A stretch of DNA of 64,000 nucleotides from Plantibacter sp. ME-Dv--P-122b (lineage in GTDB: Bacteria > Actinomycetota > Actinomycetes > Actinomycetales > Microbacteriaceae): positions 620,001-684,000 of the forward strand of contig NZ_JARVSC010000003.1 in the NCBI RefSeq assembly GCF_030209375.1, in the 5' to 3' direction. Under the pieces are notes generated by a model. The model was not told the DNA's origin. It did no database searches and saw nothing but the letters and a program-made list of their open reading frames with translations. How positions within the stretch are numbered: the stretch's first letter is position 1; every line of letters starts with the position of its first letter. Positions 1 through 64,000 of the stretch are shown here, in pieces. Made by a program: the position numbers and the translations under genes.

Positions 1-180
1 TGCTGCGGAGACGGCACCGCCGTGGACGCGGCGCAGGACACCGGAGGTCTCGAGCTGGTCGAGGTCGCGGCGGATCGTCTCAGCGGTGACGCCCAGTTCG
101 CGGGAGACGTCGGCGACGGAGACCCGTCCGCTCGTCTTCACCCGGCTGGTGATGTGCTCGTGCCGCTCCGTCGCGTACAT
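1..180 (-). CDS. DeoR-family transcriptional regulator, N-terminal part
   Basis: Sixty codons are visible, starting at an ATG at 180; the rest lies beyond the window edge. The peptide begins MYATERHEHITSRVKTSG and contains VADVSRELGVTAETIRRDL, the winged helix-turn-helix signature of DeoR regulators, followed by LRRVHGGAV, the usual exit from that domain. Family members normally continue with a sugar-phosphate-binding domain of about 190 residues and repress sugar catabolic operons. The effector and target cannot be read from this fragment. The HTH assignment is firm; the complete length is unknown. Confidence 0.88.
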   Translation of the reverse strand, partial: MYATERHEHITSRVKTSGRVSVADVSRELGVTAETIRRDLDQLETSGVLRRVHGGAVSAA

Positions 181-277
181 GCGTCGTCCTTGACCTTCGT
201 TTCCGGTGTTGCAGGCTTGCAGTGCGAAGAAAGTATCACACAAACACAGAGAAACACAGATCCAGTTCTCCGCCGGA

Positions 278-357
278 CCCTGAGCCTGTCGAAGGGCAGC
301 AACCACCCCCGGTCCCTGAGCCTGTCGAAGGGCGCACTCCGACAAGCTCAGTGACCG
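278..357. repeat. Dispersed element, two direct copies and one degenerate inverted copy
   Basis: Two forward copies of the core CCCTGAGCCTGTCGAAGGG (278-296 and 313-331) are followed by a degenerate reverse copy at 334-357 that can pair with the second. The surrounding 303-bp gap between the DeoR-like gene and the HTTM gene holds nothing else recognisable. The paired arms could act as a transcription stop for the minus-strand gene pair reading out at 484, but there is no clear T-run. Confidence 0.85.
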
Positions 358-483
358 ATCGAGTAGGACGGTCGGCAGCGGGTCAGGGCGCGAGGGACGG
401 GACCGGCAAAGGGGTGGCGGTCGGCGCAACCGTGGCGCCGACCGCCGATTCGTCTCGCACCCGAACGTGCGAGACGGCTGTGG

Positions 484-1509
484 TCACGACGGCGAACCGG
501 CCGACGTCGTGACGGGTCTCTCCGTCGCCTGGCGCTCCGGCAGCAGCTGGCGGAGCACTCCCCCGGCGTGCGCCGCCCACCGACCGACGGCGACCCAACT
601 GCGGTCGCGGACGAACAGCAGGTCGAGCGCGATCATCGCGAGCGAGAACGGCCACAGGCCGAGGAACAGACCGATCCCGAGGTGCATGAGGATCGTGAAA
701 CCGAGCGCGAGGATCCGCGTCGGCCGCCACAGGATGAGCACCGGGAACAGCAGCTGCACCCAGACCGACAGGAACGTGGCGACCCAGACGAACGGGCCGA
801 CCTGCCAGGCGAGGTCGCTCAGCACGGGGAAGGGTCGGAACACGTCGAGGACGAGGGAGTAGTAGAACGCCGTGCCCTCGCGCCACTCGGGACCCATCAG
901 CTTGTAGATACCGGAGTTCACGTAGACGAGCATGATCTGGTACGCGCAGAGCAGGACCGCCGTGTTGTTGGCGGCGTTCGCGAGCCACGCCGGGATCGCG
1001 AGTCGACCGCGCAGGATCGGCCGCGGCGCTCGACCCCGCCGCTTGGCGAGCCACGCGTCGACCGACCAGTGACGCGACAGGTCCGCGAACACCAGGAACA
1101 GCAGCGTGATGCGGAGGATCGTGTCGCCGCCGTTGGTCAGCACCGTGCTGTTGGTCGCGAGCCCCACCCAGAACACGAGCAGGACGGGTGTGACGAACCG
1201 GGTCTGCCAGCCGACGAGGAACAGCAGCCCGAGCACGATGAGCACCCCGTAGGCGAGGTCGAAGACGAAGGCGCTGTCCTTCGTGAAGACGACCTCGAAC
1301 AGCGGGAACCACGCGCGGCGGTTCGCCTCGGGGTCGACCCACTTCGACGCGACGCCCCAGAGGTAGTGGCGGTCGGCGAGGCTCGTGACGAGGAAGCTGA
1401 CGATCGCGACACCGTAGAGGATCCGCAGGGCGGAGAGGCTGTAGCCGGCGTGCTTGGCACCCGTCACCCAGCCGGCGAAACGGTCGAACCACGCGCGGAC
1501 GGCGTTCAT
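484..1509 (-). CDS. HTTM-domain membrane protein (SdpB-like)
   Basis: A 341-residue multi-pass membrane protein. It begins MNAVRAWFDRFAGWVTG, and hydrophobic segments follow through most of the length (for example ILYGVAIVSFLVTSL near residue 30). The pattern, with SALRILYG early and NSGIYKLMGPEWREGTAFY in the middle, matches the HTTM family, which includes vitamin K-dependent carboxylase-like proteins and the SdpB export/maturation proteins. The ATG at 1509 overlaps the stop of the upstream DUF5819 gene by four bases (ATGA), so the two are translationally coupled. Function by analogy with SdpB is inference; no gamma-carboxylase activity is claimed. The soluble C-terminal tail is short and basic. 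Confidence 0.8.
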   Translation of the reverse strand: MNAVRAWFDRFAGWVTGAKHAGYSLSALRILYGVAIVSFLVTSLADRHYLWGVASKWVDPEANRRAWFPLFEVVFTKDSAFVFDLAYGVLIVLGLLFLVGWQTRFVTPVLLVFWVGLATNSTVLTNGGDTILRITLLFLVFADLSRHWSVDAWLAKRRGRAPRPILRGRLAIPAWLANAANNTAVLLCAYQIMLVYVNSGIYKLMGPEWREGTAFYYSLVLDVFRPFPVLSDLAWQVGPFVWVATFLSVWVQLLFPVLILWRPTRILALGFTILMHLGIGLFLGLWPFSLAMIALDLLFVRDRSWVAVGRWAAHAGGVLRQLLPERQATERPVTTSAGSPS

Positions 1510-2453
1510 CGTGCACCTCCGTAGCGGGTGACGACATCGCGGTAGACGGCGAGGGTCTCCGGGTCGATGACGTCGTCGACGTGCCGCCAGCCGAAGGTGA
1601 CGGCGGTGTCGTCGAACTGCTGCTCCTCGGAGAAGCGGTTCTCGAAGTCGTTCGGGCGGGTGCGGTCGATCCGCCACCGGACACGCTCGACGTCCTGGTC
1701 GAAGTACGCCGTGGAGAACGCTGTCGCGTACTCCTTGAGCATGTAGTCGTAGCGGAGGAACCGGACGATGTCGCCCTGCCCTGAGCCCGGCGTCGTGCTG
1801 GCGGCGTCGAGGTCGGCGATGAGCGACTCGGCCGACTGGGCGCGATACCCGCCACCGTCGGCCCGCTGGATGAAGGTGTCGCGGACGATCTCGCGCTGCT
1901 GGGCGTCGAGCGCGAGGTAGCGGGTGTTGTAGGCGAGCATCGCGTTCCACGAGGACTTCTGGATCCGCGACGGCTCGGCGTGGCCGGGGACCGCCTGCTG
2001 CTCGAGCTTCGTCACATTGACCCAGTCGGACTTCACGAGCGTCCCGTCCGCGTCGCGCCACTGCGCCTGGACGGAGAAGGTGATGTTCGTCTTCATGATG
2101 CTCGGCGCGAAGACGTTCCACTTCTGTGTGAAGTACGGGCCCGCCGCGGCGACGACGGCACCGCGGACGGGTGTGGTCGGCGAGACGATGACGAGGGTGC
2201 CGGCGACGTAGACACCGACGAGGGCGATCGAGACCGCGGCGGCGATGCGAGCGGCCCGCTTCGGCGGGGCGGACGACCCCGTTCCCTGTCCGCCCTCCGG
2301 TCCGTCAGCGCAGGGCAGTCCCTCGGCGCCGCCTGGCCCCTGAGCGCTCTTCGGTCCCTGAGCGCCCATCGGCCCCTGAGCGCCCATCGGTCCCTGAGCC
2401 TGTCGAAGGGTGTCAGGACGATCCCCGACGGGTGTGCGTGTGATCGGAGTCAC
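1506..2453 (-). CDS. DUF5819 family membrane-anchored protein (SdpA-like position)
   Basis: A 315-residue protein with a GTG start at 2453, chosen because GGAGGAACC lies directly upstream. Residues 1 to about 65 are a low-complexity cytoplasmic tail rich in Gly, Ala, Gln and Pro. One transmembrane helix follows (IAAAVSIALVGVYVAGTLVIV), then an extracytoplasmic domain with GPYFTQKWNVFAPSI, typical of DUF5819. The gene is the first of a coupled pair with an HTTM protein, the same order and topology as sdpA-sdpB, which mature the SDP toxin in Bacillus. The tail is written largely by copies of the dispersed genomic repeat (2333-2410), so it is probably a recent, non-conserved extension. Family assignment is good; the SDP link is inference. 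Confidence 0.78.
   Translation of the reverse strand: MTPITRTPVGDRPDTLRQAQGPMGAQGPMGAQGPKSAQGPGGAEGLPCADGPEGGQGTGSSAPPKRAARIAAAVSIALVGVYVAGTLVIVSPTTPVRGAVVAAAGPYFTQKWNVFAPSIMKTNITFSVQAQWRDADGTLVKSDWVNVTKLEQQAVPGHAEPSRIQKSSWNAMLAYNTRYLALDAQQREIVRDTFIQRADGGGYRAQSAESLIADLDAASTTPGSGQGDIVRFLRYDYMLKEYATAFSTAYFDQDVERVRWRIDRTRPNDFENRFSEEQQFDDTAVTFGWRHVDDVIDPETLAVYRDVVTRYGGAR
2333..2410. repeat. Dispersed element lying inside a coding sequence, four tandem units
   Basis: Units of 18 to 22 bp share the start GG(T/C)CCCTGAGC. Three end in GCGCCCATC-like tails and the fourth (2389-2410) carries the full CTGTCGAAGGG half. On the minus strand they are translated in the DUF5819 frame as LRQAQGP and three collagen-like GPMGAQ-type blocks. 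Elsewhere in the window the element is intergenic. Confidence 0.85.
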
Positions 2454-2569
2454 GGTTCCTCCTTGGTGCTGGGTGATGATGAACCGCGGGGCACCCGTTC
2501 GGTGGTGCCGTCCGCGGGGGAAGGAGTGGGCCGTGCCGACCCGAATGCGGCACGGCCCGCTCAGCGGGG

Positions 2570-5500
2570 TCACTCCAGACGCGCTCGTCGCGTGGCCACG
2601 AAGGCGCCTCCGAGGAGGAGCATCGTGGCGCCGAGTCCCCCGAGCCACAGGCCGTCGAAGCCGGTGCTCGGCAGACCGGGGCGTGACCCCGGTGCGGCAG
2701 CGGCCACCGCGGTGACCGTGAAGGCGGTCGCCTCGCGGTCGAGCGGCAGGTCGCCGGTCACGGATCCGGAGAGCTCCACCCGGTGGGCACCCAGCTCGAT
2801 CGACGAGTCGACCGGGAAGGTGAGGGTGGCGTTGCCGGAGGCGTCGGCGACGACCGGCGTCAGGGCGAACGGCGTCGAGAAGACGGTGGCCGAGACGGTC
2901 TCGCCGGGCTCGAAGCCGGTGGCGTAGACCTCCTGGATCACGCCCGTGTCGCGGACGATCGTCGAGTACTTGACGGTCGCCAGGCGGTCGTCGCCGGCGT
3001 CGGTGTCACCGTCGGCGTCAGCTGCCGTGTCGGCGTCGGTCGCCGTGTCGGCATCCGTCGCTGTGTCGGTGTCGACATCCGCGTTCAGGTCGACGTCAGC
3101 CCCGTCGGACGCCGCATCGACATCCGCAGCAGCGTCAGTGTCGGCCGCAGCGTCCACATCTGCCGCAGCATCGGTGTCGGCGTCAGCGGCCGTGTCCGCA
3201 TCCGTCTCCGTGTCGGCGTCGACATCCGCGTTCAGGTCGACATCCACTCCGTCGGACGCTGCATCGGTGTCAGCGGCTGCATCGACATCCGCGGCGGTGT
3301 CCGTGTCGACAGCGTCCACATCAGCAGCCGCATCGGAATCGACGAAGACGTCCGCATCCGTAGCCGCATCCGTGTCAGCAGCAGCATCGGTGTCAGCAGC
3401 AGCATCCACATCCGTTGCAGCATCGGTGTCAGCGTCCACGTCAGCAGCCGCATCGACGTCTGCCGCAGCGTCCACGTCAGCAGCCGCGTCGGTGTCCGCA
3501 GCAGCATCCACATCGGCCGCAGCGTCGGTGTCGGCGGCAGCGTCCACATCAGCATCCACATCAGCCGCGGCATCCACGTCCACGTCGGTGTCGACATCGG
3601 CGTCAGCATCCGTGGCAGCGTCCACGTCGACCGCAGCGGCGTCGGTGTCGACGTCGACCGCTCCCTCCTCGATGGCGACCTCGGCCGCGGCCGGCGTCTC
3701 GGAGACGTCGCCCTCGGCGGTCACCGTGACCGGTCCGGGCGTGTAGTCGTCCGGGATCGGCAGGTCCACGGTGAAGGAACCGTCAGGGTTCGTCACCACG
3801 GTGACGGACGGTGCGCCCGGGATCGAGACCGTGACCGTCTCACCTCCGGCGAAGCCCGTCCCGTCGACCGTGACCGTCTCACCCGGCAGCACCGACGACG
3901 GGTCGACCGTGATGGCCGTGTCGTAGGCGAGGACCTCGATGATCGTGGTCGCCGGCTCGTTCGATGCAGCACCGAGTGCCGTGACCGTGACGTCGCCGAG
4001 CGCGTAACCGTCGGGGACCGGGAGGGTCACCGTGAAGCCGCCGCCGGCGTTCGTCACCTGCGTGACGACCGGAGCGCCCGGGATGGACACCGTCACCGTC
4101 TCGTTGGCTGCGAAGCCCGTGCCGGTGATGACCGTCGTGTTGCCGGCGATCAGCGCGTCCGGGGAAGCGGTGATGACGGGCGAGAAGACGACCACGGTGA
4201 CCGTGACAGTGGTGGTGGCGGGTGTCTGCGACACCGCTCCCTCGGCCGTCACGACGAGCGGGCCGACGGTGGCAGCCGCGGGGATCGTGATCCCGACCGA
4301 GAACTCACCGGCGCCGTCCGTCGTCGCCGGGACGGCGGTGCCGCCCGGGACCGTGACCGTGACGGACTCGTTCGCGGCGAAGCCGGTGCCCGTGACGAGC
4401 GTCGCTCCGCCGGCCGTGACCGTGCTCGGGTCGGCGGTGATCGCCGTCTCGTAGGCCTCGACCGTGAGCTCCGCCTCAGCGGGCGTCGCCGAGGTCTCAC
4501 CGACCGCGGTCACCGTGACCGGGCCGGCGGGCGTGCCGGGCGGCACCGGCAGGGTCGCGGTGAAGCCGCCGTCGCCGTCGGCCGTCACCACGACGGGGTC
4601 GCCGCCGGGGATCGAGACGCTGACCGACTCGTTCGGCTGGAAGCCGGTGCCGGTGACCGTGGTGGTCTGGCCCGGGTTCACCGTGTCCGGCGTGAGGGTG
4701 ATCGCCGTGTCGTAGACCGTGGCCTCGACCGTGACGGTGGTGGTCGCCTCGGTCGCCGAGACGACGCCGAGTGCGGTGACCGTGACCGGACCGGTCGCGA
4801 AGCCCTGCGGGACGGCGAACGTCGTCGTGATCTCACCGTCGGCGTTCGAGGTGACCGTCACCGGCGCGAGACCGGGGAAGGTGACCGTGACGCTCTCGCT
4901 CGGCGCGAAGCCGCTCCCCGAGACCTCCGTCGAGGTCCCGCCGGGGACCGTCGCCGGGTCGGCGGTGATCGTCGGCGTGTAGACCAGGTCGACCGTGAGG
5001 TTCGTCGTCGCAGGGGTGTCGGACGTCGCGCCGAGCGCGGTCACCACGACCACACCTTCGGCGTAGTCGGCCGGGACGGGCAGCGACACCGAGATGGTGC
5101 CGGTCGCCGTCGCCGTGGTGGTCACCGGGTCGGCGCCGGGGATCGAGACCGTGACGCTCTCGTTCGGTGCGAAGCCGGTGCCGGTGACGAGGGTGCTGGC
5201 ACCCGCGACGACGGTGGTCGGGTCGGCGGTGATGGCCGTGACGTAGGTCGTGGCCTCGACGGTGAGCGTCGCCGTGGCGGGGGTCGCCGAGACGGCCCCG
5301 GTGGCGGTGACGGTCACGGGTCCGAGCGGGAAGTCCGCCGGGAGGTCGACGCTCACGGAGATCTCACCGTTGCCGTTCGACGTGGTGGGGATCGGTGTCG
5401 CGATGCCCGGGACGGTGACGCTCACGGCCTCGTTCGGCGCGAAGCCGTCACCGGCGACCGTGGTGCTGCCACCGGGTGCGACCGTCGCCGGGTCGACCGT

Positions 5501-8500
5501 GATCGCGGTCTCATAGGCCTCGACGGTGACCGTCGCCGTCGCGTCCGCCGCGGAGACGGCGCCAGTTGCGGTGACGACCAGCGGTCCGGCGGGCGTGCCC
5601 GACGGGATCGGCAGGGCGGCGGTGAAGCCGCCGTCACCGTCCGCCGTCACGACGACCGGCGTGCCACCGGGGATCGAGACCGAGACGGACTCGTTCGGCG
5701 CGAAGCCGGTACCGGTGATCGTCGTCGAGGTGCCGGGGAGCAGGGTGTCCGGGTCGGCGGTGATCGCGGTGTCATAGGGCACCACGGTCACGTCGGCGTC
5801 GGCCGGTGTGTTCGACGTGTCGCCGGTCGCGGTGATCGTGATCGGCCCAGCAGGCGTTCCGGCCGGGATCGTCACGGGCTGCGTGAAGTCGCCGTCGCCG
5901 TTCGTCGTCACGGTGACGGGGTCGCCGCCCGGGATCGTGATGGTGACGGTCTCGTTCGGTGCGAAGCCGGTGCCCGTGACGGTGGTGGTCCCACCCGGGT
6001 TGACCGTCGTCGGGTCCACCGTGATCGCCGTGTCGTACACGACCGCTTCGACGAGGACCGAGGTCTGCGCCGGCGTGAGCGACAGGGCACCCGTGGCCGT
6101 GAAGGTGACCGTCACGGGGACGAAGTCCGCCGGGAAGGTGACCACCTGGCTGATCTCGCCGAGCCCGTTCGCCGTGGTCACGATGTCGTCGAAGCCGGGA
6201 GCCGAGATGGTCACCGACTCGTTCGCGACGTAGCCGCCACCCGACAGGATCGTCGAGTCACCGGGGTTCAGCGTGGACGGCGTCGCGGTGAGCGTCGTGT
6301 CGAACGCCTCGACGGTGATCGTCGCAGTGGCGGGCGTGGCCGAGACCGCGCCGACGGCCGTCACGACGACGGGGCCGGCGGGGGTGCCGGGCAGGATCGG
6401 CAGGATGGCGGTGATGTCGCCGTCCGGACCGGCCTCCACAACGACGGGCGTGCCGCCGGGGATGGAGACGGAGACGGACTCGCCGGGCAGGAAGCCCGTT
6501 CCGGTGACGGTGGTGCTGCCGCCGGGGAGGAGCGTGTCGGGGTCGGCGGTGATCGCCGTGTCGTAGACCGTCGCTTCGACCGTGACCGTGGTCGTCGCCT
6601 CGGTCGCGGAGACGACGCCGAGGGCCGTGACCGTGACCGGACCGACCGCGAAGTTCTGCGGGACGTCGACGGTGGTCGTGATCTCACCGGCTGCGTTCGA
6701 CGTGACCGTGATCTGGTCGAGGCCCGGGAAGGTGACCGTGACGCTCTCGCTCGGCGCGAAGCCGGCGCCCGAGATCTCGGTGCTGGTGCCGCCGGGGACC
6801 GTGGCCGGGTCGGCGGTGATCGTCGGGGTGTAGACGACGTCGACCGCGAGGTTCGTCGTGGCCGGGGTCTCGGAGACCTCGCCGAGGGCGGTCACGACGA
6901 CCGTGCCCTCCGCGTAGTCCGCTGGGACCGGGAGCGAGACGGAGATGGTGCCGGTCGCTGAGGCCTGCGTGGTGACCGCGGGCGCACCGGGGATGGAGAC
7001 CGTGACGGTCTCGTCGGGCTCGAAGCCGGTACCGGTGACGAGCGTGCTCTCCCCCGCGACGACGGTCGTCGGGTCGACCGTGATGGCCGTGACGTAGGTG
7101 GTCGCCTCGACGGCGAGCGTCGCCGTGGCCGGGGTGGCCGAGACGGCACCGGTGGCGGTGACCGGGACGTCGCCGAGCGGGAAGTCCGCCGGGAGCGTGA
7201 CACTGACCGTGATCTCACCGTCGCCGTTCGCCGTGGTCGTCACGGGCGTCGCGAGGCCGGGGATGGTGATCGAGACGGACTCGAGCGGAACGAAGCCGGA
7301 ACCGGTGACGACCGTGCTGCCACCGGGGGCGATGGTCGCCGGGTCGAGCGCGATGTCGGTGTCGTAAGCCTCAACGGTGAGGTCCGTCTCGGCCGGCGTC
7401 GCGGAGACCGCGCCGGTGGCGGTGACCGTCAGCTGGCCGGCGGGCGTCCCCGACGGGATCGGCAGGGCGGCCGTGAAGCCGCCGTCGCCGTCAGCCGTCA
7501 CGACGACGGGCGTGCCGTCCGGGACGGAGACGGAGACCGACTCGTTCGCGGCGAAGCCGGTACCCGTGATGGTGGTCGAGTTACCGGGGAGGAGCGAGGC
7601 CGGGTCGGCGGTGATGGCCGTGTCGTACGGGAGCACCTCGAGGTCGGCGGTCGCCGGGGTGGCCGACGTCTCACCGGTGGCGGTGACGACGACGGTCGCG
7701 GCGGGCGTGCCGGCCGGCACGGTGAGATCGACGGTGAAGCCGCCGTCCTCGTCGGCGACCGCGGGCACCGGGGTGCCGCCCGGGTAGCCGACGGTGACCG
7801 TCTCGCCGGGCAGGAAGCCGCTGCCGGTCACGGTCGTGGTGTTCCCAGGGATGAGCGACGTCGGGTCGAGCGTGATGGCGGTGTCGTAGACCGTCGCGGT
7901 GACGGTGACGACGGTGGTGGCCTCGGTCGCGGACACGGCGCCGAGGGCGGTGACCGTGACGTCGCCGACCGCGAAGTTCTGCGGGACCGCGATGGGGGTG
8001 CCGATCGCGCCGAGTGCCGTCGCGGTGACGGTGATCGGCTCGAGGCCGGGGAACGTCACGACGACGTCCTCACCCGGTGCGAACCCGGCACCGTTGATGA
8101 TCGTGGTCGTGCCACCCGCGACCGTGGCCGGGACGGCGACGATCGAGGTCTCGTAGACCACGGCGAGGTTGGTCGTGGCCGGGGTGTCGGACGTCTCGCC
8201 GAGCGCGGTCACGACGACCGGGCCTGCGACGTAGCCGGCGGGGATGTCGAGGTCGACCGAGATCGTGCCGGTTCCGGTGGCCGTCGTGGTGACCGGGTCG
8301 ACGCCGGGGATCGAGACGGCGACGGTCTCGCCCGAGGCGAAGCCGGTGCCGGTGATCGTCGTGGTCCCGCCGGCGACGACACTGGCCGGGTCGGCGGAGA
8401 TCGCGGTGACGTACTGCGTCGCCTCGACCGTGACCGTCGTGGTCGCGGGGCTGGCCGAGGAGACGCCGGTCGCCGTGACCGTCACGGGGCCGAGCGGGAC

Positions 8501-10477
8501 GTCCGCCGGAAGCGTGAGGCTGGCGGAGATCGTGCCGGTGCCCGTCGCGGTGGTGACGACCGGGTCGGTGAGGCCGAGGACGGTGATCGACACGGACTCG
8601 CCGGGCAGGAACCCGGTGCCGGTGATCGTGGTGCTGCCACCCGGAGCGATCGTCGCCGGGTCGGCGGAGATCGCGGTCACGAACGGCGCGACGATGAGGT
8701 CGGCGGTGGCCGGGGTGTCGGAGGTCGCACCGGTGGCGGTGAACGTCAGGGTCGCCGGGGTGAAGCCGGCGGGGACGGTGACGCTCTGGCTGATCGCACC
8801 GGAAGCGTCCGACGTCGTGATGACCGGGTCGAGACCGGGCGCGGTGATGGTGACCTGCTCGTTCGCCGCGAAGCCGGTGCCGTCGATCACGGTGGACTGG
8901 CCCGGGTTGACGGTCGCGGGCGTGGCGGTGATGGCCGTGTCGTACACGACGAGCGTGCCGCGGACGGAGGACGATGCGAGGTTGACCGTCGCGAGCGAGA
9001 TCGCCGGGACGAGGGAGATCTGCACGGCTCGGACGGTCGCCGATCCGTCACCGAGGTCGCCGGTCGCCGGCTGCACGTTCGCGGTGACATCGGCGACGAG
9101 CCGCACGATGTCGAGGATCGGTCCGACGACGTTCGCCGCCAGGCCGCCGGTGATGCCGTTCAGGGCGGTGTTGAGCGTTCCGACACCGGTGTAGGCCGTG
9201 GCGACCGTGTTCTTCACGAGGTTGAGGACGAGGTTGACGACCTGGTCCAGGCTCAGATCGAGGGTCGCAAGGATCGGGTTCAGCACGTTCGGGAGGAGCC
9301 CGGCCGAGGTGAAGGCGGCGGTGCCGTTCTGGACGGCACCGAGGGTCGAGTCGAGCGACAGGGAGATGACCGGGACCTGCGTGACGACGACGTTCGTCGT
9401 GACGTTGCCGGTGACCTGGATACGCGTGCCGTCCACGGCCGCCTGCAGGCCGGCGGACACGGCCGTGACCTGCGCGGTGACGGCGGAGGTGATGGCCGCG
9501 GCGATGGCGGCACCGATCGGGCCCGAGAGCAGCGAGGTGTTCGGCGGCAGGTCGTTCAGGTCCGGCAGGTTCGGGTCGTTCGCGAGCAGGGTCGCGAGGT
9601 CGACGGTCACCGCGCCGGTGAGCAGGTTGACGGAGACACCGGTCGCCGCCGACTGCGATGCCTGGGTGGTGAGGATGTCGTTGACCACGGTCGCGAGGTT
9701 CGGCGGGGTCACCGTCCCCGTCGCGCTCACGCGGAGGACGCCGATGAGGTTCGCGTTCAGCGCGGTGTTGAGCGCCGACGTGAGCCCGTTGAGCGTGGTC
9801 TGCAGCGGCGGGAGGAGGCCGGTGACCTGCGTCCCGACGTTCTGCACGAGGGGGCTCTGGAGGGTGAGTGTCGCGCCAGCGATCTGGTAGTCGGGAACAG
9901 CCGTGGCGCCGCCCGTCTGCGAGATCGTGGAGGCGAGGGCGCCGAGGCTGAGCGAGAGGTCGCTGAGGACGCCGCCGGTCGGGGTGCCGACGCGGCCGAG
10001 CAGTCCGGTGAGGTCGAGTTCGGCGTCGGCCGGTGGGGCGTCCGGTCCGCCGATGGACACGCCGCCCTGGTCGGTGACGGCGCCGGACCCGGCGAGCGCG
10101 TCGCCGTTGTCGGCGGCTGCGCCGTACTGGGCGACCGCACCGAGTTCGATGACGCCGTTCGTGCCGAAGAGCTGGAGGGAGTCACCGAGGTCGACGCCGA
10201 GGGTGTCGAGCACCTCTGCCGAGAGTGGGTTCGCGGCGACCGGGTGCACCCCGCTGGGGTTCTCCGCTCGGGCACCGTTGACGGCGGCGAGCGTGTCGAG
10301 GTTGATCCCGGCAGCCTGCCCGCCGAGGAACCGGCCGAGCCCGTCCGACACGTCGGACGGTGCTGCCACTGCTGCTGTCGTCGTCGATCCCATCGCGATG
10401 ACCGTGCCGACCACGGCCATGGCCGCGACCTTCCAGGCACGGCCTCGGCCGAGGATGCTGCGTTGCTGTTCCCCCAC
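2570..10477 (-). CDS. Giant LPXTG-anchored adhesin, choice-of-anchor G head with 20 Ig-like modules
   Basis: A 2635-residue exported wall protein. The GTG start at 10477 was chosen because AAAGGG precedes it by seven bases. A signal peptide (VAAMAVVGTVIAMGSTTTA) leads into a head of roughly 480 residues (DGLGRFLGGQAAGINLDTLA) typical of choice-of-anchor G proteins. Twenty modules of 85-90 residues follow, each of the form DTAITADPxTLxPGxSTTITGTGF...VTATG, encoded from about 8947 down to 3665. Next come about 224 residues of Asp/Ala/Val repeat, one divergent module, and the sorting signal LPSTG, a hydrophobic stretch and RRARLE. It probably projects from peptidoglycan as an adhesin or biofilm fibre. 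The ligand is unknown. It is transcribed divergently from the LuxR-type regulator. Confidence 0.9.
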   Translation of the reverse strand: MGEQQRSILGRGRAWKVAAMAVVGTVIAMGSTTTAAVAAPSDVSDGLGRFLGGQAAGINLDTLAAVNGARAENPSGVHPVAANPLSAEVLDTLGVDLGDSLQLFGTNGVIELGAVAQYGAAADNGDALAGSGAVTDQGGVSIGGPDAPPADAELDLTGLLGRVGTPTGGVLSDLSLSLGALASTISQTGGATAVPDYQIAGATLTLQSPLVQNVGTQVTGLLPPLQTTLNGLTSALNTALNANLIGVLRVSATGTVTPPNLATVVNDILTTQASQSAATGVSVNLLTGAVTVDLATLLANDPNLPDLNDLPPNTSLLSGPIGAAIAAAITSAVTAQVTAVSAGLQAAVDGTRIQVTGNVTTNVVVTQVPVISLSLDSTLGAVQNGTAAFTSAGLLPNVLNPILATLDLSLDQVVNLVLNLVKNTVATAYTGVGTLNTALNGITGGLAANVVGPILDIVRLVADVTANVQPATGDLGDGSATVRAVQISLVPAISLATVNLASSSVRGTLVVYDTAITATPATVNPGQSTVIDGTGFAANEQVTITAPGLDPVITTSDASGAISQSVTVPAGFTPATLTFTATGATSDTPATADLIVAPFVTAISADPATIAPGGSTTITGTGFLPGESVSITVLGLTDPVVTTATGTGTISASLTLPADVPLGPVTVTATGVSSASPATTTVTVEATQYVTAISADPASVVAGGTTTITGTGFASGETVAVSIPGVDPVTTTATGTGTISVDLDIPAGYVAGPVVVTALGETSDTPATTNLAVVYETSIVAVPATVAGGTTTIINGAGFAPGEDVVVTFPGLEPITVTATALGAIGTPIAVPQNFAVGDVTVTALGAVSATEATTVVTVTATVYDTAITLDPTSLIPGNTTTVTGSGFLPGETVTVGYPGGTPVPAVADEDGGFTVDLTVPAGTPAATVVVTATGETSATPATADLEVLPYDTAITADPASLLPGNSTTITGTGFAANESVSVSVPDGTPVVVTADGDGGFTAALPIPSGTPAGQLTVTATGAVSATPAETDLTVEAYDTDIALDPATIAPGGSTVVTGSGFVPLESVSITIPGLATPVTTTANGDGEITVSVTLPADFPLGDVPVTATGAVSATPATATLAVEATTYVTAITVDPTTVVAGESTLVTGTGFEPDETVTVSIPGAPAVTTQASATGTISVSLPVPADYAEGTVVVTALGEVSETPATTNLAVDVVYTPTITADPATVPGGTSTEISGAGFAPSESVTVTFPGLDQITVTSNAAGEITTTVDVPQNFAVGPVTVTALGVVSATEATTTVTVEATVYDTAITADPDTLLPGGSTTVTGTGFLPGESVSVSIPGGTPVVVEAGPDGDITAILPILPGTPAGPVVVTAVGAVSATPATATITVEAFDTTLTATPSTLNPGDSTILSGGGYVANESVTISAPGFDDIVTTANGLGEISQVVTFPADFVPVTVTFTATGALSLTPAQTSVLVEAVVYDTAITVDPTTVNPGGTTTVTGTGFAPNETVTITIPGGDPVTVTTNGDGDFTQPVTIPAGTPAGPITITATGDTSNTPADADVTVVPYDTAITADPDTLLPGTSTTITGTGFAPNESVSVSIPGGTPVVVTADGDGGFTAALPIPSGTPAGPLVVTATGAVSAADATATVTVEAYETAITVDPATVAPGGSTTVAGDGFAPNEAVSVTVPGIATPIPTTSNGNGEISVSVDLPADFPLGPVTVTATGAVSATPATATLTVEATTYVTAITADPTTVVAGASTLVTGTGFAPNESVTVSIPGADPVTTTATATGTISVSLPVPADYAEGVVVVTALGATSDTPATTNLTVDLVYTPTITADPATVPGGTSTEVSGSGFAPSESVTVTFPGLAPVTVTSNADGEITTTFAVPQGFATGPVTVTALGVVSATEATTTVTVEATVYDTAITLTPDTVNPGQTTTVTGTGFQPNESVSVSIPGGDPVVVTADGDGGFTATLPVPPGTPAGPVTVTAVGETSATPAEAELTVEAYETAITADPSTVTAGGATLVTGTGFAANESVTVTVPGGTAVPATTDGAGEFSVGITIPAAATVGPLVVTAEGAVSQTPATTTVTVTVVVFSPVITASPDALIAGNTTVITGTGFAANETVTVSIPGAPVVTQVTNAGGGFTVTLPVPDGYALGDVTVTALGAASNEPATTIIEVLAYDTAITVDPSSVLPGETVTVDGTGFAGGETVTVSIPGAPSVTVVTNPDGSFTVDLPIPDDYTPGPVTVTAEGDVSETPAAAEVAIEEGAVDVDTDAAAVDVDAATDADADVDTDVDVDAAADVDADVDAAADTDAAADVDAAADTDAAADVDAAADVDAAADVDADTDAATDVDAAADTDAAADTDAATDADVFVDSDAAADVDAVDTDTAADVDAAADTDAASDGVDVDLNADVDADTETDADTAADADTDAAADVDAAADTDAAADVDAASDGADVDLNADVDTDTATDADTATDADTAADADGDTDAGDDRLATVKYSTIVRDTGVIQEVYATGFEPGETVSATVFSTPFALTPVVADASGNATLTFPVDSSIELGAHRVELSGSVTGDLPLDREATAFTVTAVAAAAPGSRPGLPSTGFDGLWLGGLGATMLLLGGAFVATRRARLE
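2988..3660. repeat. Asp/Ala/Val-coding tandem repeat within the adhesin gene
   Basis: About 670 bp of imperfect 6- to 18-bp repeats (GTCGACATCCGC-like on the plus strand) encode alternating VDAAAD and TDADVD blocks. The segment lies between the last Ig-like module array and the membrane-proximal module. It is strongly acidic and is expected to be extended or calcium-responsive, comparable in position to the SD-repeat wall spacer of staphylococcal Clf proteins; that comparison is inference. Confidence 0.85.
3665..8947. repeat. Array of 20 Ig-like coding modules with higher-order duplication
   Basis: Twenty tandem units of roughly 260-270 bp. Counting from the N-terminus, modules 5 to 10 resemble modules 12 to 17 in order (5/12, 6/13, 7/14, 8/15, 9/16, 10/17), so a block of seven modules was probably duplicated. 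Modules 2-4, 7-9 and 14-16 also form a recurring triplet (VTAI, VTAI and TPTI/TSIV openings). Module 1 resembles module 11. Confidence 0.85.
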
Positions 10478-10855
10478 GGTGGAACCCTTTCGTCGGTGCA
10501 CGGGCGGGCCCGCGTCTGGCGTCGATCCCGGCCAATCTAGGGGCGCAGGTCCGTGTCCCCCAGAGGTGGGACAGCAACCCGGGTAGTGGCGTGGCCGAAA
10601 CCGGTATTCCGCTCGCCCGGGGCGGGGAGTGGGAGGTTTCCCCCGGTGACTACGAGGTATCCCCCACGCGGGGTACGTAGTTTCTACTGAGAACACTCAG
10701 CTAGGGCTCCTGAAGCACCCAGGCAGTCCGGATAATGGGGGACAGATCCAATGGAGGGTCGAGTCGAATGGAGGGTCAGTACCGCTGAGCAGGGGTGAGC
10801 GGTCAGCCGACAGGACGACGGATCTCGCTGGACGACGGAGCTTGAGGGGGCTGCG
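10478..10855. promoter_or_regulatory. Divergent control region between adhesin and LuxR regulator
   Basis: A 378-bp non-coding gap serving both divergent genes. It contains an imperfect palindrome TGTCCCCCAGAGGTGGGACA (10554-10573), a direct repeat AGGTTTCCCCC / AGGTATCCCCC (from 10635 and 10655), and a hairpin-like stretch at 10650-10680 bounded by CTACG and CGTAG with an inner GTATCCCC / GGGGTAC pair. These are candidate binding sites for the adjacent regulator. No sigma-factor hexamers could be assigned with confidence. Confidence 0.45.
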
Positions 10856-10927
10856 ATGGAAGAGCAGGTTGAGACCGCACCGGTGCGGAGGCGGCAGGTC
10901 GGAGCCCACGAGCGAGCCCTACCGTGA
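10856..10927 (+). CDS. Possible 23-residue leader ORF overlapping the LuxR start
   Basis: ATG at 10856 follows GAGGGGGCTGCG, a strong ribosome-binding sequence. The frame runs 23 codons (MEEQVETAPVRRRQVG...) and its TGA overlaps the GTG start of the regulator gene as GTGA. The peptide has no recognisable domain. It may exist mainly to load ribosomes for the GTG start, which has no good Shine-Dalgarno sequence of its own. It could also be fortuitous. Confidence 0.35.
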   Translation: MEEQVETAPVRRRQVGAHERALP

Positions 10928-13797
10928 TCGAGCGCTCGCCGCGATACGCGGGTGGGTCCCGCTCGGCCGGGTCACCGATGCGACGGACGGCCGAGTTCCG
11001 CCAGGCCGCGTCGCGGGCGCCGGGTCCGCAAAGCAGCCGCGAGGCCGCCATCGCCCGGGTCGCCGTGCTCATCGAACACCGGACGAGTACCCTGCTCGTC
11101 GGTCCACACGGCTACGGCAAGACCCACACGGTCGATACGATCGGTGCGCACATGCAGCGCTCGGGTCGTGCCGTCGTCCGACTCTCAGGGACAGCGCCCG
11201 ACGCCTCACACCTGCTGAGCGACTGGCGCACCGCCCCGAGCGGCTCCGTCTTCATCATCGACGACGGTGCCGGCCTCCAGGCGAGCGGGCTGTCCGACCT
11301 CGTCGACCTCGCAAGGTCGCGTGAACACGTCGCCCTCGTCACGCTCGAACAGGAGCGCGTCGGGCTGCCGAGTGCCTCAGACGATTCCGCGCAACGGCTG
11401 CTCTCCGTGTGGCGGGGCGGGGCGCTCACCCGGATCGACCTCCCAGCGCTCGACGGGTTCGAGGCCTCGGCGCTCGCCGACGCCGCGGCGGACGACGCCA
11501 TCCTCGACGACATGGCGAAGGCCGTCATCGTGCGCCTCAGCAACGGCTCACCACGCCTCGTCCACGAGCTCACCAAGGACGCCCTCGAGACGGGCGGCGA
11601 GTTCTACCTCCCGCGCAGCATCCTGTCGCTCGGGGTGGCCGGCGTCTCGCCACGCATCCACGATCTCACCGATCCGCAGCTCTCCCGCCTCGACGACGAG
11701 GGCCGCTACGCCCTCGTCATGCTCGCGAAGCTCGGGCCCGTCCCCTACGCGCGCGCGGCACGGCTGATCGGCGAACACGAGCTCCACACGCTGTTGCGGC
11801 TGGGCCTGGCGCGCAACGACGGGTCAGGACAGGACCGGATCGTCGCGGACGAGCTGCACGCCTGGTCGGCGCTGGCCGAGTGGCGGCACGGCGGTCGGCT
11901 GCGCCCGCACGACCGCGTCCAGCGCACCCTCATCGCGGACCTCCGCTCGGGGAGCCGGCTGACGCCGAACGAGTCATTCATCCTCGGCCGGTACTGGCTG
12001 TCGATCGACGACGACCGCTTCGACCACGGGTTCGAGGCGATCACGATGGCGCGGGTCTACCTGGATGCGGCGCACGTCGCGAACGTCGCAGGACTGCCCT
12101 CGGACGGCCAGTTGCTCGCCGCTCGCGCGTTCACCTGGCGTCCGTCGGTGAGCGCGGCCCTCCAGCAGTCGAGATCACTCGCGATGCTCGGTGATGTGGA
12201 CGGGGCGCAGCGCGTGCTCGAGGTCGGTCCGGAGGCCGATTCCGACGAGGACATCCAGGCCGAGGTGTTGAGTTGGCGAGCGACGCTGGACCGCTGGGGC
12301 GACCGCACGTGCGCGCAGGTCCTGACGGAACGAGCCGAGTACGGCCGTGCGCTCACGCGGCGCATCGAGATGGTCGAGCTGTGGCGCCAGCACACCGAGC
12401 CCGGGCCGACCGAGCACGACGGCAGGTATCAGGACGTCCTCGACGACGAAGCCGCCGCGCAGTCGCCGCGCCTGTACGCGGCCGCCGCGCTCCTCAGCCG
12501 ACGGGGCCTGCACTCGTCGCCGACCGAGCTCCACGAACTGCTGCGTGCCGGTGATGCGGTGTACCGGCGGGTACCGTACAACGCTGCGCGCCCGCTGTCC
12601 CACGCGATGCGTGACGCGAGCGCGATGTACGTCCTCGCGGCCGGCACGGTCCGGCTCCTGACCGGCCTGTCCTGGGCCGGCTTCGCGCGGTACATCGACG
12701 AGTTCGCCGAGCGTGCGGAACGTGGAACCGGTCGGCTGGCGACGACCGATCAGTGCATCGTCGGTCTGCTCGGCGCCCAGCTCGCGTTCTTCGACGGCAG
12801 ACCGGAGCGAGCGCTGGCGGACCTACGGGTCGTCGAACGCATGCTCGACTCGACGATCCCGCCCGACGTCCACACGCAGGCCTCGCTCATCCTCATCGGC
12901 GCGCTCGCGCAGACGGGACAGCTCGACGAGGCGATGGACCGGCGTGCCGGAACGGACACGCGTCTCGTCGCGTCGTCCGCGGTCCTCTCCTACCTCGCCG
13001 ACATCGCTGACTTCAGCCTGCTCTTGGCCGACGGCAACCTGACGGCTGCCAAGGTGCAGTTGCACCACATGGCCGAGTCCGGCTCCAATCCGCTGACCGA
13101 ACGGCTCTACTCCGCGTGCCTGGCCTCCGTGGTCGGCACTGACGCAGCGGAGGCGTTCTCCTGGGTGGCCGACGCGAAGGACCGCGAGATGACGCCGCTG
13201 CAGGGCGCGTTGTTCCTACTCCTCGATGCCGGCGCGTCGGGTGATGCGAGCCGGGTGGAGGAGGCCGCTTGCTCCCTCGAAGCCGTGGGAGCCCGGCATC
13301 GGGCCATCGGAGCCCATCAGCTCGCTGCGCGCCTGCACACGGAACAGGGACGCCCGCATCACGCTCGTCGCTGTGCCGAGCGCATCGCGGGGCTGTCGGA
13401 ACAGCCGACCGGACCGCTCGTGGATCTGACACCGGGGCACACGCTCTCGGGCCCCACCACGGACGGTTTCGGACCGGCGGCGTCGGCACCGCCCGCTGCC
13501 GATGGCGCCCTCGCGGTCGGCGACCCCGCCGACCACGCACCGCTCGCCTACATCCCGTTCGATCAGCACGCGCATCGCGACGAACCGCCCGCCGACCTGT
13601 CCGCGCTCACCCGGCGCGAGTTGGAGGTGGCGCACCTCATCGCACAGGGATTGAGCAATCAGGAGATCGCCACCCGCCTGTTCCTCAGTGTCCGGACGGT
13701 CGAGTCGCACGTGCTGCAGGCGCGGACGAAGCTCGGCGCCGGGCGCCGGCGGGACCTGGGTCGGATCGTCGTGCAGTCCGGCCGACGCGAGGCGTGA
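10924..13797 (+). CDS. AAA-type ATPase LuxR-family transcriptional regulator
   Basis: A protein of up to 957 residues. A P-loop near residues 58-67 reads LLVGPHGYGKT and a Walker B strand reads SVFIIDDGAG near residue 112. The middle is alpha-helical, TPR-like and without strong motifs. The last 65 residues form a LuxR/GerE helix-turn-helix: LTRRELEVAHLIAQGLSNQE and LFLSVRTVESHVLQA. This is the architecture of large LAL/MalT-like ATP-dependent activators. The GTG at 10924 is coupled to a short leader frame; an in-frame ATG at 10978 is an alternative start. It sits between the divergent adhesin and the downstream SipW operon, so control of surface proteins is a reasonable inference. Confidence 0.88.
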   Translation: MIERSPRYAGGSRSAGSPMRRTAEFRQAASRAPGPQSSREAAIARVAVLIEHRTSTLLVGPHGYGKTHTVDTIGAHMQRSGRAVVRLSGTAPDASHLLSDWRTAPSGSVFIIDDGAGLQASGLSDLVDLARSREHVALVTLEQERVGLPSASDDSAQRLLSVWRGGALTRIDLPALDGFEASALADAAADDAILDDMAKAVIVRLSNGSPRLVHELTKDALETGGEFYLPRSILSLGVAGVSPRIHDLTDPQLSRLDDEGRYALVMLAKLGPVPYARAARLIGEHELHTLLRLGLARNDGSGQDRIVADELHAWSALAEWRHGGRLRPHDRVQRTLIADLRSGSRLTPNESFILGRYWLSIDDDRFDHGFEAITMARVYLDAAHVANVAGLPSDGQLLAARAFTWRPSVSAALQQSRSLAMLGDVDGAQRVLEVGPEADSDEDIQAEVLSWRATLDRWGDRTCAQVLTERAEYGRALTRRIEMVELWRQHTEPGPTEHDGRYQDVLDDEAAAQSPRLYAAAALLSRRGLHSSPTELHELLRAGDAVYRRVPYNAARPLSHAMRDASAMYVLAAGTVRLLTGLSWAGFARYIDEFAERAERGTGRLATTDQCIVGLLGAQLAFFDGRPERALADLRVVERMLDSTIPPDVHTQASLILIGALAQTGQLDEAMDRRAGTDTRLVASSAVLSYLADIADFSLLLADGNLTAAKVQLHHMAESGSNPLTERLYSACLASVVGTDAAEAFSWVADAKDREMTPLQGALFLLLDAGASGDASRVEEAACSLEAVGARHRAIGAHQLAARLHTEQGRPHHARRCAERIAGLSEQPTGPLVDLTPGHTLSGPTTDGFGPAASAPPAADGALAVGDPADHAPLAYIPFDQHAHRDEPPADLSALTRRELEVAHLIAQGLSNQEIATRLFLSVRTVESHVLQARTKLGAGRRRDLGRIVVQSGRREA

Positions 13798-14016
13798 CCG
13801 ACCCGGCCCGTGGGCGACCTCCGCTCGCGGGCCGGATCGGGCGATCTCGGTAGTCCACCAGCGCTTTGCCACGGATCCCAGTACCCCACTACTGGTGACA
13901 ACACGCAGCCTGCTACCTATCGTCCTGAGTGTGTCGCGAGACGTGCGGAGACCGTCTCCGCACGCCCGACACCTGAGGTGACGCGAGCCGTCACCGGCGG
14001 ACTCCAGGGGGCTTCC
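13798..14016. promoter_or_regulatory. Upstream region of the SipW-type operon with inverted repeat
   Basis: A 219-bp gap without a gene. An inverted repeat CCAGTA-CCCCAC-TACTGG spans 13878-13895. It shares the CCACTAC core with the minus strand of the adhesin upstream region (10580-10590). This makes it a candidate site for the same regulator; the similarity is short and may be chance. Confidence 0.35.
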
Positions 14017-14661
14017 ATGACCATCGACACCAGCACCGAGGCCCCAGTGGCCACCGCCACCGACGCGCCCGTCCGCGGCCAGCGCAGCAAGCGGGCGAAG
14101 GCGATCCTCGCCGGCGGCCTGGTGCTCGGCGTCGGTGCGGCGATCACCCTCGCGGCCTGGAACGACTCCGAGTTCGCGACGGGGATCTTCGCCGGTGGTG
14201 GGTTCGGCATCGAGGGCAGCACGAACGGCACCACGTTCTCCGAGCACCCAGCCGCAGCCGCAGCCGCACCGCTGACCTTCGCCGTCGAGGCCGACAACCT
14301 GGCTCCCGAGGAGCCCGTCTACGCCGGCTTCGCCGTGCAGCTGACCGCCGCGTCGACGTACGCCGGAACGGTCGACATCACCGCCACGAGCGGCGACGCC
14401 ATCGCCTTGTCGCTCAGCTACTCCGTCGTGGAGACCACCACCTTCGGCTGTGACGCCACGAGCTTCGCGGCCGGTGACCCGCTCGTGACGGACGCCGCCA
14501 CGGCGGAGAGCACGGCCGCGGACATCTTCACGCTGGGTGCCGCGACCACGCCGGTCTTCCTGTGCTTCGAGGTCACCCCGGCAGCGAGCCTCCCCCAGGC
14601 GTCGCCGAGCGGCACCGTGGTCTGGGAGTTCGCAGCCGAGTCCACCACGCCGCTGCCGTAG
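14017..14661 (+). CDS. SipW-dependent-type signal peptide protein, TasA/camelysin-like (first copy)
   Basis: A 214-residue exported protein. ATG at 14017 follows AGGGGGCTTCC. After a basic N-region (RSKRAKA) comes a hydrophobic core ending ITLAAWNDSEFATGIFAGG. The AAW(N/S)D(S/D)EF motif right after the core is typical of substrates of the archaeal/SipW-type signal peptidase, such as TasA and camelysin. The mature part is rich in beta-forming Thr, Val and Ala, with two Cys (FGCDATSF and VFLCFEV) that could form a disulfide. It is the first gene of a run with a second substrate, the peptidase itself and a third exported protein. A structural extracellular fibre role is inferred from TasA only. 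Confidence 0.82.
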   Translation: MTIDTSTEAPVATATDAPVRGQRSKRAKAILAGGLVLGVGAAITLAAWNDSEFATGIFAGGGFGIEGSTNGTTFSEHPAAAAAAPLTFAVEADNLAPEEPVYAGFAVQLTAASTYAGTVDITATSGDAIALSLSYSVVETTTFGCDATSFAAGDPLVTDAATAESTAADIFTLGAATTPVFLCFEVTPAASLPQASPSGTVVWEFAAESTTPLP

Positions 14662-14682
14662 TCCACGGCAGGGCGGACGATC

Positions 14683-15324
14683 ATGGGACGGCACACACCG
14701 GGGGCCGGTCGGCATCACCGCGCCGCGGAGCCAAGCGGCGGCCGATCACGGTTCACGAGGACGCGAGCGCTTCTCGCGAGTGCCCTCGTGCTTGGGGTGG
14801 GGACCTCGCTGACTCTTGCAGCGTGGAGCGACGACGAGTTCGGGTCGGCGTCGTTCGCGGCGAGCACCTTCGCCGTCGAATCGCAGACGGCGCCGGGAAG
14901 TTGGGCGGCGCACGAAGCGGCCAACCCGGTGACGCTGCTGTTCAACGCGACCGCCATGTCGCCTGGACTGTCCCAGTACGCGTACGTCGACATCCGCACC
15001 ACCTCGGCGACGACCATCGGCGGGACGGCTACCCTGTCCGCAGTGTCGGCGGCAACCGGCGGGCTGCTTCCGGCGCTCGAGTACCGCGTCGTGGCGACGG
15101 CGACGGGCACGACGTGCGGAGCGGGTGCATTCGCCTCGCAGACATACACGGGGTCGTTGGCGGCCGGCGCGGGGGTGCCGACGGCGTCCGGCCCCCTGGG
15201 CACGGCGTCGGCGACCCCGGTGCGTTTCTGCTTCGACGTTCGGGTGAAGCCGGGCACGGCCTCCAGCTTCCAGGGCAACACGGCGTCGGCGACCTGGGTG
15301 TTCACCAGCACCTCCAGTTCCTGA
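14683..15324 (+). CDS. SipW-dependent-type signal peptide protein (second copy)
   Basis: A 213-residue paralogue of the preceding gene, separated from it by 21 bp. The signal region reads RTRALLASALVLGVGTSLTL followed by AAWSDDEFGSASF, the same cleavage-site context. The mature domain again carries two conserved-position Cys (TGTTCGAGAF and PVRFCFDV) and ends in a Ser/Thr-rich tail (TWVFTSTSSS). Two adjacent paralogues could be major and minor subunits of one extracellular polymer; that is inference. The start ATG has only a weak ribosome-binding sequence, so reinitiation from the first gene is plausible. Confidence 0.8.
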   Translation: MGRHTPGAGRHHRAAEPSGGRSRFTRTRALLASALVLGVGTSLTLAAWSDDEFGSASFAASTFAVESQTAPGSWAAHEAANPVTLLFNATAMSPGLSQYAYVDIRTTSATTIGGTATLSAVSAATGGLLPALEYRVVATATGTTCGAGAFASQTYTGSLAAGAGVPTASGPLGTASATPVRFCFDVRVKPGTASSFQGNTASATWVFTSTSSS

Positions 15325-15334
15325 TCGGAGCACC

Positions 15335-16648
15335 GTGACCCGGACCCCCACGGACGCCACCGACGCCCCCGAGCCTCGGCAACCCCGCCGCTCGGTGGCG
15401 TCGATCGTCGGCAGCACCCTGCTGAACCTCGCCGCCGTCGGCGGGGTGGTCTGCATCGTGCTCGTCATCCTCGCGACCTGCTTCAACGTCACCCTCATCA
15501 TGTTCAAGACCGGTTCCATGAGCCCGACGATCCCCACCGGCTCACTCGCCCTCGTGCGCGAGATCCCGGCATCCGACATCGCGGTGGGCGACGTCGTGAC
15601 CGTCGACCGAGCGGGTCAGCTGCCGGTCACCCACCGCGTCACCTCGGTGACCGGCGGCGTGGACACCGCAGGGCCACAGCGGACGATCACCATGCAAGGC
15701 GATGCGAACCAGTCGGAGGACCCCGAGCCGTACACCGTCTCGACGGTCCGCATCGTGCTCGCCTCCGTCCCCGGGCTCGCCTACCTCGTCGTGTGGCTCT
15801 CCAACCCGTGGGTGCTGGCCGGACTGACGCTCAGCTGTTCGGCCCTCGTCATGTGGGCGTTCTGGCCGCGCTCCGACCGCAAGCGTCCGCCGAGCGGCTC
15901 GGGAGGGACCGGCGGCGACGGTCGTGCTGCTTCCCGACGCCGCTCCTCCACGGCAGGCGCCGACGGAGCCGGACCACGACCAGCCCGTCACGCCGCGCTC
16001 CGCTGCTCACCGGTCGCCCTGCTCCTCGGAGCCGGCCTCGCGATCGGCGGCGCCGCTCCCGCACACGCCGAACCGATGGTCGACGTCATCGCCGGCGAGG
16101 CGGTCGTCCTCACCTCGATCGGCGACCCCTCAGCCATGCGGTCCCTCACCCCGGGTCGATCGACGCCCTGGGAGGTGGGTGTCAGCACCAAGCCGGAAAC
16201 CACGCCGGGCTCCATCGACGTGACCATGGTCGGCTCCGGCTCGCCCGAACTCGGACTCGTCATGGTGGTCGACGCCTGTTCCGTCCGCTGGACCGCGGCC
16301 GGCTGCGTCGGCACCGTCACCCACCTGTTCGACGAGATGGCGGTGCCCGTCGACGGCGTCGAGCGCGCAGTGCTCTCGATGCGCAGCACGGAGGCGTGGT
16401 GGCTGAAGTTCGACGTCCGGATGCCGTCCGGTGCTGCCATCGCGAACGCCTCGGTCGCCCTCACGGTCACCGCCGAGGGCATCGGCGACAACGTCTCGGT
16501 CTCGCCCGGGCCGATCACCACGCTCCCCCGCACCGGCGCGAGCATCGAGTTCGCCGTCTGGGCGGCAGCGGGCGCGATCCTCATCGGTCTCGTCGGCGCA
16601 TGGTTCGGCGCGCTGCGTCAGCATTCTCGCTCGGCGAGGAGCGCTTGA
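15335..16648 (+). CDS. SipW-type signal peptidase fused to an LPXTG surface domain
   Basis: A 437-residue fusion. GTG at 15335 follows GGAG at 15327-15330. Residues 1-180 are an S26B (ER/SipW-type) signal peptidase: a membrane helix at about 25-50, FKTGSMSPTIPTGS with the expected nucleophile Ser61, VTHRV with His100 as general base, and further helices near 140-178. After a Gly/Arg/Ser-rich linker, residues about 220-246 look like a complete Sec signal peptide ending APAHAEP. An extracytoplasmic beta-rich domain follows, and the C-terminus is a sorting signal (LPRTG at about 397, hydrophobic stretch, basic tail). No start codon in frame was found between the two halves, so this is one reading frame. 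It likely processes its two upstream neighbours and also presents a wall-linked domain. Confidence 0.85.
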   Translation: MTRTPTDATDAPEPRQPRRSVASIVGSTLLNLAAVGGVVCIVLVILATCFNVTLIMFKTGSMSPTIPTGSLALVREIPASDIAVGDVVTVDRAGQLPVTHRVTSVTGGVDTAGPQRTITMQGDANQSEDPEPYTVSTVRIVLASVPGLAYLVVWLSNPWVLAGLTLSCSALVMWAFWPRSDRKRPPSGSGGTGGDGRAASRRRSSTAGADGAGPRPARHAALRCSPVALLLGAGLAIGGAAPAHAEPMVDVIAGEAVVLTSIGDPSAMRSLTPGRSTPWEVGVSTKPETTPGSIDVTMVGSGSPELGLVMVVDACSVRWTAAGCVGTVTHLFDEMAVPVDGVERAVLSMRSTEAWWLKFDVRMPSGAAIANASVALTVTAEGIGDNVSVSPGPITTLPRTGASIEFAVWAAAGAILIGLVGAWFGALRQHSRSARSA

Positions 16649-17226
16649 TGAAACCAGGTCGGTCAAGACACGTCGCGGCGGTCGTCCTCGCGACCACTGT
16701 CGCACTCGTCGCGGCTCCTGCTCCGCAACCGGTGGAGGCCGCATGGCAGGACGCCGAGTCGGGCGCCGTGACGTTCGCCGCGCTGAGCATCCCCAAGCCC
16801 GCCTACCTCGCCGGAGCAAACGGGTGCTCCATCTCGACGACGTCGGTGCTCGGCGTCGGACTGGTGATCAACTCCTACACCCTGACGTTCACCATGCCGG
16901 AGGGGTATGGTGCGGCGGACATCCAAGTCGGCGGCGGGAACACGTCGACCACGATCGCCCTCGCCTCGGCGGCGGTCACACCGGCCGCGACCTCGCCGAC
17001 GCCGAACCCGACGAGGCAGTACTCGATCACCTTCAACCGCGCTCTGCTCGACGGACTACTCACCGGCCTGCTCGGTGGGTCCGGCTATCTCGGCGTCCGC
17101 GTGGCGCCGTCGAGCCTGATCGTCCCGCCGCTCGCTCGAGACACGATCTGGACGTCGCCGTGGGCCGTCGTGCAGGTGGGGACAGGCCTCCTCGGCACGA
17201 ACCCGACGTGCGCCGTCATCGGGTGA
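16648..17226 (+). CDS. Exported protein encoded after the SipW fusion
   Basis: A 192-residue secreted protein. ATG at 16648 overlaps the preceding stop (TGATG) and follows GAGGAG. The N-terminus has a basic start (MKPGRSRH), a hydrophobic core and EAAWQDAESGAVTFAALSIP, a variant of the AAW-D signature of SipW-type substrates. The mature part has two Cys (GCSISTT and TCAVIG) and no anchoring motif. Its coupling to the peptidase gene suggests a minor or accessory component of the same extracellular assembly. No known family was recognised beyond the signal region. Its 3' end overlaps the convergent LacI-type gene by 11 bp. Confidence 0.75.
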   Translation: MKPGRSRHVAAVVLATTVALVAAPAPQPVEAAWQDAESGAVTFAALSIPKPAYLAGANGCSISTTSVLGVGLVINSYTLTFTMPEGYGAADIQVGGGNTSTTIALASAAVTPAATSPTPNPTRQYSITFNRALLDGLLTGLLGGSGYLGVRVAPSSLIVPPLARDTIWTSPWAVVQVGTGLLGTNPTCAVIG

Positions 17227-18229
17227 GTCGCACCGGACCGGACGATTCTCGGACGATCAGCTCGAACCCGGCGCGCACCCGCCGCCCCGGCCCGACGTGC
17301 CCGGCCACGCGTTCGACCAGCATCGCGACGGCCTCGCGGGCGATGGCCTCCTTGTCGGGCGCGACCGTCGTCAGCGACCGCATCGCGTACCGGCCGTCCT
17401 CGGTGTCGTCGAAGCCCACCACCGCCAGGTCGCGCGGGATGTCGACGCCGCGATCCCACGCGGCACGCATCGCGCCCAGCGCCATGAGGTCGTTGAAACA
17501 GAACACGCCGTCAGGAGGATCGCCCGCGTCGAGCATCGCCCCCATGACGGCCGCTCCGCTCGCTCGGTCGTATTCCCCTTCGGCCATATACCGGTTCGGG
17601 TCGAGTCCGGCCTCCCGCATCGCCCGCTCGAACCCGTCCACCCGCTGCTTCGCGGTGCCCGTGGAATGAGCCTGCCGACCGATGGCGGCGATCCGGGTGC
17701 AGCCACGTTCGATCAGGTGCCGGGTCGCGACGTAGGCCGCTTCGGTGCCGTCGATGGCGACGTGGTCCGCGCTCGCGCCGTAGTCCCGCTCTCCGAGGAG
17801 GACGATCGGCTGGGTCGCGGCGGCCGCTTCGACGTCGGCTGCCGTCAGGTTGAGCGCGTTGAGCAGGACGCCGTCGAAGGTCGAGGACACCGCTCCCCCG
17901 GTGAGCACGGCGCGCTCGCGTTCCGGGTCGCCGTTCGTCTGGTCGACGACGAGGGTGAGCGAGCGCTTCGTGAGTTCGGGGATGAGGCAGCGGGCGAGGT
18001 CGGAGAAGTACGGCACGTCGAGCTCGGGGACGACGAGCGCGATGAGTCCGCTGCGGTTGTTGCGGAGCCCCCTCGCGTGCGGATTGGGCCGATAGCCGAG
18101 CTCGTCGATCACCGTCTGCACGCGCTTGCGGGTCTCTGCTCCGACCCGTCCCGGCAGGTTCACGACGTCCGACACCGTGCGCTGAGAGACGCCGGCCGCC
18201 TGCGCGACATCCCGTGCGGTCACTGCCAT
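17216..18229 (-). CDS. LacI-family transcriptional repressor
   Basis: A 337-residue regulator. ATG at 18229 was chosen because GGAGGCACGG precedes it and the helix-turn-helix starts there: VTARDVAQAAGVSQRTVSDV, with hinge region RPNPHARGLRNNRSG near residue 60. The rest is a periplasmic-binding-protein-like sensor domain, including IALVVPELDVPYFSDLARCL and a typical effector region ending VVGFDDTEDGRYAMRSLTTV. It is divergent from an ABC sugar transporter and GH2 glycosidase operon and probably represses it until a glycoside-derived sugar binds. A perfect palindrome in the shared promoter region supports this. Confidence 0.92.
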   Translation of the reverse strand: MAVTARDVAQAAGVSQRTVSDVVNLPGRVGAETRKRVQTVIDELGYRPNPHARGLRNNRSGLIALVVPELDVPYFSDLARCLIPELTKRSLTLVVDQTNGDPERERAVLTGGAVSSTFDGVLLNALNLTAADVEAAAATQPIVLLGERDYGASADHVAIDGTEAAYVATRHLIERGCTRIAAIGRQAHSTGTAKQRVDGFERAMREAGLDPNRYMAEGEYDRASGAAVMGAMLDAGDPPDGVFCFNDLMALGAMRAAWDRGVDIPRDLAVVGFDDTEDGRYAMRSLTTVAPDKEAIAREAVAMLVERVAGHVGPGRRVRAGFELIVRESSGPVRLTR

Positions 18230-18336
18230 CCGTGCCTCCCCGTCGGTCGCGCGCGCTCCACCGTGCGTCGGTCCTGACGCAAGCGTACCGACTCCACGAC
18301 CGCCGGATACCGGCGGCAACCGATTTCCAAATCCGT

Positions 18337-18366
18337 CTTGTGCTACGTAGCACAAGCGGTTAGCGT
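18337..18366 (+). promoter_or_regulatory. LacI-type operator palindrome overlapping a promoter
   Basis: CTTGTGCTACGTAGCACAAG at 18337-18356 is a perfect 20-bp palindrome with a central CG, as in LacI-family operators. A candidate promoter TTGTGC (18338-18343), 17-bp spacer, TAGCGT (18361-18366) lies over it and points into the transporter operon, so bound repressor would block RNA polymerase. Operator assignment is inference from symmetry and position. Confidence 0.75.
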
Positions 18367-18412
18367 GTCTCCCTGTCAGCACGGTCGCAGCGAGTCGAAG
18401 GAGATGCGCAGC

Positions 18413-18454
18413 ATGTTCGAGAGCCCACCACCCATCACCCGAGCCGCCACATGA
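18413..18454 (+). CDS. Possible 13-residue leader ORF coupled to the first permease
   Basis: AAGGAG at 18398-18403 precedes an ATG at 18413 that opens MFESPPPITRAAT and stops with TGA overlapping the permease start as ATGA. The permease start has no Shine-Dalgarno sequence of its own, so ribosomes probably reach it from this short frame. It could be only a translational loader rather than a functional peptide. Confidence 0.4.
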   Translation: MFESPPPITRAAT

Positions 18455-19392
18455 GCGCGCTCAACGAGCTGCGCGCGCTGCGGACGCCGAAGGGGGCGAT
18501 CAAGCATCGCGACGCTTCCGAGTTCCGGGACAACCGCGCGGCGCTCCTCTTCCTCGGCCCCTGGATCATCGGCTTCCTCGTCATCACGCTCGGGCCGGTA
18601 CTCGTCTCGCTCTACCTGTCGTTCACCGACTACAACCTCCTCCAGAACCCGAACTTCACCGGGCTGGAGAACGCGCAGCGGATGGTCGAGGACCCCCGCC
18701 TGCACCAGTCCCTCGGTGTGACCATCACCTACGTCCTGGTCTCGGTGCCGTTGCAGCTCATGGTCGCCCTGGCGATCGCGGTCCTCCTGGATCGCGGCCT
18801 GCGCGGGCTCTCGTTCTACCGGTCGGTGCTGTACCTGCCGTCGCTGCTCGGCGGCAGCGTCGCGATCGCCGTCCTCTGGCGGCTCGTCTTCGGCTCGAGC
18901 GGTCTCGTCAACGCGCTGCTCGCCGTCTTCGGCATCCAGGGCCCCGGGTGGATCTCGGAACCCGACACCGCGCTGTCGACGCTGATCATCCTGCACGTGT
19001 GGACGTTCGGTGCCCCGATGGTGATCTTCCTCGCGGGCCTCCGGCAGATCCCTCGGCAGTACTACGAGGCGGCGTCGACGGACGGCGCCGGCCGGTGGAC
19101 GCAGTTCCGGTCGATCACCCTCCCGCTGCTCAGCCCGATCATTTTCTTCAACCTCGTGCTCGGCATCATCGGCGCGTTCCAGTCGTTCACGCAGGCGTAC
19201 GTGGTGTCGAACGGATCGGGCGGGCCGTCCGACTCGACGCTGTTCATCACGCTCTACCTGTACCAGAAGGGCTTCGGCAGCTTCCAGATGGGGTACGCGT
19301 CGGCGATCGCGTGGCTCCTGCTCATCATCATCGCCGCCGCCACGGCCATCAACTTCTGGGCCTCGAAGTATTGGGTGTTCTACGATGACTGA
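18451..19392 (+). CDS. Carbohydrate ABC transporter permease, MalF type
   Basis: A 313-residue inner-membrane subunit of a CUT1-type sugar importer. Six or so hydrophobic segments are visible, starting with ALLFLGPWIIGFLVITLGPV. The EAA loop that contacts the ATPase reads YYEAASTDGAGRWTQFRSIT near residues 205-225. The gene is first of its operon after the LacI operator and overlaps the next permease by eight bases. No ATPase gene is nearby, so a shared MsmK-like ATPase encoded elsewhere is expected. The substrate is probably an oligosaccharide or glycoside, judging from the linked GH2 enzyme. Confidence 0.93.
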   Translation: MSALNELRALRTPKGAIKHRDASEFRDNRAALLFLGPWIIGFLVITLGPVLVSLYLSFTDYNLLQNPNFTGLENAQRMVEDPRLHQSLGVTITYVLVSVPLQLMVALAIAVLLDRGLRGLSFYRSVLYLPSLLGGSVAIAVLWRLVFGSSGLVNALLAVFGIQGPGWISEPDTALSTLIILHVWTFGAPMVIFLAGLRQIPRQYYEAASTDGAGRWTQFRSITLPLLSPIIFFNLVLGIIGAFQSFTQAYVVSNGSGGPSDSTLFITLYLYQKGFGSFQMGYASAIAWLLLIIIAAATAINFWASKYWVFYDD

Positions 19393-20314
19393 CCTCAAGA
19401 CCCGCCCCTCATCCGAGGACGGACTCTCACCCGATGCGGCCGCCCGTCGCGAGCGTGGTGATGCTCAGCGCGCCAAGCTCCTGCGTCGGCAGCGGATCTC
19501 GAGCATCGGCAAGCACGCGCTGCTGATCCTGCTCGGGCTGCTGATGCTCTACCCCGTGCTGTGGATGGTGGTGTCGTCACTCCGCCCGAACGGGTACATC
19601 TTCGACAACCCGGGCCTCGTGCTCGACACCTTCGAAGCGTCGAACTACACGAACGGCTGGAACGCGCTCGCACAGCCGTTCGGGAGTTACCTGGCGAACT
19701 CGGCGATCGTCGTCGTCGGGTCGATCATCGGCAATCTGCTCACCTGCTCGCTCGCCGCGTACGGCTTCGCAAGGCTGCGGTTCCGGTTCAAGCGCTTCGC
19801 CTTCGCGGCCATGCTGCTCACGATGATGCTGCCGATCCACGTGCTGATCATCCCGCAGTACGTCATCTTCGCCCAGCTCGACTGGATCAACACCTACCTG
19901 CCGCTCATCGTGCCGAAGTTCCTCGCGACGGACGCGTTCTTCATCTTCCTCATGGTGCAGTTCATCCGCGGCATCCCGCGCGAGCTCGACGAGGCGGCGC
20001 GGATCGACGGAGCCGGTCACCTGCGGATCTTCGTGCAGATCATGCTCCCGCTCATGACCCCGGCACTCGCGACGACGGCGATCTTCACCTTCATCTGGAC
20101 GTGGAACGACTTCTTCGGCCAGCTGATCTTCGTGACCGACCCCGACAAGTACACGTCGTCGGTCGCCCTCCGGTCGTTCGTCGACACCCAGTCGCAATCG
20201 GACTACGGCGCCCTCTTCGCCATGAGCGTCGTCACCCTGCTGCCGGTGTTCCTCGCCTTCCTGTTCGGACAGCGGTTCCTCCTCCGCGGCATCGCGACCA
20301 CCGGAGGCAAGTAA
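19385..20314 (+). CDS. Carbohydrate ABC transporter permease, MalG type
   Basis: A 309-residue partner permease. A charged cytoplasmic N-terminus of about 40 residues leads into KHALLILLGLLMLYPVLWMV. The EAA loop ELDEAARIDGAGHLRIFVQI is in the expected C-terminal third. The end LRGIATTGGK is typical of CUT1 MalG-like proteins. Its start overlaps the first permease, so both should be made in equal amounts. A 196-bp gap with repeats separates it from the binding protein gene. Confidence 0.93.
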   Translation: MTDLKTRPSSEDGLSPDAAARRERGDAQRAKLLRRQRISSIGKHALLILLGLLMLYPVLWMVVSSLRPNGYIFDNPGLVLDTFEASNYTNGWNALAQPFGSYLANSAIVVVGSIIGNLLTCSLAAYGFARLRFRFKRFAFAAMLLTMMLPIHVLIIPQYVIFAQLDWINTYLPLIVPKFLATDAFFIFLMVQFIRGIPRELDEAARIDGAGHLRIFVQIMLPLMTPALATTAIFTFIWTWNDFFGQLIFVTDPDKYTSSVALRSFVDTQSQSDYGALFAMSVVTLLPVFLAFLFGQRFLLRGIATTGGK

Positions 20315-20329
20315 CCCTCGAGCTGCACT

Positions 20330-20482
20330 TGGTCCCTGAGCCTGTCGAAGGGCCCGGTCCCTGAGCCTGTCGAAGGGCCCGGTCCCCGAGTCCCCAACCG
20401 GTCCCCGAGTCCACAACCCGGTCCCCGAGTCCACAACCGGTCCCTGAGCCCACAACCCGGTCCCTGAGCCTGTCGAAGGGCC
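20330..20482. repeat. Cluster of dispersed elements between permease and binding-protein genes
   Basis: Two full copies (CGGTCCCTGAGCCTGTCGAAGGGC) lie back to back at 20330-20378. Four truncated copies follow (CGGTCCC(C/T)GAG plus TCCACAACC-like tails), then one full copy ending at 20482. All are in the same orientation. The cluster sits inside the operon, just before the binding protein's ribosome-binding site. Confidence 0.85.
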
Positions 20483-20510
20483 AACCGATCCACCCATGCA
20501 AAGGAGCATC

Positions 20511-21839
20511 ATGCAACGCCAACCACGATCCCGGTCCCGCCTCCTCGGCTTCGCAGCCGCCACCGCCGTCTCGGCGCTCGCCCTCAGCGGCTGCGCCGTC
20601 GGCGGTGGGAACGGCGACGCCGCGCTCAGCGACGAGGACGTCACCATCACCTTCAACTGGTGGGGTGCCACGGCCCGTGACGAGCGCACCCGCGCCGCCA
20701 TCGACCTGTTCGAGAAGAAGTACCCCAACATCACCGTCAAGGGTCAGTCGACGGAGTGGGGCGGCTACTGGGACAAACTCGCCACCACGGTCGCCGGCGG
20801 TGACGCCCCCGACGTCATGCAGTTCGACCAGCTCTACCTCGCCTCGTACGCCCAGCGCGGGGCTCTCGCCGACCTCGGTGCTCTCGACAAGTTCCTCGAC
20901 ACCTCCGACCTCAGCGCGGAGGTGCTCGACCAGGGCAAGGTGAAGGACGAGCTGTACGGCGTGCCGATCGGCGTCGGCACCGTCGGCCTCATGGTCAACC
21001 GGTCCATCTTCGAGCAGTACGGGATCCAGCTGCCCGACGCGACGACGTGGACGTGGGACGAGCTCAACGACGTCGCCCTGCAGGTGACCGAGGCCTCGGG
21101 CGGCGCTGTCCACGGCATGTCCCCGTTCGGCGGCGACATGCCCACCCTCACGCTCTGGGCGCGGCAGCACGGCAACGACATCTACGACAAGGACGGCAAG
21201 GTCATCCTGAAGCCCGAGGTCGTGGAGAGCTACTGGCAGTACGCGCTCGACCAGATCGAGAGCGGCGCGGCCCCGAGCGCCTCGCAGCTGGCCGAGGGCA
21301 ACGGTGTGGCGATCGACCTCATGGACATGAGCACGGGCAAGGTCGCGATGACCTTCCAGCCGTCGTCGGTGCTCACCGCTTTCCAGGCCGCTGCACCCGA
21401 CCACCAGCTCGACATGCTCCCCTTCCCCGCGGCGAAGGACGCCTCCGAGGGATACCAGTACCTGAAGCCGTCGATGTACTGGTCGGTCTCGTCGAAGTCC
21501 GAGCACCCCGCTGAGGCGGCCTTGCTCGTGGACTTCCTCACGACGGACACCGAGGTCGCGAAGCTGTTCAGCACCGAACGCGGCATGCCGGCGAACCCGG
21601 ACTTCCAGAAGGCGATCGACCCCGACCTGACGCCGACGGACCGCATCGTGGCGGGCGTCGTCGACGCTGCGCGCGAGGAGTCGGGCACCCCGCCGGCGAT
21701 CACGCCCGTCGGTGGTGGCGACAGCGAGAAGATCCTCGGCCGCTACAACCAGGACGTCCAGTTCGGCAAGACCACCCCCAAGGAGGCCGCCGAGGCCTTC
21801 GTCGCCGAGCTGACGAAGGCCGTCGACGACGCCCGCTAG
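20511..21839 (+). CDS. Carbohydrate ABC transporter substrate-binding lipoprotein
   Basis: A 442-residue extracellular solute-binding protein (family 1). ATG at 20511 is preferred over the one at 20496 because AAAGGAG lies between them. The N-terminus RSRSRLLGFAA... ends in a lipobox LALSGC, so Cys at about residue 29 is lipid-anchored. The mature protein starts with a Gly/Asp linker and then VTITFNWWGATARDERTRAA, followed by KKYPNITVKGQ, both common in CUT1 sugar-binding proteins. It delivers sugar to the two permeases upstream. Placing the binding protein after the permeases is less usual than before them. Confidence 0.92.
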   Translation: MQRQPRSRSRLLGFAAATAVSALALSGCAVGGGNGDAALSDEDVTITFNWWGATARDERTRAAIDLFEKKYPNITVKGQSTEWGGYWDKLATTVAGGDAPDVMQFDQLYLASYAQRGALADLGALDKFLDTSDLSAEVLDQGKVKDELYGVPIGVGTVGLMVNRSIFEQYGIQLPDATTWTWDELNDVALQVTEASGGAVHGMSPFGGDMPTLTLWARQHGNDIYDKDGKVILKPEVVESYWQYALDQIESGAAPSASQLAEGNGVAIDLMDMSTGKVAMTFQPSSVLTAFQAAAPDHQLDMLPFPAAKDASEGYQYLKPSMYWSVSSKSEHPAEAALLVDFLTTDTEVAKLFSTERGMPANPDFQKAIDPDLTPTDRIVAGVVDAAREESGTPPAITPVGGGDSEKILGRYNQDVQFGKTTPKEAAEAFVAELTKAVDDAR

Positions 21840-21848
21840 CGACTCCCC

Positions 21849-21898
21849 GCCCTTCGACAGGCTCAGCCCCCGGTCCCTGAGCCTGTCGAAGGGCCCGA
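21849..21898. repeat. Inverted pair of the dispersed element
   Basis: A reverse copy (GCCCTTCGACAGGCTCAG) and a forward copy (CGGTCCCTGAGCCTGTCGAAGGGC) are separated by only a few bases, so the transcript can fold into a long hairpin directly after the binding-protein gene and before the GH2 gene. It may attenuate read-through. Confidence 0.8.
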
Positions 21899-21937
21899 CG
21901 ACACCTCCACCCATCACCACGCATCGGAACGACACCC

Positions 21938-23800
21938 ATGACGCACCCTCTCCTCTTCCCCGCCCCGCTGCCGAGCGGCCGCGCCGACAACACGCCGCAG
22001 CCGCGCCCGGAGTACCCGCGGCCGCAGCTCGTCCGCGACGGCTGGGTCAATCTCAACGGCCTCTGGGAGTTCGAGATCGACGCCGGCGACAGCGGGCTCG
22101 AGCGCGGGCTCCTCGGCCGCGAACTGACCGATCGCATCCTCGTCCCGTTCGCGCCGGAGTCGGCTGCGTCGGGCGTCGAGCACACGGACTTCATGGAGGC
22201 CGTCTGGTACCGCACGCGCTTCACGGTGCCGTCGGCGTGGCAGGGCAAGCAGGGCGTGCTGCACTTCGGTGCCGTCGACCACGACACGACCGTGTGGGTC
22301 GACGGGGTCGAGGCGATGCGGCATCGGGGTGGCTTCACGCCGATCCGGGTGCCGCTCGGCGCGGTCGAGCCGGGCCAGGAACTCGAGATCGTGGTGCGCG
22401 CGCGCGACACCCGTCACGAGCCGAAGGCCGGTGGGAAGCAGGCGACCTGGTACGGCAACACCGACTGCTACTACACCCGCACCACGGGGATCTGGCAGAC
22501 GGTCTGGGTGGAGGCCGTCGACGAGCTGCACCTGCGGCGGTTCACCGTGGTCCCCGATGCGGACGCCGCGCGGTTCGACTGCACGCTCGTCCCCAGTCGG
22601 AACGCGGCGGGGGCGACCGCGACGGTGACCCTGTCCGCCGACGGCGTGGTCGTCACCAGCGAGACCGCGCAGCTCGGGTCGACGATGTCGCCGTCGGTGC
22701 GGCTCGAGGTCCCGGCCGACCAGCAGCGGCTCTGGAGCCCGGCCGACCCGTTCCTCTACACCCTCGACATCGAGATCCGCGATGGTGCCGGCGACGTCAC
22801 CGACCGCGTCTCGAGCTACGCGGGGCTGCGCAGTGTCGCCATCGACGGCACCGCGGTGCTGATCAACGGCGAGCACGTCTTCCAACGGCTCGTGCTCGAC
22901 CAGGGGTACTGGCCGTCGTCACTCATGACCGCGCCGGACGACGACGCGCTCGTGGCCGACATCACGCTCGGGATGGACGCCGGGTTCAACGGTGCGCGGC
23001 TCCACCAGAAGGTGTTCGAGGAGCGGTACCTCTATCACGCGGACCGGCTCGGGTATCTGGTGTGGGGCGAGTTCGGCGACTGGGGAGTGTCGGGCGCGGG
23101 CACGGTCGGTCACAACCAGGGTCCGACGGCGTCGTTCATCACCCAGTGGGTCGAGGCGTTGGAGCGCGACGTCAACCATCCGTCGATCATCGGCTGGTGC
23201 CCGCTGAACGAGACGCACCAGACCCTGCACGACCGGGTGACGGTCCTCGACGACGTCACGCGCGGCATGTTCCTCGCGACGAAGCTCATCGACCCGAGTC
23301 GCCCGGTGATCGACGCCTCGGGCTACGCGCACCGGGTGCGGGAGACGGACGTGTGGGACGCGCACTCCTACGAGCAGGACCCGGCGGCGTTCGCCGTCGA
23401 ACAGGGCGGGATCGCGGACGGTGAGCCGTTCACGAACCTCGAGGATGGACGCACCATCTCCCTGCCGTACGAGGGGCAGCCGTTCTTCGTGTCGGAGTTC
23501 GGCGGCATCTGGTGGAACGCGGAGCTCGCGGCGGCGGACACCGGCGGTGACTCCTGGGGCTATGGGGCGCGGGTGGCGTCGGTCGAGGAGTTCCACGAGC
23601 GCTTCGCGGGGCTCGTCCGGGTGCTGACCGACGACGAGAACATGTTCGGCTACTGCTACACGCAGCTCACCGACACGTTCCAGGAGCAGAACGGCATCTA
23701 CGACTTCGATCGCAGGCCGAAGTTCGACCTGGCCCGGGTGCGTGCGGTCCTCGCGGCCGACGCCGCCTACGAGCGCCGCGTCCGACCCTCCGCCTCCTGA
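21938..23800 (+). CDS. Glycoside hydrolase family 2 protein
   Basis: A 620-residue cytoplasmic enzyme without a signal peptide. An N-terminal sugar-binding jelly roll (residues about 20-195, WVNLNGLWEFEID) is followed by an Ig-like middle domain and a TIM barrel. The acid/base is expected at Glu425 in WCPLNETH and the nucleophile at Glu520 in VSEFGGIWW, both in standard GH2 context. The family includes beta-galactosidases, beta-glucuronidases and beta-mannosidases; the sequence alone does not decide which. The gene closes the LacI-controlled import operon and should hydrolyse the imported glycoside. Its length is close to compact beta-glucuronidase-like members. Confidence 0.9.
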   Translation: MTHPLLFPAPLPSGRADNTPQPRPEYPRPQLVRDGWVNLNGLWEFEIDAGDSGLERGLLGRELTDRILVPFAPESAASGVEHTDFMEAVWYRTRFTVPSAWQGKQGVLHFGAVDHDTTVWVDGVEAMRHRGGFTPIRVPLGAVEPGQELEIVVRARDTRHEPKAGGKQATWYGNTDCYYTRTTGIWQTVWVEAVDELHLRRFTVVPDADAARFDCTLVPSRNAAGATATVTLSADGVVVTSETAQLGSTMSPSVRLEVPADQQRLWSPADPFLYTLDIEIRDGAGDVTDRVSSYAGLRSVAIDGTAVLINGEHVFQRLVLDQGYWPSSLMTAPDDDALVADITLGMDAGFNGARLHQKVFEERYLYHADRLGYLVWGEFGDWGVSGAGTVGHNQGPTASFITQWVEALERDVNHPSIIGWCPLNETHQTLHDRVTVLDDVTRGMFLATKLIDPSRPVIDASGYAHRVRETDVWDAHSYEQDPAAFAVEQGGIADGEPFTNLEDGRTISLPYEGQPFFVSEFGGIWWNAELAAADTGGDSWGYGARVASVEEFHERFAGLVRVLTDDENMFGYCYTQLTDTFQEQNGIYDFDRRPKFDLARVRAVLAADAAYERRVRPSAS

Positions 23801-23812
23801 CCCCTCGGTCCG

Positions 23813-24667
23813 TCAGCTCATCGCAGTCGCGATCACCGTCGCGGCGGCCATCCCGTTGAACCAGACGTGCGTCCAGATGCCGGGGCCGAGGCGCTTGGTC
23901 GTCGCGGCGTAGACGCCGTTGACGATGCCGAGCACGAGGATGCTGAGGCCCAGCGTGACCATCGTCACCGGACTCCCCCATCCTTCATAGAGGTGGACGG
24001 CGGCGAAGAGCAGCGCGCTCACCCCGACGGAGACGACGGCGGCGGCGCGACGACGAGAGGTCGACGGCGTCGCGGCGCCACCGCGCACCGCTCCGGTCGA
24101 CCGTCCGCGGAGGACCGTGTTCCGGAAGCCGCGCAGCAGTAGGCCTCGGAAGAGGAGCTCTTCGCAGAAGGGCGCGACGATGGCGACCGCGATCACCGAG
24201 TTGAGGATGACCCACCCGATCTCGGGTGCCGGCGGCGCCATGTTGGACTTCGGCGTTCCGCCCATCAGGGTGATGACGACGCCGTCGATCATGCCGGCGA
24301 CGAGACGGATGCCGATCGCCGAGCCCAGACCGATGAAGACGTCGAACCAGCGGAACTGCAGGCCGAAGTCGGTGACCCAGGAGCCCGTGCCGAGCCGTTT
24401 GCAGACGACGCCCATCGCCACGAGGATGCCGCCGTAGAAGACGGTCCAGAGGATGAGATCGGCGAGCTGCGTGTCCCCGAGGATCGCCGGGAGCACGATG
24501 CGGAGCACGACCAGCAGGGCCAGGGTGATCGCGAGGACGACGAGCGCGGTGCCAGCGCCCCAGCGGCTGCCGTCCGCCGGAGAGTAGGGCAGAGCCGCAG
24601 CCGCCCGGCGGTCTTCGGCGCGCTGCTGGCGCGGGGTCGGCGGTGGGTCGGTCCGTTCCTGGGTCAT
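23813..24667 (-). CDS. CPBP family intramembrane metalloprotease
   Basis: A 284-residue multi-pass membrane protein. The first 40 residues are a charged cytoplasmic tail. Membrane helices follow, with the catalytic motif APFCEELLFRGLLLRGF near residue 165, a His in LLFAAVHLYEG, and a final motif WTHVWFNG. These are the three conserved motifs of CAAX protease/bacteriocin-processing (Abi) proteins. The start overlaps the upstream small membrane gene by four bases. Roles in the family include prenyl-protein processing and peptide maturation or immunity; none is fixed here. Confidence 0.88.
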   Translation of the reverse strand: MTQERTDPPPTPRQQRAEDRRAAAALPYSPADGSRWGAGTALVVLAITLALLVVLRIVLPAILGDTQLADLILWTVFYGGILVAMGVVCKRLGTGSWVTDFGLQFRWFDVFIGLGSAIGIRLVAGMIDGVVITLMGGTPKSNMAPPAPEIGWVILNSVIAVAIVAPFCEELLFRGLLLRGFRNTVLRGRSTGAVRGGAATPSTSRRRAAAVVSVGVSALLFAAVHLYEGWGSPVTMVTLGLSILVLGIVNGVYAATTKRLGPGIWTHVWFNGMAAATVIATAMS

Positions 24668-25086
24668 CGGACGGGGCGGGAGAAGTGCGCGCGGGCTGCC
24701 GGCAGGTACATCTCCACGACGGCGACGATCGTGACGATCACGACGATGATCGCGAGGATGCTACCGGTGAAGATCGTGGCGATGGAGCCGAGCACGGAGA
24801 GGACACCGAAAATCGTGAGGACGACGCGTGCCCAGTTGCGGCCCTGGACCATGAACCATGCGAAGAGCACGTGGAGTGCGGCGCCGATGATCGAGCCGAT
24901 GCCGGAGGAGATGGTCATGACCTCGGTCGGCACGGGCAGCTTGAGGTTGGCGGCGGCGGTCTGTTCGGCTGGCGAGGTGGCGGTGATGATGCCGGAGATG
25001 ACGAGGAGGACGGCGACGACCACCCACAGCCAGAAGGAGACGGCGATGGGCGTCGGGACGGTCTTCTTGCCGATGGTCATGGTCAT
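24664..25086 (-). CDS. Small membrane protein coupled to the CPBP protease
   Basis: A 140-residue protein with about four hydrophobic segments: VSFWLWVVVAVLLVISGIIT, a central pair around IGSIIGAALHVLFAWFMV, and IFTGSILAIIVVIVTIVAVV, ending in a short basic tail (ARAHFSRPVR). No enzymatic motif is visible. The ATGA overlap with the protease gene suggests that the two act together. The start could be either of two ATGs (25086 or 25080); neither has a strong ribosome-binding sequence. No named family is claimed. Confidence 0.7.
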   Translation of the reverse strand: MTMTIGKKTVPTPIAVSFWLWVVVAVLLVISGIITATSPAEQTAAANLKLPVPTEVMTISSGIGSIIGAALHVLFAWFMVQGRNWARVVLTIFGVLSVLGSIATIFTGSILAIIVVIVTIVAVVEMYLPAARAHFSRPVR

Positions 25087-25216
25087 GATGCTCGTTTCGG
25101 TCGTGCAGGATCCGACGACCGGACCCAGGCTGCTGGAACTGTATTGCCCGTCACCTGTCCCCCGGAAGGGAGGTATATCCCGGCCTATCCGTTTTCCGCA
25201 AGAACCGTCGGTCCGC

Positions 25217-25303
25217 CCGGTCCCTGAGCCCGTCGCCCCGGTCCCTGAGCAACCCCCACCGGTCCCTGAGCACCCCCCCGGTCCCTGAGCTTGTCGAAGG
25301 GCC
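25217..25303. repeat. Dispersed element cluster, one full and three truncated copies
   Basis: Four units begin CCGGTCCCTGAGC. The first three diverge after that half (CCGTCGCC, AACCCCCA, ACCCCCC), and only the last carries the full TTGTCGAAGGGCC. This repeats the half-element pattern seen at 2333-2410 and 20330-20482. The remaining 285-bp gap between flanking genes also contains AGGTATATCCC at about 25172, with no assigned role. Confidence 0.8.
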
Positions 25304-25371
25304 AGAACCTCCGCCCGGACCCCCTGTCAAGCCCGCTCACCCGCGCCGCTGTACCTCTTAACGTGTTCCCC

Positions 25372-25551
25372 ATGACGAACGACACGAACGACCCCGACCA
25401 GAACAGCAGCGAGGGAACGCCGAAGCCGGGCGGCCTGGGCGAGAACCAGACCATCCCCAACAGCGAGGACGGCCTCGCGGTCGGTCACGACCCCGACGCC
25501 TCGAACTTCAACCAGGAGGAAGACCCCGACCACCCGAGCGACGACGCGTAG
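25372..25551 (+). CDS. Small acidic hypothetical protein
   Basis: A 59-residue protein, MTNDTNDPDQNSSEGTPKPG at the start and QEEDPDHPSDDA at the end. It is extremely rich in Asp, Glu, Asn and Pro and is probably disordered and soluble. No signal peptide, membrane segment or domain is present. It has no clear Shine-Dalgarno sequence, so a leaderless or weakly translated message is possible. A strong hairpin directly after it supports a genuine transcription unit. No family was recognised from memory. Confidence 0.6.
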   Translation: MTNDTNDPDQNSSEGTPKPGGLGENQTIPNSEDGLAVGHDPDASNFNQEEDPDHPSDDA

Positions 25552-25562
25552 GGTTCGGACAC

Positions 25563-25604
25563 CAACAAGAACGGCCGGTGCAGATGCACCGGCCGTTCTT
25601 GTTG
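25563..25604. terminator. Bidirectional hairpin terminator
   Basis: A perfect 20-bp stem: CAACAAGAACGGCCGGTGCA, a GA loop and its exact complement. It lies between two convergent genes, and the A/T-rich outer ends give T-rich tails in both directions. It should stop transcription of both the small acidic gene and the LAXTG gene. Confidence 0.85.
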
Positions 25605-25625
25605 ACCCGAAGGTCGAGAGGCTTA

Positions 25626-26168
25626 CTACGCTGCAACGCCTGCGCGCTGGCGGCGGATCATCACGAACACCGCGATGAGCGCTGCGCCGAGGACGACTGC
25701 GCCGGCAGCACCCCACACGAGGAAGGCCGGGGTGTTGAAACCGGTGTCGGCGAGCCCGCCGTTGCCGGCGCCGCCACCTGCAGCAGCAGCCTTCACGGTG
25801 ACCGTGATGGTGCCGATGAGCTGCGAGGAGAGGCCGGTGCCGGTGACCGTGTACGTGCCGGTCGCGTTGGTCGGGAGCGTGACGGTCAGGACGACGGACC
25901 CGGTGGCCGAGGCGGTCTTGACGAGCGTCTTTGTGTCAACGGCTGCGAGCGTCGCGCCGGTCGCGTTCTCACCGGTGAGGGCGAGGGACACGTCCTCGTT
26001 CGGCTGGAACGCGCCATCGGTGAACGTGACGTCGAACGTTCCACCGGGAGCGACGTTGCCGGTAACGACGATGTCGGCGCCAGGAACGTACGAAGCGTTT
26101 GCAGCGAGCGGAGCGACGAACAGGCCAGCGAGGGCCAGCGCGAAGACCGCGGTGATTTTCTTGAGCAT
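25626..26168 (-). CDS. Small LAXTG-type wall-anchored or membrane-anchored protein
   Basis: A 180-residue exported protein. ATG at 26168 follows AAGGGGAACCCAC. A signal peptide (MLKKITAVFALALAGLFVAP, then LAANAS) leads into one Ig-like beta domain of about 100 residues with GTYTVTGTG, resembling the modules of the giant adhesin. A Gly/Ala linker and the sorting-like signal LADTGFN, a hydrophobic helix and RRQRAGVAA end the protein. LAXTG is the motif preferred by class E sortases of actinobacteria. It could be a minor surface subunit. It is encoded beside the DUF4012 gene in the same direction. Confidence 0.8.
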   Translation of the reverse strand: MLKKITAVFALALAGLFVAPLAANASYVPGADIVVTGNVAPGGTFDVTFTDGAFQPNEDVSLALTGENATGATLAAVDTKTLVKTASATGSVVLTVTLPTNATGTYTVTGTGLSSQLIGTITVTVKAAAAGGGAGNGGLADTGFNTPAFLVWGAAGAVVLGAALIAVFVMIRRQRAGVAA

Positions 26169-26310
26169 GTGGGTTCCCCTTGGAGACTTGTCAGTTAGCG
26201 GTGCTGTGCTGGCATAGCTGTAGCTACCGTCACAACCAGCGGCGTCGTGACGAAGAATATTGCGCCGAATCTGATACCCCCCGAAAACGGCTCAAATCCG
26301 ACAACACGCA

Positions 26311-28215
26311 TCACTGTACGGCAAATTTGCAGGTAGGCACCAGTTGTTGTGTTTCGGAAAGATGAAGTTTCGGGGTCGAGACGACAAAAGGCTGCTTCGA
26401 CACGCCGGACGTTGAAACCCCCACGTCGATCGTCGTGCTCTCACCTGGAGCCAACTCGAGCCTGAATTGGGACACCGGGAAATCACCGTCGAGCCCGGGT
26501 TGCACCGAGAGATCAGCGCCATCACGCTGAACTCCCTCGGTGTACGACCCTGGAGGCGAGTAGACCGCGACCTTGAAGTTGAAGTTCCCTGGCGTGACCC
26601 CGTAGATGCCAGCGCCGGTGATGTAGTCACTCAGCGAGGTGGCTGCGTCAGCCGGAGCCGTGTTCGTAATCTTCAGACGCAAACCCAAGACCTGTCCTGC
26701 GGCACCGCACTGTGCTATGCCACTCTGCGTCTCGACGTCGAGGTAGTACCCCATCTTGCTACCGGTGGAGTCGTTGATGTAGACGCCGAATGCGTCGGCC
26801 TGCTGCTCCTCGGTCGGTAGCATGTCGGTCAACGTGGTTCCGGCCAAGAGCACCTGCTCCGCTTCAGCGGCGTTCCACACCAGAACGCGTCGCTCGTCCC
26901 CCGACTTGGCGAGTGCTGCAACCAACTTCGTGGCGTCGAAGTTACCGGTCGAGATGCGGTCGAAGACCGCAGCCGATGCTGCCGCGAAGAAGGCGTCTTG
27001 CTCGGCCCCAGCGGGGTAACGCTGGTACACCTGGTTCAGCAGTAGATCTGCCGCGTTCTCGGTCGTGAGCTGATCACCCGAGGGAAGGTCGATCGGTCCC
27101 GTCGCCGCGAGCAGGTATCCCAAGGCGACCGGGTCGATACTGAGGACGCCATCGACGCGGGTACCGAACCGCTGGAACCACATTTCCGATGCAAGCTCGG
27201 CGGACACGTCGAATCGCGGCGTCAGCGTGACGTCCTGGATGAAACGGCCCGTGATGTTGCCGTAGATGCCGGCGGTCTCCGTCGACAGCGGCAGAACCGG
27301 CTCCGGGAATCGCGGGAAGTCGCCCGACGTCGCCTGCTGCAGGAGCGAGATGCGGCCTCCGTCTGTACCGATCAGAGCCAGGGCACCCGGGTTGCCGCCG
27401 CTCGCGCGCGGCTCGGCAGGATTCTGGAACATGACCAGGTAGTTGCGCGGACCGTTCGCGCCGAGCATCACCGGCAGCAGATCGATGGCGCGCCGCGCTG
27501 CATCGACGGTGTCGGCGGTCTCGGTGAGTACCGGTCCGAGCTGGTCGACCGCAGACGACACCTGACTGATGAGGCCCGACTGCTCGATCCCTCGAACTCG
27601 CTTGGCCGCACCCTCGAGAGCGTCGTCGGCCGAGCGAACGTCCTGCTGAGCATCGATCATCGGCTGCAGCGGCACCGCACCGTCAACAGGCTTGAACAGG
27701 TCGGGGCGAAGCGACCCGGAGAGGTTCACCAACGGAGCGATCGCTCCGACCGCGACCTCATCGGTCGCACCCGCCAAGTTCCGGACAGCTGCGAGGTTCG
27801 GCCCGATCCACGGCACGATCTCGGCGGCGCGCCAGATCGGATCACTCGTCAGCGCGGCAGCCTCGCGGGCGTGGGATGCGAGCTCACGAGCGGTCTTACC
27901 TGCAGCAGCTGCGTCTCCGCCGAGCACTTGCTCGCGGACCTGCTGGGCAAGGGGCACTGCCGCTTCCAGCTCCCCCTTGGCGAGGAATGCGCGTACACCG
28001 ATCCACGCGACGGCCGCCAACAACAGCACGAGAACGCCGGAGACGATGAGTGCGGTCCTCCGGCGTCGAGCACGCAGCCGCTCGGGGTCGGCGTTCTCCC
28101 GTCGTCGAGCGCGGGAGCGCGCGCTCGTGGCTCGCCGGCTTCCGGACCCCCGGGAGGAGGTTCTCGATGGGCCTGAGGAAGGCGAGCGACGATTGTCGGA
28201 TTCGGGTGCCGGCAT
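26311..28215 (-). CDS. DUF4012 domain-containing membrane protein
   Basis: A 634-residue protein. The N-terminal 55 residues are Ser/Arg-rich and cytoplasmic. One membrane helix (ALIVSGVLVLLLAAVAWIGV) is followed by a large extracellular part. The DUF4012 core starts around LLPVMLGANGPRNYLVMFQN and continues through EPRASGGNPGALALIGTDGG. DUF4012 proteins are common in actinobacterial exopolysaccharide clusters, and the cluster here begins 0.9 kb away on the other strand, so a role in surface polymer attachment or assembly is plausible but not demonstrated. GC content is slightly lower in its 3' third. Confidence 0.85.
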   Translation of the reverse strand: MPAPESDNRRSPSSGPSRTSSRGSGSRRATSARSRARRRENADPERLRARRRRTALIVSGVLVLLLAAVAWIGVRAFLAKGELEAAVPLAQQVREQVLGGDAAAAGKTARELASHAREAAALTSDPIWRAAEIVPWIGPNLAAVRNLAGATDEVAVGAIAPLVNLSGSLRPDLFKPVDGAVPLQPMIDAQQDVRSADDALEGAAKRVRGIEQSGLISQVSSAVDQLGPVLTETADTVDAARRAIDLLPVMLGANGPRNYLVMFQNPAEPRASGGNPGALALIGTDGGRISLLQQATSGDFPRFPEPVLPLSTETAGIYGNITGRFIQDVTLTPRFDVSAELASEMWFQRFGTRVDGVLSIDPVALGYLLAATGPIDLPSGDQLTTENAADLLLNQVYQRYPAGAEQDAFFAAASAAVFDRISTGNFDATKLVAALAKSGDERRVLVWNAAEAEQVLLAGTTLTDMLPTEEQQADAFGVYINDSTGSKMGYYLDVETQSGIAQCGAAGQVLGLRLKITNTAPADAATSLSDYITGAGIYGVTPGNFNFKVAVYSPPGSYTEGVQRDGADLSVQPGLDGDFPVSQFRLELAPGESTTIDVGVSTSGVSKQPFVVSTPKLHLSETQQLVPTCKFAVQ

Positions 28216-28220
28216 GGGGG

Positions 28221-28970
28221 TTATTCAATCACGACGCCGGTGCCGCCGGTCACGGCGGACAGACCGAGCGCCAGGATCGACGCATTGAACACGACATGCG
28301 CCACGATCGCGGGCCCGAGCCGACCGGTCAGGACCGCGAGGCTTCCCGCGCCAAGTCCGACGAGCAGCGTCCCAACCCCGACGACGATCGCCTGGGCGAC
28401 GGTGGTGACGGCGAGGAGATGCAGGACGGCGAAGAGCGACGCACTGACCGCGACCGCGATCCATCGCCCGCCGCGGAGCATCCCGATGATCGACGGGAGG
28501 ACGAGCCCGCGGAAGAAGGTCTCCTCGATCACCGGCGCGATGAGGACTACTGAAAGCAGTGCGACGACGACGTACACCACGTCGTCCGCGGTCGCGAGCG
28601 GGACAGCGTTCCCAGCTGTGGCGGGAAGCCCGCCATAGGAAAGGACCTCGAGCGAGCTCACGATGATCCGCAGAAGGAGACCCGCCGCAGCACCCCAGAG
28701 AAGGTCGATCGGGCGGATGCCCCACCGGACGGCGGACGGAGCCATTGGGCGCAGGCTGGGGACGAGCAGGACGATGACGAGGGCCAGCACGAGTGGAAGC
28801 CACACGAGCAGATAGCCACCGAGCGGGGAGAACGGCCCGACCATCCGGACACCGCCCGGGAATCCCAGCGCGATCACCACGGTCGCTGCGAATCCGATCG
28901 TCGCGATCACGAGACGCGTCCGCGCCGCCTGCTGCTCGTCGCGCGGAATGGTCTCACCTGGGATCGTCAC
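28221..28970 (-). CDS. CPBP family intramembrane metalloprotease (second)
   Basis: A 249-residue membrane protein with about eight hydrophobic segments. It has the EExxxR motif in APVIEETFFRGLVLPSIIG, a His in LFAVLHLLAV and a terminal AHVVFNAS motif. The GTG at 28970 is taken as the start, though no ribosome-binding sequence is evident and a leaderless message is possible. It lies five bases upstream of the DUF4012 gene in the same direction, so they are probably cotranscribed. It is only distantly similar to the CPBP protein at 24 kb. The substrate is unknown. Confidence 0.85.
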   Translation of the reverse strand: MTIPGETIPRDEQQAARTRLVIATIGFAATVVIALGFPGGVRMVGPFSPLGGYLLVWLPLVLALVIVLLVPSLRPMAPSAVRWGIRPIDLLWGAAAGLLLRIIVSSLEVLSYGGLPATAGNAVPLATADDVVYVVVALLSVVLIAPVIEETFFRGLVLPSIIGMLRGGRWIAVAVSASLFAVLHLLAVTTVAQAIVVGVGTLLVGLGAGSLAVLTGRLGPAIVAHVVFNASILALGLSAVTGGTGVVIE

Positions 28971-29121
28971 GAGAGCAAACTACGGCAATCGGCCACGCTC
29001 ATGACACGGACGCTCGGGAACAAGCGTCGGTTTATGGCAGCATGGCTCCCAACGCCCTGTTCGGGGCACGCCTTGGTAGCAGGGTGAACCGCTCTCCTCC
29101 TCATCGAACGGAAGCCACCGC

Positions 29122-30504
29122 GTGGAGCTCACCGACTATCTCCGTGTCCTTCGCAAGTATTGGGTGCTCATCGTCGCGCTCGTGCTCGTCGGCGTCGCCG
29201 CCGCTGCCGCCTACTCTCTGGCGAAGACGCCCGAGTACAGCTCGTCGGCAAAGGTGTTCGTTTCGACACAGTCGAGTGACAACGTGTCGGACCTCACGCA
29301 GGGGAACACCTACTCGCAGCAGCGGGTCAAGACGTACGTCAACCTCGTGAGCACACCGATCGTGCTCCAGCCGGTCATCGCGGCGCTCGAACTCAACATC
29401 ACCGCCGGCCAGCTCGGCGGGCAAGTGTCCGCCGTGGCCACGCCCGACACCACGATCATCCAGATCACCGCGACGAGCGAGGACCCGGTTCTCGCCGCCG
29501 AGCTCGCGAACACCACCGCGGAAAGCTTGACCGGCGTCGTCGCGAAGATCGAGAGCACCGACGACGGCGCAACGAGCCCGGTGAAACTGACTCGCGTGCA
29601 AGAAGCGAACGTGCCGACGACGCCAGGCAGCCCGAACGTACCCCTCAATCTCGCTCTCGGTGTCCTCATCGGCCTCGCGCTCGGAATCGCCTTCGCGGTC
29701 CTCCGTGAGACGCTCGACACCCGCATCCGGAACGAGCGCGACATCGAGGGTCTCACCGAGATTCCGATCATGGGCGGTATCGCATTCGATCCGAAGGCGA
29801 AGCAGCGCCCCCTGATCGTCCAAGCCGACCCGAAGAGCCCGCGCGCCGAATCGTTCCGCAGCCTTCGAACGAACCTCCAGTTCCTCGACGTCAGCGACCA
29901 ACCCCGCAGCTACGTCGTCACCTCGTCGATCCAGAGCGAGGGCAAGAGCACGACGGCGGCGAACCTCGCGATTGCTTTGTCGGACGCCGGCCACCGCGTC
30001 ATCATCATCGACGCCGACCTCCGTCGACCGAAGCTCGCCACCTACTTCGACCTCGAAGGAGCCGTCGGCCTCAGCGATGTCCTCATCCGGCGCGCGACGC
30101 TCGAGGACACGATGCAGCCCTGGGGCCGCGGTGCGCTCACCGTCCTCCCGGCCGGCGCGATCCCGCCGAACCCGAGCGAGCTCCTCGGCTCGAGCGTCAT
30201 GCAGAAGCTCATCTCCGGTCTCGAGAAGCAGTTCGACTACGTGCTCATCGACGCACCGCCACTCCTTCCCGTCACGGATGGTGCACTGCTGGCTCGCCAC
30301 ACCGGCGGCGCATTGGTCGTCGTTGCCGCCGGCAGGACCCACAAGAACCAGCTGAAGGGTGCGCTCGAGGCGCTCGTCCATGTGAACGCCTCGGTCGCCG
30401 GTCTCGTCATGACCATGGTCCCGACGAAGGGCCCGGACGCCTACGGATACGCGCGCTACGGCTATGGTGCCGGCTACGGCTACGCCGAGGACGTGAAGGC
30501 GTGA
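29122..30504 (+). CDS. Polysaccharide biosynthesis tyrosine autokinase (Wzz-Wzc type)
   Basis: A 460-residue chain-length regulator and BY-kinase in one chain. A Wzz domain with membrane helices at about 15-33 and 176-194 flanks the extracellular part. The cytoplasmic kinase has Walker A SSIQSEGKST (residues 268-277), Walker A' VIIIDADLRRP (293-303) and Walker B DYVLIDAPP. The C-terminus has six Tyr in AYGYARYGYGAGYGY, the expected autophosphorylation cluster. GTG at 29122 has GGAAG upstream. The gene opens the exopolysaccharide operon and overlaps the phosphatase that should reverse its phosphorylation. Confidence 0.93.
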   Translation: MELTDYLRVLRKYWVLIVALVLVGVAAAAAYSLAKTPEYSSSAKVFVSTQSSDNVSDLTQGNTYSQQRVKTYVNLVSTPIVLQPVIAALELNITAGQLGGQVSAVATPDTTIIQITATSEDPVLAAELANTTAESLTGVVAKIESTDDGATSPVKLTRVQEANVPTTPGSPNVPLNLALGVLIGLALGIAFAVLRETLDTRIRNERDIEGLTEIPIMGGIAFDPKAKQRPLIVQADPKSPRAESFRSLRTNLQFLDVSDQPRSYVVTSSIQSEGKSTTAANLAIALSDAGHRVIIIDADLRRPKLATYFDLEGAVGLSDVLIRRATLEDTMQPWGRGALTVLPAGAIPPNPSELLGSSVMQKLISGLEKQFDYVLIDAPPLLPVTDGALLARHTGGALVVVAAGRTHKNQLKGALEALVHVNASVAGLVMTMVPTKGPDAYGYARYGYGAGYGYAEDVKA

Positions 30505-31100
30505 CCGACGCCACAATGGCGGCCATCCGTCCGTTCTCGGTGCTCTTCGTCTGCACCGGGAACATCTGCCGGTCGGCGCTTGGTGCCCAGCTCCTGAAGG
30601 CACGGCTCGATGGTGCCGGCGTCACCGCGGGTGGCCACCTCATCCGCGTGTCCAGTGCAGGCACGGGGATGCAACCTGAGCTGACCATGCCGCCAGAGGT
30701 CGTCGAGCAGTCACGTCGTTTCGGCGGAGATCCGAGCAACCACGTCGCGCGGCAGCTCGACCGGGACATCGTCGCGGAAGCGGATCTCATCCTCACGGCG
30801 ACGCGAGAGCACCGGAGCGATGTCGCCCGTCTCCTCCCCCGTGCCTCGCGAGTGACATTCACCGTTCCGCAGTTCGCTCGCCTGATCGCGGAGACTGAAC
30901 CAGCCGCCGATCTCCGGGAGCTCGTCGCGTCGGTCGCGGCCGAACGCGGCCTGGTGCCACCTCCGGCGAACCCTGACGACGACGACATCGAAGACCCGTA
31001 CCGTCGCAGCTCGGAAACGTACGAGCGGGTCGGTGCGCAGATCAATGAGTTCATCGACATCATCGCGAAGCACTTGGCGCAGTCGGGCGATCGGCGGTGA
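30501..31100 (+). CDS. Low-molecular-weight protein tyrosine phosphatase
   Basis: A 199-residue cytoplasmic enzyme. The P-loop VLFVCTGNICRSALGA places the nucleophile at Cys18 and the phosphate-binding Arg at 24 (CX5R). The general acid Asp is expected in the IEDPYRRS motif near residue 160. The GTG start overlaps the kinase stop by four bases. Such Wzb-like phosphatases dephosphorylate the BY-kinase so that polymer export can cycle. The chain is about 40 residues longer than typical family members because of inserts between the P-loop and the DP motif. Confidence 0.93.
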   Translation: MTDATMAAIRPFSVLFVCTGNICRSALGAQLLKARLDGAGVTAGGHLIRVSSAGTGMQPELTMPPEVVEQSRRFGGDPSNHVARQLDRDIVAEADLILTATREHRSDVARLLPRASRVTFTVPQFARLIAETEPAADLRELVASVAAERGLVPPPANPDDDDIEDPYRRSSETYERVGAQINEFIDIIAKHLAQSGDRR

Positions 31101-32083
31101 GCACGAAGCGCGGACGCTCCACATTCCGATCGGCGAACGTCCGGTCGCGGTGGCGCGATTCCCTGAGTTCCAGCCAACGTGTGCTGGTCGTCGTCGGTCT
31201 GGTGCTGTTCCTCATCGTCGATGTGATCCTCGTCGGGCTCGCCCTCACGGCGAACCGCGCACCGACGGCTGACCGCACGCCGCGGCCACTCGTCACCTTC
31301 AACACGACGCCTGAGCCGGAACCCGCGCCTGACGCATCGGCGGAACCGACGGGTGACGCCGCAGCGGACGGCAAGCGCTTCATCACCACGGTGGACGGCC
31401 AGACCCTCTGGCGTGCCACTGCGGGCGCCTGCTCATCGACGCCCGCAGTCGTCGAGCGGAGCGTCGACGCCGGGGAGACCTGGACACCGCTGGCGACGAG
31501 CGCATTCGACCTCCGTCAGGTGCTCGCTCTCACGACCGGCGACGATGGGGAGATCGAGATCATCGGTGCAACCGGCGAAGCCTGTGCGGTCGGAGGCTTC
31601 TCGTCCTCAGATGCCGGTGACTCTTGGGCACCGGATGCCGCCCTGCCGGGCGAGATCAGCTACCTGACCCCTGATGACGCGGCCATCGTCGTGTCGGGCC
31701 AGGGAGTCGGGCTCCCCTGCCCAGCCATCGACGTCATGAGTGCGACGACCGACAGGACCGTGACCGCTTGCACGGCCGTCCTGGCGGAATGGGACCCGAC
31801 CACCGGATCGTGGGGTACCACCCCGTACGCCGGTGTGCATGCGCTTGCCACCGAGGGCGAGCGCCTCATGTTCGTGGCCCGCGGTGTTCCCGGATGCAAC
31901 GGCCTGGGCGCGCTGGCGATCAACGGGGTCCCCGCGGCGTTCGCGAGCGCCCCGCTCGTCGGCTGTATAGACGGAGCCGACGTGTCAGCACCGGCCGCAC
32001 TCGCGATCTCCGGCCAGGGCGCTTGGCTCTGGGTCGGCGACCAGCTGTACCGCTCGCCGGACGGCGGCGTCACCTGGGGCTAG
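31097..32083 (+). CDS. Membrane-anchored protein with Asp-box (sialidase-like) repeats
   Basis: A 328-residue protein coupled to the phosphatase gene by a GTGA overlap. A basic cytoplasmic tail is followed by one membrane helix (VLVVVGLVLFLIVDVILVGL), a Pro/Glu linker and an extracellular part with at least three Asp-box-like motifs: SVDAGETWTP, SSDAGDSWAP and the C-terminal SPDGGVTWG. These motifs mark turns of sialidase/BNR beta-propellers. Catalytic sialidase residues were not identified. A polymer-binding or assembly role outside the cell is inferred only from location. The chain is short for a full six-blade propeller. Confidence 0.7.
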   Translation: MSTKRGRSTFRSANVRSRWRDSLSSSQRVLVVVGLVLFLIVDVILVGLALTANRAPTADRTPRPLVTFNTTPEPEPAPDASAEPTGDAAADGKRFITTVDGQTLWRATAGACSSTPAVVERSVDAGETWTPLATSAFDLRQVLALTTGDDGEIEIIGATGEACAVGGFSSSDAGDSWAPDAALPGEISYLTPDDAAIVVSGQGVGLPCPAIDVMSATTDRTVTACTAVLAEWDPTTGSWGTTPYAGVHALATEGERLMFVARGVPGCNGLGALAINGVPAAFASAPLVGCIDGADVSAPAALAISGQGAWLWVGDQLYRSPDGGVTWG

Positions 32084-32137
32084 GGTTATCCCTACATTTG
32101 TCACCAATCCGGGGCGCATCCGCAAAAAGGAGGACAG

Positions 32138-32224
32138 ATGTTGCGCATCTTCACCGATAGTCTCAGCAGCAGTCCCGATACATCCGCGTATCGAACCACC
32201 AAGCTCTTCCCTCGTCACCCGTAG
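32138..32224 (+). CDS. Possible 28-residue leader ORF before the priming transferase
   Basis: ATG at 32138 is preceded by AAAAGGAGGACAG, the best ribosome-binding sequence of the EPS region. The frame encodes MLRIFTDSLSSSPDTSAYRT and eight more residues, ending at TAG 32222-32224, 28 bp before the priming transferase ATG. No known peptide was recognised. It may be a regulatory leader or a small functional protein. Confidence 0.45.
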   Translation: MLRIFTDSLSSSPDTSAYRTTKLFPRHP

Positions 32225-32252
32225 TAATTACGTGTTCCACCACGGAGACCGC

Positions 32253-33761
32253 ATGCTGTCGCAGCCTTCCGTGCCGCTGCCAACGACGCCTGCGAGCACT
32301 CCCCCCGACCCAGCTCGCGCTGTCGTGCGCGATTGGCGCCGGGTCTACGCTCGGCGCCTCGCAGTTACCGACGCGATCGTCCTCATCTGGATCGTCTTCG
32401 GCACCCAACTGTTCTGGTTCGATTTCGACCAGGAGACGACCTCGGTCGGATTCGACATGACACGCGTTGTCGTGAACTACACCGTCATCTCGATCACCCT
32501 CATCGTCGCCTGGCTCGTGACGCTTCGCATCTTCGGCACCCGGGAGTACCGAGTGGTCGGAAGCGGGAATGCGGAGTACCGACTCATCGCCGACGCGAGT
32601 ATCCGCCTGTTCGGCATCATCGCGATCATCGCCTTCCTCGTGAAGCTCGATCTCGCGCGCGGATACTTCTTGCTGGCCTTCCCCCTTGGGATCCTCGTCC
32701 TGCTGCTGTCACGGTGGATGTGGCGCCAGTGGCTGTCCGTGCAGCGTGCCCACGGTCGCTACGCGTCGCTGGTGCTGCTCGTGGGATCGGCTGATTCGGC
32801 CGAACACATCGCCAAGGAACTCACCCGCAACACGGACGCCGGCTATCGAGTGGTCGGCGCCTGCGTTCCGACGGGCAAGGTCGGCGGAACCCTCGGTGAC
32901 ACCGGTATCCCGGTCTCTGGCACCGTTGACACAGTTCTCGACGCCCTCGCAGTGACACGCGCAGATACGGTCATCATCACCAGCTCGGACGAGTTGACGC
33001 CGGTGCGTGTCCGCGAGTTGAGCTGGAGTCTCGAACCGGGGCGCCAGCATCTCATCGTCGCGCCGAGCCTCACCGACGTCGGCGGCCCGCGCATTCACAC
33101 CCGCCCAGTAGCCGGCCTTCCACTCATCCACGTGGAGACCCCTCGCTACGAGGGTCGCAAGCGCTTCTCCAAGCGCGCCTTCGACATCCTCGGTTCCGGC
33201 CTCATCCTGCTCGTCGCCTCCCCCATCCTGCTGGTGGTCGCCCTCCTGGTGAAGTTCACCAGCCCCGGTCCGGTCCTGTATCGCCAGGAACGCATCGGCC
33301 TGAACGGCGAGCCCTTCAACATGCTCAAGTTCCGATCCATGCGGGTGAACGCCGACGCCGAACTGGCCGCGCTGCTCGCCGAGCAGGGCACGAGCGACCG
33401 GCCGCTGTTCAAGGTGCAGAACGACCCACGCCTGACCCGCGTCGGCGCCACGCTGCGGAAGTTCTCGCTCGACGAGTTCCCCCAGCTCATCAACGTCTTC
33501 CGCGGCGACATGAGCCTGGTCGGTCCGCGCCCACAGCGTGAGGGCGAGGTCGCGCTCTACGACTCCGCGGCGAAGCGTCGCCTCATCGTGCAGCCCGGCA
33601 TGACGGGCCTCTGGCAGGTCAGCGGTCGCTCGGCACTCAGCTGGGAGGACGCCATCCGCCTCGATCTGTACTACGTCGAGAACTGGTCGTTGACCGGCGA
33701 CGTCATCATCCTCTGGCGCACCATCCGGGCCGTCGTGGCTCCGGGCAAGGAAGCCCACTGA
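32253..33761 (+). CDS. Exopolysaccharide priming glycosylphosphotransferase (WbaP/CpsE type)
   Basis: A 502-residue membrane enzyme that moves a hexose-1-phosphate from a nucleotide sugar to undecaprenyl phosphate, the first step of repeat-unit assembly. ATG at 32253 follows GGAGA. Four to five N-terminal helices and a Rossmann-like domain precede the catalytic bacterial sugar transferase domain (from about residue 305): KRAFDILGSGLILLVASPIL, then YRQERIGLNGEPFNMLKFRS, DEFPQLINVFRGDMSLVGPR and PGMTGLWQVSGRS. All core motifs are intact. The first sugar is not predictable from sequence here. Confidence 0.95.
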   Translation: MLSQPSVPLPTTPASTPPDPARAVVRDWRRVYARRLAVTDAIVLIWIVFGTQLFWFDFDQETTSVGFDMTRVVVNYTVISITLIVAWLVTLRIFGTREYRVVGSGNAEYRLIADASIRLFGIIAIIAFLVKLDLARGYFLLAFPLGILVLLLSRWMWRQWLSVQRAHGRYASLVLLVGSADSAEHIAKELTRNTDAGYRVVGACVPTGKVGGTLGDTGIPVSGTVDTVLDALAVTRADTVIITSSDELTPVRVRELSWSLEPGRQHLIVAPSLTDVGGPRIHTRPVAGLPLIHVETPRYEGRKRFSKRAFDILGSGLILLVASPILLVVALLVKFTSPGPVLYRQERIGLNGEPFNMLKFRSMRVNADAELAALLAEQGTSDRPLFKVQNDPRLTRVGATLRKFSLDEFPQLINVFRGDMSLVGPRPQREGEVALYDSAAKRRLIVQPGMTGLWQVSGRSALSWEDAIRLDLYYVENWSLTGDVIILWRTIRAVVAPGKEAH

Positions 33762-34906
33762 TGGCGGGGCTCATCATCCACGAGTGGATCGAGCGGCACG
33801 GCGGCTCCGAGAACGTCGTCGATGCGATGGCCGCCGCCTATCCCGACGCCGACATCCACTGCCTGTGGAGCAACGCGCCCGACCGCTTCCCCGGCCACAC
33901 GGTGAGTGAATCCTGGATCGCCCGCACACCCCTGCGGAAGAGCAAAGCGGCCGCACTGCCGTTCATGCCGGCCACCTGGGCCAGGACCGACGTCACCGCC
34001 GCCGACTTCGTCCTCATCAGCTCGCACGCGTTCGCGCATCACGCCGGCGGACGCCAGGGAGCGGACGGCCCGCAGCGGTTCGTCTACGTCCACACGCCTG
34101 CTCGATACCTCTGGGCCCCTGAGCTGGACGTCCGCGGCGGCAACCTCGCGGCGCGGGCGATCGCGCCCGCACTCCGACGGATCGACCGGAACCGCGCGCA
34201 GGACGGCGCGACGTTCGCCGCCAACAGTGACTACATCCGCCAGCGGATGGAACGCTCGTGGGGCGTCGAGGCCGAGGTCATCCACCCGCCGGTCCGCGTC
34301 GAGTACCTCCAGAGCGTGCCGTCCTGGGCGGACCGCCTGAGCGCCGAGGACGCCTACCTGTTCTCGACGCTGCCGACCGAGTACGTCCTCGGTGCCTCCC
34401 GCTTCGTCGACTACAAACGACTCGACGTCGCCATCCGCGCTGGCGAACTCGCCGGCCTGCCGGTCGTGCTCGCGGGCGCTGGACCGCAGCATGCCGAACT
34501 ACAGGCACTGGCAGATGCCGCGACGGTGCCGGTCATCATCATGACGAGGCCGAGCGACGAGTTGCTCTTCGCGCTCTACCAGGCGGCGTCGCTCCTCGTG
34601 TTCGCGGCCGTCGAGGACTTCGGCATCATGCCCGTCGAGGCGATGGCCCTCGGTACGCCCGCGCTCGTGCTCTCCGAAGGTGGCGCGTCTGAGAGCGTGC
34701 TCGCCATCGACGGCGGTGTCGTCGTCGATGCCCTCGACGACGCGACGCTGCGCGAGGCGGTCGAGCGCGCCCTCCTCGTCGACATGGCACCGGCTCAGGA
34801 GCGGGTCAACGCCCTGTTCGGATCCGCCGCGTTCGCCACCAAGCTCACCGGCTGGGTCGGTCATTCCGCCCGAGCTGATGGAACCGATCGGACCCTCGCC
34901 TCATGA
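33761..34906 (+). CDS. Glycosyltransferase family 4 protein
   Basis: A 381-residue GT-B cytosolic transferase coupled to the priming enzyme by TGATG. It starts MAGLIIHEWIERHGGSENVV. The C-terminal donor domain has VLGASRFVDYKRLDVAIRAG and the EX7E motif in EDFGIMPVEAMALGTPALV, typical of WcaI/mannosyltransferase-like GT4 enzymes with retaining chemistry. It probably adds the second or a later sugar. The donor and linkage are unknown. A short hydrophilic tail (ARADGTDRTLAS) overlaps the next gene. Confidence 0.9.
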   Translation: MAGLIIHEWIERHGGSENVVDAMAAAYPDADIHCLWSNAPDRFPGHTVSESWIARTPLRKSKAAALPFMPATWARTDVTAADFVLISSHAFAHHAGGRQGADGPQRFVYVHTPARYLWAPELDVRGGNLAARAIAPALRRIDRNRAQDGATFAANSDYIRQRMERSWGVEAEVIHPPVRVEYLQSVPSWADRLSAEDAYLFSTLPTEYVLGASRFVDYKRLDVAIRAGELAGLPVVLAGAGPQHAELQALADAATVPVIIMTRPSDELLFALYQAASLLVFAAVEDFGIMPVEAMALGTPALVLSEGGASESVLAIDGGVVVDALDDATLREAVERALLVDMAPAQERVNALFGSAAFATKLTGWVGHSARADGTDRTLAS

Positions 34907-35856
34907 TCCTTGCCGACACCAGGTGGAGCGGCGTCCACGGCATCGGTCGTTATGCGTCCGAGGTGCTCTCGCGGCTGGGCGTCGAGTGGTCGCCGCTCGA
35001 GGTGGGCGGCAAGCCGTCCGATCCGCAGGACTTTCTCCGAGTGCGCCGCACGCCCTCCGGCGAGACCATCTACTCCCCCGGCTACAACGGGTTCCTCGCG
35101 CGCTCGCCCCAGGTGGTGACGGTGCACGACCTGATCCATCTGCACCCGACGACGAATCGTCGTGCCGTGTACCTCGCGCACTATTCGGCAGTCCTGCGCC
35201 CGATCATCCGCCGGAACAGACTGGTGCTGACCGTGTCGGAGACGTCGAAGCGCGCGATCGAAGAGTGGGTGGATGACGATCGCGTCCAGGTCGTCAACGC
35301 CGGCAACGGGCTGTCGGAGGCGTTTCACCCGGGCGACGCCCCGGCTGACGCCACGGATGCTCTCCCCTACTTCCTGTACGTCGGCAACCTGCGAGCGCAC
35401 AAGAACGTCGACGTCGCGTTCCGAGCGCTGGCCCGCGTGCCGGACGCCAGACTCGTCGTCGTCATGAACGACTGTGAGGGTGCCGAGCGTCGGGCCGCCG
35501 AGCTCGGGGTTGCCGACCGCGTAGAGGTGCGGAGCGGACTCTCCGATCCGGAGCTCGCGGACCTCTACCGGGGCGCGGTGGCCACCGTCTTCCCGTCGCT
35601 GGTCGAAGGTTTCGGGCTGCCTGCCGTCGAGAGCATCGCGTGCGGGACCCCGGTGATCTTCTGGGAGGGTTGCGAGTCGATCGCCGAGATCTCGAGTGGG
35701 CAGGGTTTCCCGGTCGGTGACGCGCACGACGACCTGGCCTGGTCCGAAGCCCTGCGCACGGTCCTCGCTGACCGTCCCCGCGCCACGGCTCCGGCAGCGA
35801 GCTACAGCTGGGACCGGACGGCTGAGATCGTCTCGAACGTGTTGCGAGAGCGTTGA
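34903..35856 (+). CDS. Glycosyltransferase family 1/4 protein
   Basis: A 317-residue GT-B enzyme; ATG overlaps the previous stop as ATGA. The N-terminal acceptor domain has VVTVHDLIHLHPTTNRR, common in mannosyltransferase B-like GT4 proteins. The donor domain has YVGNLRAHKNVDVAFRAL and the EX7E motif EGFGLPAVESIACGTPVIF. It acts in the cytoplasm on the lipid-linked repeat unit. The chain is at the short end for the family, with a compact N-terminal half, but no motif is missing. Confidence 0.9.
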   Translation: MILADTRWSGVHGIGRYASEVLSRLGVEWSPLEVGGKPSDPQDFLRVRRTPSGETIYSPGYNGFLARSPQVVTVHDLIHLHPTTNRRAVYLAHYSAVLRPIIRRNRLVLTVSETSKRAIEEWVDDDRVQVVNAGNGLSEAFHPGDAPADATDALPYFLYVGNLRAHKNVDVAFRALARVPDARLVVVMNDCEGAERRAAELGVADRVEVRSGLSDPELADLYRGAVATVFPSLVEGFGLPAVESIACGTPVIFWEGCESIAEISSGQGFPVGDAHDDLAWSEALRTVLADRPRATAPAASYSWDRTAEIVSNVLRER

Positions 35857-36752
35857 TGGATCGTCCTGAAGCGGTCTCCTCGCCCCAACCTTCGATTGCC
35901 GCGGTCGTCCTGAACTGGCGCGACGCAGAGAACACGACCGCTTGCATCGCCTCGCTCGCACAGGACGGCGGTCTGAACCCGATCATCATCGTCGACAACG
36001 AGGCTGACGGCACGCTTCGGCAAGCGCTCGACACGTCGGACGCTCCGGATCACGTCCTGCTCGAACGGTCGCAGAACGGCGGTTTCTCCGCCGGAGTCAA
36101 CGTCGGTCTGCGCTATGCCCTCGACACTGGCGCAGACTTCGTGCTCGTCATCAACAACGACGCTCGGCTGCACGAGGGAGCCTTGTCCGCGATGCTGGCC
36201 GCGTTCGAACGCGATGCGAGTGTGGGAATCGTCGGCCCGGCGATCCTCAATGAGGACGGCTCACTCCAGGCGCTTGGTCCGACCATCGGGTTCCCCCTGC
36301 GGATCGACGAGACAGCGGGGTCGACGAGCCCCGACTTCGTGACCTGGGCGTGCGTCCTGGTCTCCAGACGCCTTCTGGAGGCAATCGGCCTGCTGGACGA
36401 GACCTTCTTCATGTACTGGGAGGACGTGGAGTTCGGCTACCGCGCCCGCGCCGCGGGTTTCGGGGTTGCGATCGCACTCGACGCGACCGTCGCTCATGCG
36501 GTCTCGTCGTCGCACAGCATCGCCGGCGATCGAGTCCAGCTCTACTCGGCGTATGGACTCGGCCGTGTCGCTGCGCGTCAGCGGCACTTCCTCCTGGCGT
36601 CCGTCATCCGCGCGACGCTGCGTGTGGGCAAACGCGTCGCCGCAGGCCGATTCCGCTTCGCTGGTGACATCTGGCTGGCGTATCGAGACGGTCTGCGCCA
36701 GACGGAACAGCCTGCTTTCGAACGTGTGACGAAGGACGCTTGGCCCCGATGA
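35856..36752 (+). CDS. Glycosyltransferase family 2 protein (rhamnosyltransferase-like)
   Basis: A 298-residue GT-A enzyme, coupled by TGATG. The nucleotide-binding start reads IAAVVLNWRDAENTTACIAS, followed by IIIVDNEADG and the acidic metal site VLVINNDAR near residues 95-100. The segment FFMYWEDVEFGYRARAAGF is the hallmark of dTDP-rhamnosyl/WbbL-like GT2 members. An inverting transferase of rhamnose or a similar sugar is therefore the best guess. It lacks membrane segments and should work at the inner membrane face with the other transferases. Confidence 0.9.
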   Translation: MDRPEAVSSPQPSIAAVVLNWRDAENTTACIASLAQDGGLNPIIIVDNEADGTLRQALDTSDAPDHVLLERSQNGGFSAGVNVGLRYALDTGADFVLVINNDARLHEGALSAMLAAFERDASVGIVGPAILNEDGSLQALGPTIGFPLRIDETAGSTSPDFVTWACVLVSRRLLEAIGLLDETFFMYWEDVEFGYRARAAGFGVAIALDATVAHAVSSSHSIAGDRVQLYSAYGLGRVAARQRHFLLASVIRATLRVGKRVAAGRFRFAGDIWLAYRDGLRQTEQPAFERVTKDAWPR

Positions 36753-37852
36753 CCCAGAAACCCATCGCCCGGTATTACCGCGGCGCGCGAACGACGCACC
36801 TCGAGCGGCTGCACGACAGCGCCCCGGGCGACTTCTTCTATCAGAAGCCGATGTACGACTTCGATATGACCCGAGCTCCTGCGGGAGTCCGGGTCGAACA
36901 GACGTCATTCGCACACATCGCGACACTGGTCCTCAAGGGCACCTACTCCAGGCTGGAGATCGTCGAACCCTACGCTCCGAGCGCTCTGCCGCAGAACCTG
37001 ATTATCTCGGCGGCAGCGCGAATCGGCCGGCTGTTCCATCGTCAGCCGACCCAGCTCGTGACCTACGCGATCGAGAACGCCGACCTGCCGCGGAAGGTCG
37101 CCTCGAGCACACATCTGCCAGTCGCCGTCACCCGAGCCCTGCTGCGGCTGACGGTCGGATTCTGCTACCGGTCGCTGACTCGCGTCGTCTTCGGCACCGC
37201 CGACGCGGAGACGAACTACGAAGCCCTCCTCGGCGCCCGGATGAAGCGTCGTCCGCCGGAGACGACCCTGATCTGGGGCCTGCCGACCGCCCACCCGTCC
37301 GCACTCGTCGGAGAGGGCGACAAGCCGGCCTCGAAGGTGCTGTTCGTCGGCGCGCTCGACGAGCGGAAGGGTATTCGCCAGCTCATGGACAGCTGGTCGG
37401 ACGTGTTGGCCGCCTCACCGGACGCCGAACTGCAGATCCTCGGCAAGGGGCCGCTTGAAGCGGAGGTCCTCAGTTGGGCGCAGACGGCACCGCGAACCAC
37501 CGTCATCATCGACCCCGCCCGTGACATCATCTTCGAGGCGCAGCGCCAAGCTGACGTCGCCGTTCTACTGTCGCAACCCTTCACCAACTGGAAAGAGCAG
37601 ATCGGCCTTCCGATCGTCGAGGGCCTCAGCGTCGGAACCGAGATCATCGCGAGCTCGGAAACCGGCATCGCAGACTGGCTGGAAAACCACGGACATCGCG
37701 TGCTGGCGCCTCAGGCTCCGCGCGGCGAGCTGACGCGCGCAGTCGTCGACGCTCTCCGATCCCGCCGTGCGCGCTCAGCCGTACTAGCCGATCTCCCTCA
37801 GGTCGACGGTCGATTTGCCGCTGATCGATGGTTGTTCGTCCGGTCGATCTGA
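36749..37852 (+). CDS. Glycosyltransferase (GT4-like)
   Basis: A 367-residue GT-B protein; ATG at 36749 overlaps the preceding stop (ATGA). The N-terminal half begins with a hydrophilic stretch (RYYRGARTTHLERLHD) and is divergent. The C-terminal donor half is recognisable from VLFVGALDERKGIRQLMDSW and the modified motif EQIGLPIVEGLSVGTEIIA, in which the first Glu of EX7E is followed by Gln rather than Gly or Phe. It is the last gene of the forward operon and converges on the polymerase gene. The acceptor sugar is unknown. Confidence 0.82.
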   Translation: MTQKPIARYYRGARTTHLERLHDSAPGDFFYQKPMYDFDMTRAPAGVRVEQTSFAHIATLVLKGTYSRLEIVEPYAPSALPQNLIISAAARIGRLFHRQPTQLVTYAIENADLPRKVASSTHLPVAVTRALLRLTVGFCYRSLTRVVFGTADAETNYEALLGARMKRRPPETTLIWGLPTAHPSALVGEGDKPASKVLFVGALDERKGIRQLMDSWSDVLAASPDAELQILGKGPLEAEVLSWAQTAPRTTVIIDPARDIIFEAQRQADVAVLLSQPFTNWKEQIGLPIVEGLSVGTEIIASSETGIADWLENHGHRVLAPQAPRGELTRAVVDALRSRRARSAVLADLPQVDGRFAADRWLFVRSI

Positions 37853-37928
37853 TCGCCGTAGCGGCCTCGGTTGTGTCGGACCGCCGTCACCCACATCGAG
37901 CTTGCAAGGTGTAGCGCCAAGCCGAGTC

Positions 37929-39314
37929 TCAGACCGAAGACGTTCCGGCCGTCGTTCGAGACGGGCCGGTCGCTCTCGTCGATGTCGTTGACTTCGGGAC
38001 GACCAACTGGGGCTGACTCTCCGCCGGACGAGCCGGGGCCGTCACCGCCGCGGCCGCGAGGGCTGCGGGGATGAACCAGGTCGGGAACAGCATGTAGCTG
38101 GAATCAATGCTTGCTCCGATGGCGAGCGTCAACCACACGACCCACATGCCGCTTCGGCGCGAGATTGAACGCGCGATGATCGCGACAAGCAGGATCATCC
38201 CGAAGATGCCGATCTGCATCATCATCCCGATGATCCCCTCCGCGGGAGTGCGCCAGGACGCCGTGCCGAAGAAGTACTCGAGCGGCGTCAGCTGCGACAA
38301 CACCATGGACCAGACATCGCTCCTGCCGGCACCTCCTGATGCGAGGATGTTGTCGATCGAATACCGCTCGATGAAGCCCGGCTGAATCGTGACCACGGAC
38401 ATCACGACGCCCACTGCCACGGCAGAGATGGCCAGTTTGCGGCTGAGGCTTCCTCCGCGTAGGAACACGACAAGCGTCACGATCACGGCCGCGAGGATCG
38501 CCGTCCTGGAGCCAGAGAGCGCGATCGCCGCGAGTGCCCCCAAGAGGACGACGACGTCTTGAACGCTGGATTGCTTCTTCGCGATCCGCAGCAGTGCTGC
38601 TGAGAAGAACACCGCGGCCGCCAGTCCGAAGATGTTGCCGTTCTGGTAGGTCGACGGGATCTTCGAGAAGTCGGCAACGGTGCTCGAGTAGATGACGTTG
38701 TTCTTCTCCAGGATGTCATCGCCAAGTGCGTAGGAAAGGCCGGGAATCGCCGTCTCGACCACTCCACCGACGAACTGGACGAGCGCATATACGCAGGCGA
38801 CGAGGAATCCGCGCTCCAAGCTCTTTCGGATGGGCGTCCCGTCGCCCTTGAGGTGAGTCGTGATGACGAGGAGGACGACTGGGATCGCCGACCAGGCAAG
38901 CAACTGGAATGCAGGTGTGAAACCGGCCGGGAGTCCGACTGCGACGACCCGGCACAGGACCCAGACCAGGTAGATCAGCAGCAGGATGTCCATCGTCGGG
39001 GCGCGACGCTTCCATCCGAGTGCGATCGTGGCGAGAGCGACAGCGAGGATGAGCCCGAAGAGGAACACAGGGAAGGGGAATCCGTCGACCTTGATTCCGG
39101 CTTTCGGGAACGCTGCCGTCAAGAAGGCGAGAACGCACGCCGCTTGGAGCGGTTTGAAGAGTGCCCACACGATCAGCAGCCCAGCCCCGAGGAGCAGCAG
39201 GGAGATCACTGGAGAGAGAAAACGAAGGCAGGCGAGCACCAGGACCGCTGTGGCGATAGCACCGCCGATCCCCCAGACCACCCCGCGATTGTTCACTGGT
39301 CCAGTATGTCTCAC
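37929..39314 (-). CDS. O-antigen polymerase/ligase-like membrane protein (Wzy)
   Basis: A membrane protein of about 461 residues with ten or more hydrophobic segments. A large extracellular loop (around SYALGDDILEKNNVIYSST) and the late motif IALSGSRTAILAAVIVTLVV are typical of Wzy/WaaL-type proteins, which polymerise or transfer undecaprenyl-linked repeat units. The GTG at 39314 is chosen because hydrophobic sequence begins soon after; a GTG at 39296 and longer forms up to an ATG at 39446 are possible. It lies on the opposite strand within the EPS cluster. The last 35 residues are polar and Ser/Thr-rich. Confidence 0.82.
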   Translation of the reverse strand: MRHTGPVNNRGVVWGIGGAIATAVLVLACLRFLSPVISLLLLGAGLLIVWALFKPLQAACVLAFLTAAFPKAGIKVDGFPFPVFLFGLILAVALATIALGWKRRAPTMDILLLIYLVWVLCRVVAVGLPAGFTPAFQLLAWSAIPVVLLVITTHLKGDGTPIRKSLERGFLVACVYALVQFVGGVVETAIPGLSYALGDDILEKNNVIYSSTVADFSKIPSTYQNGNIFGLAAAVFFSAALLRIAKKQSSVQDVVVLLGALAAIALSGSRTAILAAVIVTLVVFLRGGSLSRKLAISAVAVGVVMSVVTIQPGFIERYSIDNILASGGAGRSDVWSMVLSQLTPLEYFFGTASWRTPAEGIIGMMMQIGIFGMILLVAIIARSISRRSGMWVVWLTLAIGASIDSSYMLFPTWFIPAALAAAAVTAPARPAESQPQLVVPKSTTSTRATGPSRTTAGTSSV

Positions 39315-39553
39315 CCGACCAGTGGTCCCGAGAGTTCTCTCCGATATCGATGGGACGAGCGACACCCCGCAGAATGACCGGCATTCCGGATGAGTGATGC
39401 GACGTTCAGTGATGTATCCCGTTGGTAGTCTGGGACGCACCATCACGCTCAGGACAGTGCTGAGATCACGCCATTTGTTCCCGCTTCGCCCTGAAAGGCA
39501 TCTTGTATGGGTCGGCTGCGCTTCCCGGACCTCTCGCGATGTGAGAACGACGC

Positions 39554-40624
39554 ATGAGAATCGCGATCTTCACCCCGGACATCACGTCGAACTCGCTCGG
39601 TCGCACCTACTGCCTCTGGCTGCTCATGCGGGCCAACGGCTGGGAGACGCAGGTGTTCGCGCCACGTGGCGGCGAGATCTGGGGTCCACTGCGCGGCGGA
39701 GACTTCGCCGCGAACTGCCGCACGATCGACGAGGATGACCCCATACTCCTCGCGGCTGTCGAGGGTGCCGACCTGGTCTTCGCAGTCAAGCCGGTGGAGA
39801 CGTCATTCGGGCGCGCAAGACGGCTCGCGCACGCCGTGCAGCGACCACTCCTCCTCGATGTCGACGACCCGGATCTCGAAGCCGCGCTGTCGTGGCGGCG
39901 CCCGCTGCGCCGCTTCGCGAAGGGCATCCTCAAGTTCAGCGCCGTGCGCAAGAACAAGGAGCTGAAGCGGCTCGCCCTGCAGGCGGAAACCATCGTGAGC
40001 AATCCGGTCCTCCAAACCATTTACGGCGGGCCTGTCGTTCCCCATGTTCGCGACGACCGGGGCTTCGGCGCACCGCACACCAGCTCCAAGCCCTCCATCG
40101 CATTCGTCGGAACGAATCGGAAGCACAAGGGCGTCGACATCCTGCGTGAGGCGGTCGCGAACCGTCAGGATCTCCACATCACGCTCAAGCTCACCGACGA
40201 AGCACCCGAGGACGCTCGGCCCTGGGAGCAGTGGGTCGGAATGACCTCGTTCGATGAGGGCCTCGCGCTGGTCGAGAACGCGGACATCGTGGTAATCCCG
40301 AGCAAAGACGACGGATACGCCCATGGTCAGCTCCCGGCGAAGTTGATGGACGCCATGCTCGCCGGTCGCGCGGTCATCGTAAGCGACATCGAGCCCATGA
40401 CCTGGGCAGTGGGGTCCGGCGGTCTGACGGTGGAACCTTCATCGGTGCCCGCCCTTGCCAACGCGTTGGAGAAATTGACTGATCCTCTCGTTCGCCGGGA
40501 GCTAGGCTCTCGAGCGCGGCGCAAAGCGCTCGACCTCTTCACGATTGACGCCAACCGCGAGCCCTTCCGCGAAGTATGCGAGCAGGTGGTTTCATCTTTC
40601 CGGCGGGCAAGAGGCGAGCAGTGA
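39554..40624 (+). CDS. Glycosyltransferase family 1/4 protein
   Basis: A 356-residue GT-B protein. It begins MRIAIFTPDITSNSLGRTYC, a classic GT4 N-terminus, and has LLLDVDDPDLEAALSW in the acceptor half. The donor half includes IAFVGTNRKHKGVDILREAV and ADIVVIPSKDDGYAHGQLPA, with KLMDAMLAGRAVIVSDIEPM replacing the canonical EX7E region. It starts a second forward block of the EPS cluster after the divergent polymerase. It probably adds one of the later sugars. Confidence 0.85.
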   Translation: MRIAIFTPDITSNSLGRTYCLWLLMRANGWETQVFAPRGGEIWGPLRGGDFAANCRTIDEDDPILLAAVEGADLVFAVKPVETSFGRARRLAHAVQRPLLLDVDDPDLEAALSWRRPLRRFAKGILKFSAVRKNKELKRLALQAETIVSNPVLQTIYGGPVVPHVRDDRGFGAPHTSSKPSIAFVGTNRKHKGVDILREAVANRQDLHITLKLTDEAPEDARPWEQWVGMTSFDEGLALVENADIVVIPSKDDGYAHGQLPAKLMDAMLAGRAVIVSDIEPMTWAVGSGGLTVEPSSVPALANALEKLTDPLVRRELGSRARRKALDLFTIDANREPFREVCEQVVSSFRRARGEQ

Positions 40625-40664
40625 GATTCGCGCCGACACGTCGTCGGCCGGAAGATAAGCTCCG

Positions 40665-41879
40665 ATGAACGCGAAGACGTTCCGTCGACTCTTCGGGTTT
40701 CTCGTTCTCCCGATGCTTGGTGCGATCAGTCCGCTGATCGCGCTACCCGCGATCACTTCCAACTTCGGAGCCCTCGCATGGGCGGCGGTTGCGATCGCTC
40801 AATCCGTCGGTGCAGCCGGCGGCGTCCTCGTCGAATTGGGGTGGGGTCTCAATGGACCGCAGAGGGTGGCACGAGCACGAGCGACGAATCAGCGTCAGAT
40901 CTTGGCGACCTCGCTTGCAACGAAAGGCGTTGCCTTTGTCGTCATAGGGCCGATCGCTGCAGTTGTTTCGGTGCTGCTGGCGCCAGGCTACGAGATCGCC
41001 GCGGCTCTCGTTGCAGTCGGAGCAACCGGCGTTGGGCTGACGGCGTCCTGGTTCTTTGTCGGGACAGGTTCACCCTCAAAGATCATGATCACGGACTCCT
41101 TGCCTCGGATCATCGCGGTGATCATCGCAACCGTGGCAATCAGCCTCGGTGCACCGCTGTTGGTCTATGGCTTGGCGATCCTCATTCCCTCCCTCGCCTC
41201 ACCGGTTCTGGCGCTCCTGCTGACGCGAGTGAGGTTTGGCGATTTCCGAACTGTTCGCGGCGGTCGGATCCTCATCGCGATCCGCCTCCAGATGGTTGCC
41301 CTCTCGGGACGAGCGGTCAGCGCCCTCTACATCGCTCTCCCCATCACCCTTGTCAGCATTGTCTCTCCGCAATCGGTCGCGGTATTCGCGTCGATCGAGC
41401 GACTGCAGCGGATGACGTTGACGGTCCTGCAATCGATTCCAAACTTCATGCAGGGTTGGGTCGGTCGTGCGCCAGATCGCGAAACCAGGCTGAAGCGCGC
41501 CACTCGCTCGATACTCCTCAACGCCATCATGGGGGCCGCCGCGGGAGCGGTGTTTGCGGCGCTGGCGCCGTGGGTCAGCTCGATACTGTTCTCGGGAGTC
41601 GTCACCGTATCGTTCACCCTGAGCGCCCTCGGGGGGTGCATGATCTTCATCGTCTGTGTATCCCGAGCCACAGGGAACATCACCCTCGTCGCCTTGCGTA
41701 ACATCCGTGCTATCAGCCTCAGCGCGCTCGCAGGCGCGCTGGTTGGCGTGCCAGCAATCCTTCTACTAGCTTTCCATTTCGGACCGTTGGGGGCTCTCCT
41801 CGGGGAGATCGCTGCGGAGGCGACAGTTCTCCTCATCCAGCTTTCGGCGGTCAGACGAGCACTTAAGCTGGCCCGGTAA
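40665..41879 (+). CDS. Polysaccharide flippase (Wzx/MATE-like superfamily)
   Basis: A 404-residue membrane protein with about twelve hydrophobic segments, from FLVLPMLGAISPLIALPAIT to the Leu-rich C-terminal helices. The charge distribution and early LGWGLNGPQRVAR motif match oligosaccharide flippases of the polysaccharide synthase (RfbX/PST) group, which turn the lipid-linked repeat unit to the outer face. Together with the Wzy-like gene it completes a Wzx/Wzy pathway. The third-position GC is visibly lower than in the genes of the first EPS block, as in other flippase genes. Confidence 0.85.
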   Translation: MNAKTFRRLFGFLVLPMLGAISPLIALPAITSNFGALAWAAVAIAQSVGAAGGVLVELGWGLNGPQRVARARATNQRQILATSLATKGVAFVVIGPIAAVVSVLLAPGYEIAAALVAVGATGVGLTASWFFVGTGSPSKIMITDSLPRIIAVIIATVAISLGAPLLVYGLAILIPSLASPVLALLLTRVRFGDFRTVRGGRILIAIRLQMVALSGRAVSALYIALPITLVSIVSPQSVAVFASIERLQRMTLTVLQSIPNFMQGWVGRAPDRETRLKRATRSILLNAIMGAAAGAVFAALAPWVSSILFSGVVTVSFTLSALGGCMIFIVCVSRATGNITLVALRNIRAISLSALAGALVGVPAILLLAFHFGPLGALLGEIAAEATVLLIQLSAVRRALKLAR

Positions 41880-42348
41880 GCTCCGTCTAACGCCGGGCCC
41901 GCGCGCCTACAGACGCCACCCTCATCTGAGTCTCAGATGTCGACTACACGGCTCTTAACCACGTTCCTTTCGGGATGCGTGGTTGGTTGGTGAGGCTACC
42001 CAGCCGCTTTGTAACTAACGTCGGCGGCGCAGTCCTCCTAGCGGTTCACGAAATTCCAGACTGTCCCTCGTGCGAAATCGGTCGCCCTGACGAAGTCGCT
42101 CGCGAGCTCACCAAGCTACGACTTACGACGTCGCTAGACCGTCGCGGATTTTCTCTTAGCCAATCACCTGTGCGAAAAGAAATCAGCCCTCCTGGTCCCG
42201 CATTCGTCGCAACGCTAGACCAAGTGCCGGGACCAGGGCGCAAGATCACCGGAGAACTTGCCCGCAGGGCAGGACTATCATATGCGCCCAGATGCAGGGT
42301 AAGGTGCGTCAGCCCAAGGGGGCGCTAACGGACGATACATCGTGGGCG
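41880..42348. other. AT-richer intergenic region after the flippase gene
   Basis: No supported gene in 469 bp; open frames here have unusual codon use. CATCTGAG-T-CTCAGATG (41923-41939) is a perfect short palindrome. AACCACG / CGTGGTT (41957-41984) forms a hairpin with an inner TCC/GGA pair and could end flippase transcription. Base composition falls from here to about 43.7 kb. Confidence 0.5.
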
Positions 42349-43599
42349 CTAAGTCGGTTCACCTGTGGTAGCAGACAACGGTCCGACGGTGGGGGCCATA
42401 TCAGGTCTTTTTCGAGCGAAAAGCTTGGACGATGGTTTTTCTACAAGGAACCAGCTCGCGACTGCCAGCGGTAAGGTCACGACAACACTGATCCCCGCAA
42501 AACCCCAGATCGGCAATGCCACCAAAACGGTTGACGCCAGTATCTGCTGAATGGGAAACGCGTAGATGTATACGCCGTACGAGAAATCATTTCGGAGCGC
42601 CAGCCACGGAAGCTTCACGAGAGCTCCCACAGCGACGAGGAGATACGCGTATGGCCATACGCCCAGGATCCGGTAGTCGGGTAAGAACAGGGAGACAGCC
42701 AGCAGCACCGCTGCCGCCACAACCAGCGGCCAGGTTATCGGGATTCTACGAGCGAGGGTGAAGATAAGAACACCTACCAGGAATAGCATCGCAAATCTGA
42801 TGCCATCGTCGAGACGGCTCTCCAAGAAAATACTTCGATCCAGCCGACCATGTAGAGCCGTATACAGGCTCCAGAATACGAGCGTCAGGCTCGCAACGAA
42901 CCACTTGCGACGAAGCAGACCCGTGAGCCCGAGAACCAACAGTCCCACATAGCAGAAAGCTTCCCACTGCAGCGTCCATAGAGAACCATTCCACGAGTCG
43001 CTGTATGGCAGGCCCACCGGAGTTCCACCGACTCGATGTTCAAAGATGTATAGAGCTGCATTCTGTACCACGTAGGACAAGGATTCGCCGGACGTGATCA
43101 GCTTCCAACCGTCAACGCCCTGGAAAGCTGCACCAATTGGCGCGAGAAGAAATGCGGTCACGACGAGCGCCACCCAGAATCCTGGGAGAATTCTCCGCCC
43201 GCGGGCCAGCAGAAATGCAGACCACTTTGGATTCCTCACCCAACTCCCGGCGATCAGGTACCCAGACAGGATGAAGAATCCGTCGACCCCGAGGGTATCA
43301 AGTGGCCCACCAAGATGACGTCCAGTCAGAGGCCAGGAGTGAGCCACGATCACGCTTACTGCAAGAATGAGTCGTATCGCGTTGAGCGAATTTAACCTAG
43401 GATTAAAGCACTGTTCCAAGCTCGGCAATTTTTCTAAGCGCGGCAAGGCCTGCCCCTTCTCGGTGGGATCGAGTGACCGAATGCTATCAGTCGGCGTCTT
43501 ATCCTGGCGTACTACGTGGTAGTGCGTTTCCGCATACGCAGAGAGCAGATCAGGCTGCGTCAAACTTCTTGTTGATACGCGCAGTTCCCGCCGCTTCAT
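42349..43599 (-). CDS. Acyltransferase 3 family membrane protein
   Basis: A protein of up to 416 residues. The acyltransferase-3 core starts near residue 70 with LNSLNAIRLILAVSVIVAHS (the catalytic-type His followed by SWP), then VDGFFILSGYLIAGSWVRN, the conserved FFxxSGYL motif of OafA/NodX-like proteins. About ten membrane helices follow. It probably adds acetyl or another acyl group to the exopolysaccharide. The first 65 residues are polar and lack a clear ribosome-binding sequence, so the true start may be later. Many A/T-ending codons set the gene apart from its neighbours, suggesting acquisition. Confidence 0.85.
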   Translation of the reverse strand: MKRRELRVSTRSLTQPDLLSAYAETHYHVVRQDKTPTDSIRSLDPTEKGQALPRLEKLPSLEQCFNPRLNSLNAIRLILAVSVIVAHSWPLTGRHLGGPLDTLGVDGFFILSGYLIAGSWVRNPKWSAFLLARGRRILPGFWVALVVTAFLLAPIGAAFQGVDGWKLITSGESLSYVVQNAALYIFEHRVGGTPVGLPYSDSWNGSLWTLQWEAFCYVGLLVLGLTGLLRRKWFVASLTLVFWSLYTALHGRLDRSIFLESRLDDGIRFAMLFLVGVLIFTLARRIPITWPLVVAAAVLLAVSLFLPDYRILGVWPYAYLLVAVGALVKLPWLALRNDFSYGVYIYAFPIQQILASTVLVALPIWGFAGISVVVTLPLAVASWFLVEKPSSKLFARKRPDMAPTVGPLSATTGEPT

Positions 43600-43744
43600 G
43601 GAAGGCCGCAGGCGAATACAGGAAACGTTGCGCGCCTGGGGGCGCTAGTCCTGCCGATGACTCAGGATGCTACCCACCGCATAGTGTAGCTACTACGGTA
43701 CCGGACCGGAGCCTTGAAGGTCTGCGGTTACGAAGGGGGAAGCG

Positions 43745-45511
43745 ATGTCCAGCGACGGGGATTCACGCCCGGAGACCGGTTATGAGCCGACGGGCGGTAA
43801 ACGCCCCAAACGCCCCACCTCCCGCCGCGACTTCTTCCGCGCCGCGGGCTTCGGCGTCGCGGGTCTCGCTGCCGGCGGTGCGGTCGCCGGCGGCATCGCA
43901 GCTGCCACCGCACCCAACCCGCAGGAGGACTACGGGTTCACGCCACTCTCCAAGCGCAGCGAACCAGGGTTCGACCACGTCGTGGTCGTGATGTTCGAGA
44001 ACCGGTCCTTCGACCACATGCTCGGATGGCTGTACCCCGCGGGTGGCGAACCGGCCGGCCAGACCTTCGACGGCCTCGCCCAGGGCGACTACAGCAACCC
44101 CGGCGAGTCCGGTGAGCCGGTCCCCGCCCACGTCTACACAGGCCCCACCGACCAGATCATGGCGCAACCCGACCCGGACCCCGGCGAGTTCTACCCACAC
44201 GTCAACACGCAGCTCTTCGGCACCATCGACCCCGCCAGCAACGGCGACCTCCGCAATCCGCTGCAGCCGCCGTGGAACCTCCCGGCCGACACCTCCTCCC
44301 CCAAGAACGACGGCTTCGTCAAGGACTACATCGTCAACTCGACGCTCGCCCGCGGACGCAAGCCGACCCCTGAGGAGTACTCCGCCGTGATGGGCGGCTT
44401 CTCCCCCGAGATGCTGCCGGTGCTGTCCACGCTCGCCAAGAACTTCGGCGTCTACGACCACTGGTACGCGGCGGTCCCCTCGCAGACCTTCTGCAACCGC
44501 TCCTTCTTCCACGCGAGCACCTCCCACGGCTACGTCACCAACATCGAGGGCGACGGCATCGGCAAGTGGTTGAGCGCACCGGCCGTCCCCACCGTGTTCA
44601 ACCGGCTCGAGGAAGCCGGCAAGACCTGGCGCGTCTACTACGACGCCTTACAGGTCGTCTCCCTCACCGGCCTCCTGAGCGCACCGTCGATCGAGCAGTA
44701 CTGGAAGACCAACTTCCGCAGCATGGAGCAGTTCCACGAGGACGCGGCGAACGGCAACCTGCCCGACTACGCCTTCGTCGAACCACGCATGGTGTTCGAC
44801 CACAACGACATGCACCCACCGGTCGTCCGTCCCGACAACCCCGGCCGCGACGACGTCGACCCGGAGCTCGACTCCGCCTACTCCGACATGCGCGCCGGCG
44901 AGCAACTGCTCGGCGAGGTCTACACGGCGATCAAACACGGCGCGTCGACCACCGGCTCGAACGCGATGAACACGGTCATGCTCGTCACCTTCGACGAACA
45001 CGGCGGCATCTACGACCACGTCGCGCCACCCAAGGCGACCCCGCCATCGGGTGAGCCGGAATCGGGCGAGATGGGCTTCACCTTCGACCGCCTCGGACTG
45101 CGGGTGCCGACCATCGTCATCTCCGCGTACACGAAGGCCGGCAGCGTCATCAACGAGGAGATGCATCACGGCTCACTCATGAAGACCCTCGCCGAGCTGC
45201 ACGGACTCGACCCGCTGACCGAACGCGACCGCACCGCCACGAGCATCTTCAACGCCGTGAACCTCACCTCACCGCGGCAACCGGTGCTCTGGCCGACGGT
45301 GACGCCCGCCTACGTGCCGCCGAACCCCGAGGCGAACGCGCGGGCCGATAAGGACAAAGACCGCAAGCGACCACTCACGCCGCCGGCCCTCGGACTCATC
45401 GGCATCCTCCTCGCGAAGTACGAACCCGGCGCCCCGCTGCCCGACAACTACGCCGACGCCTACGAAGTGCTGACGAAGCACGGTGAAGGGCTGTTCGGCA
45501 CGCGGGACTGA
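43745..45511 (+). CDS. Tat-exported phospholipase C-like phosphoesterase
   Basis: A 588-residue enzyme of the phosphoesterase (phospholipase C/AcpA) family. ATG at 43745 follows AAGGGGGAAG. The N-terminal Tat signal has the twin-Arg motif SRRDFFRAA and a hydrophobic Ala/Gly core to about residue 55. The catalytic region starts with HVVVVMFENRSFDHMLGWL; the NRSFDH segment carries the Asn/Thr-type nucleophile and metal-binding residues of this family. Later motifs FVEPRMVFDHNDMHPP and LVTFDEHGGIYDHVAPP supply further metal ligands. It should hydrolyse phosphodiesters outside the cell. No membrane anchor is present at the C-terminus. Confidence 0.92.
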   Translation: MSSDGDSRPETGYEPTGGKRPKRPTSRRDFFRAAGFGVAGLAAGGAVAGGIAAATAPNPQEDYGFTPLSKRSEPGFDHVVVVMFENRSFDHMLGWLYPAGGEPAGQTFDGLAQGDYSNPGESGEPVPAHVYTGPTDQIMAQPDPDPGEFYPHVNTQLFGTIDPASNGDLRNPLQPPWNLPADTSSPKNDGFVKDYIVNSTLARGRKPTPEEYSAVMGGFSPEMLPVLSTLAKNFGVYDHWYAAVPSQTFCNRSFFHASTSHGYVTNIEGDGIGKWLSAPAVPTVFNRLEEAGKTWRVYYDALQVVSLTGLLSAPSIEQYWKTNFRSMEQFHEDAANGNLPDYAFVEPRMVFDHNDMHPPVVRPDNPGRDDVDPELDSAYSDMRAGEQLLGEVYTAIKHGASTTGSNAMNTVMLVTFDEHGGIYDHVAPPKATPPSGEPESGEMGFTFDRLGLRVPTIVISAYTKAGSVINEEMHHGSLMKTLAELHGLDPLTERDRTATSIFNAVNLTSPRQPVLWPTVTPAYVPPNPEANARADKDKDRKRPLTPPALGLIGILLAKYEPGAPLPDNYADAYEVLTKHGEGLFGTRD

Positions 45512-45523
45512 GCGGGCGGTGGC

Positions 45524-45757
45524 GCCCTTCGACAAGCTCAGGGACCGAACCGGATCGAGACGGATGCGAACGCTTCGGTTCTCCGCGCATCACTCCCGGC
45601 CCCCGAGCATCCGTTCCGGTCCCCGAGCACCCGTTCCGGTCCCGAGCATCCCGCCCGGTCCCGAGCATCTCTTCCGGTCCCGAGCATTCCTCCCGGCCCC
45701 GAGCCCCCCTCCCGGTCCCGAGCACCCCTCCCGGTCCCTGAGCCTGTCGAAGGGCGG
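45524..45757. repeat. Dispersed element plus tandem array of its half-unit
   Basis: A reverse full copy (GCCCTTCGACAAGCTCAGGG, from 45526) is followed at 45596-45757 by about eight tandem units of 19-21 bp, CCGGTCCCGAGCAT/ACCC. The last unit restores the complete forward form with CTGTCGAAGGGC. The array looks like local amplification of the CGGTCCC(T)GAGC half. Confidence 0.85.
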
Positions 45758-45779
45758 CAACCGCCGTCGAGGCGCGACC

Positions 45780-46133
45780 TCAGAACTCGACGTCCGCCAC
45801 CAGCGGGAACTCGGTGATCGGTTCATCGCCGAACGGGGCGATTTCCAGGTACGTCGGCCGGTCGTCCTCGATGAAGAGGAGGAGGAACGCGTTCGAGGTG
45901 CTCGCCTCGAGGACGGTCTGACGCGTCGGTGTCCGCCGGTCGCCGCTGTCGCGCACCAGGTCGATCGAGGGGCAGGTGCCGCACCCGCACGTTCCATGCA
46001 CCATGACGCCAGGGAGCTGCCCCGCCCACCGTTCTCGATCGGAGGCCGTGATGGCCCGGTCGGCATCCGGCTCTGTGCCGCGGTCGATCAAGGCGACCAG
46101 AAGATCGCGCTCACGGACGGAGAGGGGGCGCAT
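45780..46133 (-). CDS. Hypothetical protein with CGCGTC motif
   Basis: A 117-residue soluble protein read from the ATG at 46133 (MRPLSVRERDLLVALIDRGT). The central segment MVHGTCGCGTCPSIDLV has three closely spaced Cys that could bind a metal. The C-terminal half (NAFLLLFIEDDRPTYLEIAP) is beta-rich. Function is unknown; no named family is recognised. The extension to a TTG at 46205 is less likely because it reads through non-conserved sequence. It is convergent with the phosphoesterase gene and divergent from the DUF222/HNH gene. Confidence 0.65.
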   Translation of the reverse strand: MRPLSVRERDLLVALIDRGTEPDADRAITASDRERWAGQLPGVMVHGTCGCGTCPSIDLVRDSGDRRTPTRQTVLEASTSNAFLLLFIEDDRPTYLEIAPFGDEPITEFPLVADVEF

Positions 46134-46285
46134 ACCGGGAGTGTACGCGGGCCACGCGAGAAGTCCCTCGCCGCTCGCAGAGCCCGTCACGGCATCAACG
46201 TACAACAGATGTTGGCTAGATATCCCAGATCAGCGCCCAAATCGATCGGCGTTCGAATGTCAGTGGCTCATGTTTGGATGGTCCC

Positions 46286-47881
46286 ATGTCCAGCAGCCCA
46301 CGCGTTCCCCTCGGTCCGGTCTCGGCCGACCCCTTGGGCACGCTGAGCGAGACGGTGTCCGAGCTCCTCCGCGCGTGGTCGGGCGCGCTCGACCCGATCC
46401 GACCAGGCGACGACGCCATCGAGCAGCTCGCCGGCATGAACGACGCCGGCGTGGTCCGCGTCCTCGACCAACTGGGCGCAGTGCAGCACGTCGTCGAAGT
46501 CCTAGCCGCTCGTGTCATGGGTTCGGTGTCGGAACGCTCCAGGGGCGGCATCGTCGGCCAAGACCTGTTGGCCCGCAGCCACGGGTACGCGACACCGGCC
46601 GTCATGCTCTCGGAGCGGTGGCGCATCTCGCGCGGACGCGCCGCCACGATCACCTCGGTCGCCCAGGCGATCACCCCCAAGCGCGCGCTCACCGGCGACG
46701 TCATCGAATGCGACCGCCCCGAGATCGCCGCCGCCATCGAACCCCGGGCCGCCGTCGACGCCCCCTGCCTGCCCCTGTCCGAAGGCGACAACCCGACGTG
46801 CACGGTCGACCACGACGAGGCGACCACCCCGTCTGGCTTCGTCCGGTCCGCACTCAGCATCGAGGGCGCGGGGATCCTGCTGCGCGAACTGCGACTGGTG
46901 AAGTCCGGTGTCGACGACGAGCGCGTCCACCGCGCCGTCAGCGCCGGCATCGAGCACTGCGACGGTGCGCCGCTCGCCGAGGTCAGCAGCCTCGCCAAGC
47001 TCGTCCGCACCAGCCTCGACCAAGACGGCCCCGTGCCACGCGAGATCGCCCTCCGGAAGCAGCAGCGCTGCACCCTCCGCGAGCTGCCAGACGGCATGAC
47101 CGAGCTCCGCGCCTTCCTCGCACCCGAGGCGGCGGGGTGGGTCCGCGCGACGATGGACGCCGTCGTCGGCAAGCAGCTGCGCCAGGTCCGGTTCGTCGAT
47201 CCCTCGGATGACACCGCCGGGGCGGCAGCAACCAGCGAGTTGCCCTCAGCGGATCCCCTCGACGACGCCTACGTCCCGGCCGCGGAGATGCCCGACACCC
47301 GCACGATGGACGAACACCGAGTGGAAGCCCTCGTCGAGGTCTTCCGTCACGCCGCGGGTTGCGAGTCGGCGGTCATGGACCTGGCGCCCGTCTCCCTCAT
47401 CATCCGCATGGACGAACCCGACCTGGCCGACGACGGCCAGTGGTCCGACGGCAGGGCGTACATCGACGGCGTCTCCGAACCGATCTCCGCCGGCACCGCG
47501 CGGTGCATGGCCGCCGATGGTCGGATCATCCCGATGGTGCTCGGTGGGCCGTCCCAGGTGCTCGACCTCGGAGTTGGCACACGATTGTTCACCAAAGGGC
47601 AGAAGCTGGCCCTCGCCGAGCGCGATGGCGGCTGCGCCTGGACCGGCTGTACCCATCCACCGTCGTATACCGAGGCCCATCACCTCGTCTGGTGGTCACG
47701 AGGCGGGCCGACCGATCTGTCCAACGGCATCCTGCTCTGCAGCTTCCATCACCATCGCATCCACAACGACGGATGGGAGGTCATCGTGCGCGACCACGTG
47801 CCCTGGTTCATCCCGCCCGCGCATATCGACCCGCATCGCATCCCACGCCGCGGCGGCAAGCCGAGGCTGCGCGCTGCGTGA
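46286..47881 (+). CDS. DUF222 and HNH endonuclease domain protein
   Basis: A 531-residue protein. The N-terminal two-thirds is DUF222 (VLDQLGAVQHVVEVLAARVM ...), helical, with no known catalytic motif. The C-terminal HNH domain reads CAWTGCTHPPSYTEAHHL, then WWSRGGPTDLSNGILLCSFH and HHRIHNDGW; the Cys pairs, the HH and the final HxxxH are intact. Such proteins are multi-copy in actinobacteria, sometimes called 13E12 repeat family, and their biological role is unclear. The ATG at 46286 is chosen over an upstream TTG. No associated mobile element was seen. Confidence 0.92.
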   Translation: MSSSPRVPLGPVSADPLGTLSETVSELLRAWSGALDPIRPGDDAIEQLAGMNDAGVVRVLDQLGAVQHVVEVLAARVMGSVSERSRGGIVGQDLLARSHGYATPAVMLSERWRISRGRAATITSVAQAITPKRALTGDVIECDRPEIAAAIEPRAAVDAPCLPLSEGDNPTCTVDHDEATTPSGFVRSALSIEGAGILLRELRLVKSGVDDERVHRAVSAGIEHCDGAPLAEVSSLAKLVRTSLDQDGPVPREIALRKQQRCTLRELPDGMTELRAFLAPEAAGWVRATMDAVVGKQLRQVRFVDPSDDTAGAAATSELPSADPLDDAYVPAAEMPDTRTMDEHRVEALVEVFRHAAGCESAVMDLAPVSLIIRMDEPDLADDGQWSDGRAYIDGVSEPISAGTARCMAADGRIIPMVLGGPSQVLDLGVGTRLFTKGQKLALAERDGGCAWTGCTHPPSYTEAHHLVWWSRGGPTDLSNGILLCSFHHHRIHNDGWEVIVRDHVPWFIPPAHIDPHRIPRRGGKPRLRAA

Positions 47882-48448
47882 CGACCCCGTGGCGCTCCGG
47901 CGTCCACGTCCGGGCGTCGATTCCGACCAAACCGGTCTGTGGAGTGCTCCGAAGTATGGGTTCCGGTCATTTTCGTTACCCGAACGCGCAAATGGCCGGC
48001 GCGCATGGCCTGGGCCAAGCGGCCCGGGCAGATGCGACCGGGCGGGGTGCAGCAACGGGGCTGCCGCTCCGCCTTCCCTCCCCGCCGGACTCGAACCGAG
48101 GAGCGTCCCGTATGCCCTTCGACAAGCTCAGGGACCGAAGGAGTATCGGTCATTGAGCCTGTCGAAATGCACCACGCAGAACCCAGCCAGTCGCAGGAGT
48201 CACCCGTGGGCCCTTCGACAGGCTCAGGGACCGGAACAGGTAATCGGGGATGACTTCGGTCACTGAGCCTGTCGAAGTGCACTAGGGGGACCCGCCCTTC
48301 GACAAGCTCAGGGACCGGTGGGGGTAGCTCAGGGACCGGTGGGGGTAGCTCAGGGACCGGAGGATGTGCCCAGGGGCCGAAGAGGCGCGCAGAAGCGCCG
48401 TCGGTCACTGAGCTTGTCGAAGTGCGCTCAGGTACCGAAGCACCGGGG
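47882..48448. repeat. Repeat-rich intergenic region with at least eight dispersed elements
   Basis: No gene is supported. Forward and reverse copies alternate: CCCTTCGACAAGCTCAGGG at 48116, TGAGCCTGTCGAA at 48152, reverse at 48209, forward at 48262, reverse at 48294, forward near 48407. At 48308-48361 the piece AGCTCAGGGACCGGTGGGGGT is tandemly repeated about three times. Forward copies near 48170, 48280 and 48425 have AAATGCAC/AAGTGCAC instead of AAGGGC, a second subtype. Confidence 0.8.
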
Positions 48449-49672
48449 TTACGCGAGGGCGGCGACCGTCTGGCGGGCGATCTCGAGTTCCTCGTTCGTC
48501 GGGACGACGAGGACGGTCACCGGGGAGTCGTCCGTGGAGATCACCCGGATGCCACGCGCACGCTCGGCGTTACGGTCCTCGTCGAGGATGATGCCCAGCC
48601 CCTCGAGGCCCTGCACCGCACCCGCACGGATCAATGGCGCGTTCTCGCCGACACCGGCGGTGAACACCACCACGTCGAGCCCACCGAGCACCGCGAGATA
48701 CGCGCCGAGGTAGTGCCGGAGGCGGTGGACGGTCACGTCGAGCGCGAGCTGCGCCGCTTCGTCGCCCTTCGCCGCGGACTCGGTGACGTCACGCATGTCT
48801 CCCGTACCCGACAGCCCCAGCAGACCACTGCGGCGGTTGAGCAACGTGTCGAGCTCGTCGAACCCGAGACCCGCCTTGCGGTGCAGGTGGAACAGCACCG
48901 CGGGGTCGAGGTCACCGGAGCGCGTACCCATGACGAGTCCTTCGAGCGGCGTCATGCCCATCGAGGTGTCGACCGAGCGGCCGCCATCGATCGCGCACGC
49001 CGACGCACCGTTGCCGAGGTGGAAGACGATCTGCTTCAGCTCGCCGAGCGGACGATCGAGGAACGCCGCCGCCGCCTCCGACACGAACTTGTGCGAGGTG
49101 CCGTGGAAGCCATAACGACGCACGCGGTGCTTCGCGGCGAGCTCCGCGTCGATCGCGTAGGTGTACGCCGCAGCCGGGATGGTCTGGTGGAACGCCGTGT
49201 CGAACACCGCCACGTGCGGGACGTCGGGGAACGCGACCTGCGCCGCATTGATGCCCTGCAGATTCGCCGGGTTGTGCAGCGGCGCGAGCTCGGAGATGTC
49301 CTCGATGTTGATCTTCACGAGGTCCGTGACCACCGTCGGCTCGAAGAAGCGCTTCCCACCGTGCACGACCCGGTGGCCGACCGCGATCGGCGCATGCTCG
49401 TCGAGTGACGGCCCGTGCTCGGCGAACGCGTCGAGCATGACCCGGAACCCGGCCGTGTGGTCGGGGATCTCACGCTCGATGACCCAACGTTCCTCGATGG
49501 GCGGCGCCGTACTCCCGGCGGCGTCGGGCAGGTACGACCGGTGCTCGGCCGCACCCGTCGCGTCGCCGATGCGTTCGACGAGTCCGCTGGCGAGCGTTCG
49601 CTCCGTCTCGACATCGATGAGCTGGTACTTGAACGACGAGGAACCGGAGTTCACCACGAGGACGGTGGGCAT
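48449..49672 (-). CDS. ackA: Acetate kinase
   Basis: A 407-residue cytoplasmic enzyme that converts acetyl phosphate and ADP to acetate and ATP. Diagnostic motifs are VLVVNSGSSSFKYQL at the N-terminus, VGHRVVHGG (residues about 97-105), RYGFHGTSHKFV, VFHLGNGASACAI and FTAGVGENAP. The length is normal. It follows pta with a 12-bp gap in the same direction, the usual overflow and acetate-assimilation pair. Its stop codon lies next to the repeat-rich region, which may supply the transcription end. Confidence 0.97.
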   Translation of the reverse strand: MPTVLVVNSGSSSFKYQLIDVETERTLASGLVERIGDATGAAEHRSYLPDAAGSTAPPIEERWVIEREIPDHTAGFRVMLDAFAEHGPSLDEHAPIAVGHRVVHGGKRFFEPTVVTDLVKINIEDISELAPLHNPANLQGINAAQVAFPDVPHVAVFDTAFHQTIPAAAYTYAIDAELAAKHRVRRYGFHGTSHKFVSEAAAAFLDRPLGELKQIVFHLGNGASACAIDGGRSVDTSMGMTPLEGLVMGTRSGDLDPAVLFHLHRKAGLGFDELDTLLNRRSGLLGLSGTGDMRDVTESAAKGDEAAQLALDVTVHRLRHYLGAYLAVLGGLDVVVFTAGVGENAPLIRAGAVQGLEGLGIILDEDRNAERARGIRVISTDDSPVTVLVVPTNEELEIARQTVAALA

Positions 49673-49684
49673 GTGTGTCTGGAC

Positions 49685-51853
49685 CTATTCCTGTTCCTGC
49701 GCCTGGATGGCGGTGATCGCGACGGTGTTGACGATGTCCTGCACGAGCGCGCCGCGCGACAGGTCGTTGATCGGCTTGTTGAGGCCCTGCAGCACTGGAC
49801 CGATCGCGACGGCGCCCGCGGAACGCTGCACCGCCTTGTACGTGTTGTTGCCGGTGTTGAGGTCAGGGAAGATGAACACCGTCGCGCGGCCGGCGACCTG
49901 CGAGTCGGGCATCTTCGTCGCGGCCACCGCGGCGTCGGCGGCTGCGTCGTACTGGATCGGCCCCTCGACGAGGAGGTCGGGCCGACGGTCGCGCACCTGC
50001 CTGGTCGCGGAGCGGACCTTCTCGACGTCGGCACCCGCACCGGAGTCACCGGTGGAGTACGACAGCATCGCGATGCGCTGCTCGATCCCGAACTGCTCCG
50101 CCGTCTCGGCCGAGGAGATCGCGATGTCGGCGAGCTGGGCGTCGGTCGGGTCGGGGTTCACCGCGCAGTCACCGTAGACGAGCACGCGGTCGGCGAGCGC
50201 CATGAGGAACACGCTCGACACCACGGAGACGCCGGGCTTCGTCTTGATGATCTCGAACGACGGCCGGATGGTGTGCGCCGTCGTGTGCGCGGCGCCCGAG
50301 ACCATGCCGTCGGCGAGGCCGAGATGCACCATCATCGTGCCGAAGTAGGAGACGTCGGTGACGGCGTCGCTCGCCATGTCGATCGTGACGCCCTTGTGGG
50401 CCCGCAGCCGGGCGTACTCCTCCGCGAACTTCAGGCGCAGGACGGCGTCGAAGGGGCTGACGATGGTCGCCTTGCTGAGGTCGATGCCGAGCTCGATGGC
50501 CCGCGAGCGCACCTCGATCTCCTCACCGAGGATGGTGAGGTCGGCGACCTCGCGGGCGAGCAGGGTGCCGGCGGCGCGGAGGATGCGGTCGTCGTCGCCC
50601 TCCGGCAGCACGATGTGCTTGCGGTTCGACCGCGCGCGCTCCAGCAGCCCGTACTCGAACATGAGGGGCGTCACGACGTCGGCGCGCGCCACGTTGAGCA
50701 GCTCGAGCAGGAGCGGTGCGTCGACGTTCTGCTCGAACAGCGCGAGCGCGGTGTCGTACTTGCGCTGCGAGTCGGCGGCGAGCCGGCCACGGGTATTCAT
50801 GACGCGGACCGCGGTGTCGTAGGTGCCGAGGTCGGTGCTGACGATCGGCGGGATCTCGCCGAGACCGGAGATGAGTTCCTCCACGACCTCGGGCAGCGGG
50901 AACCCGCCGTTGAGCACGATGCCCGCGATCGACGGGAACGTGCCGGAGGCGTTGGCCATGAGCGCGGCGAGGAGCACTTCGGTGCGGTCGGCCGGGATGA
51001 CGATGACGGATCCCTCGGTGATGCGCGGGAGCACGTTCACCATCGACATGCCCGCCACGACGACGCCGAGCGCCTCGCGGGTGAGCAGCTCCTCGCTGCC
51101 CTTCACGAGCGTGCCGTCGACGGCCTCGAGGATGCTGTCCATCGTCGGGGCGATGAGGAAGGTGTCTTCGGGGATGGCCCAGACGGGGACCATTGCGGCA
51201 CCGGCGGCATGACCGGCCGGGGCGACGACGGAACCGTTCGCGGAACCGTTCGGGTGGATGGCGTCGCTGATCGCCGCGGTGATCTCGAGGAGCTTGTCGG
51301 GATCGGCACGGTTCGCGACGACGGCGAGGAGCTGCGCGTGCGCGTCGGCGAGCTCACCCAGGGCGAGTTCGGCGATGTTGCGCATGTCGTCGGGTGTGCG
51401 GGCGACGGACTGGCCGAGCTGCTCCCCCGCACCCTGACCGGCGCGACCGCCGAGCACGAGCAGCACCGGCGCACCGAGGTTCGTGGCGATCCGGGCGTTG
51501 TAGCCGAGCTCCGTCGGGCTGCCGACATCGGTGTAATCGGAGCCGAGGATGACGACCGCGTCGCACTGCGCCTCGATGTGCTTGTACCGCTGGACGATGC
51601 GCGAGAGCGCCGCCTCGGGATCGGTGTGCACGTCGTCGTAGCTGACGCCGATGCAGTCCTCGTAGGCGAGGTCGACGCCGTCGTGCTCGAGCAGCAGCTG
51701 CAGCACATAATCGGGTTTCGTCGTGGACCGCGCGATGGGGCGGAACACCCCGATCCGCTCGATCTGATGGCTCAGGGTGTCGAGGACCCCGAGGGCCACC
51801 GTCGACTTCCCGGAGTGTCCTTCGGCAGAGATGATGTAGATGCTTCGCGCCAC
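49685..51853 (-). CDS. pta: Phosphate acetyltransferase, long form
   Basis: A 722-residue enzyme exchanging acetyl-CoA and acetyl phosphate. GTG at 51853 starts MARSIYIISAEGHSGKSTVA-like sequence, the P-loop of the N-terminal dethiobiotin-synthetase-like domain. A DRTGG regulatory domain lies in the middle. The catalytic PTA domain begins near residue 395 (HIVLPEGDDDRILRAA) and includes GMVSGAAHTTAHTIRPSFEI and VSSVFLMALADRVLVYGDCA. It is the three-domain form found in many actinobacteria and enterics. It is cotranscribed with ackA. Confidence 0.96.
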   Translation of the reverse strand: MARSIYIISAEGHSGKSTVALGVLDTLSHQIERIGVFRPIARSTTKPDYVLQLLLEHDGVDLAYEDCIGVSYDDVHTDPEAALSRIVQRYKHIEAQCDAVVILGSDYTDVGSPTELGYNARIATNLGAPVLLVLGGRAGQGAGEQLGQSVARTPDDMRNIAELALGELADAHAQLLAVVANRADPDKLLEITAAISDAIHPNGSANGSVVAPAGHAAGAAMVPVWAIPEDTFLIAPTMDSILEAVDGTLVKGSEELLTREALGVVVAGMSMVNVLPRITEGSVIVIPADRTEVLLAALMANASGTFPSIAGIVLNGGFPLPEVVEELISGLGEIPPIVSTDLGTYDTAVRVMNTRGRLAADSQRKYDTALALFEQNVDAPLLLELLNVARADVVTPLMFEYGLLERARSNRKHIVLPEGDDDRILRAAGTLLAREVADLTILGEEIEVRSRAIELGIDLSKATIVSPFDAVLRLKFAEEYARLRAHKGVTIDMASDAVTDVSYFGTMMVHLGLADGMVSGAAHTTAHTIRPSFEIIKTKPGVSVVSSVFLMALADRVLVYGDCAVNPDPTDAQLADIAISSAETAEQFGIEQRIAMLSYSTGDSGAGADVEKVRSATRQVRDRRPDLLVEGPIQYDAAADAAVAATKMPDSQVAGRATVFIFPDLNTGNNTYKAVQRSAGAVAIGPVLQGLNKPINDLSRGALVQDIVNTVAITAIQAQEQE

Positions 51854-52298
51854 GGTTTCCAGCCTACGGGGGCGGGCTCTGCGGGGGCTGGGTAAGCGCA
51901 CAATGTCGTTCTCACGGGGAGCAGTAGCAGCGGATTCGCCCCAGGGCAAGCCCGGATTTTCGCCGCCAGGAATGTTGCGGCCAATCCGCCCTGCAGGAAT
52001 GGCAGAAGTGGAAACGCTTACACGATCGACAACCGCGACATTCCGCCGAAGCGGCCACCGATCCTTGCGCTACACCCGCGTAGCGTTGCGCTGATCAGGC
52101 ATTTTTGTCGATTAGCCAATTTCCGCTTGGGGGCCAACAGCTCTCAGGGAACTGTTAGTTTCTCCCGCAGGGCGACCGACATCCGACGGACGCCCGGTCC
52201 GGTCGTCACACCCGTCCACGAACACGGACGCCCTGCACAGTCGCATGCGGCTGTCCTGCCGGACGCCCCAGCCCGATCCTCGAACCCAAGGAATCCTC
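51854..52298. other. Intergenic region upstream of pta and the LAXTG protein
   Basis: A 445-bp divergent control region without a gene. CGCTAC-ACCCGC-GTAGCG (52068-52085) forms a short hairpin, and AACAG / CTGTT arms flank 11 bp at 52136-52156. No promoter hexamers could be assigned confidently. Sequence from about 52290 holds the AAGGAA ribosome-binding site of the next gene. Confidence 0.4.
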
Positions 52299-53777
52299 TT
52301 GTCACGACACCTGTCCTGGCGGAAGGCACTCGCCGTGCCCGCCGCCATCGCTCTCGCCCTCGGCGGCGCAGTACTCACCGCAGCTCCGGCCTCTGCCGCC
52401 GAAGCCGGCCTCACGGTCACCGCACCGGCCCAGAACTCCACCGTCGACTCCCGCACCGTCACCGTCACCGGTTCCGTGTTCGGCGGGTCGACCGTCATCG
52501 TCTACGCGGCAGACGGCACCACCCCGCTCGCCCGGACCAACGTCGGCGGCAGCTTCGGCCAGCCCATCGACTACAGCGTCCAGCTCCCGACCTACGAGGA
52601 CGACGCAGCCGTCGCCCAGAACATCAAGGTCGGTGGCCTGTTCGGCGGCAGTGGCATCCCGCAGGTCGGTGTCGACTTCTCCCTCCCGGCCGTCGCCCCC
52701 GTCTTCGCAGTGACGAGCCCGACTGAGGGCCAGTCGCTCCAGTCACGCACCGTCACGTTCACCGGTACCGGCACCGACGGCTCCACCGTCAACGTGCTCG
52801 ACACCAACGGTGGCCGCGTCCCCGGCACCACCGCCGCCGTCGTGACCAACGGCCAGTGGACCACCACCGGCACCTACGCCGACGATGCAGCCGTCGCCCA
52901 GACGGTCAACATCAACCAGCTGACCGGCGGCGCAGGCCGCGGCGAGGCGACCGTGAACTTCACCCTCCCGGCCGCCGTGCCCGCGCAGACCTTCTCGGTC
53001 ACCAGCCCGACCGAGGGCCAGGCTCTGGACTCCCGCACGGTCACGTTCACCGGCACCGGCACCGACGGCTCCACCGTCAACGTGCTCGACACCAACGGTG
53101 ACCGCGTCCCCGGCACCACCGCCGCCGTCGTGACCAACGGCCAGTGGACCACCACCGGCACCTACGCCGACGACGCCGCCGTCGCCCAGACCGTGAACGT
53201 CAACCAGGTCACCGGTGGCGCAGGCCGCGGTGAGCAGACCGTGAACTTCACGCTCCCGACCAACACTGTCCTCGGCGCTCCGAGCATCACCAGCCCGACC
53301 GAGGGCGAGACGGTCGTCGGCGACGTCGTCACGTTCACCGGAACCGGCGAGCCCGGCGCGTACATCGGTCTCCTGACCGTCCCGACCGCCGCACTCGACG
53401 AGGTCCAGGCCAACGCTCGCGCCGCAGCCGAGCCGGCCGACCCTGCCGACGACATCCTCGTCGACGAGAACGGTCAGTGGAGCGTCACGCTCGCCTTTGC
53501 ACCGAACGCGTACACGACCGTCGCGATCCAGAGCGCCGTTCCCAACCCGACCGAGGCGGACCAGATCTCGGCACCGTCCGAGCCGGTCTCCTTCACCCTT
53601 GCCGCGGCTCCGGCCGCTGTCGCACCGGGTGCAGCCACGCCGCCGGCGGCGAACGCCGGGAACTCCCTCGCGTCGACCGGTGTCGACGGCACCGCGTTCC
53701 TCGGTCTCAGCGCCCTGCTGATGCTCGGCGGAGCCGCACTGCTCGTCGTCCGGAAGCGTCGCGCTCAGCTCAGCTGA
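52299..53777 (+). CDS. LAXTG surface protein with Ig-like modules
   Basis: A 492-residue exported protein. TTG at 52299 is the likely start because AAGGAATCCTC precedes it and the signal peptide begins there (LSRHLSWRKALAVPAAIALA), ending at PASAAEA. Four Ig-like modules of about 95 residues follow, with TSPTEGQ openings; the second and third are nearly identical. A Pro/Ala linker leads to the sorting-like signal NSLASTGVDG, a hydrophobic helix and RKRRAQLS. The LASTG motif suggests a class E sortase. It is probably a wall-linked adhesin or stalk. The ligand is unknown. Confidence 0.85.
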   Translation: MSRHLSWRKALAVPAAIALALGGAVLTAAPASAAEAGLTVTAPAQNSTVDSRTVTVTGSVFGGSTVIVYAADGTTPLARTNVGGSFGQPIDYSVQLPTYEDDAAVAQNIKVGGLFGGSGIPQVGVDFSLPAVAPVFAVTSPTEGQSLQSRTVTFTGTGTDGSTVNVLDTNGGRVPGTTAAVVTNGQWTTTGTYADDAAVAQTVNINQLTGGAGRGEATVNFTLPAAVPAQTFSVTSPTEGQALDSRTVTFTGTGTDGSTVNVLDTNGDRVPGTTAAVVTNGQWTTTGTYADDAAVAQTVNVNQVTGGAGRGEQTVNFTLPTNTVLGAPSITSPTEGETVVGDVVTFTGTGEPGAYIGLLTVPTAALDEVQANARAAAEPADPADDILVDENGQWSVTLAFAPNAYTTVAIQSAVPNPTEADQISAPSEPVSFTLAAAPAAVAPGAATPPAANAGNSLASTGVDGTAFLGLSALLMLGGAALLVVRKRRAQLS

Positions 53778-53792
53778 TCTGACGCACTCCCG

Positions 53793-53832
53793 AGCCCCGG
53801 GGTCCTGCCAGGTGCAGGGCTCCGGGGCTTTC
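53793..53832 (+). terminator. Hairpin terminator after the LAXTG gene
   Basis: AGCCCCGGGGTCCTGC pairs with GCAGGGCTCCGGGGCT with one internal mismatch and is followed by TTT. It lies 15 bp after the stop codon. It should stop the surface-protein transcript before the convergent SRP RNA gene. Confidence 0.75.
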
Positions 53833-53976
53833 GCGTGTGCTGGCCGTCGTCGAACGACCGGCTCAGGCGCGGGAGATCGGCGCGAGTGCAGGAGCGAACG
53901 GCGCCGGAGATCCTCCTGCCGGGCGGATCTCCTGCCGCGGCACAGGCGGGCGGCGGGAGCGCACCGCGGGCACGAA

Positions 53977-54070
53977 AAGACTCCCCGCGCACCCGCCAGA
54001 GCCCGGTTACCCTTGCTGCGTTTCCGCCCTGGGGGAGTTGGCCTGGATGGCGCCACGCGGGGAGCCGTCA
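53977..54070 (-). ncRNA. ffs: Signal recognition particle RNA, small bacterial type
   Basis: On the minus strand, GGCTCCCCGCG near 54066 pairs with CGCGGGGAGTC ending at 53979 to close a long hairpin. The apical region reads CCAGGGCGGAAACGCAGCAA, the conserved Ffh-binding helix with a GNRA tetraloop and the AGCA internal loop, as in actinobacterial 4.5S RNAs. GTCTTTT at the 3' end serves as terminator. The length of about 90 nt fits the small type. Exact ends are estimated from the pairing. Confidence 0.85.
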
Positions 54071-54223
54071 CCTAGTGTACCCGAGCCGCGACCGGGTTGC
54101 GTACGCCCCGGTTCAGGCGTTGACTGGCGGATCTGGGACCACTGGACCCAGACCACCGGTCGACCGCCGTCCCCACGAACGGACGGCGCACCGATCGGGA
54201 CCGCATCGAACGAGAGGACTCAC

Positions 54224-54874
54224 ATGACCGACGTCGTCATCGCCGGAGGACACGGACAGATCGCCCTGCACCTGCAGCGACTGCTCGCCGAAGCAGGACA
54301 CTCCCCCGCCGGCATCATCCGCAACCCCGAACAGGTGGGCGAACTCCAGGGCATCGGTTCCCGAGCGATCGTCCTCGACCTCGAGCACTCCTCGGCAGCC
54401 GAACTGGCCGACGAACTCGCCGGAGCCGACGTCGTCGTGTTCGCGGCGGGAGCCGGCCCGAACAGCGGCGCCGACCGCAAGCTCTCCCTCGACCGCGACG
54501 GCGCCATCCTCCTCGCCGAGGCAGCGGAACTCGCCAAGGTGCCGCGGTACGTCATGGTGTCGGCGATGGGCAGCGACGACTTCGACCCCGAGTCGGACGA
54601 CGTGTTCCAGGTCTACCTGCGCGCGAAGTCCGAAGCCGATGCCGACCTCCGCGGACGCGACCTCGACTGGACGATCGTCCGTCCGGGTGGTCTGACCGAC
54701 GACGCCCCGACCGGCACGATCACCGCCGCGACGACCACCGACCGCGGCTCGATCCCGCGCGCCGACGTCGCCGCCGTGCTGTTCGCGCTCATCGAGTCGG
54801 GCGCGGCGTCCCGCACGCAGTTCGAGGTCATCGGCGGCGAGACCCCGATCCGCGAGGCGCTCGCGGCGCTGTAG
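54224..54874 (+). CDS. NAD(P)-binding SDR-family protein (YwnB/YhfK-like)
   Basis: A 216-residue cytoplasmic protein. ATG at 54224 follows GAGAGGACTCAC. The nucleotide-binding motif VVIAGGHGQIALHLQRLL is at residues 4-21, and DVVVFAAGAGPNSGADRK and YVMVSAMGSDDFD follow, as in atypical NmrA/SDR-a5 proteins. The YxxxK residues are replaced by YLRAKSEADADLR, where YLRAK keeps Tyr and Lys. Typical roles are flavin reductase-like or stress-related reductions; the substrate is not predictable. An inverted repeat directly after the stop may terminate it. Confidence 0.88.
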   Translation: MTDVVIAGGHGQIALHLQRLLAEAGHSPAGIIRNPEQVGELQGIGSRAIVLDLEHSSAAELADELAGADVVVFAAGAGPNSGADRKLSLDRDGAILLAEAAELAKVPRYVMVSAMGSDDFDPESDDVFQVYLRAKSEADADLRGRDLDWTIVRPGGLTDDAPTGTITAATTTDRGSIPRADVAAVLFALIESGAASRTQFEVIGGETPIREALAAL

Positions 54875-54880
54875 GTCGGT

Positions 54881-54944
54881 CCGGTCCCTGAGCTTGTCGA
54901 AGGGCACACGGGACACCCTGCCCTTCGACAAGCTCAGGGACCGG
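54881..54944. repeat. Perfect inverted pair of the dispersed element
   Basis: Twenty-six-base arms at 54881-54906 and 54919-54944 are exact reverse complements, separated by 12 bp. Each arm is a CCGGTCCCTGAGCTTGTCG copy ending AAGGGCA. It can form a long hairpin just downstream of the SDR gene. Confidence 0.9.
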
Positions 54945-55095
54945 AGAACGTCTCACCGACCAGGTGCGTGCTCAGTGCTCGCGTCCACACAACCGATGGC
55001 CACGACGGCTCCGAAGAGTTCCCTGACCGGCATCGGCACCGTGTGCGCGCGACCTGGCGCACATATGGAGTTCCTGTGGGCGACACGTCCAGGGG

Positions 55096-55124
55096 TGTTA
55101 CCTGTTCGTTATCAGTCCTAGGAT
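55096..55124 (+). promoter_or_regulatory. Candidate promoter of the MoxR operon
   Basis: TGTTAC (55096-55101), a 17-bp spacer and TAGGAT (55119-55124) resemble a housekeeping actinobacterial promoter, with a good -10 and a weak -35. It would start transcription about 45 bp before the first gene. The rest of the 302-bp gap from the SDR gene shows no gene. Confidence 0.35.
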
Positions 55125-55176
55125 CGGGCAACGGGTTCCGGCCCGGACGATGTACGCAGCGCGACGGAGGCCGACG

Positions 55177-55803
55177 ATGGACCAACGCTACGACCCCGCG
55201 TTCCAGCGCGGTCACACCGACGAGCGCATGCGCCCGAACGCCGGTGACCCCGGCCGCCGCAGCCGCCTCGCCTCGCTCGAGGAGATCGCCCCGCAGCTCA
55301 TCCAGCCGCCCACCGACGGTCGCCCCGTCCGCCCGCCGACCGACGACCGGTTCGACGACGGCCCGCGCGCCCAGCCGTCCCGCGGCATGCCCTCGCAGAC
55401 CGACCGTCGCGTCCACCCGTTCGAAGCCCGGACCGGCGACACCACGGCGGTCGCCGATCAGCCTGGGGTGGCGGGTCCCGACGCGCAGCAGACCCAGCTT
55501 GACCAGGAGCGGTACGAGGAGTACCTCGACGCCGCCGAGGCCCACCGGGTCCGCGCCGTCGTCTGGGAACGGGTCCTCTGGGTCGTCGGTGTCGTCTTCA
55601 CGCTCGGCGGCGGTGTCGGGCTGTGGCAGTCGTTCACCCTGCTGTACCGCGGGTTCGTCGGCGACAGCGGCCCGACCGACAACTACCTCTGGATGCAGTT
55701 CCTCGGAGCACTCGCCCCGACCCTCATCACGATCGGCCTCGCCACCATCGTCGCGCTGCTGTTCAAGCGCATGCTCGACCACGACCGCAGGAGCCGACCA
55801 TGA
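55177..55803 (+). CDS. Hypothetical membrane protein of the MoxR operon
   Basis: A 208-residue protein. ATG at 55177 follows CGGAGGCC. Residues 1-115 are polar, Pro/Arg/Asp-rich and probably disordered (RRSRLASLEEIAPQLIQPPT). Two hydrophobic segments follow (VLWVVGVVFTLGGGVGLW and FLGALAPTLITIGLATIVAL), and the end is basic (KRMLDHDRRSRP). No enzymatic motif is visible. It overlaps moxR by four bases and is probably a membrane partner of the MoxR/DUF58/transglutaminase system. No family name is claimed. Confidence 0.72.
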   Translation: MDQRYDPAFQRGHTDERMRPNAGDPGRRSRLASLEEIAPQLIQPPTDGRPVRPPTDDRFDDGPRAQPSRGMPSQTDRRVHPFEARTGDTTAVADQPGVAGPDAQQTQLDQERYEEYLDAAEAHRVRAVVWERVLWVVGVVFTLGGGVGLWQSFTLLYRGFVGDSGPTDNYLWMQFLGALAPTLITIGLATIVALLFKRMLDHDRRSRP

Positions 55804-56843
55804 CCGAGCAGAGCAACACCAGCCGCGCCCCACGGGACACCGTCGCCGAACTGAAGCCCGCGCTGAACGCCGAGGAGTTCCAGGTACTGGCCGAGCGCAT
55901 CCTCGACAACGTCGAGCGCGTCCTCGACGGCAAGCCGTTCGCCGCGCGGATGGCGCTCATCGTGATGCTCGCCGAGGGTCACCTGCTCATCGAGGACGTC
56001 CCCGGCGTCGGCAAGACGGTCCTCGCGAAGGCCCTCGCCGCGTCCGTCGGCAGCACCGTCCGCCGCATCCAGTTCACCCCCGACCTGCTCCCGTCCGACG
56101 TCACCGGCGTCTCGATCTTCAACCAGGTCGACCGCGAGTTCGAGTTCAAGCCCGGCGCGGTGTTCGCGAACATCGTCATCGCCGACGAGATCAACCGCTC
56201 CTCGCCGAAGACCCAGTCGGCGTTGCTCGAGTCGATGGAGGAGCGTCAGGTCACGGTCGACGGCGAGACGCACGCCCTGCCGTCGCCGTTCACGGTCGTC
56301 GCCACGCAGAATCCGCTCGAGATGGAGGGCACCTACGCCCTGCCGGAGGCTCAGCGCGACCGCTTCATGGCGCGCATCTCGATGGGATACCCCGACGCGT
56401 CCGCGGAACTCGCGATGCTCCGCCAGCGTGACACGGTCAATCCGCTCGACACCATCGGCCCGGTCGCGTCGCGCGGCGACGTCGAGCGCCTCATCGCCTG
56501 GGCCCGCGGTGTCTTCGTGTCGCCGATCGTCGAGCAGTACTGCGTCTCACTCGTGCAGGCGACCCGCGTGCACCCCGAACTCCGACTCGGCGCGAGCCCG
56601 CGCGCCACCCTGCAGCTCGTCCGCGCGGCCAAGGTGCTCGCAGCGCTCGACGGTCGTGAGTTCGTCCTGCCCGACGACATCGACCAGCTGCTGGCACCGG
56701 TCCTCGCCCACCGGCTCATCCCCACCCGCCGCGCGGTGAGCGCCCACGACCGCTCGGGCGTCCAAGCGGTCTCCGAGGTGCTCGTCGAACTGCTGGAGCG
56801 GACACCCGTGCCGCACTCCGGGCGCACCGAACTGAGGTCCTGA
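55800..56843 (+). CDS. MoxR-family AAA+ ATPase
   Basis: A 347-residue cytoplasmic chaperone-like ATPase. Walker A is EDVPGVGKTVLAKAL (about residues 64-78), Walker B is VIADEINRSSPKTQSALLES with the MoxR-type continuation MEERQVTVDG, and sensor 1 lies in VVATQNPLEMEGTYALPEAQ. The C-terminal lid has GASPRATLQLVRAAKVLAAL. MoxR proteins act with DUF58 and VWA-type partners in assembly of protein complexes or envelope stress tolerance. Its start overlaps the upstream membrane gene (ATGA). Length and motifs are typical. Confidence 0.95.
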   Translation: MTEQSNTSRAPRDTVAELKPALNAEEFQVLAERILDNVERVLDGKPFAARMALIVMLAEGHLLIEDVPGVGKTVLAKALAASVGSTVRRIQFTPDLLPSDVTGVSIFNQVDREFEFKPGAVFANIVIADEINRSSPKTQSALLESMEERQVTVDGETHALPSPFTVVATQNPLEMEGTYALPEAQRDRFMARISMGYPDASAELAMLRQRDTVNPLDTIGPVASRGDVERLIAWARGVFVSPIVEQYCVSLVQATRVHPELRLGASPRATLQLVRAAKVLAALDGREFVLPDDIDQLLAPVLAHRLIPTRRAVSAHDRSGVQAVSEVLVELLERTPVPHSGRTELRS

Positions 56844-56905
56844 TCCGATGGCCCCGCACCACGACCGTCGGATCGCCGTGATCCGGCACCGGAGGTCCTG
56901 AGCCC

Positions 56906-58288
56906 ATGAAGCGTCGCGTGCCGTTGACGAGACGCGCGGTCGGCGTGCTCGTCGCGGCCGGCGTGTGCCTCGTCTTCGCGCGCGGGATCGGCTCGCCGGA
57001 GTTGCTCGCGGCGGCCGGACTGCTCGTCGCGCTCGTCGCCGCCAGCTTCGGCGCGGTCTACCTCGAGCGGCCGTCGCTCCGAGTCGACCGCACCACCCGG
57101 CCCGACCTCGTCGCCGTCGGCGGTCGGATCGCCGTCGAGGTCACGATCGCCGAGTCGAGCGCGCTCCCCCACGTCCACGCGGAGTGGAAGGACCGCGTGC
57201 CGGCCGGACTCGCCGGCAGCGCCGAGGGCACCCTGCCGAGTACCGGCGTCGCGGGCATCGGTTCACGCCGCCGGACGGCCGAATACACCGTGACGGCGCT
57301 GCGTCGCGGGGAACACGAGCTCGGCCCGCTCGGGCTGACGGTGAGCGACCCGTTCGGGCTCGTCGTCCGTCGTCGCGACGTCGGAGGGACGCATGCGGTC
57401 GTCGTCCTGCCGGAGGTCGTGGTCCTGCCGGAGATCCCTGCACTCACCGCCAGCCGCGACGGTTCCACGCGCCCGTCGTCACTGCACGTCGGCGCCGGCG
57501 AGGACGACATCATCGCGCGCCCCTACCTCCCGGGAGACGCGATCCGCCGGCTGCACTGGCGGGCGAGCGCGCACCACGGTGAGCTGATGGTGCGGCAGGA
57601 GGAGCAGCGCAACGACCCCGAGGCGACCGTCCTCCTCGACACCGCCGCAGCCCACTGGGCCTGGCCCGACGACGATCCGTCGTACCTGCCGGCGTTCGAG
57701 CAGGCCGTGTCGCTCGCGGCCTCGATCACCGCCCACCTCGTCGATGCTGACTACCGCGTCAACCTGGTCGGCGCCGGCACGGAAGCGCTCTCCCGGGAGA
57801 TCAGTGCGAGATCCGCGGCCGGGGGCCTGCGGTCCAGCCCGGTGGGCGACATGGGCGACGCGCTCGCACGCGGCGGGCAGCATCTCGAGGAGGACGACCT
57901 CGACGCCGCCCTGCTCGACCTAGCCCTCCTGCGTCCGTCGGTGCAGCCCAACCGCTTCCTCGACCTCTCCCCCGTCATCGCCGCGCGTCGATCGCAACCG
58001 GTCATCGCGATTCTCGGCGACGTCGAGGAGAGCGACCTCGGCGAACTCACCGCGGTCGCGCACCTCTCACCACTCCCCGTCGCGCTCCTCCCGGCCGGCG
58101 CCCGGCGTCGGAGCATCGAGCTGTTGGAGTCAGCCGGGTGGCGCTGCCATGTCGGCGAGCGCGGCGCATCGTTCCAGGCCCTGTGGCTCGGCACGAGCGG
58201 TCCGGCGACCGCCACGTCGGCGCCGTCGAGCGGCCGTGAGGGTCGGGGCGGTCGCCGGGGTGCCGGGGGTGCGTATGTCCGTCGCTGA
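56906..58288 (+). CDS. DUF58 domain-containing membrane protein
   Basis: A 460-residue protein. Two N-terminal helices (VGVLVAAGVCLVFARG and LLAAAGLLVALVAASFGAVY) are followed by a beta-rich region. The DUF58 signature is IIARPYLPGDAIRRLHWRAS near residue 210, and a VWA-like fold is expected in the C-terminal part with VLLDTAAAHW. It works with the MoxR ATPase encoded 62 bp upstream and overlaps the transglutaminase gene by 14 bp. The partner enzyme and DUF58 are a constant pair in actinobacteria. The Gly/Arg-rich tail is probably disordered. Confidence 0.93.
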   Translation: MKRRVPLTRRAVGVLVAAGVCLVFARGIGSPELLAAAGLLVALVAASFGAVYLERPSLRVDRTTRPDLVAVGGRIAVEVTIAESSALPHVHAEWKDRVPAGLAGSAEGTLPSTGVAGIGSRRRTAEYTVTALRRGEHELGPLGLTVSDPFGLVVRRRDVGGTHAVVVLPEVVVLPEIPALTASRDGSTRPSSLHVGAGEDDIIARPYLPGDAIRRLHWRASAHHGELMVRQEEQRNDPEATVLLDTAAAHWAWPDDDPSYLPAFEQAVSLAASITAHLVDADYRVNLVGAGTEALSREISARSAAGGLRSSPVGDMGDALARGGQHLEEDDLDAALLDLALLRPSVQPNRFLDLSPVIAARRSQPVIAILGDVEESDLGELTAVAHLSPLPVALLPAGARRRSIELLESAGWRCHVGERGASFQALWLGTSGPATATSAPSSGREGRGGRRGAGGAYVRR

Positions 58289-60809
58289 GGAACGCCGCGC
58301 GGCGGCAGCCGCCCGTGGCCGGGGGCCGTCTCGCGGCGGCGCGCCATCGGGCTTCCGTCCTGGTTCCGGTTCGTCGAACCCTCGACGCCCCTCCCGCGGA
58401 ACCAGTGGCGGCTCGTGGTCGGGAGGCGCCGGCGGACGCCGCGACGATCCGCGCGACACCGCGAACGTCGGCGATCTGCGCCTCGGCCTCGCCGCCTTCC
58501 TCCTCCTCGCGACCGGCGGTCTCGGCTTCGGGCGGGTGCTCGACGCGCTCGACTGGTGGTTCGTCACGAACCTCGTCATCGCGATCGTCCTCGCCACGAC
58601 GATCCTCCTCCGGCGCACGAGACTGCCGGCGGTGTTCGTGTGGCTCGGCGCCGCGGTCGCGTGGCTGCTGACGATCACGCTGTTCTTCGCCAGTGAGACG
58701 GCGATCATCGGCATCGTCCCGACCCCGACGACGCTCGGCGCCTTCGAACGGTTGCGCGACGCCGGGTTCCAGACCTTCCACGACGGCTCGGCCCCGCTCG
58801 ACACCGACGCCGGCGTGGTCTTCGTCATGGCCGCGGGCGGTGGCCTCGTCGCGCTGGCGGTCGCCTGGCTCGTGCTCGGTCGCCACGCGCCGGTGCTCGC
58901 GGCCGTCCTGGTCTTCGCCGTGTACGCCGGTCCGACGGTCGCCGTGCCGTTCCCCCTCGATCCGTGGGTCTTCGCGTTCGTCGCGCTCTCCTTCCTCTGG
59001 CTGCTCCGCGAGGACGTCCGGCGCCGAGAGCTGCTGCGAGCGCTCGCCTCGGCCCGGGCCGCCGGCGACGGGCGCGGCTTCGGCCCGTCGGCGATGACCG
59101 GTGCCGGTCGCTTCGGAGGCCTCGGCCCGGCCGTCCTCGTCAGTGCCGTCGCGGTGGTCGTCGCCCTCCTCACGCCGGCGGTGCTCCCCGACCTCGCCGT
59201 CCGGGATGTGACCGCGGGCGCCCGTGGCAGCGGTCCGTTCGTGAACGGCATCAACCCGCTCATCTCGCTCGGCCAGAGCCTGCGGCGCCCCGCGAACACG
59301 ACCGCGCTCGAATACACGACCACCGCCGACGAACCGCCGTACCTCAAGGTCACCGACCTCAACGAGTTCACCGGCACCGTCTGGGGACCGGACAACTCCG
59401 GCTACGACGACGGCAACACGCTCGACGCCTTCCCCGCACCGGCCGGGCTCAGCGAGGCGATCCCGGTGGAGACCTTCGAGACGACGGTCACGGTGGACTC
59501 GCTGTCGAGCCCGTGGCTCCCCCTGCCGTACCCGACGCAGCAGGTCGACGGGCTCCGCGGTGACTGGCGCTTCGAGGCCGCCGGACTGACGGCGATGGCG
59601 GAGCGTGGATCCACCCGCGGGCAGACGTACACGGCGACGAGCACGGCGATCCTGCCGACGGCACAGCAGATGCGCGACGTCCCGCCGGTCGCCGACCCCG
59701 CGTCAGCCGCTCCGTATCTCGAGCTGCCCGACGATCTGCCGCAGATCATCCGTGACACGGCCGCCGACGTCACGGCGACCGCCTCCACCGACTACGACCG
59801 CGCGATCGCCCTGCAGCGCTACTTCCGCAGCACCTTCGAGTACTCGGAGTCGGCACCGGTCGAGGAGGGCTTCGACGGCAGCGGCGCCGAGGTCATCGCG
59901 ACGTTCCTGGAGCGCAAGGCCGGATACTGCATCCACTTCTCGTCCGCGATGGCCGTGATGTCGCGCGTCCTCGGCATCCCCGCGCGCATCGCCATCGGGT
60001 ACCTGCCGGGCACGACGATCGACAACACCCCGGCGAACCGCGACACCTACATCGTGACCTCGGACCAGTTGCACGCCTGGCCGGAGCTGTACTTCGAGGG
60101 TGTGGGCTGGGTGCCGTTCGAGCCGACGGCCAGCCGTGGGGTCGTGACGCAGTTCAGCGACGCGAGCACGGCGACGCCGGGCAGCGGATCGGTGAGTCCC
60201 GACAGCCGTCCGGCTCCGACCGCGGCATCGACGCCCACCCCCACTGCGGACGCGCTCGGCGGACCGACCTCGACCCGGTCCGGCGGGGCCTTCACCGCCG
60301 CCCTCGTCCCGCTCGCGATCCTGCTCGGCGTGCTCGTGCTGCTCGCCACCCCGTCGATCGCGCGGGGTCTCCGGCGTGCGGCCGGGCGTCGGCGCGCACT
60401 TGCTGCGGGGACCTCGGCGGGCTGGGCCTGGGCGGAGTTCCTCGACACCGCCCGCGACCTCGGCTTCCCCGTGACGTCGGCGGAGTCACCACGCGGGTTC
60501 GCGTCGAGGCTGCGCGGGCAGTTCCGGATCGAGTCGCCGGCCGTCGACCGGCTCGTGGCGGCGGTCGAGCGGGAGAGCTATGCGCCGAGCGCCCCGGAAC
60601 GACGCGACATCGGGGGCGATCCCCGGATCGGTTCCTCGAATGGTGGTGCGGCGAGCGCCGGTTCGGTCGACGCGGCATTGGCTGAGGCGAAGGCGGCGCT
60701 GCGGTCGGCGAGTCAGCCGCTCGAACGCGTCCTCGCGGCCGTCCTCCCGCGGTCGCTCGTGCTGCGGCGCGACCAACGGGTGGACTGGCGTCCGCCTGCC
60801 GCGAGCTGA
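58275..60809 (+). CDS. Transglutaminase-like membrane protein (TgpA type)
   Basis: An 844-residue protein. A Gly/Arg/Ser-rich N-terminus of about 70 residues is followed by six or seven membrane helices, then a large external domain. The transglutaminase core has Cys in KAGYCIHFSSAMAVMSRVLG, His in SDQLHAWPELYFEG and the Asp/Thr region VPFEPTASRG. A further helix (ALVPLAILLGVLVLLATPSI) and a cytoplasmic DUF4129-like tail of about 130 residues end it. This matches TgpA/RgpG-type proteins encoded with MoxR and DUF58. It probably cross-links or cleaves an envelope substrate. ATG at 58275 lies inside the DUF58 gene's end. Confidence 0.92.
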   Translation: MSVAEERRAAAAARGRGPSRGGAPSGFRPGSGSSNPRRPSRGTSGGSWSGGAGGRRDDPRDTANVGDLRLGLAAFLLLATGGLGFGRVLDALDWWFVTNLVIAIVLATTILLRRTRLPAVFVWLGAAVAWLLTITLFFASETAIIGIVPTPTTLGAFERLRDAGFQTFHDGSAPLDTDAGVVFVMAAGGGLVALAVAWLVLGRHAPVLAAVLVFAVYAGPTVAVPFPLDPWVFAFVALSFLWLLREDVRRRELLRALASARAAGDGRGFGPSAMTGAGRFGGLGPAVLVSAVAVVVALLTPAVLPDLAVRDVTAGARGSGPFVNGINPLISLGQSLRRPANTTALEYTTTADEPPYLKVTDLNEFTGTVWGPDNSGYDDGNTLDAFPAPAGLSEAIPVETFETTVTVDSLSSPWLPLPYPTQQVDGLRGDWRFEAAGLTAMAERGSTRGQTYTATSTAILPTAQQMRDVPPVADPASAAPYLELPDDLPQIIRDTAADVTATASTDYDRAIALQRYFRSTFEYSESAPVEEGFDGSGAEVIATFLERKAGYCIHFSSAMAVMSRVLGIPARIAIGYLPGTTIDNTPANRDTYIVTSDQLHAWPELYFEGVGWVPFEPTASRGVVTQFSDASTATPGSGSVSPDSRPAPTAASTPTPTADALGGPTSTRSGGAFTAALVPLAILLGVLVLLATPSIARGLRRAAGRRRALAAGTSAGWAWAEFLDTARDLGFPVTSAESPRGFASRLRGQFRIESPAVDRLVAAVERESYAPSAPERRDIGGDPRIGSSNGGAASAGSVDAALAEAKAALRSASQPLERVLAAVLPRSLVLRRDQRVDWRPPAAS

Positions 60810-60952
60810 CGGTCGCCGCGCTCGGTGCCGAGGTCTCCGGTCGCGAGCGCTCGTGCTCGGCCGGGCTCGGAGGGCGGCGCCGGGGCCGGGTGGCGCGCGG
60901 CGGTCCGCGAACCAGGTATGCTGCTATCTGGCCGTTTTTCACAAACAGCCTT

Positions 60953-61040
60953 GGAGAATTCGCCTAGTGGCCTATGGCGCACGCTTGGAAAGCGTGTTGG
61001 GTTAACGCCCTCGGGGGTTCGAATCCCCCATTCTCCGCCA
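60953..61040 (+). tRNA. tRNA-Ser (GGA anticodon)
   Basis: Acceptor stem GGAGAAT pairs with ATTCTCC; the D-arm is CGCCTAGTGGCCTATGGCG, and the anticodon arm ACGCTTGGAAAGCGT carries GGA, reading UCC/UCU. A long variable arm (GTTGGGTTAACGCCC) confirms a class II tRNA. The T-arm GGGGGTTCGAATCCCCC is followed by discriminator G and encoded CCA (61038-61040). It decodes Ser. Confidence 0.96.
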
Positions 61041-61050
61041 GCTCCACCAC

Positions 61051-61077
61051 GAACGCCCCGCCCACCGCGGGGCGTTC
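61051..61077 (+). terminator. Terminator after tRNA-Ser
   Basis: GAACGCCCCGC, loop CCACC and the perfect complement GCGGGGCGTTC lie 11 bp after the tRNA. TGCGTTT follows. A near-identical hairpin recurs at 61163-61189 inside the duplicated segment. Confidence 0.8.
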
Positions 61078-61125
61078 TGCGTTTCATGCTCTGCGCGCGG
61101 AAGATCACGCACAACACCCACAGCC

Positions 61126-61196
61126 GGGGTTCGAATCCCCCATTCTCCGCCAGCTCCACCACGAACGCCCCGCCTCGCGCGGGGCGTTCTGCGTTT
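61126..61196 (+). repeat. Duplicated 3' end of the tRNA-Ser gene with its terminator
   Basis: The 71 bp from 61014 (T-arm, acceptor 3' strand, CCA and hairpin terminator) recur 112 bp downstream with only a few changes in the loop and at the left edge. The rest of the tRNA is missing from the copy. Such a half-copy is the mark left by site-specific integration into a tRNA gene (attL/attR) or by slippage. No integrase is present nearby. Confidence 0.85.
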
Positions 61197-61226
61197 CCGG
61201 AGTCAACCCAAGTGACGTATTCCCGT

Positions 61227-61395
61227 GGCGCCAGCGCGGTGCGCTGACGCGAGCGCGGGTCACTCGCGTGAGCGCGGGTCTCCGGAGGGGCGCGGTCAGG
61301 GCTGTGCCCCGCGCCCGCGCCGAATGAACCCATCTCGGCTCAGCGCACCGCGCTGGCGCCGATTCCGCCCCTCTCACGTCAGCGCACCGCGCCGG
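61227..61395. repeat. Inverted-repeat element A, upstream of marR
   Basis: Perfect 21-bp arms at 61227-61247 and 61340-61360 (GCCAGCGCGGTGCGCTGA core) flank about 90 bp rich in GAGCGCGGGT blocks. A further partial copy of the arm follows at about 61377-61395. The related element B is at 63654-63820. The gap 61041-61451 otherwise contains only the tRNA remnant and the MarR promoter. Confidence 0.85.
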
Positions 61396-61415
61396 GCGAG
61401 AGAATCATTCGAGGG

Positions 61416-61450
61416 TTGACAGTTAGAAGTCAAAGCATTAGCGTTCTAAC
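61416..61450 (+). promoter_or_regulatory. MarR promoter with overlapping operator, probable leaderless message
   Basis: TTGACA (61416-61421), 17 bp and TAGCGT (61439-61444) form a promoter whose start site would fall at or next to the ATG at 61452. Arms GTTAGAA (61422-61428) and TTCTAAC (61444-61450) make a symmetric site across the spacer and -10, as expected for an autorepressing MarR protein. The combination is inference from sequence. Confidence 0.7.
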
Positions 61451-61451
61451 C

Positions 61452-61895
61452 ATGGACGACGGAACACCCACCCTCAGCAGCACACTCGAACTGGTCCGCT
61501 GGATCGGGTGGGCACAGCGCAAGGCCGGCGAGGACTGGATCCGAGCGCGCGAGCTCAGTCACGAACAGGCCTTCGTCCTCGGCCACCTCGTCCGGCAGCC
61601 AGGATCGATCCAACGCGACATCGCCGAGGTGAGCCGAACGAGCGCCGCCAGCGTCTCGAGCCTTCTGCAGGGACTCGAACGCCGAGGCCTCGTCGAACGT
61701 CGCACGGAGGACGGAAACGCGCGCACCAAGCGCGTCTACGCCACCCAGCTCGGCACCGACCTCATCGCCGGGTTCGAGACCGCGATGGCCGAGGCCGACG
61801 ACATCATCCTCACCCCGTTGGACCAGAGCGAACGCGACACCCTGCACGCTCTGCTCACGAAGCTCACGGCGCACCTGCCGCAGCCGACCCGCTGA
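61452..61895 (+). CDS. MarR-family transcriptional regulator
   Basis: A 147-residue winged helix-turn-helix regulator. The HTH core reads QRDIAEVSRTSAASVSSLLQ (residues about 56-75), then RRGLVERRTEDGNARTKRVY, the beta-wing typical of MarR proteins. Flanking helices form the dimer interface (LSSTLELVRWIGWAQ and LLTKLTAHL). The ATG at 61452 lies about seven bases after the -10 element, so translation may be leaderless. It is followed 234 bp downstream by a MATE efflux pump, which it probably represses. The gap between them shows no gene. Confidence 0.92.
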   Translation: MDDGTPTLSSTLELVRWIGWAQRKAGEDWIRARELSHEQAFVLGHLVRQPGSIQRDIAEVSRTSAASVSSLLQGLERRGLVERRTEDGNARTKRVYATQLGTDLIAGFETAMAEADDIILTPLDQSERDTLHALLTKLTAHLPQPTR

Positions 61896-62129
61896 TCACC
61901 GCTCGGGGAACCCGAGCCCCCTGACCACGCGCCGGGACCACTCGCCGCGTCATTCACCGATCGCCGCACACCATGGTGATCGCGGATGCCACGACGGCGC
62001 TGTCCGTCGCGCCCGGACGCCCGCTGAGCCGTTCCGCTCGGCCCGCACCGGACGACCACCCCATCACCGACCCCTCGCCGCGCCGGCGCTCATCGTCGCG
62101 CCCGGAACCTGCCCGAAACGGAGCCTGCC

Positions 62130-63647
62130 ATGCACCCCGAAGACCACACCGATCCCACAACCGGAACCCCGAGCCCCACCGACACCGCGCCATCGACCAC
62201 CTCCGCACCCGCGACCACCTCCGCACCGTCGGCCGCCTCTGCGGATGCCGTGGGCAGCAACCGCTGGTACCTCTCGACCGCCCCGATCATCCGAGCGCTG
62301 ATTCACCTGTGCGTCCCGATGGCAGCGGCCCTGGTCGTCAGCGCCGTCTACAACCTCATCAACGCGGGCGTCGTCGGCTCGCTGCACGACACCACCCTGC
62401 TCGCCGCGATCACGCTCGGAGCCCCAATCCTCGGACTGATCATGGCCATCGGCGACCTGTTCGGCGTCGGTGGCGGCGCGCTCATCTCCAGACTCCTGGG
62501 CGCCTCCGAACACGACCCGGCACAGGCCGCGGACATCAAACGGGCCGCCTCCTTCTCCGTCTGGGGCGCGTTCCTCGCCGGCGCCGTGCTCGGCGGGATC
62601 GGTCTCCTGTTCCTCGGCCCGCTCGTGTCGCTGCTCGGCGCGGACGCGGTCACCGCCCCGGCGACCTCGGCGTTCATCGGCGTCATGCTCGTGTTCGTCC
62701 CCGTCATGGCGACCGCGTTCTGCCTGGAACAGCTCGTGCGGGCCGAGGGTGCCGCCCGTCAGGTGATGATCGCCCTCATCGCGTCGGCCGTGGCGAACCT
62801 CGTCCTCGATCTCGTCTTCATCCTCGGCTTCGGCTGGGGCGTCGCCGGTGCGGCGCTCGCGATGGGCCTGGCGAACCTCGGTGTCCTCGTCTACTTCGTG
62901 GCGTGGTTGCAGCGCAACAGCGAGCACGTCAGCCTGGCACCGCGCTGGTTCACCCTGTCGCCGACGATCCTCAAGCCGGTCCTCGGTGTCGGGGTCAGCA
63001 CGCTCCTGCAGTCGGGGTTCCTCATCGTCACCGCGCTCGTGTTGAACACCCTGGCCGCGGCCTACGGAGACGCCCCGCTCGCCGCCATGGGCGTCGCGGT
63101 CCGGATCGCCCAGGTACCCGAGTTCCTGGTCATGGGCGTCACCTTCGGGGTACTCCCCCTCCTCGCCTACTCGTTCGGCAAGGGCGACGGCGCGCGCCTC
63201 CGGTCGGCTCTCCGAGCCTCGGCACTCACGGTCGGTGGGATCTCGGTCCTCTTCGCCGGCGTCGTCTTCGTCCTGCGCGAGCCGATCGTCTCCGCGTTCA
63301 TCGCCGACCCCGCCGTCCTCGGGCTCGGCGTCACGATCCTCGTCGCCCAGCTCACCGCGATGATCGCCAACGGGTTCACCGGGCTCATCACCTCGCTCTT
63401 CCAAGCGACCGGGCGAGCACTCGCCGTGGCGGTCATGGCCGTCACCCAGGGCGTGCTGTTCGTTCCGATCGTCCTCCTCGGCAACCTGTGGTTCGGACTC
63501 GATGGCATCGTCTGGTCGCTCACGGTCACCGAGGTCATCGTCTTCCTGGTCGGGGTCCTGCTCTGGCTCGGCTCGCGGAGCGCGATCGACCGAGGGCTCG
63601 CAGCCGGCTCCCCTGAACGTGCCGACGCCCAACTCGCCGACGCCTGA
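62130..63647 (+). CDS. MATE family efflux transporter
   Basis: A 505-residue multidrug or metabolite exporter of the DinF/NorM superfamily, driven by H+ or Na+. A Ser/Thr/Pro-rich N-terminal tail of about 45 residues precedes twelve hydrophobic segments. The two symmetrical halves begin with LIHLCVPMAAALVVSAVYNL and ILKPVLGVGVSTLLQSGF. ATG at 62130 follows GGAG. Paired with a MarR regulator it probably confers resistance to a toxic compound. The substrate cannot be read from sequence. Confidence 0.92.
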   Translation: MHPEDHTDPTTGTPSPTDTAPSTTSAPATTSAPSAASADAVGSNRWYLSTAPIIRALIHLCVPMAAALVVSAVYNLINAGVVGSLHDTTLLAAITLGAPILGLIMAIGDLFGVGGGALISRLLGASEHDPAQAADIKRAASFSVWGAFLAGAVLGGIGLLFLGPLVSLLGADAVTAPATSAFIGVMLVFVPVMATAFCLEQLVRAEGAARQVMIALIASAVANLVLDLVFILGFGWGVAGAALAMGLANLGVLVYFVAWLQRNSEHVSLAPRWFTLSPTILKPVLGVGVSTLLQSGFLIVTALVLNTLAAAYGDAPLAAMGVAVRIAQVPEFLVMGVTFGVLPLLAYSFGKGDGARLRSALRASALTVGGISVLFAGVVFVLREPIVSAFIADPAVLGLGVTILVAQLTAMIANGFTGLITSLFQATGRALAVAVMAVTQGVLFVPIVLLGNLWFGLDGIVWSLTVTEVIVFLVGVLLWLGSRSAIDRGLAAGSPERADAQLADA

Positions 63648-63653
63648 CGGACT

Positions 63654-63820
63654 GCCAGCGCGGTGCGCTGACGTGAGCGCGGGTCACACGCGTGGGCGCG
63701 GGTCTCCGGAGGGCCGCGCCCACGTCCCTGGCCCGCGCTCACGCCGATTGCAGCGATCTCACGTCGGCGCACCGCGCCGGCACCCACACCACCGCGCTCG
63801 GGTCAGCGCACCGCGCTGGC
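63654..63820. repeat. Inverted-repeat element B, downstream of the MATE gene
   Basis: Perfect 19-bp arms GCCAGCGCGGTGCGCTGAC at 63654-63672 and its complement at 63802-63820 enclose about 130 bp that share GAGCGCGGGTCAC and GGGTCTCCGGAGGG blocks with element A. An inner arm-like copy lies near 63761-63780. The two elements bracket the MarR-MATE pair. Confidence 0.85.
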
Positions 63821-63856
63821 GACACCCCACTGAGCGTGGAGGCCGTCCCAGGAGCA

Positions 63857-64000
63857 TCAGACCGCCGAAGCACCCGGCAGCACGCGCATCACCGCGTTCT
63901 CGATGAGCACCCCACGGCGCTCGACCCGCTGCTCGCGGACGACGACGAAGCCGTGGCGCTCGAACACCGGCTGCGCCGTCCGACTCGCCTGCACGGTCAC
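63857..64000 (-). CDS. GNAT-family N-acetyltransferase, C-terminal part
   Basis: The last 47 codons of a gene that begins beyond the window. The peptide TAQPVFERHGFVVVREQRVE, then RRGVLIENAVMRVL, matches the final strands of GNAT acetyltransferases, where FYE/FERHGF precedes the closing beta-strand. The acetyl-CoA binding motif should lie in the missing part. The substrate is unknown. It converges on the MATE gene with element B between them. Confidence 0.82.
   Translation of the reverse strand: MTVQASRTAQPVFERHGFVVVREQRVERRGVLIENAVMRVLPGASAV

Follow-up and report, generated by a model that had tools for sequence, protein, structure and literature searches.

A partial second copy of tRNA-Ser(GGA) in Plantibacter resembles compact, gene-less tRNA 3'-end repeats of related actinobacteria

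Why does the 3' part of a tRNA-Ser(GGA) gene of Plantibacter sp. ME-Dv--P-122b appear a second time directly behind the gene? The window analysed here is a stretch of 64,000 nucleotides (contig NZ_JARVSC010000003.1, positions 620,001 to 684,000), in which ARAGORN finds this tRNA only. A first-pass annotation had noted a near-identical partial copy 112 bp downstream, had read the pair as attL/attR of a lost island and had suggested that the site may be an integration hotspot in relatives. The partial copy is confirmed, as 72 bp with a 40-bp spacer rather than the 71 bp and 41 bp first noted. The locus is laid out as follows.

60953..61040, + strand: complete tRNA-Ser(GGA) gene with encoded CCA (ARAGORN; Rfam tRNA, 54 bits at 60953-61037), identical in 7/7 Plantibacter genomes
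61014..61085, + strand: copy 1, the T-arm, acceptor 3' strand, CCA and terminator of tRNA-Ser(GGA) itself (direct repeat D1)
61051..61077, + strand: hairpin, presumed terminator of tRNA-Ser(GGA) (sequence reading; inverted repeat I3)
61086..61125, + strand: 40-bp spacer, the right part of which is sequence X (sequence; likeness to X of other genera)
61126..61197, + strand: copy 2, a partial tRNA-Ser copy with terminator, 96% identical to copy 1 (direct repeat D1; model R1, 56 bits)
61163..61189, + strand: second terminator hairpin with a different loop (sequence reading; inverted repeat I3)

A repeat search of the window returned the two copies as a direct repeat of 72 nt (61014-61085 and 61126-61197, 96% identity, spacing 112), a match that is not due to chance in our judgement, which is an assessment by eye and not a shuffling statistic. 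The copies differ in the terminator loop only, and the 27 nt that comprise the T-arm, the acceptor 3' strand and CCA are the same in both. The 245-bp stretch that contains the tRNA and the repeat has one match in its own genome at E<=0.001. The presumed terminator hairpin of the tRNA is unlisted by a consensus terminator scan, and the T-run after it is weak. A simple tandem duplication of one stretch does not match this layout, as the 40-bp spacer does not recur after copy 2. Borrowing of X from elsewhere in the genome was also rejected: with up to three mismatches allowed, its 22-nt end (61106-61127) has no further match in the genome, and the six other Plantibacter genomes yield a single three-mismatch match, fewer than the three obtained with the reversed control. 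The window also contains palindromic 19-bp repeats that form identically spaced sets of three at two places (61231-61395 and 63655-63819; 6 matches in the window against 0.02 expected). Exact 17-bp copies of this repeat number 22-52 per genome in 7/7 Plantibacter, commonly arranged in inverted pairs separated by about 105 or 145 bp, and they resemble REPIN-type dispersed repeats.

The same locus in the genomes of six other Plantibacter species is simpler: the tRNA-Ser 3' core is single and is followed by one terminator, with neither spacer nor island (6/6), and the flank after this sole terminator is the one that follows copy 2 in the window. The window locus is 112 bp longer, and since the single copy of the relatives runs into the same flank, either the window gained these 112 bp or the others lost them. 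A second tRNA-Ser(GGA) copy is thus present in 1/7 Plantibacter; another member of the genus (G004 among our genome handles) has compact copies at tRNA-Ser(TGA). Letters common to both terminators of the window, GCTCCACCAC, are unseen in the relatives, a hint that copy and original were made alike within this lineage. The comparison proposed at first pass, a look for islands between the copies in related genomes, therefore speaks against an island, with 0/6 other Plantibacter carrying one, and the spacer is also absent from all six.

Is the second copy peculiar to this genome? A double-copy pattern (two copies 55-115 bp apart) matched 23 of 398 genomes of the family; three of these are neighbouring full tRNAs, which leaves 20, with compact copies at Ser(GGA) in 17 and at Ser(TGA) in 3. 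The exact T-arm/acceptor core is present in 168/398 family genomes, and the double-copy counts from this search are lower bounds; together with G017, G095 and G250, compact copies at tRNA-Ser are found in 23/398 genomes and 15/85 genera. The copies lie in tandem, without room for genes, in units of 112 bp in the window and 45-112 bp in relatives. In G241 eight further copies follow the tRNA at a constant spacing of exactly 70 bp. When the pattern was widened to any tRNA, it matched 45/396 genomes of the order; inspection by eye showed compact copies in 11 of them, at Ser(GGA), Thr(TGT), Arg(TCT) and Leu(TAA), and one of the 11 is the genome under study, through an Arg-like pair described below. 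Of the 33 cases tabulated, 30 agree with the neighbouring unit in all 22 nt of the T-arm/acceptor, a figure biased upward because the search patterns behind most cases fix 10-11 of the 22 letters; the acceptor letters are left open or half open by these patterns and match the tRNA of the respective genome. Among the matches listed in an open-access literature search, no title concerned short tRNA-tail repeats in actinobacteria.

Two further observations belong here. The genome under study has two Arg-like tRNA 3'-part copies, 63 bp apart, at the end of another contig (L147; G000:C8:374818-374891); contig C8 ends before any whole tRNA appears beside this pair, and the array may have broken the assembly at that point. 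In a different family of the order, a shortened tRNA-like piece lies between two other tRNAs (L121, G613:C6:30438-30555; G653:C64:12186-12303).

What ties the Ser copies of different genera together is sequence X, the stretch that precedes the T-arm in most Ser(GGA) copies, is absent from the tRNA and is present at copy 2 of the window. Likeness of X across 12 genera scores 6.02 (shuffled 1.05, sd 0.36); downstream of the acceptor, the DNA scores -0.61, only slightly above its shuffled level (-1.32, sd 0.27). X is common to the Ser(GGA) copies of 11/13 genera, and in the per-genus scores g73 lies at the shuffled level (0.5) and g41 (2.8) and g50 (3.3) are low. Compared with 12 other genera, the X of the window has a mean of 5.25 and its shuffled copies 0.72. 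Five putative island flanks and four phage flanks score between -6.1 and -0.2 against X; these nine flanks are mostly less G+C-rich than X, so that the shuffled copies are the fairer control, and of the islands among them the integrase was checked in G304 only. The viral contigs contain no match to either of two exact X patterns or to the T-arm/acceptor core pattern, and X is absent before the core at the phage sites that match tRNA-Ser.

X resembles other copies more than its own tRNA (mean 0.42 against the latter). In G095 and G250 it begins as the variable arm of the host tRNA, with GAGTGAAAGC in tRNA and copies alike; in the window such a start is not visible, the score against its own tRNA lying at the shuffled level (-4.0; shuffled -4.2). 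Conservation of X as a hairpin is unsupported: when 31 upstream segments were folded as RNA and each was compared with 300 shuffles, the mean z was -0.32, with 7/31 below -1. A second upstream motif, CGCTGGCGCG, precedes the T-arm at L173 (G004), L160 (G381) and L175 (G140); two of these genera have it at tRNA-Ser(TGA) and the third at tRNA-Ser(GGA), so that it occurs at different tRNAs.

These features were captured in a sequence-only model, R1, built from 15 copies, of which the window copy is one; two of its rows (G392 and G046) join the X of one copy to the acceptor of the neighbouring copy, unlike the genome. At E<=1e-9, R1 found 32 places in 18 of the 398 genomes and 11 genera, all of them compact copies behind tRNA-Ser(GGA), in a search that scored the best 13 candidates per genome under strict filters and may miss distant copies or those with poor T-arms. 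The 18 genomes are the model's own 15, G031, whose letters are identical to model row G215 and which is therefore not an independent match, and, as new finds, G095 and G250, of a genus outside the model. Copies of the model's own genomes and of G031 score 45-59 bits and a decayed third copy in G321 scores 35, against 29-36 bits for tRNAs and 23-32 for island and phage sites. The Ser(GGA) copies of G358 and G140 (28-32 bits) and the Ser(TGA) copies (15-18 bits or no match) lack this X. In the window the match spans 61102-61150, joining X to copy 2, and scores 56 bits with its own row in the model.

Based on these observations, we lean towards reading the second copy of the window as a single unit of a compact repeat that is made of the tRNA 3' part and holds no gene, and not as an island scar. 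Each unit combines X with the T-arm and the acceptor 3' strand, in most cases also with CCA and in some with a terminator, and the units follow the tRNA head-to-tail; their recurrence, their tandem growth, an X common to genera and the tie to the genome's own tRNA are all apparent in the genomes compared. The window copy bears both marks of the compact copies with X, being preceded by an X like that of other genera and lying directly behind tRNA-Ser(GGA). It is not a typical array, which counts against this assignment, since there is one extra copy only and it includes the terminator. A unit would arise through local partial duplication of the tRNA gene, after which copy number could rise or fall by recombination or slippage between the direct repeats; gain and loss of this kind would account for a genome with eight identical units when many relatives have none. 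By analogy with the E. coli tyrT repeats, transcripts that read through the terminator could be cut at the tRNA 3' end of each unit; little RNA would be expected from copy 2 of the window, since a terminator separates it from the gene. Two features go beyond this scheme. X is not a plain tRNA copy, and duplication alone therefore fails to explain it; moreover, the 5' edges of many copies lie at integrase crossover sites, and local duplication gives no reason to expect this.

The copies at other tRNAs widen the picture. Thr and Arg copies extend back to the anticodon arm, and the base after the anticodon is C in 7/7 readable Thr/Arg genomes (five Thr, two Arg), all found without using that letter; an eighth genome, G425, has an unreadable loop and stands outside this count. 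The adjoining tRNA has A at this base in 6/7, the exception being the Arg-like pair of the genome under study, for which the tRNA is not seen. The base before the anticodon is G in the copy and T in the tRNA in 4/7. The change is shared by Thr and Arg copies and spans three families (f1, f8, f15), so that it is either convergent or very old. A search of the class with the Thr/Arg loop motif found it in 1/345 genomes, G878, of another family, where the five matches form a tandem array behind tRNA-Thr(TGT); the motif was derived from the arrays, so that G878 is one prediction borne out and not a rate, and it stands outside the 7/7. The loop motif also occurs in 2 viral contigs, in one within a complete phage tRNA-Ser and in the other in a stretch that resembles part of a phage tRNA, where ARAGORN calls none. 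BLAST of the Thr/Arg copies against phages returned 221-450 records, and the best eight of each are, at the level of annotation, mostly phage tRNAs or unannotated places. It is conceivable, and we put it forward tentatively and with more doubt than conviction, that the whole represents an undescribed class of actinomycete gene-less repeats built from the 3' parts of Ser GGA/TGA, Thr TGT, Arg TCT and Leu TAA tRNAs, with the same anticodon-adjacent change at Thr and Arg and a derived insert in 11 genera, and that it is held by selection as a source of tRNA-half-like RNA or spread as minimal units mobilised by integrases. The window alone is of modest interest; the recurrent class behind its second copy is more interesting.

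Could the pair nevertheless be a decayed attL/attR, left by an element that once sat in the tRNA and of which all but 40 bp were deleted? In a wider form of this proposal, the compact copies in general would be ancient att scars that were later tandemly duplicated. The tRNA-Ser(GGA) 3' end is indeed a target for integration. Among the matches listed for the 398 family genomes, copies at island-like distance on one contig occur in at least 4 genomes. In G304, 7.9 kb separate the tRNA-Ser from a second 3'-end copy, and a 395-residue protein with Phage_integrase and arm-binding domains, a tyrosine integrase, adjoins the tRNA. The copies are 65 kb apart in G181, 3.1 kb apart in G176, where the second is a longer part of the tRNA, and 13.5 kb apart in G210, with two further partial copies in between; read by eye rather than by profile search, the G210 stretch has no evident integrase and carries regulators and transporters. 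There (L100, G210:C1:1090500-1106500) four tRNA-Ser 3'-end copies, two with changed letters, split about 13 kb of genes into three blocks, which could be a stepwise accretion of islands. Arthrobacter phages (Richievirus) and Gordonia phages match the T-arm through CCA over 29-33 bp at 93-97% identity, and an annotated tyrosine integrase lies within about 2 kb in 3/4 of these phage regions, the fourth (phage Richie) being too short to show one. Because islands and phages use this 3' end, the early suggestion of a hotspot holds for the family, where the G304 island and the phages bear it out, and is not seen to apply in the genus, in which 0/6 other Plantibacter have an island at the site.

The edges of the copies point the same way. 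In Ser copies, exact identity to the tRNA starts 0-5 nt ahead of the T-arm core; in 4/6 Thr copies it starts 14 nt ahead of the core, immediately behind the anticodon. The T-stem and the vicinity of the anticodon are the two main crossover regions of tRNA islands in the table of the Islander paper (PMC4383910). That many copies start at these two regions is what keeps an origin as att scars in contention, and the lack of a counterpart to the spacer in relatives also accords with it. Several observations count against such an origin. Clean excision of an island leaves one copy, not two. Profile search found two Phage_integrase family matches in the host genome, both on contigs other than that of the window: one is above the XerD cut-off and lies beside a gene read as ParA-like from its ORF, and the other is best matched by XerC, below the XerC cut-off, beside a gene read as DprA-like in the same way. 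No tyrosine recombinases other than these XerC/XerD-like ones were detected in the host genome, and the three neighbour proteins searched (transglutaminase-type upstream, MarR and MATE downstream) include no mobile-element protein. The window pair does have a displaced 3' tRNA fragment downstream in the same orientation, as islands do; no integrase lies within or overlaps its interval, which at 40 bp is far from the 2-200 kb of the Islander filter (PMC4383910). No element occupies the site in the close relatives (0/6 Plantibacter; one is present in the more distant G304), and the flank of the copy is unlike the putative att flanks, the window X scoring 5.25 against the compact copies and the nine flanks -6.1 to -0.2. 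The exact X patterns are absent from viral contigs, and terminator letters common to both copies and unseen in relatives fit local duplication better. Taken together, the six empty relatives, the XerC/XerD-like recombinases and the dissimilar flank turn the attL/attR interpretation of the first-pass annotation into a rather unlikely one.

A third explanation is that the units are kept for a small RNA: the transcript that runs past the tRNA would be cut at each tRNA-like 3' end, and the pieces might bind tRNA-handling proteins or act as decoys, as analogy suggests. The layout is the same as that of the E. coli tyrV / rttR locus, X is kept across genera and the C after the anticodon is found in all seven readable Thr/Arg genomes. 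Weighing against these points are the missing hairpin signal in X, the sporadic presence of the copies (1/7 Plantibacter at tRNA-Ser(GGA)) and the terminator that precedes the window copy, and we regard this explanation as unlikely. Least probable is that we are dealing with tiny mobile elements of 54-112 bp, which a tyrosine integrase would move in trans and insert singly at the tRNA 3' end: the tRNA is left whole, many copies begin at integrase crossover sites, X is common to Ser copies of different genera and copies occur at several tRNAs, but the DNA after the tRNA end differs between lineages and so is not carried along, and 0/32 R1 matches (best 13 candidates per genome scored) lie away from tRNA-Ser.

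What are the implications of a compact repeat unit at this locus, and which known systems does it resemble? Displaced tRNA 3' fragments are a standard signature in genomic-island mapping; as short fragments recur without any element, a lone fragment should not be read as an island scar. The islands mapped by Islander (PMC4383910) likewise show a 3' fragment displaced downstream of its tRNA and oriented like it, and they differ from the window pair, which has neither an integrase nor an element between its copies. Islander rejects intervals under 2 kb (PMC4383910), and compact copies would therefore fall outside its lists by design. The attP-like stretches of the Arthrobacter (Richievirus) and Gordonia phages match this same tRNA from T-arm to CCA, and the DNA before their core lacks X. 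The closest likeness is in the E. coli tyrT/tyrV repeats (RtT RNA, rttR/tpr locus, RF00391), same-strand tandem units behind a tRNA, each ending in a tRNA 3' end; the window, with its one extra unit, is similar to them in layout only. MG1655 has three further occurrences of the final 19 nt of tyrV, spaced 178 bp apart, and one that lies 175 bp behind tyrT; the region is annotated rttR and tpr and includes an annotated ncRNA. The E. coli units thus measure 175-178 bp and repeat 19 nt of the tRNA, whereas the unit of the window measures 112 bp and repeats at least the T-arm to the acceptor end. The RF00391 covariance model has no match in the genome under study, E. coli alone of 14 controls being matched, so that the window copy is similar to RtT in layout and is not a member of that family. 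From the tyrT repeats of E. coli an RNA is released, the transcript being cut at tRNA 3' ends. If X and the anticodon-adjacent change reflect function, attaching small units to tRNA transcripts would be a more widespread arrangement, with the tyrT repeats as one example.
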